From a virus: a stretch of DNA of 36,475 bases. The stretch is taken from positions 1 through 36,475 of the IMG/VR virus record IMGVR_UViG_3300020195_000093; one strand, written 5' to 3'. The stretch's first letter is position 1, and each line of letters begins with the position of its first letter. The notes under the pieces are model-generated. The model saw nothing but the letters and a program-made list of their open reading frames with translations. It searched no databases and had not been told where the DNA came from. Below, in pieces: positions 1 through 36,475 of this stretch. A program made the translations under genes and the position numbers.

Positions 1-127
1 TATTTTTTTATATACGCACGTAGGAAACCACCATGGTTATGGTGGTAATGGTGGTAGCGGCGCCTTCTTCTGGCGTACTTGCTGTAAGATGATGTGGCAT
101 GGGGTACCAAAAGGTGCGCGTACGTAA
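1..127. repeat. Left copy of exact 127-bp terminal duplication
   Basis: Bases 1-127 are identical to 36349-36475, so the sequence is circular (36,348 bp unique). The length equals a common largest assembly k-mer, so this is best read as a circle-closure overlap, not a biological terminal repeat. It contains a hairpin (ACCACCAT at 27-34 with ATGGTGGT at 39-46) and a partial copy of the repeat found at the end of the primase gene. Confidence 0.95.
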
Positions 128-175
128 TATGATGTGTTTAGTCCACATATTGTATCGCGGTATATGATGTGGCAT
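89..175. repeat. Iteron-like ATGATGTG repeats in the origin candidate
   Basis: ATGATGTGGCAT occurs at 89-100 and 164-175, with a partial copy ATGATGTG at 129-136 and an inverted CCACAT at 142-147. The copies are 35-40 bases apart in otherwise non-coding DNA between the primase gene and the RusA-like gene. Such arrays can be initiator-binding iterons or operators, and which applies cannot be told from sequence. Confidence 0.35.
97..127. repeat. Third, partial copy of the primase-end repeat
   Basis: 31 bases are identical to 36165-36195 inside the primase-helicase gene, after which the sequences diverge. In the gene this stretch encodes MGYQKVRVR, and here the same frame continues to a 22-codon ORF (99-167) that is probably not expressed. 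It looks like a duplicated fragment of the 3' end of the gene. Confidence 0.7.
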
Positions 176-217
176 TGTTTGTAATACGTAACACGCAACA
201 CAGTACGGTCGGGGATT

Positions 218-766
218 ATGGGCGGGCTTAACGTGTCGTTTTCATTTCCGTTTACTAGCGACCTCTCCAAAAACAGTCTCTGGGGAGTCAGTCATACGGG
301 TCAGGTCTACACGAAATCTGGCGCTAAACGCGCCATGAAGATGGTGGAAGTCGCCTGCCGTGCTGCTCTTGGCGCACAACGGGTTGCTCGTCAGAAACTC
401 TGGCTGAACATCTTCGTTCATATGCCAAGTCATCGCACAGACGCGGTGAATGTAGTTGACGCACTGTGTGATGGCATCAAGCGCGCCATACCGCTGAACG
501 ACAACTGGTTCGCCATTGACCGCCTGAACTGGGCAATCTGTAAGACCAAGCCGATGGTCACCGTAACCCTGACCCAGGACACGGACCAGGACTGCCGCAT
601 TTGCTCTCAGTGCTCAGCGATTCGGCCGGATGTGATGTACCGCACCCCGAGCGCTCGCGAGTGCTTGGACTGCCATCCGGCGAAGCCTACGGTCATTACG
701 GTGGACGACGATGGCGGCTGGAGTGCGTCTGACGAAGACGAGTCCGATGAATTCCGGAATGGATGA
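218..766 (+). CDS. RusA-like Holliday junction resolvase with C-terminal zinc-finger tail
   Basis: Residues 1-120 match the RusA-like endodeoxyribonuclease pattern: a beta strand ending in HMP (68-70), then D75, N78, D81, D85 and D95 in the order seen in phage RusA-type proteins (TDAVNVVDALCDGIK, then NDNW). One acidic residue of E. coli RusA (the second D of DLDN) is V here, as in some phage variants I recall. Residues 126-152 carry cysteine pairs (C126, C129, C132, C149, C152) suggesting a zinc ribbon, followed by an acidic tail. RusA enzymes cut four-way junctions and would resolve recombination or replication intermediates before packaging. The first gene after the origin candidate. The start may be ATG 218 (very close GGGGA) or GTG 233, which has GGCGGG at a better distance. 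Confidence 0.75.
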   Translation: MGGLNVSFSFPFTSDLSKNSLWGVSHTGQVYTKSGAKRAMKMVEVACRAALGAQRVARQKLWLNIFVHMPSHRTDAVNVVDALCDGIKRAIPLNDNWFAIDRLNWAICKTKPMVTVTLTQDTDQDCRICSQCSAIRPDVMYRTPSARECLDCHPAKPTVITVDDDGGWSASDEDESDEFRNG

Positions 767-769
767 GTC

Positions 770-850
770 ATGAGCCAAGTCCTTCAGTGTCCGAAATGCG
801 ATGTAAACTTCGGCCAACGGCCAAACGTTGCTGGATGGAGCAAGCCATGA
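770..850 (+). CDS. Tiny zinc-knuckle peptide (26 aa)
   Basis: ATG at 770 opens a 26-residue frame with CPKC near its N-terminus (MSQVLQCPKCDVNFGQ), the start of a typical zinc ribbon. It sits between the stop of the resolvase (766) and the ATGA overlap (847-850) with the next gene. A competing frame beginning at ATG 763 reads through to the next gene but gives an unconvincing N-terminus. The CPKC motif and the ATGA junction favour this reading, though it could also be a broken remnant of a longer zinc protein. Confidence 0.4.
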   Translation: MSQVLQCPKCDVNFGQRPNVAGWSKP

Positions 851-1131
851 GCTTTGCCGACGACCTCAATGAGAAGCTGAGCTGGCGACCAGCAACCGAG
901 AACTCAACCAGGGCGCGTTGTAAGGCCAGCCATTTACATCAACGCATTATCGGCGGCAGTGGCGTGGAGTACTTCGACCTTAAGAATCCGCCACCAACAC
1001 TGACGGAGCTCGTCGTGCTGCCAGGTGGAGAAGCCGAGGTCTGGCAATGGGTGCGGCTAGAGGTCCGGGAAGGTGTGAAGAAGAACACGAAGAACACTGG
1101 GAAGAACGCGATGTACGAGAGAATGAAATGA
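847..1131 (+). CDS. Small hypothetical protein (94 aa)
   Basis: I chose ATG 847 because TGGAG lies 7 bases upstream and the ATGA overlaps the stop of the preceding mini-ORF. An in-frame ATG at 763 is possible. The protein has a polar N-terminal half and ends in a lysine-rich stretch (KKNTKNTGKN). No family recognised. The 3' end overlaps the next gene by ATGA at 1128-1131. Confidence 0.55.
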   Translation: MSFADDLNEKLSWRPATENSTRARCKASHLHQRIIGGSGVEYFDLKNPPPTLTELVVLPGGEAEVWQWVRLEVREGVKKNTKNTGKNAMYERMK

Positions 1132-1301
1132 CTCTTAAGAAATTCTGCCAACTAACTGGCTGGCCATACGGCGAATTCCTGGATCTACCGTTCATAGATG
1201 GCAGCGAAATCCTGTCGATCTACGGGCTTCGTCTCATCTTCATCCTGAATGATCCTATTGGTAGTCCGATCATGTTGCTTAGCCGAGACTATCGAGAATG
1301 A
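1128..1301 (+). CDS. Small hypothetical protein (57 aa)
   Basis: Starts at the ATGA overlap with the previous stop and ends in an ATGA overlap with thyX, which supports a real coupled gene. It contains KKFCQLTGWPYGEFLDLPF followed by a hydrophobic stretch (GLRLIFILN) but no clear membrane segment or domain. Function unknown. Confidence 0.6.
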   Translation: MTLKKFCQLTGWPYGEFLDLPFIDGSEILSIYGLRLIFILNDPIGSPIMLLSRDYRE

Positions 1302-1951
1302 AAGTTTCGCTCGTTGCCATGTCGACTCCGGTGGTTCCTGGTCTTAAGACTGCGGAAGACCTAATTGTTTATACTGCCCGTGTTTCCAACCCGAACAACC
1401 AGTTAGCGACAGAAACGGGCGCCGGCCTACTGAAGTACTGCTTACGACAGCAACACTGGTCAGTTTTCGAAGTGGCGAGCATGACAGTGGAAATCGAAAC
1501 CTCCCGCGCTATCTCCGCTCAGATACTTAGACATAGGTCATTCACGTTTCAGGAGTTTAGCCAACGTTACGCCAACGCCACACAACTCGGCTTCGAGGAA
1601 GTGGTACCACGACGGCAAGACCTAAAGAATCGTCAGAGCTCACTCGATGACCTGTCGGACGACGTCAGGGAAGAGTTCTGGGCCGCCATGGAAGAGCATC
1701 AAAGGCACTCTAAAGCGTTTTACGAGCGCTTTACGGCCGCTGGAGTGGCCAAAGAGTGTGCTCGGTTCTTCCTGCCGCTTAGTACTGCGACGCGTCTATA
1801 CATGACTGGTTGCGCCCGCTCCTGGATTACGTATCTGCGCAGCCGTTGTGATATAAGCAGCCAGAAGGAACATAGAGATGTCGCTGAGGCGATTAAGCGC
1901 ATCTTCATCAAGCAATTCCCGGTGATATCCGAAGCGCTGGAGTGGTCATGA
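1298..1951 (+). CDS. thyX: Flavin-dependent thymidylate synthase ThyX
   Basis: ThyX makes dTMP from dUMP with FAD, methylenetetrahydrofolate and NADPH. The 217-residue length is normal for the family. The signature RHRX7S is present at R78-H79-R80 to S88 (RHRSFTFQEFS), followed by QRY. Upstream is the conserved HWSVFEVASMT element (53-63), and near the C-terminus RSWITYLRSRCD is followed by QKEHRDVA, the flavin/nucleotide-binding end of the family. Coupled by ATGA overlap at its 5' end; the next gene may start in its last codons. It sits next to MazG-like and dATP/dGTP-diphosphohydrolase-like genes, so its role is probably to raise dTTP during infection. Cytosolic. Confidence 0.95.
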   Translation: MKVSLVAMSTPVVPGLKTAEDLIVYTARVSNPNNQLATETGAGLLKYCLRQQHWSVFEVASMTVEIETSRAISAQILRHRSFTFQEFSQRYANATQLGFEEVVPRRQDLKNRQSSLDDLSDDVREEFWAAMEEHQRHSKAFYERFTAAGVAKECARFFLPLSTATRLYMTGCARSWITYLRSRCDISSQKEHRDVAEAIKRIFIKQFPVISEALEWS

Positions 1952-1989
1952 GAGAGTTTTCCGGTGATTCAGAAGGCGATGGAGTGGGA

Positions 1990-2310
1990 ATGAAAACACT
2001 GAACGAATACCAAACAGCTGCGCTGCGAACGGCCGGCCCCAATCGTCTCTCTCTGGCGTACTCCATGGGAGGCGTTGGCGGTGAAGCTGGCGAATACATT
2101 GACGTGGTTAAGAAGCATCTGTTTCACGGTGTCTCGCTAGAGAAATCGAAAACCAACGCGCTAAATGAACTCGGAGACCTCCTCTGGGGGATTGCTCAGG
2201 CAGCAGACGCTTGGGGATTCAACCTCGAAGCGGTCGCTAACGCGAACATTAACAAGCTGTTGCTTAGATATCCGAACGGATTCGACACAAAGGCAGCGGA
2301 CCATGACTGA
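1990..2310 (+). CDS. MazG-like nucleotide pyrophosphohydrolase
   Basis: The 106-residue protein has the all-alpha NTP-pyrophosphatase signature: EAGEYIDVV (ExxE) and, about 20 residues later, NELGDLLW (ExxD), which bind magnesium and the nucleotide phosphates. It begins MKTLNEYQ as in many phage MazG-like proteins. ATG 1990 has GGAG five bases upstream; an in-frame ATG at 1948 would instead overlap the thyX stop by ATGA, so the start is uncertain by 14 codons. Family members hydrolyse (d)NTPs or ppGpp. Here it probably shapes the dNTP pool with ThyX or blunts the stringent response; substrate unknown. Confidence 0.85.
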   Translation: MKTLNEYQTAALRTAGPNRLSLAYSMGGVGGEAGEYIDVVKKHLFHGVSLEKSKTNALNELGDLLWGIAQAADAWGFNLEAVANANINKLLLRYPNGFDTKAADHD

Positions 2311-2419
2311 GTCATCCGTGAGTTCTTATGTCAAGGCCGGTGACTACCAGCCGCCTTGCAAGAACTGCGGCGTTCAACTTCGGGTCGGTACTGAACAACC
2401 GAGCAGTCTGGAAATTTGA
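2303..2419 (+). CDS. Zinc-knuckle miniprotein (38 aa)
   Basis: ATG 2303 lies within the last codons of the MazG-like gene. The 38-residue product contains PPCKNCGVQLRVG, a single CxxC pair like half of a zinc ribbon. It is followed closely by a coupled transmembrane mini-gene. Function unknown; it resembles the other short CxxC proteins of this genome. Confidence 0.5.
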   Translation: MTESSVSSYVKAGDYQPPCKNCGVQLRVGTEQPSSLEI

Positions 2420-2426
2420 GGCAATC

Positions 2427-2498
2427 ATGATCGCTTTCTTCATTATCGTCGCTCTTATCGTCGCGTTTTTCTTCATGATGGAGGCGTTCAGCCGATGA
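2427..2498 (+). CDS. Single-pass membrane miniprotein (23 aa)
   Basis: GAGG at 2417-2420 precedes ATG 2427 by six bases, and the stop overlaps the next start as ATGA (2495-2498). The product is almost entirely one hydrophobic helix (IAFFIIVALIVAFFFMM) with a short charged C-terminus (EAFSR). Too short for routine gene callers, but the ribosome site and both junctions support it. Function unknown. Confidence 0.55.
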   Translation: MIAFFIIVALIVAFFFMMEAFSR

Positions 2499-2851
2499 AC
2501 GTACGTAAGGCCAGACAGCCAGTCAAAGCCAAGATTGAAGAGGGTCGCAAGGACGACAACCACAAGACTCGCTTTGGTCTGGTCCCGCCACTGGCGCTCC
2601 TTGAAGTTGCGAAAGTCCTTACGTTCGGAGCGGATAAGTATGGCGTCGATAACTGGCGCACTGTCCGAGACGCCACAACGCGTTATCGGGACGCGCTCGG
2701 TCGTCACATGAACATGTATGACCAGGGATTTATTTTTGATGATGAAAGCAAGTTGTATCACCTGGCGCATGCCGTTTGCTGTCTACTCTTCATGTTGGAA
2801 CTCGAGGTTGCCGCAGTTAACGGAGATGCGGATCGCTCGGTAGAGATATAA
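2495..2851 (+). CDS. dATP/dGTP diphosphohydrolase-like protein (DUF5664 type)
   Basis: 118 residues with the pattern of this phage family: GRKDDNHKTRFGLVPPLAL, then EVAKVLTFGADKYGVDNWR, RYRDALGRHM, and near the end DDESKLYHLAHAVCC. Pfam names the related domain dATP/dGTP diphosphohydrolase, N-terminal; related enzymes help supply the 2-aminoadenine genome pathway in some phages. No PurZ-like adenylosuccinate synthetase is seen here, so I infer general dNTP control, not base replacement. Coupled by ATGA to the membrane miniprotein upstream. Confidence 0.75.
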   Translation: MNVRKARQPVKAKIEEGRKDDNHKTRFGLVPPLALLEVAKVLTFGADKYGVDNWRTVRDATTRYRDALGRHMNMYDQGFIFDDESKLYHLAHAVCCLLFMLELEVAAVNGDADRSVEI

Positions 2852-2887
2852 GCGGCGGCGAGTATTTGGGCGTGGACGGGCGGGGGA

Positions 2888-3121
2888 ATGAAGGACTCAG
2901 CGGATGAACCATTTAGCTGTAATCGGTGCGGCGCGTACTTTGACTTGATGGGCAGTCCCAGGCATAAGAAGGGATGCGACCTCAATCAAGTACTGCGCGG
3001 CATGCACTCGGACGGATGCGAGATTGACGACATGATGGAGCGCACTGGATTGAGCCGTAACGCTATCCAGCAACGTCTAAGCAGGATGCAGTTAAGGGCC
3101 AATGCTGGCAGGGGCGTGTGA
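2888..3121 (+). CDS. Zinc-finger plus helix-turn-helix protein (77 aa)
   Basis: The N-terminal third has C11xxC14 and H26xxxC30 (CNRC, then HKKGC), a C2HC zinc finger. The C-terminal part reads HSDGCEIDDMMERTGLSRNAIQQRLSRMQL, a likely HTH with some resemblance to the GcrA DNA-binding helix pattern (weak). A GGCGGGGGA sequence immediately precedes the start. Its stop overlaps the next start as GTGA. Likely a small DNA-binding regulator of middle or late genes; target unknown. Confidence 0.65.
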   Translation: MKDSADEPFSCNRCGAYFDLMGSPRHKKGCDLNQVLRGMHSDGCEIDDMMERTGLSRNAIQQRLSRMQLRANAGRGV

Positions 3122-3324
3122 TAATGTTTGCTGGAATGAATTTCCTAATACCGAATTTGCCGATGGATGCGTGGCTTGATAGCGAGCCTAATACCGAGCC
3201 CATGTTGCCGGCGCCAGAATTTAAGACCTGCCTGCAATGCGGCATAGAGCTGTCCGAGGTGCTGGACGCCTATTACGGTCATGACGAGTTTGCGAAGGAG
3301 TCGTGCGCTAAATGTCGAAAATAG
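3118..3324 (+). CDS. Zinc-ribbon small protein (68 aa)
   Basis: GTG 3118 overlaps the previous stop (GTGA); ATG 3124 is an alternative. Residues 38-66 hold two cysteine pairs (C38xxC41 and C63xxC66) separated by an acidic linker, a zinc-ribbon layout. The N-terminus is rich in Met, Pro and Asp. No family recognised. Confidence 0.6.
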   Translation: MIMFAGMNFLIPNLPMDAWLDSEPNTEPMLPAPEFKTCLQCGIELSEVLDAYYGHDEFAKESCAKCRK

Positions 3325-3554
3325 CCAAAGAAGTCAAAGAGTCGCCAAAGCCTTCTGGCCCTACCGCCCGGTTTGCCAGGGTTTGCCGCAAGGGCAATTA
3401 CTGGACTGTCGAGACGATTGAACTCGTCGACGGCCAGCTTGTGAAGGTCTCAGACTTTGAGCGAGACATTTACGCCGTCATGGAAAACAGGCTGATTGAC
3501 GCCTGTCGTTATACTCAGGATGTAAAGGACGGGGTGCGGCGTGGAGATGAATAG
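3312..3554 (+). CDS. Small hypothetical protein (80 aa)
   Basis: Overlaps the preceding gene by 13 bases and the next by 14, in keeping with the compact run of genes. Lysine-rich N-terminus (KIAKEVKESPKPSG) followed by a mixed alpha/beta-looking core (YWTVETIELVDGQLVKV). No family recognised. Confidence 0.6.
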   Translation: MSKIAKEVKESPKPSGPTARFARVCRKGNYWTVETIELVDGQLVKVSDFERDIYAVMENRLIDACRYTQDVKDGVRRGDE

Positions 3555-3801
3555 CGTTATTTGGGCGTCAGTCTGTATTTATACCGTGTCGATAGCGGCC
3601 CTTCTTATCTGGCGTACAATTCTTTCGGAGTCCGCGAAGGATGCCGTGCAGATGGAGATTCACCGTAACGCCGGGCAATTCGAGGACTTTAGCCGCTCAA
3701 TTTACCAGATTGAGAACGCTGAAGGGATGAATGCCGCAGCCATCTCAGAGCTCAAGAATAGACTGATACGCTTAGAGATGGGCAAGTTGAAGGGGCAGTA
3801 G
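3541..3801 (+). CDS. Membrane-anchored coiled-coil small protein (86 aa)
   Basis: One transmembrane segment near the N-terminus (about residues 5-24, VIWASVCIYTVSIAALLIW) is followed by a charged, probably helical tail with heptad-like spacing ending AAISELKNRLIRLEMGK. Starts at GTG 3541 or ATG 3547 within the end of the previous gene. The layout resembles small phage membrane proteins such as inner-membrane spanin subunits, but it is far from the lysis genes, so function is open. Confidence 0.6.
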   Translation: MEMNSVIWASVCIYTVSIAALLIWRTILSESAKDAVQMEIHRNAGQFEDFSRSIYQIENAEGMNAAAISELKNRLIRLEMGKLKGQ

Positions 3802-3802
3802 C

Positions 3803-3928
3803 ATGACTCGGTCGGCATGGTGGGAACATGCGCAAGCGAACTGGGCTCGGGCAAGCTCCGATGACACCGCTTGGACCCAAAGCTGGTTCGAATCCGGCAC
3901 TGAGTCTTTATGGGTGATGGCAGTATGA
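3803..3928 (+). CDS. Trp-rich miniprotein (41 aa)
   Basis: ATG 3803 follows AAGGGGC at a good distance and directly follows the previous stop. The stop overlaps the next start as ATGA (3925-3928). The product is rich in Trp and Ala (WWEHAQANWARA, then TAWTQSWFES). No family recognised. Confidence 0.5.
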   Translation: MTRSAWWEHAQANWARASSDDTAWTQSWFESGTESLWVMAV

Positions 3929-4227
3929 GAGACGAGCGCGGTCATTTCGTTAAGGGCGTTAGCGGCAACCCTGGCGGTAGAACCAAGGGTGGCATTGCGA
4001 TGCTTAAGCTAAAGCGGGCTATGCGTGAGTTGCGGCCGACTGCCATGAAGAAGCTGGCAGCTATGCTCGAGAGCGACGACCCGGATTTGTACGTTAAAGC
4101 TGTTGAACTTTGGCTTAAATACAATTGCGCTCTGCCGAAGCAGGATGTTGAGCACACGATGAAGAAGGCAGTGACCGAGCTCAATCCGGAGCTGGCGGCT
4201 CGTCTTGCCTCATTGGAGCTGCAGTGA
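3925..4227 (+). CDS. Candidate small terminase subunit (DUF5681-like N-terminus)
   Basis: The N-terminus RGHFVKGVSGNPGGRTKG matches the short conserved element of DUF5681-type proteins that often lie upstream of phage large terminases. The rest is helical (AMRELRPTAMKKLAAMLES, then DPDLYVKAVELWLKYN), fitting a small DNA-recognition subunit of about 100 residues. Start 3925 is chosen for the ATGA overlap (an in-frame ATG at 3910 exists). It lies about 1 kb upstream of TerL with four small genes between. If it is TerS it would recognise the pac site and feed DNA to TerL. Confidence 0.55.
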   Translation: MRDERGHFVKGVSGNPGGRTKGGIAMLKLKRAMRELRPTAMKKLAAMLESDDPDLYVKAVELWLKYNCALPKQDVEHTMKKAVTELNPELAARLASLELQ

Positions 4228-4448
4228 ACGCGAAGAAGGCTAAAGCGTTAAGGCGCGAGCTGTTGCTGTTCAACGAGAAGCGCAAGCTGAACCCGGCTGA
4301 CGCTACCGTTGAACTGGCACTGAAGATTAGAGGCACGGCAACTGACCGTCAGATTAGACGCGCGCATCGCTTCATTATGAAGGCGCTGTTGTTGCCCACC
4401 GATTACAGCTTCACTGAGACGCCAAAGAAGGAACCGGTGAAACTATGA
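4224..4448 (+). CDS. Basic helical small protein (74 aa)
   Basis: GTG 4224 overlaps the preceding stop (GTGA) and the stop overlaps the next ATG (ATGA), so it is translationally coupled on both sides. Very basic at the N-terminus (AKKAKALRRELLLFNEKRK) and in ATDRQIRRAHRFIMKALL. Could bind DNA and assist the terminase, but no family recognised. Confidence 0.6.
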   Translation: MNAKKAKALRRELLLFNEKRKLNPADATVELALKIRGTATDRQIRRAHRFIMKALLLPTDYSFTETPKKEPVKL

Positions 4449-4696
4449 AACGTGAGCTGGTCATTCAGGAAAACAAAATTGGCTGTGCGGACAATAGCTG
4501 TGTCTTCGGGCCTCCAGGTGGAATGGGGACCAACGGCGGTTGCCAGTGCGAATCGCGGGAGCTCCGACATGGAGTTCGATTGCTGCGTGCCGAGCTCGCG
4601 TCGCTGCGACGAGAGTTTTCGACTGCGTTGATTGAATTCTTTGGAGAGGAACTGCGGCCGGCGCTGGGCGATGCCATGAAAAAGAGAGATTTATGA
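4445..4696 (+). CDS. Cys-containing small protein with helical tail (83 aa)
   Basis: Cysteines at CADNSC and GGCQC within a glycine-rich N-terminal part, followed by a strongly helical, charged segment (RLLRAELASLRREFSTALIE). ATGA overlaps at both ends. Zinc binding is possible but the spacing is not a standard finger. Function unknown. Confidence 0.6.
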   Translation: MKRELVIQENKIGCADNSCVFGPPGGMGTNGGCQCESRELRHGVRLLRAELASLRREFSTALIEFFGEELRPALGDAMKKRDL

Positions 4697-4941
4697 GTGA
4701 ATGGTACAACAAGAGAGACAGCAAGGCGCGCTGGAAGGAAGAGAAGTCAACTAAGATGAGATATGAACTTAGCCATCCATGGCACTTCACTTTTGAGAAC
4801 AGCGACAAAGAGAAATATGACGCTGGTTATGATATGATTGATTGGTCTAGCAGCGTCTGCGAGCTCTGTCAGAGCTGTATGCATGAGACCTCTGAATGCA
4901 AAAAGAACGATTCGAAGTCGGTAACGGTTTCATCAACGTAA
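4693..4941 (+). CDS. Small protein with CxxCxxC cluster (82 aa)
   Basis: ATGA overlap with the previous gene. Charged N-terminus, then an aromatic region (HPWHFTFENS) and a cysteine cluster VCELCQSCMHETSEC, which suggests metal binding. No family recognised. Confidence 0.55.
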   Translation: MSEWYNKRDSKARWKEEKSTKMRYELSHPWHFTFENSDKEKYDAGYDMIDWSSSVCELCQSCMHETSECKKNDSKSVTVSST

Positions 4942-4952
4942 CAAGGGCGGAA

Positions 4953-5111
4953 ATGATGGGCGCTGTTGAAGCGTACCGAAGCGTCTGGTTCTGGATTCAC
5001 GGCACAAAATGCACGAAGACGGAGGAGGAGATTCGCCAACAGTTTCTGAAGGACCGGAGCGAGATCCTCTTGCCGGGTTTACGCCGGCGGAACGAAACGA
5101 AGCCATACTAG
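4953..5111 (+). CDS. Small protein overlapping the terminase start (52 aa)
   Basis: ATG 4953 is preceded by AGGGCGGA and lies 11 bases after the previous stop; a longer start at 4896 would overlap that gene. Product MMGAVEAYRSVWFWIHG followed by a charged helix. Its last 103 bases overlap the first 103 bases of terL in another frame, so either the region is dual-coding or one of the two starts is wrong. Confidence 0.45.
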   Translation: MMGAVEAYRSVWFWIHGTKCTKTEEEIRQQFLKDRSEILLPGLRRRNETKPY

Positions 5112-6580
5112 TTGCGCGTACGCAGCGTTGGCGTGCTGGCGACCTGACGTATAAGTTGGACAGAGACCAGAGGGCTGATAGCGTTAAACTCTGGAGTCGT
5201 CCAAGAGAAGACTTCGTCGCGGCCATATCTCGACAGCGCGGCAAATCCTTTTGGGCATGTTGCGAGGCCATCGGGTTCGCGCTTCGAAAGCCTGGCTCCA
5301 GGGTTTGCTACGTCAGCCTGACGCAGAAGTCAGTGCACTCCATCATCGAGCCTCAGTTTCGCACCATTCTCGAAGACTGCCCGGACGACTTGCGGCCGAC
5401 ACTGAATCAAATGCGCGGCATCTGGGAGTTCAAGAACGGCTCACAAATCGCCATGTCTGGTACGGACGGCAAGCAGTACGAGCGGCTCCGAGGCACCAAG
5501 GCCCACTTCATCGTAAAGGACGAAGCCGCATTCTTCTCAGACTACGAGGAAGTTGACGCGGTGCTGTCTCCACAGACATTGACAACTGGCGGCATTGCTC
5601 TGGAGATTTCAACACCGCCAGAGACACCTGGGCATCCATTCGAGGCGAGGTTTCGCGCGGCCCTCGGTAATGACCGTGGCGTTCACCGGCCAATCTACGG
5701 ACACCCGCGGATGTCGTCCGATGAAATTGAGTGGTTCATCGCTCGTGAGGCGTCGAAGAAAGCCATGACGCCAGAGGAGTTCAAACAGTCTACGTACTTT
5801 CGGCGCGAGTTCCTGGCGGAGTTCGTCACAGAGGAGACGCGGGCGGTTGTTCCGGGATGGACGCAGGAACGCGAACGAGAGCTTGTACGCCAGACGGAGA
5901 GGCCGGAGTTCTTCGACGGGTATGTGGGGCTGGACCTAGGTTTTGGAGACCCTCATGCCGTTTTGTTCGGATATTTGGACTTTGCGAGTCACAGACTGGT
6001 CATCGAAGACGAATTGTTAATGCGTGGCGCCAACACGGAGAAGCTAGCGAACGCTATCAAAGAGAAGGAAACAGCCGTCTGGGGAGCAGACCGCTGGGAA
6101 GGCACCTTGCGAGGCAGTACGGAGGTTGCGGAGCTGCCTGAGTACCTGAGGGAGTCTGCATCCGGGAACGCGCCAGCACAGCCGTATTTACGCGTCGGCG
6201 ATAACGACCCATTGGCGCTTGCTGACCTTCAGCAGAAACACAGAATCACGTTCTTGCCTACGGCTAAGGACGAGAAACACTTACAATTGGACATGTTAGA
6301 CATCTTGGTTCGGCGTGGCGAGCTGGCAATCCATCCGCGCTGTAAGAACTTAATCAGGCAGCTGTACGTTACCATTTGGAACCGGACCAGAACGCAGTAC
6401 GAGCGCATCAATGGCGAACACGGCGACCTGATAGACGCCCTGGTTTACATGGTTCGTAACGTGCGCTGGCATAGAGACCCCAGGCCGGCCAATTACGGGG
6501 TGGACCGAGACAACCAATATATCCGCCCTAGGGCGCCAAGTCCGTTCTCACAGATAATGACACCGAAGAAAAGAAAGTAA
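5009..6580 (+). CDS. terL: Terminase large subunit (packaging ATPase and nuclease)
   Basis: 523 residues, normal for TerL. The ATPase has a variant Walker A SRQRGKS (74-80) and Walker B FIVKDEA with D171-E172. The nuclease begins at GLDLGFGD (D309) and ends at HGDLIDALVYMVRN (D473, D476), the metal-binding acids of the RNase H-like fold. It docks on the portal, pumps DNA with ATP and cuts the concatemer. ATG 5009 is the only standard start before the conserved part; its own ribosome site is weak, while a GGAGGAGGAG tract lies at 5021-5030 inside the gene. It overlaps a 52-residue ORF upstream and is followed by an inverted repeat and a promoter-like motif. Confidence 0.93.
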   Translation: MHEDGGGDSPTVSEGPERDPLAGFTPAERNEAILVARTQRWRAGDLTYKLDRDQRADSVKLWSRPREDFVAAISRQRGKSFWACCEAIGFALRKPGSRVCYVSLTQKSVHSIIEPQFRTILEDCPDDLRPTLNQMRGIWEFKNGSQIAMSGTDGKQYERLRGTKAHFIVKDEAAFFSDYEEVDAVLSPQTLTTGGIALEISTPPETPGHPFEARFRAALGNDRGVHRPIYGHPRMSSDEIEWFIAREASKKAMTPEEFKQSTYFRREFLAEFVTEETRAVVPGWTQERERELVRQTERPEFFDGYVGLDLGFGDPHAVLFGYLDFASHRLVIEDELLMRGANTEKLANAIKEKETAVWGADRWEGTLRGSTEVAELPEYLRESASGNAPAQPYLRVGDNDPLALADLQQKHRITFLPTAKDEKHLQLDMLDILVRRGELAIHPRCKNLIRQLYVTIWNRTRTQYERINGEHGDLIDALVYMVRNVRWHRDPRPANYGVDRDNQYIRPRAPSPFSQIMTPKKRK

Positions 6581-6586
6581 GACGTA

Positions 6587-6629
6587 TTAGTGAACGCGGC
6601 TAAGAAAGGTTCGCTGCCATATTCACTAA
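6587..6629. terminator. Inverted repeat after terL, possible weak terminator or processing site
   Basis: TTAGTGAA (6587-6594) and TTCACTAA (6622-6629) are perfectly complementary with 27 bases between them. No T-tract follows, so intrinsic termination would be weak. It lies between the terL stop and a promoter-like motif at 6691-6718. Confidence 0.3.
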
Positions 6630-6690
6630 GGGACTATATTCATCATTGAATGAAAGTGCCGTTATTGGACGCATGAGTCCAACTTCCGTT

Positions 6691-6718
6691 TGTTGGCGTC
6701 AGCACTGGGACGTATTAT
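6691..6718 (+). promoter_or_regulatory. Promoter-like motif, copy A
   Basis: TGTTGGCGTCAGC, nine bases, then TATTAT. The same upstream block with the same nine-base gap to a TAT-rich hexamer occurs at 16432-16459, and a shorter version at 14827-14850. The hexamer fits a -10 box; the upstream block includes TTG near the -35 position. It lies 7 bases before ATG 6726, which has no clear ribosome site, so the transcript could be leaderless. Confidence 0.4.
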
Positions 6719-6725
6719 CCGGTGA

Positions 6726-6935
6726 ATGCCCACCTGTGAATTATGCGGCGAAAACGTTGGTGGGGTTGCGTGTTGCGTCAACGGTGCCGAGACTCAAGTC
6801 AGTCTTGCCATAATTGACGTCGACGTCTCCAGGAGAGAGTTAACGCCTGACGAGATATGCGCCAGAATGGCTCTTCTCCAGGAGAATTCTCCCGTAGAGG
6901 ATAAGTCGCCGACTCCCGAAGAGGAGTTGATGTGA
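6726..6935 (+). CDS. Zinc-motif small protein upstream of the portal (69 aa)
   Basis: N-terminus has C4xxC7 then ACC (MPTCELCGENVGGVACC), a zinc-knuckle pattern, followed by an acidic, proline-containing tail (SPVEDKSPTPEEE). The gene ends in a GTGA overlap with the portal gene and carries the portal ribosome site (GAGGAG) in its last codons, so it may serve partly for translational coupling. Function unknown. Confidence 0.6.
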   Translation: MPTCELCGENVGGVACCVNGAETQVSLAIIDVDVSRRELTPDEICARMALLQENSPVEDKSPTPEEELM

Positions 6936-9040
6936 GTAGCGACTACTTTGCGGCAGTAAGCGACGGCGAAATAGCCAAACGCCTTATGGAGAAAGTCGAG
7001 TGCTTCTATGAGTTTGCCAGAAGCACCAATTGGCTAGACCGCATTCGCGCTAGCTATCAGGCTTATAACGGACTCTCGAATAACGGTACCGGTGCCGTAA
7101 GCTGGGATGTGATGCGCGATGGCGACCAGGGTGAACTCCTGCAATCCATTGAGAACCACTATAGGTCATTTGTGGATAACTTATTGACCATTACCACTGC
7201 GCAACGACCTGCTATCCAGTGCGGTGCAGCGAACTCTGATTATAAGTCACTGGCTCAAACGTTGGTCGCAGGCGGTCTCGTTGACTACTACCTGACCGAA
7301 CGCCATATCGAAACCTTACTAAAGCGCGCGTGCAAGTACGGGATTTACCTCTCGGAAGGGCACGTACTCGTTGAATGGGATGTCCACGGCGGAGACGACG
7401 CCGGACCGGACATGACCATGGTCGAGGAACAGCTAGCCCAGGGGGTCGACCTTCAGACCGCTCTATCTGGCGCGCAAATTCAGAAAGAAGGTGATGTCAA
7501 AATCTCAGTGCTGGACCCGCTGGACGTCGTTCGCGATATCTATGCCAAGTCCTGGGACTCGATGAATTGGGTCATCACTAGAGAGCACGTAAATAAATTC
7601 GAATTGGCTGCACAGTTTCCGGAACATGCGGACCGGATTGTTTCACTGGAGCAAGACGAAGAGCTCGCAATGCGTGTCTCCTGGACTCGCAGGGAACGCG
7701 ATGAATCCGACTACGTTTCGCTCTTCAAGTTCTACCACCTCCCGAGTAAGGCGCTGCCTGAAGGCAAATTCGTCAAGTTCCTCGCTGATGACCTGGTTCT
7801 GATTAGCGGACCAATGCCATATGACGAGCTACCAGTTTATCCGCTGTTCCCGGATGAACTCGACGGTACTGCGTTCGGCGATAGCAAAGTGTTCGACCTC
7901 CTGGGTCCTCAGAAGGTCGTCAACGCGCTGGACTCCAGCATCGTCGGCAACCAACTTGGTCGCGGTATCGGCAACTTCCTCGTGCCCTCTACGGCCAACA
8001 TTCAAATCGAAGCGATTTCTTCGAGCATGAATGAAGTCCGTTACGACGGCACACAGAAGCCGGAAGCGCTCGAATGGCCAAGCACGCCAGCAGAGTTCTT
8101 TCGGTACAAACAAGAAAAAGTCCAAGTCATGGAGACGCTCAGCGGTATCAACAGCGTCGTCCGTGGCAGCCCTAATGAGAATGTGGGCGCTGACTCATCC
8201 GGCGCAAAGCTGGCTCTGATTCAGGCTCAAGCAGTTCAAAGCAACTCAGGTCTGCAGGCCGCGTACAGTAATCTGATTCGCGCGGTAGCGATGGCCATCA
8301 TCAAACGCTTTCAGGCGTTCGGCGGTGAGGTGCCTCGCGTTGTTCGCTTGGCGGGCAAGAACAACCGCTACATGTCCAAAGAATTCACGGCGACCGATTT
8401 GGCGGATATCGACCGAGTCACCGTGGACGTCGGCAACCCCTTGATGCGGACCGTATCCGGCAAGATGGCGATTGCTGACAAACTTGTCGAAATGGGAGTC
8501 ATCAAGACTGCCGACCAATACCTGATGCTCGTCAAGGCCGGAACGTACGAGCCGCTGATTGAGGGCGAACAATCCACTCAGATGCGCATTCGTGAGGAGA
8601 ACGAGAACCTCATGGATGGCGGCCAGGTCCCGCATGTGGCGACCATCTTTGACCCGCACTGGCTTGAGATTCCGCAGCACCTGAACGTCCTCAATAACCC
8701 GGGCGCGAGAGGAACACCTGGCGTCGTAGAGGCTGTCACGGCGGCAGTACAGGAGCACATGGATCTGTTTATGTCGGCTAACCCTGCGATCATCGCCATG
8801 GCTGGTGGACAAGCAGCGCTCGGTCTGTGGCAGCAAATTCAGTCAATGCTGGCTCCTCCGCCGATGCCAATGGGTCCAGGCGGCCCGCCACAGCCTCCGC
8901 CTCCTAATGCTGGCGGCGAAGCGCCTGAAGTCGTCCAGGGCGCGCCAATCGAGGCTCAGCAGCCAAACCTTCCGATGAATCCAGCAACAGGTGAACGGGC
9001 AGAAGTACCGGGCGTAGGCGATGGGGGAACACCAATATGA
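6932..9040 (+). CDS. Portal protein (podovirus type)
   Basis: 702 residues, close to the P22 portal length. Identified by position right after terL and before the scaffold-like gene, and by portal-like sequence: an aromatic helical N-terminus (RLMEKVECFYEFARSTNWLD), NHYRSFVDNLLTITTAQRPAI, a Gly/Asp-rich middle (FDLLGPQKVVNALDSS), and a proline-rich C-terminus. GTG 6932 overlaps the previous stop and has GAGGAG at 6921-6926. Twelve copies would form the ring at one capsid vertex through which DNA enters and leaves; it binds TerL and then the connector proteins. The stop overlaps the scaffold start (ATGA). Confidence 0.85.
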   Translation: MSSDYFAAVSDGEIAKRLMEKVECFYEFARSTNWLDRIRASYQAYNGLSNNGTGAVSWDVMRDGDQGELLQSIENHYRSFVDNLLTITTAQRPAIQCGAANSDYKSLAQTLVAGGLVDYYLTERHIETLLKRACKYGIYLSEGHVLVEWDVHGGDDAGPDMTMVEEQLAQGVDLQTALSGAQIQKEGDVKISVLDPLDVVRDIYAKSWDSMNWVITREHVNKFELAAQFPEHADRIVSLEQDEELAMRVSWTRRERDESDYVSLFKFYHLPSKALPEGKFVKFLADDLVLISGPMPYDELPVYPLFPDELDGTAFGDSKVFDLLGPQKVVNALDSSIVGNQLGRGIGNFLVPSTANIQIEAISSSMNEVRYDGTQKPEALEWPSTPAEFFRYKQEKVQVMETLSGINSVVRGSPNENVGADSSGAKLALIQAQAVQSNSGLQAAYSNLIRAVAMAIIKRFQAFGGEVPRVVRLAGKNNRYMSKEFTATDLADIDRVTVDVGNPLMRTVSGKMAIADKLVEMGVIKTADQYLMLVKAGTYEPLIEGEQSTQMRIREENENLMDGGQVPHVATIFDPHWLEIPQHLNVLNNPGARGTPGVVEAVTAAVQEHMDLFMSANPAIIAMAGGQAALGLWQQIQSMLAPPPMPMGPGGPPQPPPPNAGGEAPEVVQGAPIEAQQPNLPMNPATGERAEVPGVGDGGTPI

Positions 9041-10032
9041 GCAGTGGCGCACCAGTTAGCGGTGGAAATACGGGTATAAATACGGGTGTCGGGACACCCA
9101 CGCAGGTGAATTCAGTTTCTCCTCCTGGCGTGCAAAAAGGACCCGAAGCCAGTCCGAGCACCGGAAGAGATGGCCAGGGTAGATTTGTCGGAGAGAAAGC
9201 ACAGCCTCCTGCCGAACCCGTCAAGCCGTCAAAGCTCAAAATCAAAGACATCGAACTTGATGAAGAGTCCGCCTTCCGTGAGATTCAACGCGGTCGTCAG
9301 GCAACCAAACTACTCTCCGAGGCACAGCGTCGCGCCGAAGCTGCAGATGCCAAGGAGCGTGCCCAAACAGAGCGCGCCAGCAAGTATAAAAACGACCTCG
9401 GCGAGTTCTTCAAGGACCAGGGTTACAGCGCCGATGATGCGAAGAAGTTGGCGTCCGAATGGCTTTACAAGAACGTCGTGGAGCCGGAAGAGCTCACGAA
9501 GGAAGAGCGCCGCATCCGCGACCTTGAGAGCAGGCTCAAAGAGAAGGAAGATTTCGAGCTAGAGACCAAGAGCAAGGCCGAGCAGGCCGAGATTGAGAGA
9601 GTCGGCAAAGAGCAGGCCGATGCGATGCAAGCGGAACTCATCCAGGCCATGGATGCCGGAGTGCTTCCCAAGGACAAGGCCGTCATTGGCTACGTTTCGC
9701 AGGAAATCCTGAAGTTCGCTGAGCGCGGCGTGGATATCTCCATTGAGCAAGGTGTTCGCCTGACGGAGGAGAAGCTCGGTCGGCTCGGTGGTGGCGTGTT
9801 GGCGTCGTTAGCGGCCAGTAACGACCCGCATGCCATTGAGAAAATCGCATCGTGGATGGGCAAAGAGTCGTTCACGAAGCTTGCCGTAACCATGCTGAAA
9901 TGGGCCGCGTCTAAGCGTCGTGGCGCTAGTCAGCCTCCGCAGCGACAGGCAGCACCGGTGGCGTCAGCTCCACGTAAGAGAATGACACCTCAGGAGTTCA
10001 ACGAGCTGCAGCGCCAAAAGGGTCTTAAATAA
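9037..10032 (+). CDS. Scaffold-like capsid assembly protein
   Basis: 331 residues. The N-terminus is Gly/Pro/Ser-rich and disordered-looking, the centre is a long charged coiled coil (about residues 80-210, for example RRIRDLESRLKEKEDFELE), and the C-terminus is basic (RKRMTPQEFNELQRQKGLK), as expected for capsid scaffolds that bind the coat through a basic helical end. It follows the portal with ATGA overlap. The usual neighbour, the major capsid protein, is displaced to 16621. No protease is visible nearby. Confidence 0.7.
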   Translation: MSSGAPVSGGNTGINTGVGTPTQVNSVSPPGVQKGPEASPSTGRDGQGRFVGEKAQPPAEPVKPSKLKIKDIELDEESAFREIQRGRQATKLLSEAQRRAEAADAKERAQTERASKYKNDLGEFFKDQGYSADDAKKLASEWLYKNVVEPEELTKEERRIRDLESRLKEKEDFELETKSKAEQAEIERVGKEQADAMQAELIQAMDAGVLPKDKAVIGYVSQEILKFAERGVDISIEQGVRLTEEKLGRLGGGVLASLAASNDPHAIEKIASWMGKESFTKLAVTMLKWAASKRRGASQPPQRQAAPVASAPRKRMTPQEFNELQRQKGLK

Positions 10033-10859
10033 TGGCTAAGTCTAAGTTCATATCAAGCCACGCCCTGTCCGCGTCGCGCACGACCGTTGTTCATGGTTGT
10101 TCTGACCCAGATACGGCCAAGGTGTACATCACAACGGCGCCGTCTGGCATTAGCCTGAATTTACAGGGCTACGTTAAGTGTCAATATCTATCGTCCAACA
10201 GTGCAGTCCTTGACTGGGATGGCTTCCTCACTGGCCAGACTTGCACCGTTACGCTTGAGGTTGAAGGCGCTGACGAGAGTATTGAGCTAGATACGCTCAC
10301 GATTGGAACATCATCGTCAGTAACCGGTCTTACAGGTACCTTTGCAACATTGGCCGGAACGGGCCTTTCACTCTCTGAAGCCGCGCTGGGCTCTGTTGGC
10401 GCAGGCGTTACTCAGACTGCCGCCGGACACATTACGTCAGGCTGGAACAAGTTCACAATACCGGCTGCCGTGTTCACAGCTGCCGCTACCAGTCAGACGA
10501 AAATTATCGCTTCGATGCCTGCGAAAACGAAGATTCTCGAAGCGATTGTCGTAGTTGATTCATCGTTCGTTTTAGCAGCCAGCGTTCTAACTTTCGCGGT
10601 TGGAGTTACCGGCAACACGGACGTCCTGATTGAGGAATTTCTTCCGGATGCTTCCACGAAGGGTCTGGCCGATGCGGACCTCGGAACCGGCTTAGCTATC
10701 GCTTCTATTGTTCAGGGTGGATATCGCGCCTCCATGACCGCCGCCGTTAACGTCGTCGTGGAAATGGTGTCCGACACTGCCAATCTCGGGGCAGCCGGCG
10801 TGACTTCGCTCTCGGCTGGCTCCGCAACTCTCTATCTCAACGTTGACGTGGCACCGTAA
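10032..10859 (+). CDS. Virion protein sharing its N-terminal domain with the tailspike
   Basis: 275 residues, starts in a TAATG overlap with the scaffold-like gene. Residues about 8-87 match residues 6-88 of the tailspike at 11788: both have HALSxxRTTVxH near the N-terminus and then a GFxTGQTCTVxLxVxG block. The rest is small-residue-rich and beta-looking (AAVFTAAATSQTKIIASMPAKT). The shared domain suggests both proteins bind the same virion partner. Probably a head fibre, decoration or tail protein. Confidence 0.6.
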   Translation: MAKSKFISSHALSASRTTVVHGCSDPDTAKVYITTAPSGISLNLQGYVKCQYLSSNSAVLDWDGFLTGQTCTVTLEVEGADESIELDTLTIGTSSSVTGLTGTFATLAGTGLSLSEAALGSVGAGVTQTAAGHITSGWNKFTIPAAVFTAAATSQTKIIASMPAKTKILEAIVVVDSSFVLAASVLTFAVGVTGNTDVLIEEFLPDASTKGLADADLGTGLAIASIVQGGYRASMTAAVNVVVEMVSDTANLGAAGVTSLSAGSATLYLNVDVAP

Positions 10860-10868
10860 GGATTACCA

Positions 10869-11210
10869 ATGGTCAGGCTCTCAGGCGAACAGTTACAGGC
10901 CGCGCTCAACGGGACACCGAATTATCTCGGCGTCATAATCGCGACCACCACTAAGAATAACCACGATACCGCGGTGCCGTTTAGCAATACCGGCAATGCG
11001 CTGAAAGCTAAGGTCCTGTTGGTTCAGCCTGACGCGGCTTGCTACGTGTACTTCGGAAGCACGAACGCGGCGACTGCGGTAGCGGCTTCTAACGGCATCT
11101 ATCTCGCCGCACGCGAGCGCCTGAGCTTTGTCATGGGAAGTGAGCTTGGCTGGGTTGCCTGCGTTTCGGTGTCCGGCACCACAAACCTTAAAGTCTGGGA
11201 ACTCGTCTAA
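10869..11210 (+). CDS. Small putative virion protein (113 aa)
   Basis: AAGGA lies 7 bases upstream of ATG 10869. Composition is Ala/Thr/Val-rich with beta-strand-like alternation (AKVLLVQPDAACYVYFGSTN), typical of phage structural proteins. It lies between two putative fibre genes and ends in a TAATG overlap with the next. No family recognised. Confidence 0.55.
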   Translation: MVRLSGEQLQAALNGTPNYLGVIIATTTKNNHDTAVPFSNTGNALKAKVLLVQPDAACYVYFGSTNAATAVAASNGIYLAARERLSFVMGSELGWVACVSVSGTTNLKVWELV

Positions 11211-11779
11211 TGGCTTTCGGGCGCTTCGGAGGATGGGGCGGGGGTGGCGCGGCCGGTCAATTGGCTGGCCAGGCTATTTCAACTGGCGCAATCACTTCTA
11301 CCGGTCGCATAACGTGCGTTGGACTTGGCTCCTCGAGTGATATCGATATCACCGGCGGGAGCGCACTTACGCTGTCGAGCGGGAGCATCATCCTGCAGAC
11401 TGCTACCACACAGCCGGTTGATATTCGGTGCGGCAATACATCAGATTTCATTCTGACCGCATACCGCAACAGTGCACTGCAATTCTCAATCGGCAAGTTC
11501 GGTAAAATCTTCATCGAAAATCCTGGTGACTCTACCGGCACGCCAGGAGCGGCCACCATTAACGTTCCGATTGGCAAATCCGCAATTGCTGCGGCTGCTA
11601 GTTCGGTAGTTATTACGAATTCGCAGTGTATCGCCGGCACGAAGGTCTTTATTACACCGCTTGATATTGACGCGACGCTCGTACAGTACATGGCCGTTGC
11701 TACTGCCGGCTCATTCACCGTCACTGGCAACGCCGCCGCTACGGCAACCTGGAAGTTTGACTGGTTTCTTGTCAACTGA
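11210..11779 (+). CDS. Gly-rich fibre-like protein with C-terminal beta domain (189 aa)
   Basis: N-terminus is glycine-rich (FGRFGGWGGGGAAGQLAGQ), then repeating short beta segments (TGAITSTGRITCVGLGSSSD), then a C-terminal block GKSAIAAAASSVVITNSQC ending ATATWKFDWFLVN. This end resembles a beta domain at the tips of many phage and surface fibre proteins. Located directly upstream of the tailspike, so probably part of the adsorption apparatus. Confidence 0.55.
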   Translation: MAFGRFGGWGGGGAAGQLAGQAISTGAITSTGRITCVGLGSSSDIDITGGSALTLSSGSIILQTATTQPVDIRCGNTSDFILTAYRNSALQFSIGKFGKIFIENPGDSTGTPGAATINVPIGKSAIAAAASSVVITNSQCIAGTKVFITPLDIDATLVQYMAVATAGSFTVTGNAAATATWKFDWFLVN

Positions 11780-11787
11780 GGTAGCCA

Positions 11788-13692
11788 ATGGGTCAGTATA
11801 AGGTCAAGTCACAGCACGCCTTATCTGGCTTCCGGACCACGGTCTCGCATTCTATCGGCCTTCCGATTCATGCCGAGGTCGGGGTTATCACTCCCCCATC
11901 TGGCGCGTATAGGCCGGACGGCAACTACGTTTGGGTCATATATTACGGAGCTCACACCGCAACCATTGAGTGGAATGGGTTTCAGACCGGGCAGACCTGT
12001 ACTGTCGAACTGACCGTTACCGGCGAGGACTTTCCGTCTCTGACAGATGATTTAGGCACGCCAGTAAGTGGTTCAGGCGACGCCCTTTTTCGAATGAACG
12101 GCGAGGCGATTGAGGCCTCGATTGGCGGAGACAGGTACAGGAGAATATTCGAGCCCTCCGTTCTCAACATTAAGGACTACGGAGCGATTGGCGATGGCGC
12201 TTCTCATCCGCTGTCCGAGGTCTACAGTACACTCGCGCTAGCACAGGTTGTTTATTCGTTCGCCACGTCCCTGACGCAACAGCTCGACTGGGCGGCGCTC
12301 CAGTTGGCGTTTAACGAAAGTGTGTCCGGTGGTGAGGACTCCCAGTGTGGCACTATTGTTTTCGCCCCGAGGGGTACGTACTTACTTAGTGACCCTGCTG
12401 TGCTCATTACGAAAGCGTCTGTTTCCTTTGCCGGTGCCGGCGCATCCGCAACGCTCTTTAAGGCGTACGGCGCAAATGTGGCTGGCGAACATTTAATTGA
12501 ATTTCGCAACTGTGTGCAGTGTGTTGCAGAGAACTTCGCGCTCCATGGCGCGAGCGGCGTTAATCAACCGCTGTCAGGATTCGCGATTACCAACGAAGCT
12601 TCGGCCGCGCTCACGTACGGCCAGCCATCCAAGAACACTCTCAGTAAAGTCTGGATTGGTTACGACTCTTCGACAACATTCGACTACGGCATTTACGTTG
12701 GCGGAGACACGAACGCCAATAATGATTTTCATTCCTTCTACGACGTCAGCGTAACGCACACTGACCTCGCGTCGTTCTATGTGCCTGCCGCCAACACGCA
12801 GGCATTCGACCACTTATTTCTGAACTGTTTCTTCAACTATTCCGGTTACGGAGTTCGCGGTCCTGGATGGACATGGGTCGGCGGCGGAATCGGTGGTAAT
12901 ACCGAGGCAGACTTCGAGCCGGGTACGAGCCCGTGCCGTATTCTCGGCGGCAATGGCGAGGCGAGCGCCAGGTTTATTTACGCTTCAAGCGCCCCTGGCG
13001 TTAGTACGCCACTACACATCACCGGGTTTCGTTGGTCGGCGGATGACACAGCGCATGCCGACAACAATATGATTGTGTTTCCGCGCGCTGGACCGCTCAC
13101 GATTGAGGGTTGCAGGTTCGACGCGGGCGAAGAAGGCCGTATTAGCAAAATCTCGTTATCGGCTATCCGTGACTCTCTAGTTAAAATCGAAGGCAACGTC
13201 TGGAATCAGCCTGGCGCCGACCAAATCGAATGCATCACCTGGAATGATTCACAGCCAGGCGAGGGCTACCATGGCGGCGTGTTTCGAGGTGGTTCAGACA
13301 ACAACCTCTATTGCGATTCTACCGGGTTATTCCATAACTCCATCGTCGGGGCCCGTTCGGCAGAGGCCTATCTTTCGGCGGACCCAGTAAAGGGTCAGTG
13401 GTTGGTCGGAAACCGCTTCTATAACCTGTCGCCTACTCCTGGTGGATATCTAGGCAAGGTTTGCACGACGGCCGGCCTGAGTGCACCTGCGTGGGTCAAC
13501 ACAACGGCTTATATCGTCGGAAAACACGTCTCGAACGACACAACAAGAGTTTACGAGTGCATTACGGCTGGCACTAGCGCCGGTTCTGGCGGCCCAACTG
13601 GTACTGGCAGCGACATTACGGATGGCACCGTTCACTGGAAATACGTAGGCGTATTAGCAATCTTTAAAGGTTTTGGAACGATTGAATCGTGA
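11788..13692 (+). CDS. Tailspike protein, pectate-lyase-like beta-helix
   Basis: 634 residues. Residues 1-90 are a head-binding-type domain shared with the 10032 product. From about residue 125 the sequence has the pectate-lyase-superfamily opening (VLNIKDYGAIGDG) followed by LAFNES and TIVFAPRGTYLLS, the usual start of a right-handed parallel beta-helix. The C-terminal part has PAWVNTTAYIVGKHVSND and later DGTVHWKYVGV, a small beta module seen in phage fibres. It would trimerise, bind and probably cleave a surface polysaccharide of the host. Catalytic residues cannot be assigned by eye. Confidence 0.8.
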   Translation: MGQYKVKSQHALSGFRTTVSHSIGLPIHAEVGVITPPSGAYRPDGNYVWVIYYGAHTATIEWNGFQTGQTCTVELTVTGEDFPSLTDDLGTPVSGSGDALFRMNGEAIEASIGGDRYRRIFEPSVLNIKDYGAIGDGASHPLSEVYSTLALAQVVYSFATSLTQQLDWAALQLAFNESVSGGEDSQCGTIVFAPRGTYLLSDPAVLITKASVSFAGAGASATLFKAYGANVAGEHLIEFRNCVQCVAENFALHGASGVNQPLSGFAITNEASAALTYGQPSKNTLSKVWIGYDSSTTFDYGIYVGGDTNANNDFHSFYDVSVTHTDLASFYVPAANTQAFDHLFLNCFFNYSGYGVRGPGWTWVGGGIGGNTEADFEPGTSPCRILGGNGEASARFIYASSAPGVSTPLHITGFRWSADDTAHADNNMIVFPRAGPLTIEGCRFDAGEEGRISKISLSAIRDSLVKIEGNVWNQPGADQIECITWNDSQPGEGYHGGVFRGGSDNNLYCDSTGLFHNSIVGARSAEAYLSADPVKGQWLVGNRFYNLSPTPGGYLGKVCTTAGLSAPAWVNTTAYIVGKHVSNDTTRVYECITAGTSAGSGGPTGTGSDITDGTVHWKYVGVLAIFKGFGTIES

Positions 13693-13747
13693 TTTGGACT
13701 GACACGGGATGGCTATCAGACGCAGTCTTGGACGGAGCACCGACATT

Positions 13748-14038
13748 ATGCAACTACAAGAAGCCATCATCTCGTCGAAAACACAACTCCCGCTTGGACT
13801 CGTTGCGGCCCTCTGTCTCGTCGTCTTCCCGATTGCCGGTGGCATCTACGTCGCGCGCTCGGACATCTCAGGGCTTCGTCAAGAAGTCACGGACATAAAG
13901 TCGAAACTCTCGTCTCATGACGCAGGTCTCTCGGAAATTCAAGGTGACCTTCGCGCCCTACAAGAATCAATGAAGTTCCAGGACCAACTGCTGAGAGAAA
14001 TTCGGCAAGACGTAAGAGAGATGCGTCAGAGAAGGTAG
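13748..14038 (+). CDS. Membrane-anchored coiled-coil protein of the lysis region (96 aa)
   Basis: ATG 13748 is preferred over in-frame 13709 because it gives a short cytosolic N-terminus before one transmembrane segment (about residues 15-35, LPLGLVAALCLVVFPIAGGIY). The remainder is a long coiled coil (SGLRQEVTDIKSKLSSHDAG, later LLREIRQDVREMRQRR). Placed before a lipoprotein gene and the endolysin, it could be an inner-membrane spanin subunit, a holin-type protein or an accessory lysis factor. Confidence 0.55.
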   Translation: MQLQEAIISSKTQLPLGLVAALCLVVFPIAGGIYVARSDISGLRQEVTDIKSKLSSHDAGLSEIQGDLRALQESMKFQDQLLREIRQDVREMRQRR

Positions 14039-14040
14039 AT

Positions 14041-14274
14041 ATGCGGTTATTTTTCATGGGTGTTTTCTTTCTGGCGTGCTCCTGTGCGTCGCTTCCGAAG
14101 CGCGAGATTGACTTTCAGCCTTCGTCCATCAACACGCCAGACAAGGAACGTGTCTATGCCTGCTACCAGGATGGCAAGACCGAGAAGTTCCTGTGTGTTG
14201 ATATCAATCAATTCCTGAACGCGGTGATACAGCACCAGGCGCGCGCTAAGGGCAGCAACGATATTGAGCTGTGA
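14041..14274 (+). CDS. Small lipoprotein (77 aa)
   Basis: Signal sequence MRLFFMGVFFLACSC with a plausible lipobox FLAC (Cys13). The mature part is about 65 residues and polar, with two more cysteines (YACYQ, FLCVD). AAGGTAG lies just upstream. Being directly after a membrane coiled-coil gene it could be the outer-membrane partner of a two-component spanin, but it lacks the proline-rich character of most o-spanins, and a separate u-spanin candidate exists at 15117. Confidence 0.6.
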   Translation: MRLFFMGVFFLACSCASLPKREIDFQPSSINTPDKERVYACYQDGKTEKFLCVDINQFLNAVIQHQARAKGSNDIEL

Positions 14275-14761
14275 CGTGCCGACCAAGCTTGTTAGCAGAA
14301 TCAACCTAGACGAACTCTATCCGGAGTTTCTAGGAAAGATGCTTCAGTTAGTTGCAGACTGCCGCGCCGATGGAGCTGACTTCTACGCAACCTCCGGCTT
14401 CCGTTCGTACGCAGACCAGGCAAAGCTGTACTTTCAGGGTCGCACGATGCCGGGCAAAATCGTGACCAACGCCAGGCCAGGACAGAGCGCCCATAACTTC
14501 GGCCTCGCCGTAGACCTGTGTCGCGATATCGACCTCAACAGACCAGGATTGCAACCGAGTTGGAACTTGTCCGACTACGCCATTTTGGGAGTGCACGCCA
14601 AAAAGAATGGGTTGGAGTGGGGTGGCAGCTGGTCGTTCAAGGACCTCCCGCATGTTCAATGGCCAGGATTTGTTTCCTCCAAGGACCTAACACCGCTTCG
14701 GGTCGTTTATACCAGTAAAGGTATATCTGGCGTATGGGACTACGTATCTCTCATTACGTAG
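14264..14761 (+). CDS. Endolysin, M15 family L,D-peptidase (VanY/Ply-type)
   Basis: 165 residues with the zinc peptidase motifs of the M15 family: SGFRSYADQAKLY (44-56), SAHNFGLAVDL with H77 and D84, and DLPHVQW with catalytic-region D127 and H130. These enzymes cut peptide crosslinks or stem peptides in peptidoglycan. No signal peptide, so it needs a holin. Start TTG 14264 has AAGGGC about 10 bases upstream; GTG 14276 is the alternative. It overlaps the lipoprotein gene by 11 bases. Confidence 0.9.
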   Translation: MSCDVPTKLVSRINLDELYPEFLGKMLQLVADCRADGADFYATSGFRSYADQAKLYFQGRTMPGKIVTNARPGQSAHNFGLAVDLCRDIDLNRPGLQPSWNLSDYAILGVHAKKNGLEWGGSWSFKDLPHVQWPGFVSSKDLTPLRVVYTSKGISGVWDYVSLIT

Positions 14762-14772
14762 CAGAATCCGTG

Positions 14773-14799
14773 CTGCCGCATTGATTACGTCGACGGCAG
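14773..14799. terminator. Inverted repeat after the endolysin gene
   Basis: CTGCCG (14773-14778) pairs with CGGCAG (14794-14799), loop 15 bases, followed by ATTT. A weak terminator candidate placed just before promoter-like motif C, as the repeat after terL is placed before motif A. Confidence 0.3.
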
Positions 14800-14826
14800 A
14801 TTTCCAGGCAAACTGCTGTGGAGCAT

Positions 14827-14850
14827 GGCGTCAGTTTTCGCTTGTATGTT
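14827..14850 (+). promoter_or_regulatory. Promoter-like motif, copy C
   Basis: GGCGTCAG, ten bases, then TATGTT. The gap and the CTTGTATGYT end match copy B at 16432-16459. ATG 14857 of the holin candidate begins 6 bases after the hexamer and has no ribosome site, so, as with copy A, a leaderless transcript is possible. Confidence 0.35.
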
Positions 14851-14856
14851 GACTTT

Positions 14857-15114
14857 ATGTCCAACGGTTCTCCAATCATCCCTGTTAAGTTTGTCCCATT
14901 CCTTCTGGCGGCTTATCTCATTGCCGAAGGGCTTGGCGAAGTACTGCCACAGCACACTATCGGCGGGAAGGTCGCCAAGCTAATCGCGAGTGCGTTGGTA
15001 GCGCTTGGGTTGGCATCTCCTGGACTACGCAAGGCTGACGCGGCTGGCAGCGCTGCGGTTGCGGCGAACCCCGGCGGCGGACTCGCTAGCGTGGTTGATA
15101 TCCGTAAGGAATAA
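14857..15114 (+). CDS. Holin candidate (85 aa)
   Basis: Two hydrophobic stretches are visible (PVKFVPFLLAAYLIAEGLGE and VAKLIASALVALGLASP), separated by a short polar loop, with a hydrophilic Ala/Gly tail. This, plus its place between the endolysin and the u-spanin candidate, fits a small class II-like holin that would release the endolysin by forming membrane lesions. The start is the ATG just after motif C; GTG 14818 is an alternative. No family assignment made. Confidence 0.5.
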   Translation: MSNGSPIIPVKFVPFLLAAYLIAEGLGEVLPQHTIGGKVAKLIASALVALGLASPGLRKADAAGSAAVAANPGGGLASVVDIRKE

Positions 15115-15116
15115 CC

Positions 15117-15473
15117 GTGTACAGAACGCTCCTTCTGGGCCTTCTCCTTCTGGCGTGCAAAGCGTCAGCACAGGAGCAGCCGTCCGTATCGCCAAACAGC
15201 ATCGATACGGATCGGGATTCAGTCGTTCTAGAGCTCAAGGGCGGCAAATATGAGCTCCCTGCCGGATACTTCTTCACCAGGAGGGCGTTCACGGTTTCCG
15301 ATACCGAGTTGCGCCGGCTTCAGGACGCAGAGACTAGGCTCAAGGCGGAAAACGGAGAACTTCGCGAACAAGTGAAAAACTCTACCAGTCCACTGGTGCC
15401 GATTATTACCACTGCCATTGGACTTATCTCAACCGGTGTCATTTTGTGGTTTGCAAATGAGCGCTCGCGCTGA
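15117..15473 (+). CDS. Candidate unimolecular spanin (u-spanin)
   Basis: 118 residues with a lipoprotein signal at the N-terminus (LLLGLLLLACKASA, lipobox LLAC with Cys14) and a single transmembrane helix at the C-terminus (about 92-112, PLVPIITTAIGLISTGVILW) ending in a short basic tail. Between them are a probable beta-rich part and a coiled coil (about 61-90, ELRRLQDAETRLKAENGEL). This is the topology of T1 gp11-type u-spanins, which tie outer to inner membrane and fuse them in the last step of lysis of Gram-negative hosts; the length is also close. Starts at GTG with AAGGAA at a good distance. Confidence 0.7.
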   Translation: MYRTLLLGLLLLACKASAQEQPSVSPNSIDTDRDSVVLELKGGKYELPAGYFFTRRAFTVSDTELRRLQDAETRLKAENGELREQVKNSTSPLVPIITTAIGLISTGVILWFANERSR

Positions 15474-15681
15474 CATCTGGCATAAACAGTTTTGTCCCGC
15501 GCTGAGCGGCGCAACATGCAGCTGCTGGGGTGTACCAGACAGGCGACAACTGATATCATGGGATAGGGCAATAAGGTTGTGGGGAGAGGACGGCGTGGCC
15601 TTGATGACTAAGACTAAAATGTTGGAGTCAGTACAGAATGCTGCATTTTTCTACCTCGAAGATGAGGTGTTTTCATCTTGA
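15457..15681 (+). CDS. Small hypothetical protein (74 aa)
   Basis: Overlaps the spanin gene by 17 bases and ends in a TTGA overlap with the phosphoesterase gene, which supports it. Contains several Cys and Trp residues (HKQFCPALSGATCSCWG) and a C-terminal helix (SVQNAAFFYLEDEVF). No recognisable family and no clear ribosome site. Confidence 0.45.
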   Translation: MSARADIWHKQFCPALSGATCSCWGVPDRRQLISWDRAIRLWGEDGVALMTKTKMLESVQNAAFFYLEDEVFSS

Positions 15682-16388
15682 GGCGCGCGAGACCGAAGCC
15701 CGCTCTTGAGATAACTCCGAAACGCCGCACCGTAATAGCCATCGGAGATATCCACTTCCCGTTTGAACATGAGCCGACTTTAGCGGCCATATTAAACACT
15801 GTGAAGGACGCTCAGCCAGACGTCATCATCCAAATGGGTGATTTGTACGATTTGTACAGTTCGTCCAAGTATCCGAGAAGCCATAACATCATGACGCCTC
15901 GCGAGGAACGCCTACTAGGGCGCGCCAAGGCGGAGGCGTTCTGGGGCCAAATCAGGAAGATTTCACCTAAATCGACCTGCTATCAACTATTCGGGAACCA
16001 CGACCTGAGAGTCTTCAAACGAACGCTTGAGTCAATCCCGGCGGCGGAAGATGAAATCTGGGAGTCCCTGGTTCGTCATATGTGTTTCGATGGCGTGAAG
16101 CTCTGCAAAGACTTCCGGCAGCCGTTAATCATCGACGGAGTGGCATACGAGCACGGTGCGCTCAAGCACGGGACGCACTTTCTAGATAACGGGATGTCAA
16201 CCGTGGTCGCGCACACGCACGTTGGCGGCACCGTCCATAAAGGCAACATCTGGGAATTGAACGTAGGCTGGGCGGGCGACAACCAGGCCCAAGTGTTCGA
16301 CTACGTCAGGTCGAAGCTGGTGGCGAAGAAGACGACTCACGGGGTTGGCATTGTCGACCATCTTGGCCCCCGTTTCGTGCCACTTTAA
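15678..16388 (+). CDS. Calcineurin-like metallophosphoesterase
   Basis: 236 residues with all metal-binding motifs in order: GDIH (D24, H26), GDLYD (D55), GNHD (N107, H108), YEHG (H159) and AHTH (H179, H181). Family members cleave phosphomono- or diesters with two metal ions; the phage role is unknown but may be nucleic-acid or nucleotide processing. The TTG start overlaps the previous stop, and GATGAGG lies about 10 bases upstream. Location between lysis genes and the capsid gene is unusual. Confidence 0.88.
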   Translation: MRRARPKPALEITPKRRTVIAIGDIHFPFEHEPTLAAILNTVKDAQPDVIIQMGDLYDLYSSSKYPRSHNIMTPREERLLGRAKAEAFWGQIRKISPKSTCYQLFGNHDLRVFKRTLESIPAAEDEIWESLVRHMCFDGVKLCKDFRQPLIIDGVAYEHGALKHGTHFLDNGMSTVVAHTHVGGTVHKGNIWELNVGWAGDNQAQVFDYVRSKLVAKKTTHGVGIVDHLGPRFVPL

Positions 16389-16431
16389 GTACGCTTAGTA
16401 ACCGATAAAGAGTGCCCGTAGGTTCCCTTAG

Positions 16432-16459
16432 TGTTGGCGTCAGCGATGGCTTGTATGCT
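16432..16459 (+). promoter_or_regulatory. Promoter-like motif, copy B, upstream of the capsid gene
   Basis: TGTTGGCGTCAGC, nine bases, then TATGCT, identical upstream block and spacing to copy A; both are also preceded by TTCCSTT. It lies in the 232-base gap before the major capsid gene, leaving an untranslated leader of about 150 bases. Probably drives capsid and downstream virion genes. Confidence 0.45.
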
Positions 16460-16558
16460 CTGAGTCGTTGGGCATAAAGACCTCGTCTTGGCCGCTATCG
16501 GTTCTCGCGCAAGCGACCCCCTTAGCAACAGTCCAGGGTGACCGCGGAATGTCCTAGC

Positions 16559-16576
16559 AGATGGCCTTCGCCATCT
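16559..16576 (+). promoter_or_regulatory. Stem-loop in the capsid gene leader
   Basis: AGATGGC (16559-16565) and GCCATCT (16570-16576) form a 7-bp stem with a four-base loop, followed shortly by TTTT. It is 44 bases upstream of the capsid start. It could be a leader stabiliser or processing site, or a weak terminator for upstream transcripts. Confidence 0.35.
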
Positions 16577-16620
16577 CGGCATTTTCGTTAACCACAACCA
16601 CCTTTTAAGGACTTATTACC

Positions 16621-17862
16621 ATGGCTGAATTTTCGACCGTTGCACAGATGGAGGGCATGTTCAAAGAACAATATGGCAGCTCCATCGATGATGTTCTCCC
16701 CGGGTCCGCGGTACTTCAAGACCTGATTGATTTTGACGCTGACAACAAGCTGGGCGACAGTTTTCACCAGACCGTTGTTCTTTCTAACGAGCACGGATTT
16801 TCGTACGGCGGAACCGCTGGCTCCACCTCGGACCTGAACGCGGCTGTTGCTGCGACTCAGAAAGACGCTTCGCTCACCTCGTGTGAGTTGATTGGTCGTT
16901 CGCGCATCCAGTACTCGGCGGCTTCTCGCGCTGCAGCGGCTGGTAAGCAGGCATTTGCTAAGGCGTGGGGCACGGTCCTGATGAACCTTCGCAAGGGTTC
17001 CGTTAAGCGACTTGAGCTCTCTCTCCTTTACGGGAACCAGGGTCTCGGCGTCGTTTCTGCCAACGACGGCAGCGGCGTTCTCACTCTGACCGACGCCAGC
17101 TGGTCACCCAGCACCGTTGCCGGCCTCGAGGGCGCGGTTGTTGAAGTGTTCGACGCAGTGACGGCTACCGCCAACCAGCTTCATGGCGACATGACTGTCT
17201 CGGCCGTTTCGTTCGCGAACAAGACCGTTACGGTGACCGGTACCAGCACCAACGTTGCTGCGACCAACATCATCTATTTCAATGGTGCACGCACCACGAC
17301 CGCTCATAACGAGATGGTCGGCCTGATGAATATGGCGATCAACTCCGGGTCTCTGTTCGGCATCGACGCTGCTTCGTACAACCTCTGGGCTGGTAACTCC
17401 AAGTCGTCCTTTGGCGTGCCTACCATGGGCAAGATTCTCGACTCTGTGACCGACGCTGTCGACCGCGGACTTGAAGAGAAAGTGTTCCTGTTGGTTTGTC
17501 CTAAGACCTGGGAAATTCTGAACTCTGACTTGGCAGCACAGCGACGGTTTGACGGGTCGTTCAAGCGTGAACGCGCCGAGAACGGTGCGCAAGCCATTAG
17601 CTACTACGGCCAGGTTGGCGAGATTGAAGTGCGAGTTCACCCGTACCTTCGTCGTGGCGACGCGGTCATGTTCCCCAAGAGCGTGCTCAAGCGAGTTGGT
17701 TCGTGCGAGCTCGGCATGGGCGTTCCTGGCAGCGACGGACGAGACATCTTCTTCCACCTGCAAGACAAGGGCGCAATGGAAGCCAGAAGCTACACGGACC
17801 AAGCGTTGTTCTGCGAGGCCCCTGCGCACCTGGTTGGTATCAGCGGCATCACCTACTCCTAA
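16621..17862 (+). CDS. Major capsid protein
   Basis: 413 residues. The N-terminal pattern (VAQMEGMFKEQYGSSIDDVL, then LGDSFHQTVVLSNEHGFSYG) is typical of HK97-fold coat proteins of podovirus-like phages, and the C-terminal half has VHPYLRRGDAVMFPKS and MEARSYTDQALFCEAPAHL as in such proteins. Strong expression signals surround it: a promoter-like motif and stem-loop upstream, TAAGGA before the ATG, and a terminator-like hairpin right after the stop. It would form the icosahedral shell around the scaffold made by the 9037 gene, which lies 6.6 kb away across the tailspike and lysis genes. Confidence 0.85.
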   Translation: MAEFSTVAQMEGMFKEQYGSSIDDVLPGSAVLQDLIDFDADNKLGDSFHQTVVLSNEHGFSYGGTAGSTSDLNAAVAATQKDASLTSCELIGRSRIQYSAASRAAAAGKQAFAKAWGTVLMNLRKGSVKRLELSLLYGNQGLGVVSANDGSGVLTLTDASWSPSTVAGLEGAVVEVFDAVTATANQLHGDMTVSAVSFANKTVTVTGTSTNVAATNIIYFNGARTTTAHNEMVGLMNMAINSGSLFGIDAASYNLWAGNSKSSFGVPTMGKILDSVTDAVDRGLEEKVFLLVCPKTWEILNSDLAAQRRFDGSFKRERAENGAQAISYYGQVGEIEVRVHPYLRRGDAVMFPKSVLKRVGSCELGMGVPGSDGRDIFFHLQDKGAMEARSYTDQALFCEAPAHLVGISGITYS

Positions 17863-17875
17863 TTAGCTGATGAAT

Positions 17876-17900
17876 GAGGGGGCGAGGATATCGCCCTCTC
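17876..17900 (+). terminator. Terminator-like hairpin after the capsid gene
   Basis: GAGGGGGCGA (17876-17885) pairs with TCGCCCTCTC (17891-17900), ten pairs including one G-U, with loop GGATA. There is no long T run (TCTTGATT follows), so it may attenuate transcription rather than stop it, giving high capsid and lower downstream expression. A short direct repeat TTAGCTGAT flanks the hairpin. Confidence 0.6.
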
Positions 17901-17935
17901 TCTTGATTAGCTGATTCACCGAAAGGGCAACACAA

Positions 17936-18757
17936 GTGGCGAATACTTCTCTAGCGCTGTTTCTGGACCAAAAGGCGGCGCTTGGCGTTGCCGACCCCGC
18001 CAGCCGTGGGGGCCGTGAGCTCATTCGGAAGCTTATCAATCATCTTGAAGCCTTCGAATCCGGCAATAAGCAATGCGACAACATGAAAGTCTGGATTGAC
18101 GGAGTCCAACCGTCACGCGCAAAAGGCCTTTTGACTGCCTCCGGCGCATCCGGAACTGTTGGGGCGACAATTAACGGAGTCGGAGTCACGGCAGCGCACG
18201 TCTCCACTGACGCCGGCGACTGTACTCTGATTGCGGCTGCTATTAACGCCAGCACCGACGCGCTCGTTCAATACATGGTGCGCGCCAGCAACTACGCGAT
18301 GACCATAACGCTCGCTAGCGTGTTGGCTGGTACTGAAATTGACATCTGCGGATATAAGTTTGTCGCCCAATCCGGTGGAGTTCTTCAGCCGGACGGGTTC
18401 GACATTGCCGGAACCGACACTCAGGACGCTGCCTCATTGGTTACTCAAATCAACCTTCGTCCTGGACTTAGAGACCTGGTGTTCGCCTCAAACTCATCCG
18501 GGGTAGTCACTCTTCGTCAGTGGTCTGGAACGACTGCAGTCGGACTGGTATCCACGAATAAGTCGACGGTGAGCCTAAGTGGCGCGTTTGCAGCGACCGC
18601 AGTGGTGCAAGTCTCCAGCATCCTTCCAGGAATCGCAGGTAACTGCATAACGTTCGCGGCGTCCGGAACCGGCATGACGGCTTCAGTCGCTCGGTTGGCT
18701 GGCGGAGCTGGCCTCTCTGTAGTTCCGGTGTCCTTTAACCTCCACTCGGCGGTCTAG
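17936..18757 (+). CDS. Putative virion protein downstream of the capsid (273 aa)
   Basis: GTG 17936 follows AAAGGG. After a helical N-terminus (RGGRELIRKLINHLEAFESG) the protein is Ala/Gly/Thr/Val-rich and beta-looking, with two alike segments (GTVGATINGVGVTAAH, later TEIDICGYKFVAQSGG) each followed by a helix with INxxxxxR/A, the pattern of short structural modules in phage proteins. Position suggests a capsid decoration or head-tail protein. No family recognised. Confidence 0.55.
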   Translation: MANTSLALFLDQKAALGVADPASRGGRELIRKLINHLEAFESGNKQCDNMKVWIDGVQPSRAKGLLTASGASGTVGATINGVGVTAAHVSTDAGDCTLIAAAINASTDALVQYMVRASNYAMTITLASVLAGTEIDICGYKFVAQSGGVLQPDGFDIAGTDTQDAASLVTQINLRPGLRDLVFASNSSGVVTLRQWSGTTAVGLVSTNKSTVSLSGAFAATAVVQVSSILPGIAGNCITFAASGTGMTASVARLAGGAGLSVVPVSFNLHSAV

Positions 18758-18759
18758 CC

Positions 18760-18996
18760 ATGATGGACATGAAGCGAAAAGGGAAAATCGACGCGCTTCG
18801 GGGCATCTCAGACATGATGGACGAGTCTGAGGTTAGCGAGTTCAAAAAGTCGCAGGAGCCCGCGGCCGGACCCGAGCTTGATGAGTCCGAGCTTAGCGAA
18901 GAAATGCCGATGGAAGAATCACAAGAGTCCATCGAGGTTGACCCGGCGGATCTAGAGGAAATTCAGGCGCTCATAGCTTCTCTCTCTGGTGGCTAA
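18760..18996 (+). CDS. Acidic small protein (78 aa)
   Basis: Basic start (MKRKGKID) followed by a very acidic, Glu/Asp/Ser-rich chain (DESELSEEMPMEESQESIE) and a short C-terminal helix. Lies in single file between two virion genes with two bases upstream and none downstream. Could be an assembly chaperone; function unknown. Confidence 0.6.
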   Translation: MMDMKRKGKIDALRGISDMMDESEVSEFKKSQEPAAGPELDESELSEEMPMEESQESIEVDPADLEEIQALIASLSGG

Positions 18997-19935
18997 ATGG
19001 CGCTCGACCTGTCGACTACTGCACTCCTGGCGAGCATTCGGCGCCGGGCGAGTATTCCGTCTTCTTCGACGACCGGAACCGCAGACGCGGACCTTCTTCG
19101 CTACGTAAATGAAGAGCTACAGCTTCGGCTTGTGGCTGACATTATGCGCGTGAAAGAGGAATACTTCGTTCAAACGCAAAATTACACGATTAGCAGTGCG
19201 ACACAGCGCTACCGGATTCCGTCGCGAGCCATCGGCAATAAGACTCGCGCAGTGTATTTGGTAGATAGCAATGGTAGCTACTATCCACTGCCAAGAATCG
19301 ACCCTGAACACCGGCACGAATACAACGGAAGTTCGGACGTCTGCGGGTATCTCGTCGAGGGCAATGACATCGTCCTGGTGCCAGGCTCAAACACGAGCGC
19401 CACCACGCTAAGAGTGAAATTTTACATCCGACCAGCAGAAGTGTTTGCTGTTGGCGCATCCACGGCGACGGTCCTTTCGTTTGTCACGTCCACGGGCGTA
19501 ATAACAACAGCAGCGACTCATTCGTTCACTACGAGCACGCCAATCGACATAGTTTCCAGTTCTCCCGGGAACGAGCCGATAGCGTTCAGTCTGACTCCGA
19601 CCGCGACCACGTCGACCACGATTACGATTGCGACGGCGTCACTTCCCCAGACGCTCGCGGTGAGCGATAAAATCTTTGGTGCGGATGCCTGCACCGTTCC
19701 GCAGATTCCTGGCGAATACCATACGGTACTGGCTCAGCGCGTGGCCGTTAAGGTGCTGGAGTCTCTCGGCAAGCTTGAGGAGGCAGCAGCGGCTTCACAG
19801 GAGCTCGCCAGCATGGAGCAGCAGGCGCTTGCGCTCATTTCCCCGCGCACCGATGCACAGCCGCGAAAGATTTTTACCAGTCGTGGCGTACTCGGAAGTA
19901 GTTGCGGCGGAAGGCGTCCACTAGGGAGCGACTAA
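18997..19935 (+). CDS. Head-tail connector/adaptor protein
   Basis: 312 residues. The N-terminal helical part (TTALLASIRRRASIPSSS, then LLRYVNEELQLRLVADIM) and the following QRYRIPSRAIGNKTRAVYL match adaptor proteins of podoviruses (P22 gp4 / T7 gp11 role), which sit under the portal. The C-terminal helix (LEEAAAASQELASMEQQALAL) is also typical. A Thr/Ser-rich insert at about residues 155-215 (VITTAATHSF) resembles the small beta modules in the next protein. The stop overlaps the next start (TAATG). Confidence 0.7.
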   Translation: MALDLSTTALLASIRRRASIPSSSTTGTADADLLRYVNEELQLRLVADIMRVKEEYFVQTQNYTISSATQRYRIPSRAIGNKTRAVYLVDSNGSYYPLPRIDPEHRHEYNGSSDVCGYLVEGNDIVLVPGSNTSATTLRVKFYIRPAEVFAVGASTATVLSFVTSTGVITTAATHSFTTSTPIDIVSSSPGNEPIAFSLTPTATTSTTITIATASLPQTLAVSDKIFGADACTVPQIPGEYHTVLAQRVAVKVLESLGKLEEAAAASQELASMEQQALALISPRTDAQPRKIFTSRGVLGSSCGGRRPLGSD

Positions 19936-22916
19936 TGGCCTCCCAGCGGATAATCATCAAAGCTAAGGGCCTATACACGCATCCTAATCTCCTATCTGAG
20001 GTACCAGATGGGGCGTTAGTCGTTGCCGATGACGTGGTTATTGACCGCGACGGCATTATTGAACCGCGCCGTGGCTTCACGCGGATGGCTGATTCTGTCA
20101 CCGGCAATCTGGAGCGAATTTTCGTCTACCAGGACACACTGCTGATTCACCACAACAATGCAACGCTCAGGTATCGCAATGGGTCAGTATGGACGGCACT
20201 TACCGGTACGTTCGCCGCGCCTAACGCGACAACTTCGAAGATGCACACGGCGGAAGCCAATAAGAACTTTTACTTTACGACGTCGGCCGGTGTCTACCGA
20301 CTAGACGCCTATAACGGGACCCCTCTTCTTTCTGGCGTGCAAAAACCTCCAGGATTTGAGCGCGACCAGCGTGTGGCGACCGCGATAATCGGAGCCATGG
20401 AACGTATTGGCACGACTGTCACTGTGACCACTTCTGCAGCTCACGGGTTCTACGTTGGTCAAGTTGTCAACATGAACACGGCGGGTGAAGCCAACTTCGT
20501 GACCGGCAACAAGACAGTTGTGGCGGCGGCGACTTCCACGACGTTCACGTACACGGAAGCCGGTGCGGCAACAACCAACGGCACCCTGCAAACATTCGTT
20601 CCGGCGCAATTGGCAGGAGCTACCGGCATACTGGTCGACGCCAGTCAGTTTGCGTACCGAGTTACGTTCACGTATCCGGATGCCAATGGCAACTTCATGG
20701 AGTCCGCACCGTCATCTCGTTTCGTCCTGACGAACGCTAGCGGTACGCCAGGATGGATAACCACAGAGTCGAAAAACCCGGTGCTTCGAGTTTTACTGCC
20801 GACGACGCTATCCACGAGTCACTCTGTCAATCTGTATCGGTCGCCTGCTATCGCCAGCACAATTGAACCAAGCGAGGAACTTGGGCTCGTCTTTTCCAGG
20901 AAGCCGAACAGCGCTGAAGTTGCTCGCGGGTATATGGACGTTACGGACGTCGTCCCGGATGCCTTGCGTTCAACAACGATTTATACGGCGCCATCACAGG
21001 ACGGCATTGCGCTTGCCAATGAAAGGCCGCCGCTCGCGAAGGACTTGGCGGTATTCGGCGGTTCTACCTGGTACGCGAATACCGTTGGCCTCCCCAGGTT
21101 CGAGTTCTCCATTCTTGGAGTTGGCGGAGCTACTGGAATCCAGAATGGCGACTCAATAGCTTTCAGCGGGGATATCTCATACCAAGTATTCGGTGTTTAC
21201 GACTTCGTAACGGCGACGCCGACCACCGCAACTCAGGTAAAGCTAGAAACAAGCGGAACGGCCTCTCAGAACATTAGAAATACGGCACTGAATCTCGTTG
21301 CCGCCATCAATAGGAATGCGAGCGATACGGTTTACGCGTATTACGTGTCTGCGGACTCTGACGCTCCTGGTAAAATCATAATCGAGGGACGCACGCCAGG
21401 GGCGGCAACGCTGTATCCGTACCTTACGAGCGCCACGGTTAATTCGTCCGCATCAACAGCGCCGAGATTGAATAATATCGGCATCTATAATCTGGCGCGT
21501 GCCGGGAGCACTGTCACAGCGACAGTCTCAGGTAGCGCTCATTCGTTCGTCGCCGGACAACAAGTCTATCTCGCCGTTGGCAACGCTGACTTCCCCGCTG
21601 GCGTTAAGCTTATTGTTACCTCTACGGCCACCACGTTTACGTATACGGAATCCGGCAGCGCCGTATCGCTGGCTACTCAAATATTTTACCCATCGCCTGC
21701 CGTCACCTATTCATCTGAGTCGAAGCCAGGGCGAGTATACTATTCCAAGACTGAGCAATCGGACGCCGTTCCGTTGTTCAATTACTTCGATATCGGTAAG
21801 GCAGACGCCGACATATTGCGTGTTGTCCCAACCAGAACCAGTCTCTTTGTTTTTAAAGAAGACGGCCTCTTTCGTATCGTCGGCGCCAACGGCGCATTTG
21901 AAGTTCAGCAGTTTGACCCGACCGTCATACTTCTATGCCCGGACTCTGCGGTGCAACTGCAGAATCAAGTGTTCGGCATGAGCACGCAAGGTATCGTTGC
22001 TGTCTCCGACACTGGCGTGGACATTGTCTCTCGCCCAATAGAATTCGCGCTAAATAAGATAAAGGCGCAATCGCTCGCCAACTTTAAGAACCTTTCCTAC
22101 GGAATAGCGTACGAAAGCGACCGTAAGTACATCTTCGGCTGTGTTAACACGACGTCAGATACGTGGCCCACCAAGGCGTGGACCTACAACACGGTGACGA
22201 GCGCCTGGACTCGATGGGGACTCCAGCGACGCTACGGGATAGTCAATCCGGTTGATGATAAATTGTACGTCGCCTCAGCTGCCGGCTCCTATGTTCACCA
22301 GGAGCGGAAGGCGTTCACTTCGGCTGACTATTCTGATGCGGATGCGGCCATTACTATTGTTTCCGTCGTTGGCAACGTCGTAAATCTAGGGTCAGCAGCT
22401 GGCGTGGCTCGCGGCGATGTCATCGTACAGGGCTCTTACTACGCGCTAGTGGATTCGGTGCTCGTCAATGCCGTGACATGCAACGCCAACGGGCAGCAGT
22501 CTGAGTTTACTGCCGCAGCTGCAACAGTTTACACTTCCATTGCATCCTCAGTTCAGTGGGCGCCAATCACCGGGGACGCGCCAGGAAAGCTGAAAACGTT
22601 CCAGGATACTGAGTTCCTGTTTGCGAACGCGCACATCCCCAGGTTCACTTACGGCGTTTCTACGGAACTCAACCGAACCGTTGACAGCACCATCGTTGAC
22701 ACCGGACAGGACTCGACTATCGCCCAGTGGACGACTCCGGACCAGTTATGGGACGGCACAGACAGGCCGGTCAATGTTCGGTTGTATGCCCCGCAGGCAT
22801 ACAGAATGGCTGATAGGCTAAATGTTATATTCAGCATGTCGGCGGCCTTCGGATGCTGGGCTCTCAACGGAATCGCTCAACTATTCAAGGGCGGTTCAGA
22901 CAGGTCATCGAGATGA
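19935..22916 (+). CDS. Large tail/stabilisation protein (993 aa)
   Basis: Start 19935 is chosen for the TAATG overlap and AGGGAG seven bases upstream. The N-terminus (ASQRIIIKAKGLYTHPNLLS, then GALVVADDVVIDRDGIIEPR) is typical of phage stabilisation or tail-hub proteins of podoviruses (the role of P22 gp10 or T7 gp12). Repeating beta blocks with NxxxFxS/T patterns suggest a propeller. Two inserts of about 65 residues are internal duplicates: one ends TSTTFTYTEAGAA and the other TATTFTYTESGSA, each preceded by AHxFxxGQ. It would seal the connector and form the tail base to which spikes attach. Confidence 0.6.
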   Translation: MASQRIIIKAKGLYTHPNLLSEVPDGALVVADDVVIDRDGIIEPRRGFTRMADSVTGNLERIFVYQDTLLIHHNNATLRYRNGSVWTALTGTFAAPNATTSKMHTAEANKNFYFTTSAGVYRLDAYNGTPLLSGVQKPPGFERDQRVATAIIGAMERIGTTVTVTTSAAHGFYVGQVVNMNTAGEANFVTGNKTVVAAATSTTFTYTEAGAATTNGTLQTFVPAQLAGATGILVDASQFAYRVTFTYPDANGNFMESAPSSRFVLTNASGTPGWITTESKNPVLRVLLPTTLSTSHSVNLYRSPAIASTIEPSEELGLVFSRKPNSAEVARGYMDVTDVVPDALRSTTIYTAPSQDGIALANERPPLAKDLAVFGGSTWYANTVGLPRFEFSILGVGGATGIQNGDSIAFSGDISYQVFGVYDFVTATPTTATQVKLETSGTASQNIRNTALNLVAAINRNASDTVYAYYVSADSDAPGKIIIEGRTPGAATLYPYLTSATVNSSASTAPRLNNIGIYNLARAGSTVTATVSGSAHSFVAGQQVYLAVGNADFPAGVKLIVTSTATTFTYTESGSAVSLATQIFYPSPAVTYSSESKPGRVYYSKTEQSDAVPLFNYFDIGKADADILRVVPTRTSLFVFKEDGLFRIVGANGAFEVQQFDPTVILLCPDSAVQLQNQVFGMSTQGIVAVSDTGVDIVSRPIEFALNKIKAQSLANFKNLSYGIAYESDRKYIFGCVNTTSDTWPTKAWTYNTVTSAWTRWGLQRRYGIVNPVDDKLYVASAAGSYVHQERKAFTSADYSDADAAITIVSVVGNVVNLGSAAGVARGDVIVQGSYYALVDSVLVNAVTCNANGQQSEFTAAAATVYTSIASSVQWAPITGDAPGKLKTFQDTEFLFANAHIPRFTYGVSTELNRTVDSTIVDTGQDSTIAQWTTPDQLWDGTDRPVNVRLYAPQAYRMADRLNVIFSMSAAFGCWALNGIAQLFKGGSDRSSR

Positions 22917-23332
22917 GTCAGCCTCCGAAAGTGCAGAACCTCAATCGTGAAGACTTCCCGGAGCAGGCGTCCTGGATTGATTCTCTATTGCGGCCGCTGA
23001 ACTCGTTCATGACCAGTACTGCCGCTGCGTTTGCGAACGTAAGCAGGGCAGACAATATGCAGTCGCAGGTTGAGGAGTTCGTATTCACAACCACCGGAAG
23101 CGCCGGCCTGCCAGGTGATGCACTCTTTATTTCGGTGAAAAAGCGCTTCAAGCCGACCATTTTACTCGTCGGTTCAATGGAGAATCTGACTACTCCGACC
23201 GCGTCATTCCCGACCGCCGTGTTTCCGACCTGGGAAGTGTCCAATGATGTGTCAGGAATGAGGGTTAAAATCAGGGCGCTGTCCGGCCTTTCGGCGGATA
23301 CCAAGTATCGTATTCGATTCATAGTGGAGTGA
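22913..23332 (+). CDS. Small tail/virion protein (139 aa)
   Basis: ATG 22913 overlaps the previous stop (ATGA). N-terminus SQPPKVQNLNREDFPEQASW followed by DSLLRPLNSFM is a pattern I have seen in small phage tail proteins; the C-terminal half is beta-rich (MRVKIRALSGLSADTKYRI). Function not assigned. Confidence 0.6.
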   Translation: MSQPPKVQNLNREDFPEQASWIDSLLRPLNSFMTSTAAAFANVSRADNMQSQVEEFVFTTTGSAGLPGDALFISVKKRFKPTILLVGSMENLTTPTASFPTAVFPTWEVSNDVSGMRVKIRALSGLSADTKYRIRFIVE

Positions 23333-23338
23333 CGCAGA

Positions 23339-24322
23339 ATGGCAATGATTCGCAGGCCGATTGATGACTTGCTCGAGGGCGGACTTTCTGCGCGTGGCGC
23401 TAGCGCGGCCGGAGGCGGCAGTGGCGCAGGTACCGCCCCAGCGCCAATAGCATCAGGCCCGCAAGCAGCAGCTCCTGTTGGTGACGGCAAGTTCGTGAAC
23501 CTGCAAAGCTATCTGGACGCCAATAAGGGCGGCGGGCATGGAATGGCAGATAAGGCATTTGGCCAAATCGAAAGCGAAGCAGACCAAGTGGGAGGCCTGA
23601 AGGACCCCAACGACTATAACTACTATGCAAGCCGCGAGGGTTCGGCAATTGGCCAGGGGATACTTAATACTCTCGGGCGAGGCGCTCCCGAGCCTGGTAC
23701 CGATAGAATCAGTTTCATGGCCGATACTGACACCCAGGAGAAGGCTGACGCACTTAATAAGCGAAGGGCAGCAGCCGGAGACAAGGCAAAGCTTGGAGGC
23801 TCCTGGGGTGGAATACAAACCCAAATGGAGAACACGTTTGGTAAGGAGAGTAGTTACACTCAAGGCGAGAAAAACTTCGACAATGCCTTAGTTGGAAACG
23901 AGGCAGGCGGACGACTGAAAGAGCTATCCAGTAAGTATGGCAACCTGGCGAACAAAGTGTTCTCCCCGCACGTGAAGTACGTGCCACCTCCGAAACCGGT
24001 CGTTGTAGCACCACCGCCTAAGTCTGAGCCGGCCGAGGTACCGGATAAATCGTACTCGTCTAAAAGACCTAGAAGCACCAACGCCGCGGCTGCTCATAAG
24101 AAGCGAGACCAGGAAGATAGGGAAATGGGAATGTCCAGGGACGGTTATGGCGAAAATGAAGGCAATGGCACTTCGGCCGGCTCTAGCGACGTCAGTGAGA
24201 ACGATGAGCGTCTGAAGACTTCCAAGAACGTAGGCAAGGACCTCGGCGTTGACCCGAGCTTGGGTATAGACCAATACTTAGAAGAACGACTTCAAGACTT
24301 AATCGATTGGCTTAACGGGTAA
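23339..24322 (+). CDS. Putative virion/ejection protein, low-complexity (327 aa)
   Basis: Gly/Ala/Pro-rich N-terminus, a charged Lys/Gln-rich middle, a proline run (VKYVPPPKPVVVAPPPKSEP) and a polar C-terminus with NDERLKTSKNVGKDLG. The DERLK piece resembles the opening of the S74 endosialidase-chaperone domain, but the rest of that domain is absent, so the likeness is weak. First of four genes whose composition fits proteins ejected with the DNA. Confidence 0.5.
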   Translation: MAMIRRPIDDLLEGGLSARGASAAGGGSGAGTAPAPIASGPQAAAPVGDGKFVNLQSYLDANKGGGHGMADKAFGQIESEADQVGGLKDPNDYNYYASREGSAIGQGILNTLGRGAPEPGTDRISFMADTDTQEKADALNKRRAAAGDKAKLGGSWGGIQTQMENTFGKESSYTQGEKNFDNALVGNEAGGRLKELSSKYGNLANKVFSPHVKYVPPPKPVVVAPPPKSEPAEVPDKSYSSKRPRSTNAAAAHKKRDQEDREMGMSRDGYGENEGNGTSAGSSDVSENDERLKTSKNVGKDLGVDPSLGIDQYLEERLQDLIDWLNG

Positions 24323-24328
24323 ACGACT

Positions 24329-25153
24329 ATGGGCATGGGAATTTTTGAAGGCTTTGGGGACTCAATCGGCGCATGGGGCGAGATGATCGCCGGTAACATC
24401 GCCGCTGACCAAAGGGAGGGCATGCGCAAGAAGCAGCTGCAACAAATTGAGGAGATGGATCAGTTTGTTGACGGCGCAAACGTCGTTCCGGAAGAGGCTC
24501 TATCACAACAGGGCCAATCAGCGATGTCTGGAGTCGGCGACAACCAGGACGCAAGAGCCATTCAGATTGACGCACTTCGGCGATTGTCTAAGGCTGGCCA
24601 GGAAGGCTACGGAGACCAGGACCGTGCAGCTATCGCTAATATGCAAGCTGATATCGGCGCGCAAGAACGCGGGTCGCGAATGGCGTTGCAGCAAAAGCTA
24701 GGGCCAAACAGCGGCGAGTCAATGGCAGCACAAATGTCGAATCAGCAAGTTGCGGCCCAGCGCGCAAACCTTGGAGGCCTAAATCAGGCAGCTAATTCCA
24801 GGGCGCAAGCACTCAAGGCTGTCTCATTGGCGAACCAGTCTGCCGGCGACATGCGCAACCAGGACTTCGGCCAGAACGCTGCGAGAGCGCAAGCACATGA
24901 CTCGATTGCGCGATTTAACGCGCAAAACGCGCAAGGTGTGAATAGCAGGAAGGCAGACCGCACATATGACGTCGCTGGTCGAAATATGGATGCCAACCTA
25001 GGTCTTCAGGAGAGGAAGGCGGCTCACTATGACGACCTTGGATCTGACATAGAGAAGCGCTGGCATCGCATGGGTTCGAAACATAGAGATGCATCCAGGT
25101 CTGGCGGCGCTGGCGGAGATCGTGTGATGGCCGCTTATGCTGCGAAAGGTTAA
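24329..25153 (+). CDS. Putative ejection protein, Ala/Gln-rich (274 aa)
   Basis: Begins MGMGIFEGFGDSIGAWGEMI and continues as an Ala/Gln/Asn-rich helical chain without cysteine (QAANSRAQALKAVSLANQSA). Such N-termini and composition are common among podovirus internal virion proteins that form the DNA-ejection channel. Lies in the same transcription unit as the next two genes. Confidence 0.5.
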   Translation: MGMGIFEGFGDSIGAWGEMIAGNIAADQREGMRKKQLQQIEEMDQFVDGANVVPEEALSQQGQSAMSGVGDNQDARAIQIDALRRLSKAGQEGYGDQDRAAIANMQADIGAQERGSRMALQQKLGPNSGESMAAQMSNQQVAAQRANLGGLNQAANSRAQALKAVSLANQSAGDMRNQDFGQNAARAQAHDSIARFNAQNAQGVNSRKADRTYDVAGRNMDANLGLQERKAAHYDDLGSDIEKRWHRMGSKHRDASRSGGAGGDRVMAAYAAKG

Positions 25154-25155
25154 CA

Positions 25156-26436
25156 ATGAGCGTCCAGGACGATGCGGTTAAGGCGTATATCTCTCAATAT
25201 CTGCGCAAGCAGAAGGGTCGAAAACCGCCAGAATCAATGGACAGCCAGTCTCGCGGACTGGACGCCAAAGCAGATGAGATGGGTGAAGGACCGCAAGAGT
25301 CGGAAATGACCGTTACTGATATCGGCGACCCAATGATAGCGGAACGCGGAAGTCACCTGTCCGCCAATCTGGGCACGCCAGAATTGAAAATGGACCAGCG
25401 GGCGGTGGATGAAATCTCGGCTCCGATGCCAGAACTTTCAATGGAGGATAAAGTCAGACAACGCGTCAAGGCTGAGTTCGCCGGCCGTCGCAATCTGGAT
25501 GATGAACTGGCGCAGGCCCACAAGGACAATGGTTGGCGCCGCTTTGCGTTAACGGCCTCCGGGAGAGGGTACGGCGAATTCGAAAACGAACAGGCGATTA
25601 AGCAGCGTATGGGTGCGGATGCCGAGGAACGCAAGGCACTCGACTCCGGAATGGATGAACTTCGCCAAGAGAAAATCCGTGACGCAGTGATGCGGCAGAA
25701 GGCGGCGGCGGAAGGCTACAATGGCGAGAAATGGTACCGGCGTAGAATGTTGGATCGCGAAGATAAGATGTCGGACGTCGCTTCGGAACGTAAGTGGCGC
25801 GAGCAAGAGTCCTCAAAAAATAGAGCGAGTCAGGAAAGAGCGGCAAGACTCTCTGCCGGAGCTAAATCTGACGACAAGCTGAACGCGCAGGTGGAAAAGC
25901 TGGAGAAGCGAATCCCGCCAGAGGCATCTTCGCTCGTCGGCAAGTTAGACACGCTTGAGAAGTTGGTGGGGACGGACCTCGACAACAAAGAAGACGTCCC
26001 TGGTGTTGGATTTATCGCCGGTCACCTTCCTGGCGGCATACTCAGTGACGAAGGCGAGGAGGTACAACAGCTTTCCAAAGGACTCCTGGCTCAATTGCTT
26101 AAAATGCAATCCGGTACCGCAGCCAGCGAACACGAAGTGAACCGCAAGGCGGTTGAACTTGGTATGGGTCCTGGCTCCTCTGATAGACAGTACAGGATGG
26201 GTCTGAGGAATCTAAGACGGGAACTGACTTCGACTCTGAAGCAGAATCAGTCCAGCGCGCCGGAAGCGGCAGTACAGGAATACAAGAAGCGCGGTGGATT
26301 GACATCTGACGCGGTGGAAAAGACACAAGCGCAGGACGATTCTGTCGTTATTATTTCGCCAAACGGCAAGCCGAAAAAAATACCTAAGTCGCAAATGGAT
26401 GCCGCTATCAAGGCCGGTGGAAGACTCGCCCCATGA
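25156..26436 (+). CDS. Putative internal virion protein, helical (426 aa)
   Basis: Highly charged and helical, with coiled-coil stretches (MDELRQEKIRDAVMRQKAAA, later LNAQVEKLEKRI), a Gly-rich region (VPGVGFIAGHLPGGILSDE) and a basic C-terminal end. ATG 25156 two bases after the previous stop. The stop overlaps the next start (ATGA). Role in ejection is inferred from position and composition. Confidence 0.5.
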   Translation: MSVQDDAVKAYISQYLRKQKGRKPPESMDSQSRGLDAKADEMGEGPQESEMTVTDIGDPMIAERGSHLSANLGTPELKMDQRAVDEISAPMPELSMEDKVRQRVKAEFAGRRNLDDELAQAHKDNGWRRFALTASGRGYGEFENEQAIKQRMGADAEERKALDSGMDELRQEKIRDAVMRQKAAAEGYNGEKWYRRRMLDREDKMSDVASERKWREQESSKNRASQERAARLSAGAKSDDKLNAQVEKLEKRIPPEASSLVGKLDTLEKLVGTDLDNKEDVPGVGFIAGHLPGGILSDEGEEVQQLSKGLLAQLLKMQSGTAASEHEVNRKAVELGMGPGSSDRQYRMGLRNLRRELTSTLKQNQSSAPEAAVQEYKKRGGLTSDAVEKTQAQDDSVVIISPNGKPKKIPKSQMDAAIKAGGRLAP

Positions 26437-27995
26437 GCGATTTCAAGTGGGACGAATACCCAGACGCTACCGAGACAAAGTTTAACTGGGACGACTTCGA
26501 GGATGCGCCAGAAAAAGACGATCCAGGACTGTTACGCACTATTATTGCGCACGCAGCCCAGGGTGCCACATTCAACACTTCAGACGAGCTCGGCGGAGCG
26601 ATAGCGAAAGCTAGAAATCCAGAATTAGTGGGCGCGCCAGGAGAGAAACTCCCGAGTCAGTATGAACTCCAGCGTAACAATATCCGGTCCGAATTGGCGG
26701 CCGGCGAAAAGAACCGACAGAAGACAGCCATCGCATCGAACATTGGCGGCTCTATTCTTCGGGACGGCGCACTTGGAGCGATGGGCGTACCTGTCGGGAG
26801 CCCAATATATCAAGGCATCTCCGGAGCATTCTCCGGTGCCGGTGGTTCCGAGTCAGATTCTCCTCTTGGCGTGCTCAAAGACGCAGCTATCGGCGGTGTC
26901 ACATCGTTTGGAGCCACGTTAGGCCTTAATAAGCTCGGGAAGACTGTCGGACCGCTGCTTAAAAAAGGCGTTGCGTCAATTGACGACAAGGTCTCTGGTT
27001 GGCTTCGCAAGATGGCCGCAGAGAAGGCGTTAAAGGCCACAGGAGCCTCTGGCAGCTCGATTGCGAAGCTCGGAGAGCAAAGGGCAGGACAGATAGGTGG
27101 CAAGCTCCTGGATGGCGGAGCGATCGGTTTTGGACGAACCAGGGAGAACGTCCTGAAGGCCGCGACCGAACAAATGAAGCTCGCAGGGCCGGATATTAGC
27201 AGTCAACTACAAAAGGCTGATGACTTCGGCGCGCAACTCGGCGGTCCAACATTCGATTGGAAGCCGGTAATGGAAAAGCTCCAACAAGAAGTTGGAAGGC
27301 TTAACCCTGCCGACAAACGCGCAGCGGCTAGCGCTCTTAGGTATGTAGACGATATCGCCGAAACTGCGGCCCAAGGTGGCGGGTTCTCAGCGGCTAACGA
27401 ATTAAAAAGCTCCATTCAGAACGGCATTAAGTGGCATGACGAAGCCAAAATCACCACATCTGTCGGCAAGTCCATTCAGGGCATTCTGAATGACCAAATT
27501 GAAGCCCAGATGTCGAAAATAAGCCCGGAAGCGGCATCCGCCTTCAAGAATGCCAAGGTGATGTACGGCGCCATGAAAGAGGCGACTAAGCTTGGCAAGA
27601 AGGGACTGCAGAGCGAGGAGGGGATGTTGCCTCAGGCAATCAACGCGCTTGGGTCTGGCGGCCTTGTACTCGGTCCACTACTGATGGGACGTCCGGGCGC
27701 CGCCACACTAGCCGCAGGTGGCATTGCTGCCAGGAACGTTGTCAAGAACAGGGGCAGTTCCTTTGGAGCTTCATTGCTCAACAAGGCGTCAAAATCTCAC
27801 GTCCTGCGCGGCATCGTCGAAAAAACTCCAAACGAACTGGGTAGATTCGCTGGCCCGCTGACTAGCGCAATGGAGGCTGGTGACAAGGCGTTCGACACAA
27901 CGATCTACTTACTCCAGGAGAAACACCCAGAAGCTCGAGAGATGTTCAAAAAGCTAATGGATTCTGCCGATAGTGCCGGACCACATCACCCATAA
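26433..27995 (+). CDS. Putative ejection protein with Gly/Ala hydrophobic regions (520 aa)
   Basis: Acidic aromatic N-terminus with a repeated WDEYPDA / WDDFEDA motif, then a Gly/Ala-rich part resembling membrane-inserting segments (for example GAMGVPVGSPIYQGISGAFS and INALGSGGLVLGPLLMG), separated by charged helices. This fits proteins that enter the host envelope during DNA ejection. Last gene of the rightward virion operon; its final 42 bases overlap the end of a leftward gene, so no terminator lies between. Confidence 0.55.
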   Translation: MSDFKWDEYPDATETKFNWDDFEDAPEKDDPGLLRTIIAHAAQGATFNTSDELGGAIAKARNPELVGAPGEKLPSQYELQRNNIRSELAAGEKNRQKTAIASNIGGSILRDGALGAMGVPVGSPIYQGISGAFSGAGGSESDSPLGVLKDAAIGGVTSFGATLGLNKLGKTVGPLLKKGVASIDDKVSGWLRKMAAEKALKATGASGSSIAKLGEQRAGQIGGKLLDGGAIGFGRTRENVLKAATEQMKLAGPDISSQLQKADDFGAQLGGPTFDWKPVMEKLQQEVGRLNPADKRAAASALRYVDDIAETAAQGGGFSAANELKSSIQNGIKWHDEAKITTSVGKSIQGILNDQIEAQMSKISPEAASAFKNAKVMYGAMKEATKLGKKGLQSEEGMLPQAINALGSGGLVLGPLLMGRPGAATLAAGGIAARNVVKNRGSSFGASLLNKASKSHVLRGIVEKTPNELGRFAGPLTSAMEAGDKAFDTTIYLLQEKHPEAREMFKKLMDSADSAGPHHP

Positions 27996-28118
27996 TACCC
28001 AGATTACTATCGGCCAGTAAAAAATCCAGCCGAATACGGCAACCACTCCAAGAACCATCTCTGTCTTGGTCGTAGGATGCTTGACTATCTTGTTCGTCCA
28101 TTCAATCTTCTGATTCAT
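27954..28118 (-). CDS. Small membrane protein (54 aa)
   Basis: Start at 28118 overlaps the stop of the upstream lipoprotein gene (ATGA). A basic N-terminus (NQKIEWTNKIVKHPTTKTEM) precedes one long or two short hydrophobic helices rich in Trp (VLGVVAVFGWIFYWPIVIWV). Last gene of the leftward operon, overlapping tail-to-tail with the 26433 gene. Possible superinfection-exclusion or envelope-modifying function, by analogy only. Confidence 0.55.
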   Translation of the reverse strand: MNQKIEWTNKIVKHPTTKTEMVLGVVAVFGWIFYWPIVIWVLWVMWSGTIGRIH

Positions 28119-28558
28119 TTCGCAGCCACCTGGCATCTTCGCTTGCAGATATCATTCTGCTTTGTGCACATCTCTTCGTCAATCTTCAATTTCGCATGTG
28201 CGTGTTCTGGCCCACCAACTTGAAGTTTGTTAATGGCTCCGCGGACGCCCCAGCCATAGAACGCATTTTTCGCATCGCTAACTCCAGATTCATAGTCCTG
28301 AATGGCCAGTTCTTCGCACGACAACTGATAGTCTGTGCATAGTTCCTGGCAAGACATTTTCTCTCGCCTGACTGCTAACTCACGTTGTTTACTGGCTTCC
28401 GGGTCACTGGACAGTCGTTGAGGTTCCACCTTGTCCTGCTCATATTTTTCTGCGGCTGCCAGGTCTCTGCGATGTGTATACTTTCGCTTGACTGAAGATG
28501 AATGCGTCGATGCGCAACTAATAAGCAATGCAAACAACGCGATCCATCTGTAGTTCAT
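28115..28558 (-). CDS. Cys-rich lipoprotein (147 aa)
   Basis: Signal sequence MNYRWIALFALLISCAS with lipobox LISC (Cys15). The mature chain is very charged, with six further cysteines arranged SCQELC...SCEEL and MCTKQNDICKRRC, suggesting disulphides in the periplasm or at the cell surface. Coupled on both sides by ATGA. Expressed with membrane proteins outside the lysis region, so a cell-surface role during infection or prophage state, such as superinfection exclusion, is plausible. No family recognised. Confidence 0.6.
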   Translation of the reverse strand: MNYRWIALFALLISCASTHSSSVKRKYTHRRDLAAAEKYEQDKVEPQRLSSDPEASKQRELAVRREKMSCQELCTDYQLSCEELAIQDYESGVSDAKNAFYGWGVRGAINKLQVGGPEHAHAKLKIDEEMCTKQNDICKRRCQVAAK

Positions 28559-28824
28559 TTTACCGGCCCTGTCGTCATCGTGTACTTGTTAATGTTCTTC
28601 CCGCGTGTTCCCGGGACCTGTGCTCGCTCAACTTTAGCACCGCGTTTCTCTAAATTGGAAATCCGCACTCTCACTGTTTGGCTCGAACAATTACACGCCT
28701 TCATTATCTCTTCAATTGTCGCTCCGGCCGACAGCATTTCCTCAAATTGCTTCATGCTGCTCGGATACGACGTGATTATGCGCTTCTGCCTACTTCTTCG
28801 CCGCAGCGGAGTCTGCCTGACCAT
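28555..28824 (-). CDS. Helix-turn-helix DNA-binding protein (89 aa)
   Basis: The core MKQFEEMLSAGATIEEIMKA followed by NCSSQTVRVRISNLEKRGAK reads as a winged or simple HTH, with a basic N-terminal arm (RRRSRQKR) and a C-terminal beta wing (KINKYTMTT-like end). I prefer the start at 28824; an earlier in-frame ATG at 28959 would overlap the upstream gene by 170 bases. Only HTH protein in the leftward operon, so a candidate regulator, perhaps of this operon or of the lysogenic state. Confidence 0.55.
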   Translation of the reverse strand: MVRQTPLRRRSRQKRIITSYPSSMKQFEEMLSAGATIEEIMKACNCSSQTVRVRISNLEKRGAKVERAQVPGTRGKNINKYTMTTGPVK

Positions 28825-29128
28825 GATTGACGCTTGAGGCGACGTCGACGCTGCCGCTCGCTCTGTTGCCAGTGCTATTTCTAGCGCCTTTGAATACTCT
28901 GACCTTGGAATCGAAGTCGGCCATAGCTGCTGCAATATCGAGATTACGATCTTTTCCATTGACGTTCCGGGTCGACGTTCCGCGCCCTATGCGCGTACTC
29001 ATGTCGATGTTGTGCTGTTTAAGCACAAGTACCCAATGGCCTGGAAGCGACATTGTGATGACTTGACCGTTGCGGAACACTAGCGCGACAACGGCAAGGA
29101 GCACGCCAATTATAAGAAGGACTTCCAT
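28790..29128 (-). CDS. Membrane-anchored protein with SPFH-like opening (112 aa)
   Basis: GGAG precedes the start at 29128 by five bases. One N-terminal transmembrane helix (EVLLIIGVLLAVVALVF) is followed by a short beta segment (GQVITMSLPGHWVLVLKQ) and a polar, Asn/Ser/Lys-rich tail. Overlaps the HTH gene by 35 bases. Function unknown; part of the membrane/lipoprotein module. Confidence 0.55.
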   Translation of the reverse strand: MEVLLIIGVLLAVVALVFRNGQVITMSLPGHWVLVLKQHNIDMSTRIGRGTSTRNVNGKDRNLDIAAAMADFDSKVRVFKGARNSTGNRASGSVDVASSVNHGQADSAAAKK

Positions 29129-29145
29129 ATTGACTCCACAAGTAA

Positions 29146-29215
29146 ACATCTATACGTGTTTCATCGACGGTTATGTCTGGACGGCCATCTCGACCGCCAC
29201 CATGCGCATAGATGT
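29146..29215. promoter_or_regulatory. Inverted repeat in the gap of the leftward operon
   Basis: ACATCTATACG (29146-29156) and CGCATAGATGT (29205-29215) are complementary at 10 of 11 positions, enclosing 48 bases. This is the only gap of note between the recombination genes and the membrane/lipoprotein module, so it may be an operator or an RNA structure that separates their expression. Confidence 0.35.
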
Positions 29216-29217
29216 CG

Positions 29218-29448
29218 TTAAGCTTTCAACGCCTGAAACGCCTCCATAAGCACCTCATTCTTCGACCGCGTTTCGTTATTGGCGCGCTCAGTCTCAGCAA
29301 GCGCTGCCTTTAATCGGTCGACCTCGGCAAGTAATTCCTTGATGTCAGACAGCATGATTCTGGCAATCTTTGGCACTAACTCTCCGTCTGCTGCGTCCAT
29401 CGCATCCATGGTTTGCTGAATCGATTCGACATCGGCAACGGTAATCAT
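29218..29448 (-). CDS. Coiled-coil small protein (76 aa)
   Basis: Starts in an ATGA overlap with the ERF gene stop. Almost entirely helical with heptads (DIKELLAEVDRLKAALAETE), then a polar end. Coupled to the annealing protein, it may be an accessory of recombination; no family recognised. Confidence 0.6.
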   Translation of the reverse strand: MITVADVESIQQTMDAMDAADGELVPKIARIMLSDIKELLAEVDRLKAALAETERANNETRSKNEVLMEAFQALKA

Positions 29449-30134
29449 GCAGACACACTGGCTGTGATTTCCTTAAGGACAAGGTCAACGTCCTCTTCCG
29501 TGAACGCGTTAGTCTTCGTCTTATTGGTGACGCGCGTGGCGATGCGACCTACGTCGACCACTTTCAGTCCCTTTGACTTGCCTGCTTCCTGCATCCGCTC
29601 CCATGGAGTTGCCTTCCTTGGCGGCGCAGGCGTCACCGGCTTTTCGTCGCGATCCTCGGCAACGACGTCCTGGATTTCGACTCGACGCGCTGCCTGCATG
29701 ACGGCTCGTAGCTCGCCTGAGGCCGGTACAGACGCCGCATTGCCGTCATCATCGTCCGCTGCTACGCCTGCTACTGCAGCAAGCGAGTATCGGCGGGCAT
29801 ACGTAGTGGCGCTTCCGTAGGCCTGCGCTGTCTTCTGTGCTACGGGCATCCAGCATGTAGAGCGAATGAACTCCCCACTGGCGTGCATCAAAATTGTCTC
29901 AAGAATGATGCCATTGGCGTCTGATGACGGATTTTGGAAGATAGCTAACCCATTGGCCGACAGTGGCTCACGTATCGCCTCCCACACAGCTGCAAGGTCG
30001 GCATATTTGCTTTTGAAATGCGGATTAGTGCTGTCTTTAGATGCGAACTTCATGGCGCCTTGAGCTTTTGCAAGGGCGGCCGCTAGTGCGCCAATAGTTG
30101 GCGACGTTTCACTTCTTAGAGAGATAGTTTCCAT
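29445..30134 (-). CDS. erf: ERF-family single-strand annealing protein
   Basis: 229 residues. The ERF signature is clear: NPHFKSKYADLAAVWEAIRE, PLSANGLAIFQNP, LETILMHASGEFI, then AYGSATTYARRYSLAAVAGV followed by a run of acids (ADDDDG). ERF proteins bind single-stranded DNA and anneal complementary strands, making concatemers or circles with an exonuclease partner, here the overlapping YqaJ-type gene upstream. The C-terminal part is a linker plus basic helices. It overlaps the exonuclease gene by 26 bases. Confidence 0.92.
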   Translation of the reverse strand: METISLRSETSPTIGALAAALAKAQGAMKFASKDSTNPHFKSKYADLAAVWEAIREPLSANGLAIFQNPSSDANGIILETILMHASGEFIRSTCWMPVAQKTAQAYGSATTYARRYSLAAVAGVAADDDDGNAASVPASGELRAVMQAARRVEIQDVVAEDRDEKPVTPAPPRKATPWERMQEAGKSKGLKVVDVGRIATRVTNKTKTNAFTEEDVDLVLKEITASVSA

Positions 30135-30762
30135 ATCGTTTTTTCTTGCTCGTATTCTTAGGGTGGTTTGCTTCGTACGCAGGTGGTGTTCCTGATAGAA
30201 TGTGCCGGCTCCAAAAATCCCCCGCCGCCTCTAACGCCATGGACTCAACTTCCAGATCGCGTTCGAGCTCGTAATTCCTCGTTTCCACAATCTTGAATCC
30301 AGCCGGCTCATCCCCTTTGCCGTCGACGCCGAAGCCGACGTACAACTCCGCGGCGTCCTTGTTACCGATTGCCATTGCCCATATGAGTTGGAGCTCATAA
30401 TGCTTCAGCATCCCCTCATCCCACTTTGGGCGCGTCCACACGCTGGCAGACTTATAGTCAACGGTAACAACTCCCCCCTCCCTAACGGCCCAGTCGTCCG
30501 GTGATACGGCCGCAAACTCATGTTCCTCACTGGCGATAACGCCAGGATGCGGTTCGATGAGCGACACCCCCGTTTCCGTCACATACATCGCTCGTAGCAC
30601 CGGCTCGACATCAAGGCCTCTCTGCATTGCCGGATTCATCGGGTCTCGAAGACCGTGGACGATTCGGTTGTAAACGTCCAACTTGGTACGCCAAGGATTA
30701 AGACCCAAAATGGCAGCAACGTCGGTGCCGCCAATACGGCCATGCCTTTTACCGTCATCCAT
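30109..30762 (-). CDS. YqaJ-type (lambda exonuclease-like) recombination nuclease
   Basis: 217 residues with the family opening GRIGGTDVAAILGLNPWRTK and LDVY, E53 in RGLDVEPVL, acids in SPDD (89-90), and the DxK form of the ExK motif (VDYK, D102 and K104), then the QLIWAMAIG helix. This fold digests one strand of duplex DNA from ends. It works with the ERF protein in a Red-like system for recombination-dependent replication or circle formation. Starts in a TAATG overlap with the gene upstream. Confidence 0.9.
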   Translation of the reverse strand: MDDGKRHGRIGGTDVAAILGLNPWRTKLDVYNRIVHGLRDPMNPAMQRGLDVEPVLRAMYVTETGVSLIEPHPGVIASEEHEFAAVSPDDWAVREGGVVTVDYKSASVWTRPKWDEGMLKHYELQLIWAMAIGNKDAAELYVGFGVDGKGDEPAGFKIVETRNYELERDLEVESMALEAAGDFWSRHILSGTPPAYEANHPKNTSKKKRYGNYLSKK

Positions 30763-30956
30763 TACGCCAGAGCCGTCTTATGAAACTCGAAGAAAGCAGG
30801 CGTTACTTCTGTCTCTTTCGTCTCGACCACTTTCGCCAGCGCCTTGGTGAGCCGATTGCACTCATTGGCGATAATCGACAGCATCAAACGCCGTTCGGTA
30901 TCTGATTCAGCGTCCAAAACTCTGCGGCAAAGGTTGTAGATTTCATTCGAAGTCAT
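30762..30956 (-). CDS. Small helical protein (64 aa)
   Basis: AGGAG lies six bases before the start, and the stop overlaps the exonuclease start. Helical and charged (NEIYNLCRRVLDAESDTERR, later NRLTKALAKVVETKETE). Position suggests an accessory of the exonuclease/annealing pair; no family recognised. Confidence 0.65.
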   Translation of the reverse strand: MTSNEIYNLCRRVLDAESDTERRLMLSIIANECNRLTKALAKVVETKETEVTPAFFEFHKTALA

Positions 30957-30978
30957 GACTGCTCCTAAAGACTGAGAT

Positions 30979-31025
30979 ACGGTATGACGGTATGCGGAGA
31001 TTAAATTGGCATTGTGCGGAGATTA
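30979..31025. repeat. Two sets of short direct repeats, operator-like
   Basis: ACGGTATG occurs in tandem at 30979-30986 and 30987-30994, and TGCGGAGATTA occurs at 30993-31003 and 31015-31025, 22 bases apart (two helical turns). They fill the gap between two leftward genes, and the last copy covers the stop codon of the upstream gene. Layout suits binding of a dimeric regulator or a second promoter control site. Confidence 0.4.
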
Positions 31026-31220
31026 GGTGGGCACTTCGTCAGTGCGTTCCATGTCCTTGCGGATGTGCAGCTTTCCGTCAGTCGGAAGCGCATCAAGGTG
31101 CAGATTGATTGAGCCATCCTTGTTGGTGTAAGCGACTCCAATCTTAAAAAAGTAAGACTTCTTACCTTCGCCTTTTTCTTTGATGTTATAGACAGTGAGT
31201 CGGTCAGTTGTTGACGTCAT
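31023..31220 (-). CDS. Conserved-type small phage protein (65 aa)
   Basis: AAAGGAG lies six bases before the start. The segment KKSYFFKIGVAYTNKDGSIN followed by LHLDALPTDGKLHIRK is a pattern I recognise from small unassigned proteins of phages and plasmids (a single OB- or beta-type domain). Function not known. Confidence 0.7.
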   Translation of the reverse strand: MTSTTDRLTVYNIKEKGEGKKSYFFKIGVAYTNKDGSINLHLDALPTDGKLHIRKDMERTDEVPT

Positions 31221-31243
31221 GTGTTGCTCCTTTGTTGCGGTGA

Positions 31244-31567
31244 TTACAGCGATTGAAATTCCTCAAAGACACCCATGCACTCCCAGGCATGAGCGTTCTT
31301 CTCATCCCAACTCTTGCCGCAGTGGCCACAGGTGACTTGGCAGCCATCACAGAGATGCGTTATCGGACTGTCTGAAAACGCGTCCTCACAGTCGATACAC
31401 ATGACGTAGGCGCCGAAGCCGTCACAGCGCCTACAATTCATTTCCTGCATGAGGCCGTCCTCGTTCTCGGCCTGGACCCAGCCGAAACCGTCGCACTCCC
31501 AGCAAGTCAATACCGGTGGTAGTGCTGTCTTATGTTCAGGTGGCGTGAACGCCCTCATCGTCGTCAT
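31244..31567 (-). CDS. Multi-zinc-finger protein (107 aa)
   Basis: Five CxxC units are visible: CWECDGFG, CRRCDGFG, CIDC, CDGC and CGHCG. The first two have the CxxCxGxG form of DnaJ-type zinc domains, but there is no J domain. GGAG lies five bases before the start at 31567. First gene of the leftward operon, directly behind the promoter at 31668-31696, so likely made early. Binding of nucleic acid or host protein is plausible; function unknown. Confidence 0.7.
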   Translation of the reverse strand: MTTMRAFTPPEHKTALPPVLTCWECDGFGWVQAENEDGLMQEMNCRRCDGFGAYVMCIDCEDAFSDSPITHLCDGCQVTCGHCGKSWDEKNAHAWECMGVFEEFQSL

Positions 31568-31667
31568 GGCAACTCCTACGGTTACGCCCAGCCTGTGACC
31601 TGGTGCCCTCTAGGAGCCTGCCTCGCCGACGCCAACCAACCCGCCCTGCACCGACTGAACTCATGCA

Positions 31668-31696
31668 TTTATAATACAAACTTAGTCGATTTGCAA
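31668..31696 (-). promoter_or_regulatory. Leftward sigma70-type promoter
   Basis: On the minus strand TTGCAA (31691-31696) and TATAAA (31668-31673) are 17 bases apart, the consensus layout. Transcription would enter the leftward operon starting at 31567. TTGCAA is its own complement, and on the plus strand it is also 17 bases from TATGTA (31714-31719), so the same -35 box might serve a weaker rightward promoter for the regulator at 31754. Confidence 0.6.
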
Positions 31697-31705
31697 CTGC
31701 AGTTG
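31694..31705. promoter_or_regulatory. Palindromic operator candidate
   Basis: CAACTGCAGTTG is a perfect 12-base palindrome that overlaps the -35 box of the leftward promoter and lies 49 bases upstream of a ribbon-helix-helix gene. A repressor bound here would block both directions. Confidence 0.5.
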
Positions 31706-31753
31706 TTCAAGACTATGTAGTGTCAGCGAGTCATTGCAGACAAGGAGTTGCGA

Positions 31754-32026
31754 GTGCGCAATAAGGGCTTTAGAGGTTTGTTTCGGGACGAGACTTACAA
31801 TGGAAAGGCAACAATGAAGACGCCTACGGAGGGAGCGATACTGCCGCCGTTTGAGGGGCCAGCAGTCCCGACGTCCATTCGTGTTCCTAAGAAACTACTG
31901 GAGAGACTGGATGAGATCTCTCGGCGTAGTGAGCTCACTCGTAGTGAGGTAATTGTTCACATTCTAAGGTGGGGTTGTGAACAGGCGGAGTCCCAACTCG
32001 CATCTGACGAAAAACGCGCGAAGTAG
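31754..32026 (+). CDS. Ribbon-helix-helix (CopG/Arc-type) regulator (90 aa)
   Basis: GTG 31754 is chosen because AAGGAG lies six bases upstream (an in-frame TTG at 31748 overlaps that site). After a 40-residue variable N-terminus the C-terminal half is an RHH domain: PTSIRVPKKLLERLDEISRR, then SELTRSEVIVHILRWG. RHH dimers bind short palindromes; the palindrome at 31694-31705 in the divergent control region is the obvious target. Probably an autoregulator of the leftward/rightward early promoters. No CI-type repressor is seen elsewhere. Confidence 0.8.
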   Translation: MRNKGFRGLFRDETYNGKATMKTPTEGAILPPFEGPAVPTSIRVPKKLLERLDEISRRSELTRSEVIVHILRWGCEQAESQLASDEKRAK

Positions 32027-32075
32027 GGTTGTCTCTCTTGGGCGACAGTGTGGCAGTAATCTATTTGTAACGGAT

Positions 32076-32098
32076 TCGTAGGTGACAGTAGCCTACGA
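32076..32098. terminator. Stem-loop downstream of the regulator gene
   Basis: TCGTAGG (32076-32082) and CCTACGA (32092-32098) form a perfect 7-bp stem with a nine-base loop, 50 bases after the regulator stop. No T run follows, so it may be a weak terminator or protein-binding site at the edge of the attP-like region. The stretch 32027-32524 holds no gene I can support. Confidence 0.35.
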
Positions 32099-32232
32099 TT
32101 GTGATCGCTCAATACCCATCAATAGAATGCACTCCGGGCCAATCCGAGGAGAATGATCCTACATGGGTGCTTGCATCGTTACGTCAAACTCAGTCACAAT
32201 TTGTTTCGTCGGGACAACAAAACCCCGATGAC

Positions 32233-32256
32233 CCATCCGCTTCCTGTCCGCTTCCC
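32233..32256. repeat. Direct repeat, left arm of the attP-like region
   Basis: CCATCCGCTTCCTGTCCGCT and one more T, then YCCA: the 24 bases match 32442-32465 with one difference. Internally it has two CCGCTTYC units. With the copy on the other side of the tRNA-like core it has the layout of integrase arm-type sites. Confidence 0.6.
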
Positions 32257-32367
32257 AGGGACGAAAAGAAGCGAAAGGGTACGAAAGCAGATTAACTAAC
32301 ACGAATAACGTGAGTGATTGTAGGGAGATAGAGGCACATATGACAACGTTGAATGATAGCGCTAACA

Positions 32368-32409
32368 CTTCGAATCCGATGGCCGTGGGTTCGAATCCCT
32401 CCGAGCGCA
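32368..32409 (+). other. attP: attP-like core: 3' end of a tRNA-Arg gene
   Basis: 32387-32409 reads GGGTTCGAATCCCTCCGAGC then GCA, the T-arm, 3' acceptor strand (CGAGCGC) and discriminator of a bacterial tRNA-Arg. The bases before it (CTTCGAATCC at 32368-32377) resemble the anticodon loop and stem of the UCG isoacceptor. The 5' acceptor strand and D-arm are absent and the next bases are CAG, not CCA, so this is not a functional tRNA. Phages that integrate into tRNA genes carry just such 3' ends. The 24-bp direct repeats at 32233 and 32442 flank it. No integrase gene is visible. Confidence 0.6.
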
Positions 32410-32441
32410 CAGGCAGTACAAATAAGCGGGCAATTAAGAAT

Positions 32442-32465
32442 CCATCCGCTTCCTGTCCGCTTTCC
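32442..32465. repeat. Direct repeat, right arm of the attP-like region
   Basis: Second copy of the 24-base repeat (23 of 24 identical to 32233-32256), 209 bases downstream, on the other side of the tRNA-like core. Confidence 0.6.
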
Positions 32466-32524
32466 AAATTACTTCCGAGGATCGCGACAGTTCCGATGCC
32501 TACCGCGCTTCGCGGGGGTGTCCG

Positions 32525-32788
32525 ATGAAATCCCGCGCCGACACGATGGACGTACCATGGGCCGACGTTGGCGTGTCCAGTGATGAATCCTCGAACCGCA
32601 TTCTTCCCGAGGACCTGGCGACCGTAATCGATGGCCTGGAGATAGATGCCCTTCGCCGCCGATTGCAAGACAGCGAGTCGGAGAAGGCAGTGCTCATCGG
32701 CACCCTGAAGGACCTCTGGTGCGCCTGGCAGCGCGCTGGACGCGAGCGAGATGAACTGCGCGCTCAGATGGCCTTGGTGGCGACATGA
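32525..32788 (+). CDS. Small helical protein (87 aa)
   Basis: ATG 32525 with GGGGGTG upstream; stop overlaps the next start (ATGA). The C-terminal half is a coiled coil (IDALRRRLQDSESEKAVLIG, then AGRERDELRAQMAL). First gene after the attP-like region. No family recognised. Confidence 0.6.
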   Translation: MKSRADTMDVPWADVGVSSDESSNRILPEDLATVIDGLEIDALRRRLQDSESEKAVLIGTLKDLWCAWQRAGRERDELRAQMALVAT

Positions 32789-33105
32789 GGATTTGTACGC
32801 TTGAAGGCTGCTCTAGTAAACACTACGCGCGGCGGCTCTGCCAGAGGCACTACGACCAACGAAAGGGCAACCAGGATTCAGCCGAAGGGTTGCCGGAACT
32901 TCCTGCCAGAGTGGCTTTTGTCCTGGATGACCTCGCCATGGACCGCCTGGAGCTGTACGCCAAGAGAAAGGGGCGCACTCCGAGCGAAACCGTTGCCGAG
33001 ATTTTATCTCGATTCTTAGTAGGCGTCAGCAGAACGACTGCCGAGCAAGAGCTAGACATCAAAGCGTTCGTTTACCGCCAACAGGAAGAGGCCATTTATG
33101 GATAA
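32785..33105 (+). CDS. Zinc-motif plus ribbon-helix-helix-like protein (106 aa)
   Basis: N-terminus CTLEGCSSKHYARRLCQRHY is a compact C-C-C-H zinc site common near phage HNH-type proteins; a related copy starts the 33425 product. The C-terminal half (VAFVLDDLAMDRLELYAKRK, then GRTPSETVAEILSRFL) looks like an RHH or Arc-type DNA-binding domain. Such a pairing suggests a small regulator. ATGA overlap with the gene upstream. Confidence 0.65.
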   Translation: MRICTLEGCSSKHYARRLCQRHYDQRKGNQDSAEGLPELPARVAFVLDDLAMDRLELYAKRKGRTPSETVAEILSRFLVGVSRTTAEQELDIKAFVYRQQEEAIYG

Positions 33106-33265
33106 CTATACAGCGCATCTGATGAACCTCATTGACGCTGCGCACAAGTTCGCGGCCTCCAATAAGAGGCAGCAGAACATGATGTTGGACCTACTGCACA
33201 GTACTGCCATCCAGTACGCCAAAGCGCATCAACACCTAAAGACCAACGTCGTACCGCCATGTTGA
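33098..33265 (+). CDS. Small helical protein (55 aa)
   Basis: Begins within the last codons of the previous gene, with GGAAGAGG about seven bases upstream. Product MDNYTAHLMNLIDAAHKFAA then a Gln/Met-rich helix. Overlaps the next membrane miniprotein by seven bases. Function unknown. Confidence 0.55.
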   Translation: MDNYTAHLMNLIDAAHKFAASNKRQQNMMLDLLHSTAIQYAKAHQHLKTNVVPPC

Positions 33266-33366
33266 GCGACTTAGAAGTGACTCTCATTTCAACCGCCGTA
33301 ACCACTGCCGCCTTCTTGATTATTGGCGTGCTCTTCATAATCACGCTCGACCGTTTCGACCTGTAG
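33259..33366 (+). CDS. Single-pass membrane miniprotein (35 aa)
   Basis: ATG 33259 overlaps the previous stop. Nearly the whole product is one hydrophobic helix (LISTAVTTAAFLIIGVLFII) with an acidic start (MLSDLEV) and an end RFDL. Second very small membrane protein of the genome, after 2427-2498. Function unknown. Confidence 0.5.
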   Translation: MLSDLEVTLISTAVTTAAFLIIGVLFIITLDRFDL

Positions 33367-33424
33367 TTACTACACATAGCAGTAATCAGTAGAACAACAA
33401 CCTCAACTCACCTCGGGACAATCA

Positions 33425-33721
33425 ATGATTTGCTCAATTGCTAATTGCGATAGGAAGATTTACGGCCGAAAACAGGTCTGCAAGGCCCATTACGCCAGGA
33501 TGCGTAACGGATTCTCTGAGGAGCGGATGCACGCGCCAATTAGAAAAAACGCACCTGAAATTCAGCCACGAATCAAACTGAGCGACAGAGAACGCGTTCG
33601 GGCCGAAACAATAAAAGAGTGCGTCAGCTTTATCGACCATCTTGCTTGGAGCATGAAATCCGAGGACCTGAAGTACGCGGCGGTAATGTTACTAGAACGG
33701 CCGGCCGCAGATGGTCGGTGA
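33425..33721 (+). CDS. Zinc-motif small protein (98 aa)
   Basis: N-terminus CSIANCDRKIYGRKQVCKAH repeats the C-C-C-H pattern of the 32785 product, so the two share a zinc module. The rest is charged and helical (RVRAETIKECVSFIDHLAWS). Overlaps the next gene by 11 bases. No family recognised. Confidence 0.6.
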   Translation: MICSIANCDRKIYGRKQVCKAHYARMRNGFSEERMHAPIRKNAPEIQPRIKLSDRERVRAETIKECVSFIDHLAWSMKSEDLKYAAVMLLERPAADGR

Positions 33722-33920
33722 ATATAGCTGCCCAGAGTGCTTAATTCCGATGGCGCCGTACATGTCCATCGGAGTCCACTGTCTGCGCTGTAAGGCATAT
33801 TTCGCTTACGTGGATTTACAGGACATAGTGCTCGCATGGTCCGGACTAACCCCTCAGCACACCAAGTTTGTGCCGCGCGCATGGGCCGTTACTCGCGGTC
33901 TGGAGATAGTAAAATGGTAG
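33711..33920 (+). CDS. Zinc-ribbon small protein (69 aa)
   Basis: SCPECLIPM and HCLRCKAYF form a classic two-knuckle zinc ribbon (CxxC-x15-CxxC). The C-terminal part is hydrophobic-aromatic. Overlaps both neighbours. Possibly a nucleic-acid-binding accessory of replication. Confidence 0.6.
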   Translation: MVGEYSCPECLIPMAPYMSIGVHCLRCKAYFAYVDLQDIVLAWSGLTPQHTKFVPRAWAVTRGLEIVKW

Positions 33921-34069
33921 TTAGCGCTACCGACCAAGTAGCAGCGCACGTCATCTCCATAAAGGAATGGCACTTCAAGCGCGACATGGCGCGGCTAATA
34001 GCTAAGTTGGATGAACTGGAGCGCATGCTAATTTACTTGATGCGCACAGGCACAACGTCAATGCAGTGA
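33914..34069 (+). CDS. Small helical protein before the primase (51 aa)
   Basis: ATG 33914 has GGAG eight bases upstream and overlaps the previous stop by seven bases. Helical with basic and acidic faces (EWHFKRDMARLIAKLDELER, then MLIYLMRTG). Function unknown. Confidence 0.55.
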   Translation: MVVSATDQVAAHVISIKEWHFKRDMARLIAKLDELERMLIYLMRTGTTSMQ

Positions 34070-34126
34070 GTGTTGTCGATATATGCCACGTAGTGTACAG
34101 ATATTTACCTCTAAAGGGCGGGTCGG

Positions 34127-36268
34127 ATGGATATCCAAGACGCAGCACGTCAATGCAGAAGCAATGGTTGGTCTCCTATTCGGTTGCACGGAATTGTTGA
34201 CGGATTATGCACGTGCGATAATTTGGCGTGCGGAAGTCCCGGCAAGCATCCGATTGACGTTGGTTGGCAGAATTATGAGGTGCCAACCTTTGAGGGATGG
34301 TCTTGGAATGTCGGCATAAAGACCGGGAGGGCGTATGGCCTATTCGTCGTGGATGTTGACAGTGAAACGTCATGGCAGGAACTAACTGCCAAATACGGGC
34401 CGGTGGAATGTTATAACGTCGTCAGGACGAGCAGCGGATATCATTACTACTTTTCCTATCCAGAGACGGGAGACTGGAAAAGTGGAGCAAGCGTGCTCGC
34501 TGATGGAGTGGACATTCGCGCGGACGGCGGATACGTGGTTGGGCCGCCAAGTAAACACGCCAGCGGGGCAACGTACGAGTGGGTGAAGCGCGGCGCGTTA
34601 CAGCCGCCTCCTCAATGGGTGCTGGATCTCATTAACCAGAAGAAAAACAAACGAAACAAACGGCAATTACCAGAAGCGAAGCCGGAGATGAAGCCGACCG
34701 TAGACAGGTCGGTAATGATTAGGCGCGGAGTCGAATACATCTCAAGGATGCCGGACTCAGTTGAGGGTTCCAACGGAAGCCTGTCGCTATGGAATGTGGC
34801 GCAGTCGCTAGTCAAAGGCCTCCTATTAACTCGAGAAGAAGCATTCGCGATTATTCAAGAACACTACAACCATGAACCACGATGTAAGCCAGAATGGGAT
34901 GAAGACCTCGTCTGGCACAAGATTGATGAAGTCATTGCTAAGTCGACCTCCGAAGATGGCTATCTGTTGACTGAGTCAAATGGGACAATTGCCGAATCGC
35001 AGGCCAATAAGTCGCGCGCGGATATCATTAGGAAAATGGCGCCGTTCTCTCCTGACTTATGGAGGGAACCTGGCGGAGGAATGCCGCTCGAATGGGACGG
35101 TAGCGTGGCATCTATATGTCAAATCCTGCGGAGCCCAGATACAGGGCGCGTGGCGCTCGGCGGCAGATGGCCACTCCAGTATGACGAAATGGGAATGGTG
35201 CCACTTATTGCTGGTAGCCCGCTCGAAGAAGTAGACATCATCACGACCCGCGAACAGCTCCAGAATCAGTTTAAGGGCTCAAAGGGTAAAACTCTAAACT
35301 ACGCCAAGAACGACGTGTTTGACGCACTCGTTTTAGTGGCAATGGAAAACAAGTTTAATCCGCTAACGGATTATCTTCATTCGCTGTCGTGGGACGGCGT
35401 TAACCGCGTTGATAACGTTGCCAGCATTGCCCTGGGCACCGGCGATGAGTTATCCGCAGTGCTCGTTAAGAAGTTCATGATCGCTTGCGTGGCGCGGGCG
35501 CTGCGACCTGGATGCAAGGTCGACACCTGTCTGATTCTCACTGGTCCACAGGGACAGCTTAAAAGTACGTTCTTCAAAACTTTAGTTGGCGATAAATGGT
35601 TCTCAGACACATTTGTCGATATCAAAAGCAAAGACGCAGTCATGGCCATGCGTAACATCTGGGTCATTGAGTGGGCCGAACTGCAATCCATAATCCGGAG
35701 CGACAGCGAGTCAGTAAAAGCGTTTCTTTCATCAGCTGTCGACAGGATTCGCCCGCCGTACGAACGCAGTGTCAAAGTCATGCCGCGTTATACGGTCGTG
35801 GTTGGCACTACAAACGACGATGAGTTCCTAACTGACTCAACAGGTAATAGACGCATGTGGGTGGTTCGCGCACCTGGCGAGCTAAACAATGCGTGGGTGT
35901 CCGAGAATAGGGATCAACTCTGGGCCGAGGCCATGAGCCTGCACGCCAGAGGGAAGCAGTGGTGGCTGACTGAAGCAGAAGATAACGCTCTGCGTTCAGT
36001 TCATTCCAAATACGAGAGGTCCGACGAGTGGGAATCTCCGTTGAGGGATTGGGCGCTACAGCACGATGAAATTGTCGTCGCCGAATTTTTGGCGCTAGGA
36101 CTCAATAAACCGGTCGGAACCTGGACCACTGCAGATGGTCGCAGGGTAGGTGCCATACTCAGACGCATGGGGTACCAAAAGGTGCGCGTACGTAAGTCTG
36201 AATTAGGTGGTTGCAATAAGACCGTCTGGGAGAAATCCGTCGTGGTACCAAAAGGTGCGCGTACGTAA
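34127..36268 (+). CDS. Primase-polymerase / VirE-type helicase replication protein
   Basis: 713 residues in three parts. Residues 1-170 are a Prim-Pol domain: cysteines with CGSPGKHP (35-42), metal acids VVDVD (D76, D78), GYHYYF (H106), and DIRADGGYVVGPPSKH (129-144). Residues about 195-270 look like a primase C-terminal linker. Residues about 395-590 are a VirE/DUF5906-type ATPase: LSWDGVNRVDN, Walker A GPQGQLKST (473-481), Walker B WVIEW (E515), sensor TTND and the arginine pair in STGNRRMWVV. It would open the origin, unwind DNA and make primers for host polymerase. AGGGCGGG precedes the start. The C-terminus is altered by a 73-bp tandem duplication. Confidence 0.88.
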   Translation: MDIQDAARQCRSNGWSPIRLHGIVDGLCTCDNLACGSPGKHPIDVGWQNYEVPTFEGWSWNVGIKTGRAYGLFVVDVDSETSWQELTAKYGPVECYNVVRTSSGYHYYFSYPETGDWKSGASVLADGVDIRADGGYVVGPPSKHASGATYEWVKRGALQPPPQWVLDLINQKKNKRNKRQLPEAKPEMKPTVDRSVMIRRGVEYISRMPDSVEGSNGSLSLWNVAQSLVKGLLLTREEAFAIIQEHYNHEPRCKPEWDEDLVWHKIDEVIAKSTSEDGYLLTESNGTIAESQANKSRADIIRKMAPFSPDLWREPGGGMPLEWDGSVASICQILRSPDTGRVALGGRWPLQYDEMGMVPLIAGSPLEEVDIITTREQLQNQFKGSKGKTLNYAKNDVFDALVLVAMENKFNPLTDYLHSLSWDGVNRVDNVASIALGTGDELSAVLVKKFMIACVARALRPGCKVDTCLILTGPQGQLKSTFFKTLVGDKWFSDTFVDIKSKDAVMAMRNIWVIEWAELQSIIRSDSESVKAFLSSAVDRIRPPYERSVKVMPRYTVVVGTTNDDEFLTDSTGNRRMWVVRAPGELNNAWVSENRDQLWAEAMSLHARGKQWWLTEAEDNALRSVHSKYERSDEWESPLRDWALQHDEIVVAEFLALGLNKPVGTWTTADGRRVGAILRRMGYQKVRVRKSELGGCNKTVWEKSVVVPKGART
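36171..36219. repeat. 49-bp direct repeat, copy 1 (coding)
   Basis: Identical to 36244-36292, period 73 bp. Copy 1 lies inside the primase-helicase gene and is read in the frame GYQKVRVRKSELGGCN. It shares its first 25 bases, and 6 more upstream, with 97-127. Confidence 0.9.
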
Positions 36269-36292
36269 GTCTGAATTAGGTGGTTGCAATAA
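36244..36292. repeat. 49-bp direct repeat, copy 2 (covers the primase stop codon)
   Basis: Second copy of 36171-36219. It is read in a different frame and supplies the last residues (VPKGART) and the stop codon of the primase-helicase. This suggests that a tandem duplication of about 73 bp extended or rewrote the C-terminus of the protein. Confidence 0.9.
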
Positions 36293-36298
36293 TCAGTC

Positions 36299-36405
36299 CT
36301 ACCACCATGACCACCATGGGCATGATGGTTCCAATAGAGCACTTAACTTATTTTTTTATATACGCACGTAGGAAACCACCATGGTTATGGTGGTAATGGT
36401 GGTAG
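36299..36405. other. Candidate replication origin: long imperfect inverted repeat around an AT-rich tract
   Basis: The left arm 36299-36317 (CTACCACCATGACCACCAT) and right arm 36387-36405 (ATGGTGGTAATGGTGGTAG) are complementary at 18 of 19 positions. They enclose 69 bases that include an AT-rich tract at 36341-36362 with seven consecutive T. A competing short hairpin (36375-36382 with 36387-36394, four-base loop) uses the same right arm. The element lies just downstream of the primase-helicase gene and just upstream of iteron-like repeats at 89-175. Origin function is inferred from this position and layout only. Confidence 0.4.
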
Positions 36406-36475
36406 CGGCGCCTTCTTCTGGCGTACTTGCTGTAAGATGATGTGGCATGGGGTACCAAAAGGTGCGCGTACGTAA
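36349..36475. repeat. Right copy of exact 127-bp terminal duplication
   Basis: Same 127 bases as 1-127. In the circular molecule this stretch exists once and joins the primase end (36268) to the RusA-like gene (218). Confidence 0.95.

Follow-up and report, generated by a model that had tools for sequence, protein, structure and literature searches.

Why would a phage genome carry what looks like an attachment site (attP) and no integrase to act on it? The question is raised by IMG/VR virus record IMGVR_UViG_3300020195_000093, of which positions 1 to 36,475 (36,475 bp; the window) were analysed. A preliminary description of this DNA had reported the 3' end of a tRNA-Arg gene, flanking direct repeats and no integrase, and this core observation is confirmed by the sequence and by profile searches. 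The explanation favoured here, at a little better than even, is that positions 32233-32466 are the attP of a tyrosine integrase directed at tRNA-Arg(TCG) and that the integrase gene has been lost, most likely recently.

The first and last 127 bases of the record are identical to each other. The figure of 127 resembles the word length of an assembler, as expected where a path closes on itself; circular closure to 36,348 bp is thus probable and the absence of an integrase probably real. The genome size (36.3 kb) is similar to that of distant relatives (35-40 kb), and a search of phage records with the last 8.5 kb of the window returned no close relative. The genome encodes a terminase, a portal and a major head protein, as expected of a tailed phage, and these three genes rule out a phage satellite. 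Replication and recombination genes encode a bifunctional primase-polymerase/VapE-type helicase, a YqaJ exonuclease and an Erf annealing protein; further genes encode a thymidylate synthase, a dATP/dGTP diphosphohydrolase, MazG and a VanY endolysin. Near the end of the primase-helicase gene lie two copies of a 49-bp sequence (36171-36219 and 36244-36292), and about 25 bp from its start recur at the circular junction (about 102-127, equal to 36450-36475). These copies look like a partial duplication of the 3' end of that gene in a repeat-rich non-coding stretch.

The arrangement under study consists of the following features.

31748-32026, plus strand: ribbon-helix-helix (RHH; CopG/Arc type) protein, 92 aa (PF01402, E-value: 6.1e-07)
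32027-32524, no strand: gene-free region of 498 bp holding the whole attP-like arrangement
32233-32257, plus strand: left (P) arm repeat, 25 bp, CCATCCGCTTCCTGTCCGCTTCCCA
32236-32244 and 32247-32255, plus strand: left-arm TCCGCTTCC boxes
32368-32409, plus strand: core, the 3' half of a tRNA-Arg(TCG) from anticodon loop to discriminator base, 42 nt
32384-32410, plus strand: 27-nt run identical to the 3' end of the tRNA-Arg(tcg) at locus L018 of a Deltaproteobacteria MAG
32442-32466, plus strand: right (P') arm repeat, 25 bp, CCATCCGCTTCCTGTCCGCTTTCCA
32445-32453 and 32456-32464, oriented as in the left arm: right-arm boxes
32525-32788, plus strand: orphan gene downstream of the right arm, 87 aa, without family match

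The gap between the RHH gene and the 87-aa orphan is without a convincing gene over all 498 bp, just as had been described. The RHH protein is a candidate regulator, directionality factor or operator binder. Just 3' of its gene, a perfect-looking hairpin (TCGTAGG...CCTACGA, 32076-32098) is a possible operator or processing site. Beyond the orphan, two small proteins (32785-33105 and 33425-33721) resemble HNH-endonuclease PHROGs in about 30 N-terminal residues only, and the former has an additional weak RHH-like match beyond this region.

The core reads, in order, as an anticodon loop (CTTCGAA), 3' anticodon stem (TCCGA), variable loop (TGGCC), T stem (GTGGG), T loop (TTCGAAT), T stem (CCCTC), acceptor strand (CGAGCGC) and discriminator (A), with exact tRNA spacing and every base in place. 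The tRNA-Arg end was previously given as 23 bases (32387-32409); its identity stands, and the block is in fact 42 nt long. ARAGORN calls no tRNA gene here, and the 5' half is missing. Genuine tRNA-Arg(tcg) genes match the core at up to 38 of 42 positions. From 32387 on, 24 nt of the L018 run are also identical in Desulfosporosinus and in a Rhodospirillaceae MAG; this perfect stretch extends from the T stem to one base beyond the discriminator, and all four mismatches to the best tRNA genes lie within or upstream of the 5' T stem. Such placement on the 5' side only fits a block kept for tRNA function with a crossover in the T loop, and the likely crossover is accordingly put at 32390-32396. An Rfam scan returned nothing but an antisense echo of a tRNA arm (E-value: 0.12). 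A second T-arm-like hairpin at 3881-3904 is without an anticodon loop at the right distance and was treated as chance.

The arm repeats are direct and 24/25 identical; they had been described as 24-bp near-identical direct repeats, and are present as such except that their length is 25 bp, with one mismatch. Each arm consists of two 9-bp boxes (TCCGCTTCC) at an 11-bp pitch, and all four boxes are co-oriented. The 21-bp double-box pattern contained in each repeat, TCCGCTTCC-TG-TCCGCTTYC, is found at two places in the window when up to 3 mismatches are allowed, namely the two arms (chance expectation 0.02). When the genome was resampled with a first-order Markov model, exact repeats of even 14 bp within 400 bp were hardly ever obtained. 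No convincing IHF site was seen at the locus, and promoter-like sites number three in all: 32099 (plus strand), 32346 (minus strand) and 31981 (minus strand). The exact 25-mer has 0 matches elsewhere. The sole match to a relaxed arm-box pattern (L028) is a single copy in a coding gene of an unrelated phage and was dismissed as chance.

Bacterial genomes were searched with a pattern in which the anticodon loop and the last 23 bases were fixed. The preliminary description had proposed a tRNA-Arg gene with the same 23-base end as the target, and such tRNA-Arg(tcg) genes were found at 13 loci (11 in Desulfosporosinus, one in a Rhodospirillaceae MAG and one, L018, in Deltaproteobacteria MAG ZH-15may19-289); no prophage there and no identical 42-mer was found. 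All 13 loci read CTTCGAA, which gives a TCG anticodon, and the three checked with ARAGORN are tRNA-Arg(tcg). L018 has the longest unbroken match to the core (27 nt), which includes an unusual T-T opposition in the T stem. At this locus, a tyrosine-integrase gene (PF00589, E-value: 1.5e-18) enters the tRNA-Arg(TCG) from the tRNA 3' side and overlaps it, so a mobile element appears to sit there. Because the overlapped tRNA has the identical 27-nt 3' end, this class of site is a real target. The last codons of the L018 integrase (L018:62-1090) are the antisense of the tRNA-Arg gene, and its C-terminus may therefore change upon integration or excision.

The exact 42-mer has 0 matches in the viral and genome collections, and the core has none within 3 mismatches in the 379 genomes of the phylum of G001. 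Among 29 genomes of the order of G001, the GTGGG form occurs in G001 only. No attL/attR, prophage or attB identical across the whole block was found in the collections searched. The 23-mer has 11 matches in viral contigs, 10 of them in contigs with annotated tRNA genes. The contig of the remaining match, L005, is without a detected tRNA and belongs to a phage that looks unrelated by its ORFs; its tRNA-Arg-like 3' end (CTACGAA...GAGCGCACCA; L005:3983-4005, minus strand) adjoins a portal-like gene and is possibly another attachment site. A portal profile gave no match in Desulfosporosinus genomes and three distant matches in the phylum of G001, and a local tblastn of the window proteins gave a weak portal match in one of these three only. 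The distant portal matches at G009:C465 (L062-L064), G122:C137 and G146:C658, in genomes of the phylum of the L018 MAG, are possible prophages or binned phages.

As had been stated before, no tyrosine or serine recombinase is encoded. Tyrosine (PF00589) and serine (PF00239) recombinase profiles, searched in all six frames, returned nothing at E<=10, whereas the same searches were positive in 14 (PF00589) and 13 (PF00239) of 14 control genomes. Pfam, PHROG and NCBIfam scans of the ORFs likewise named no such recombinase. For a 134-aa protein (28555-28959), all matches are to helix-turn-helix parts; among them is a weak one to a PHROG annotated as 'DNA invertase', which again covers the helix-turn-helix. 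The three matches of a catalytic-motif scan lie in the portal, in a 1004-aa late protein and in an ORF that overlaps the terminase gene, and none of them is credible; the 1004-aa protein has a related counterpart in the wider phage group. No integrase remnant was found beside the site, the sole similarity to the L018 integrase being the tRNA antisense. A phage dependent on XerCD (IMEX) was also considered and rejected: no dif-like site is present at up to 3 mismatches, and half-site matches are at chance level.

A three-row portal profile recovered nine viral contigs as relatives. Two 5.8-kb fragments, L030 and L031, have terminase and portal proteins 32-35% identical to those of the window, and the others are more distant; no relatives emerged when the portal, helicase and head protein were each used as a single query against viral contigs. 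PF00589 was detected in one of 11 records searched from the wider group, most of those without it being fragments or not known to be complete. As the group is mostly without PF00589, the absence may be old rather than recent. The exception is Silvanigrella phage MWH-Nonnen-W8red 1 (CP017838.1), which resembles the present phage in terminase, portal, major head protein and a large late protein (22-26% identity; portal 24.5%) but has its own tyrosine integrase and no detected tRNA-like block of this kind. No comparable block was seen in the seven longer records of the group. The integrase of this distant relative suggests that such phages can be temperate. The wider group thus includes a temperate-looking member, but no close relative locates the former position of an integrase gene. 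CP017838.1 (L013) also contains a large repeated stretch in which the same ORFs occur twice, about 9 kb apart.

Of the parts expected of an attP with its integrase, the genome holds a tRNA 3' core up to the discriminator and repeated arm-type sites on both sides; the cognate integrase gene is missing. The attP reading already put forward in the preliminary description is well supported by the tRNA geometry, the paired arm boxes and the integrase-bearing element at the same tRNA in the MAG. The course of events may be pictured as follows. The core would copy the tRNA 3' half, and the tRNA gene would be whole again after recombination. Strand exchange would take place at the T loop, and only the part downstream of it would have to restore the tRNA. 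The four boxes, as two direct 9-bp pairs, would be arm-type sites bound by the integrase N-terminal domain, with the P pair some 140-150 bp before the T loop and the P' pair some 55-65 bp after it. The integrase would have been lost from a temperate ancestor with attP left intact, and the phage would now integrate only when a co-resident element supplies a matching integrase.

Such a site should decay once its integrase is gone, yet the arms differ at a single position, which points to recent loss or to continued use. Recent loss is ranked likeliest, followed by supply in trans, operator use by the RHH protein and a gap in the assembly. Gene loss and a recombinase from outside had both been suggested in the preliminary description. 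Supply in trans would make the phage a parasite on the integrase of a resident prophage, an integrative element or a co-infecting phage, and the supplier would share both the tRNA-Arg(TCG) target and the arm boxes; this proposal is rather unlikely. The near-identical arms and the intact tRNA 3' block are what selection would predict, and the tRNA-Arg(TCG) of L018 is occupied by an integrase-bearing element, but the searches revealed no element with the same boxes (no exact 25-mer; one relaxed match, in an unrelated phage gene). To our knowledge, no full phage integrates by a borrowed integrase in such a manner, and a search of open-licence papers by exact words returned no complete phage with attP but without int. 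That a full tailed phage carries an attachment site alone by design, and integrates via the integrases of other residents, is slightly more doubtful still. RHH proteins commonly bind tandem repeats, and an RHH gene adjoins the site here; the repeats could thus be its operators and the tRNA end an old, unused remnant, with the next gene (32525) starting 58 bp after the right repeat. This is less probable again, since the spacing of the repeats around the tRNA block is what attP arms typically show, none of the promoter-like sites is placed between a repeat and its supposed target gene, and a dead remnant is unlikely to retain a perfect 24-27 nt 3' end.

The two other alternatives suppose that an integrase gene exists. 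It is improbable that a real gene is missing from the assembled contig: the ends overlap by exactly 127 bp, taken as a closed path, the genome is similar in length to those of distant relatives, and attP and its flanks are uninterrupted. Short repeats do lie at the circular junction (the 49-bp copies at 36171 and 36244 and the partial copy at the ends), and a segment may have been collapsed on such repeats. Least probable is a very divergent integrase among the genes without family match, a suggestion of the preliminary description that the profile, motif and size evidence renders unlikely. Many late genes do lack a family match, with nine late proteins left unassigned, but these sit within the structural block, and the largest non-late proteins of this kind (147, 134 and 122 aa) are too small for the 172-position catalytic domain. 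The blank six-frame searches and the nature of the three motif matches also argue against it.

The favoured explanation, an attP that has outlasted its integrase gene, has a practical side. In metagenomics, a phage without an integrase is routinely called virulent, and an intact attP without int would show that such a call may be wrong or hold only for a time: either the integrase is shed in temperate lineages that keep the site, or some phages borrow integrases. Prevalence could be gauged by looking, in genomes without int, for tRNA 3' halves enclosed by paired repeats.

Known arrangements can be set beside this one. The L018 element uses the same tRNA isoacceptor with an identical 27-nt 3' end; it differs in that the integrase gene itself enters the tRNA and similar arm boxes were not seen. 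In the attP sites described for phages L5 and Giles (PMC3203893), arm-type sites come in pairs that point the same way, and these attP sites resemble the present locus in having a tRNA-type core between direct arm-site pairs; their genomes encode the integrase, whereas the present phage has none. The nearest published case of integrase loss is mycobacteriophage TM4, which is inferred to derive from a temperate parent by loss of about 3.5 kb with int and attP together (PMC3203893). In TM4 the attP would have gone with the integrase, whereas in the present phage it is intact.
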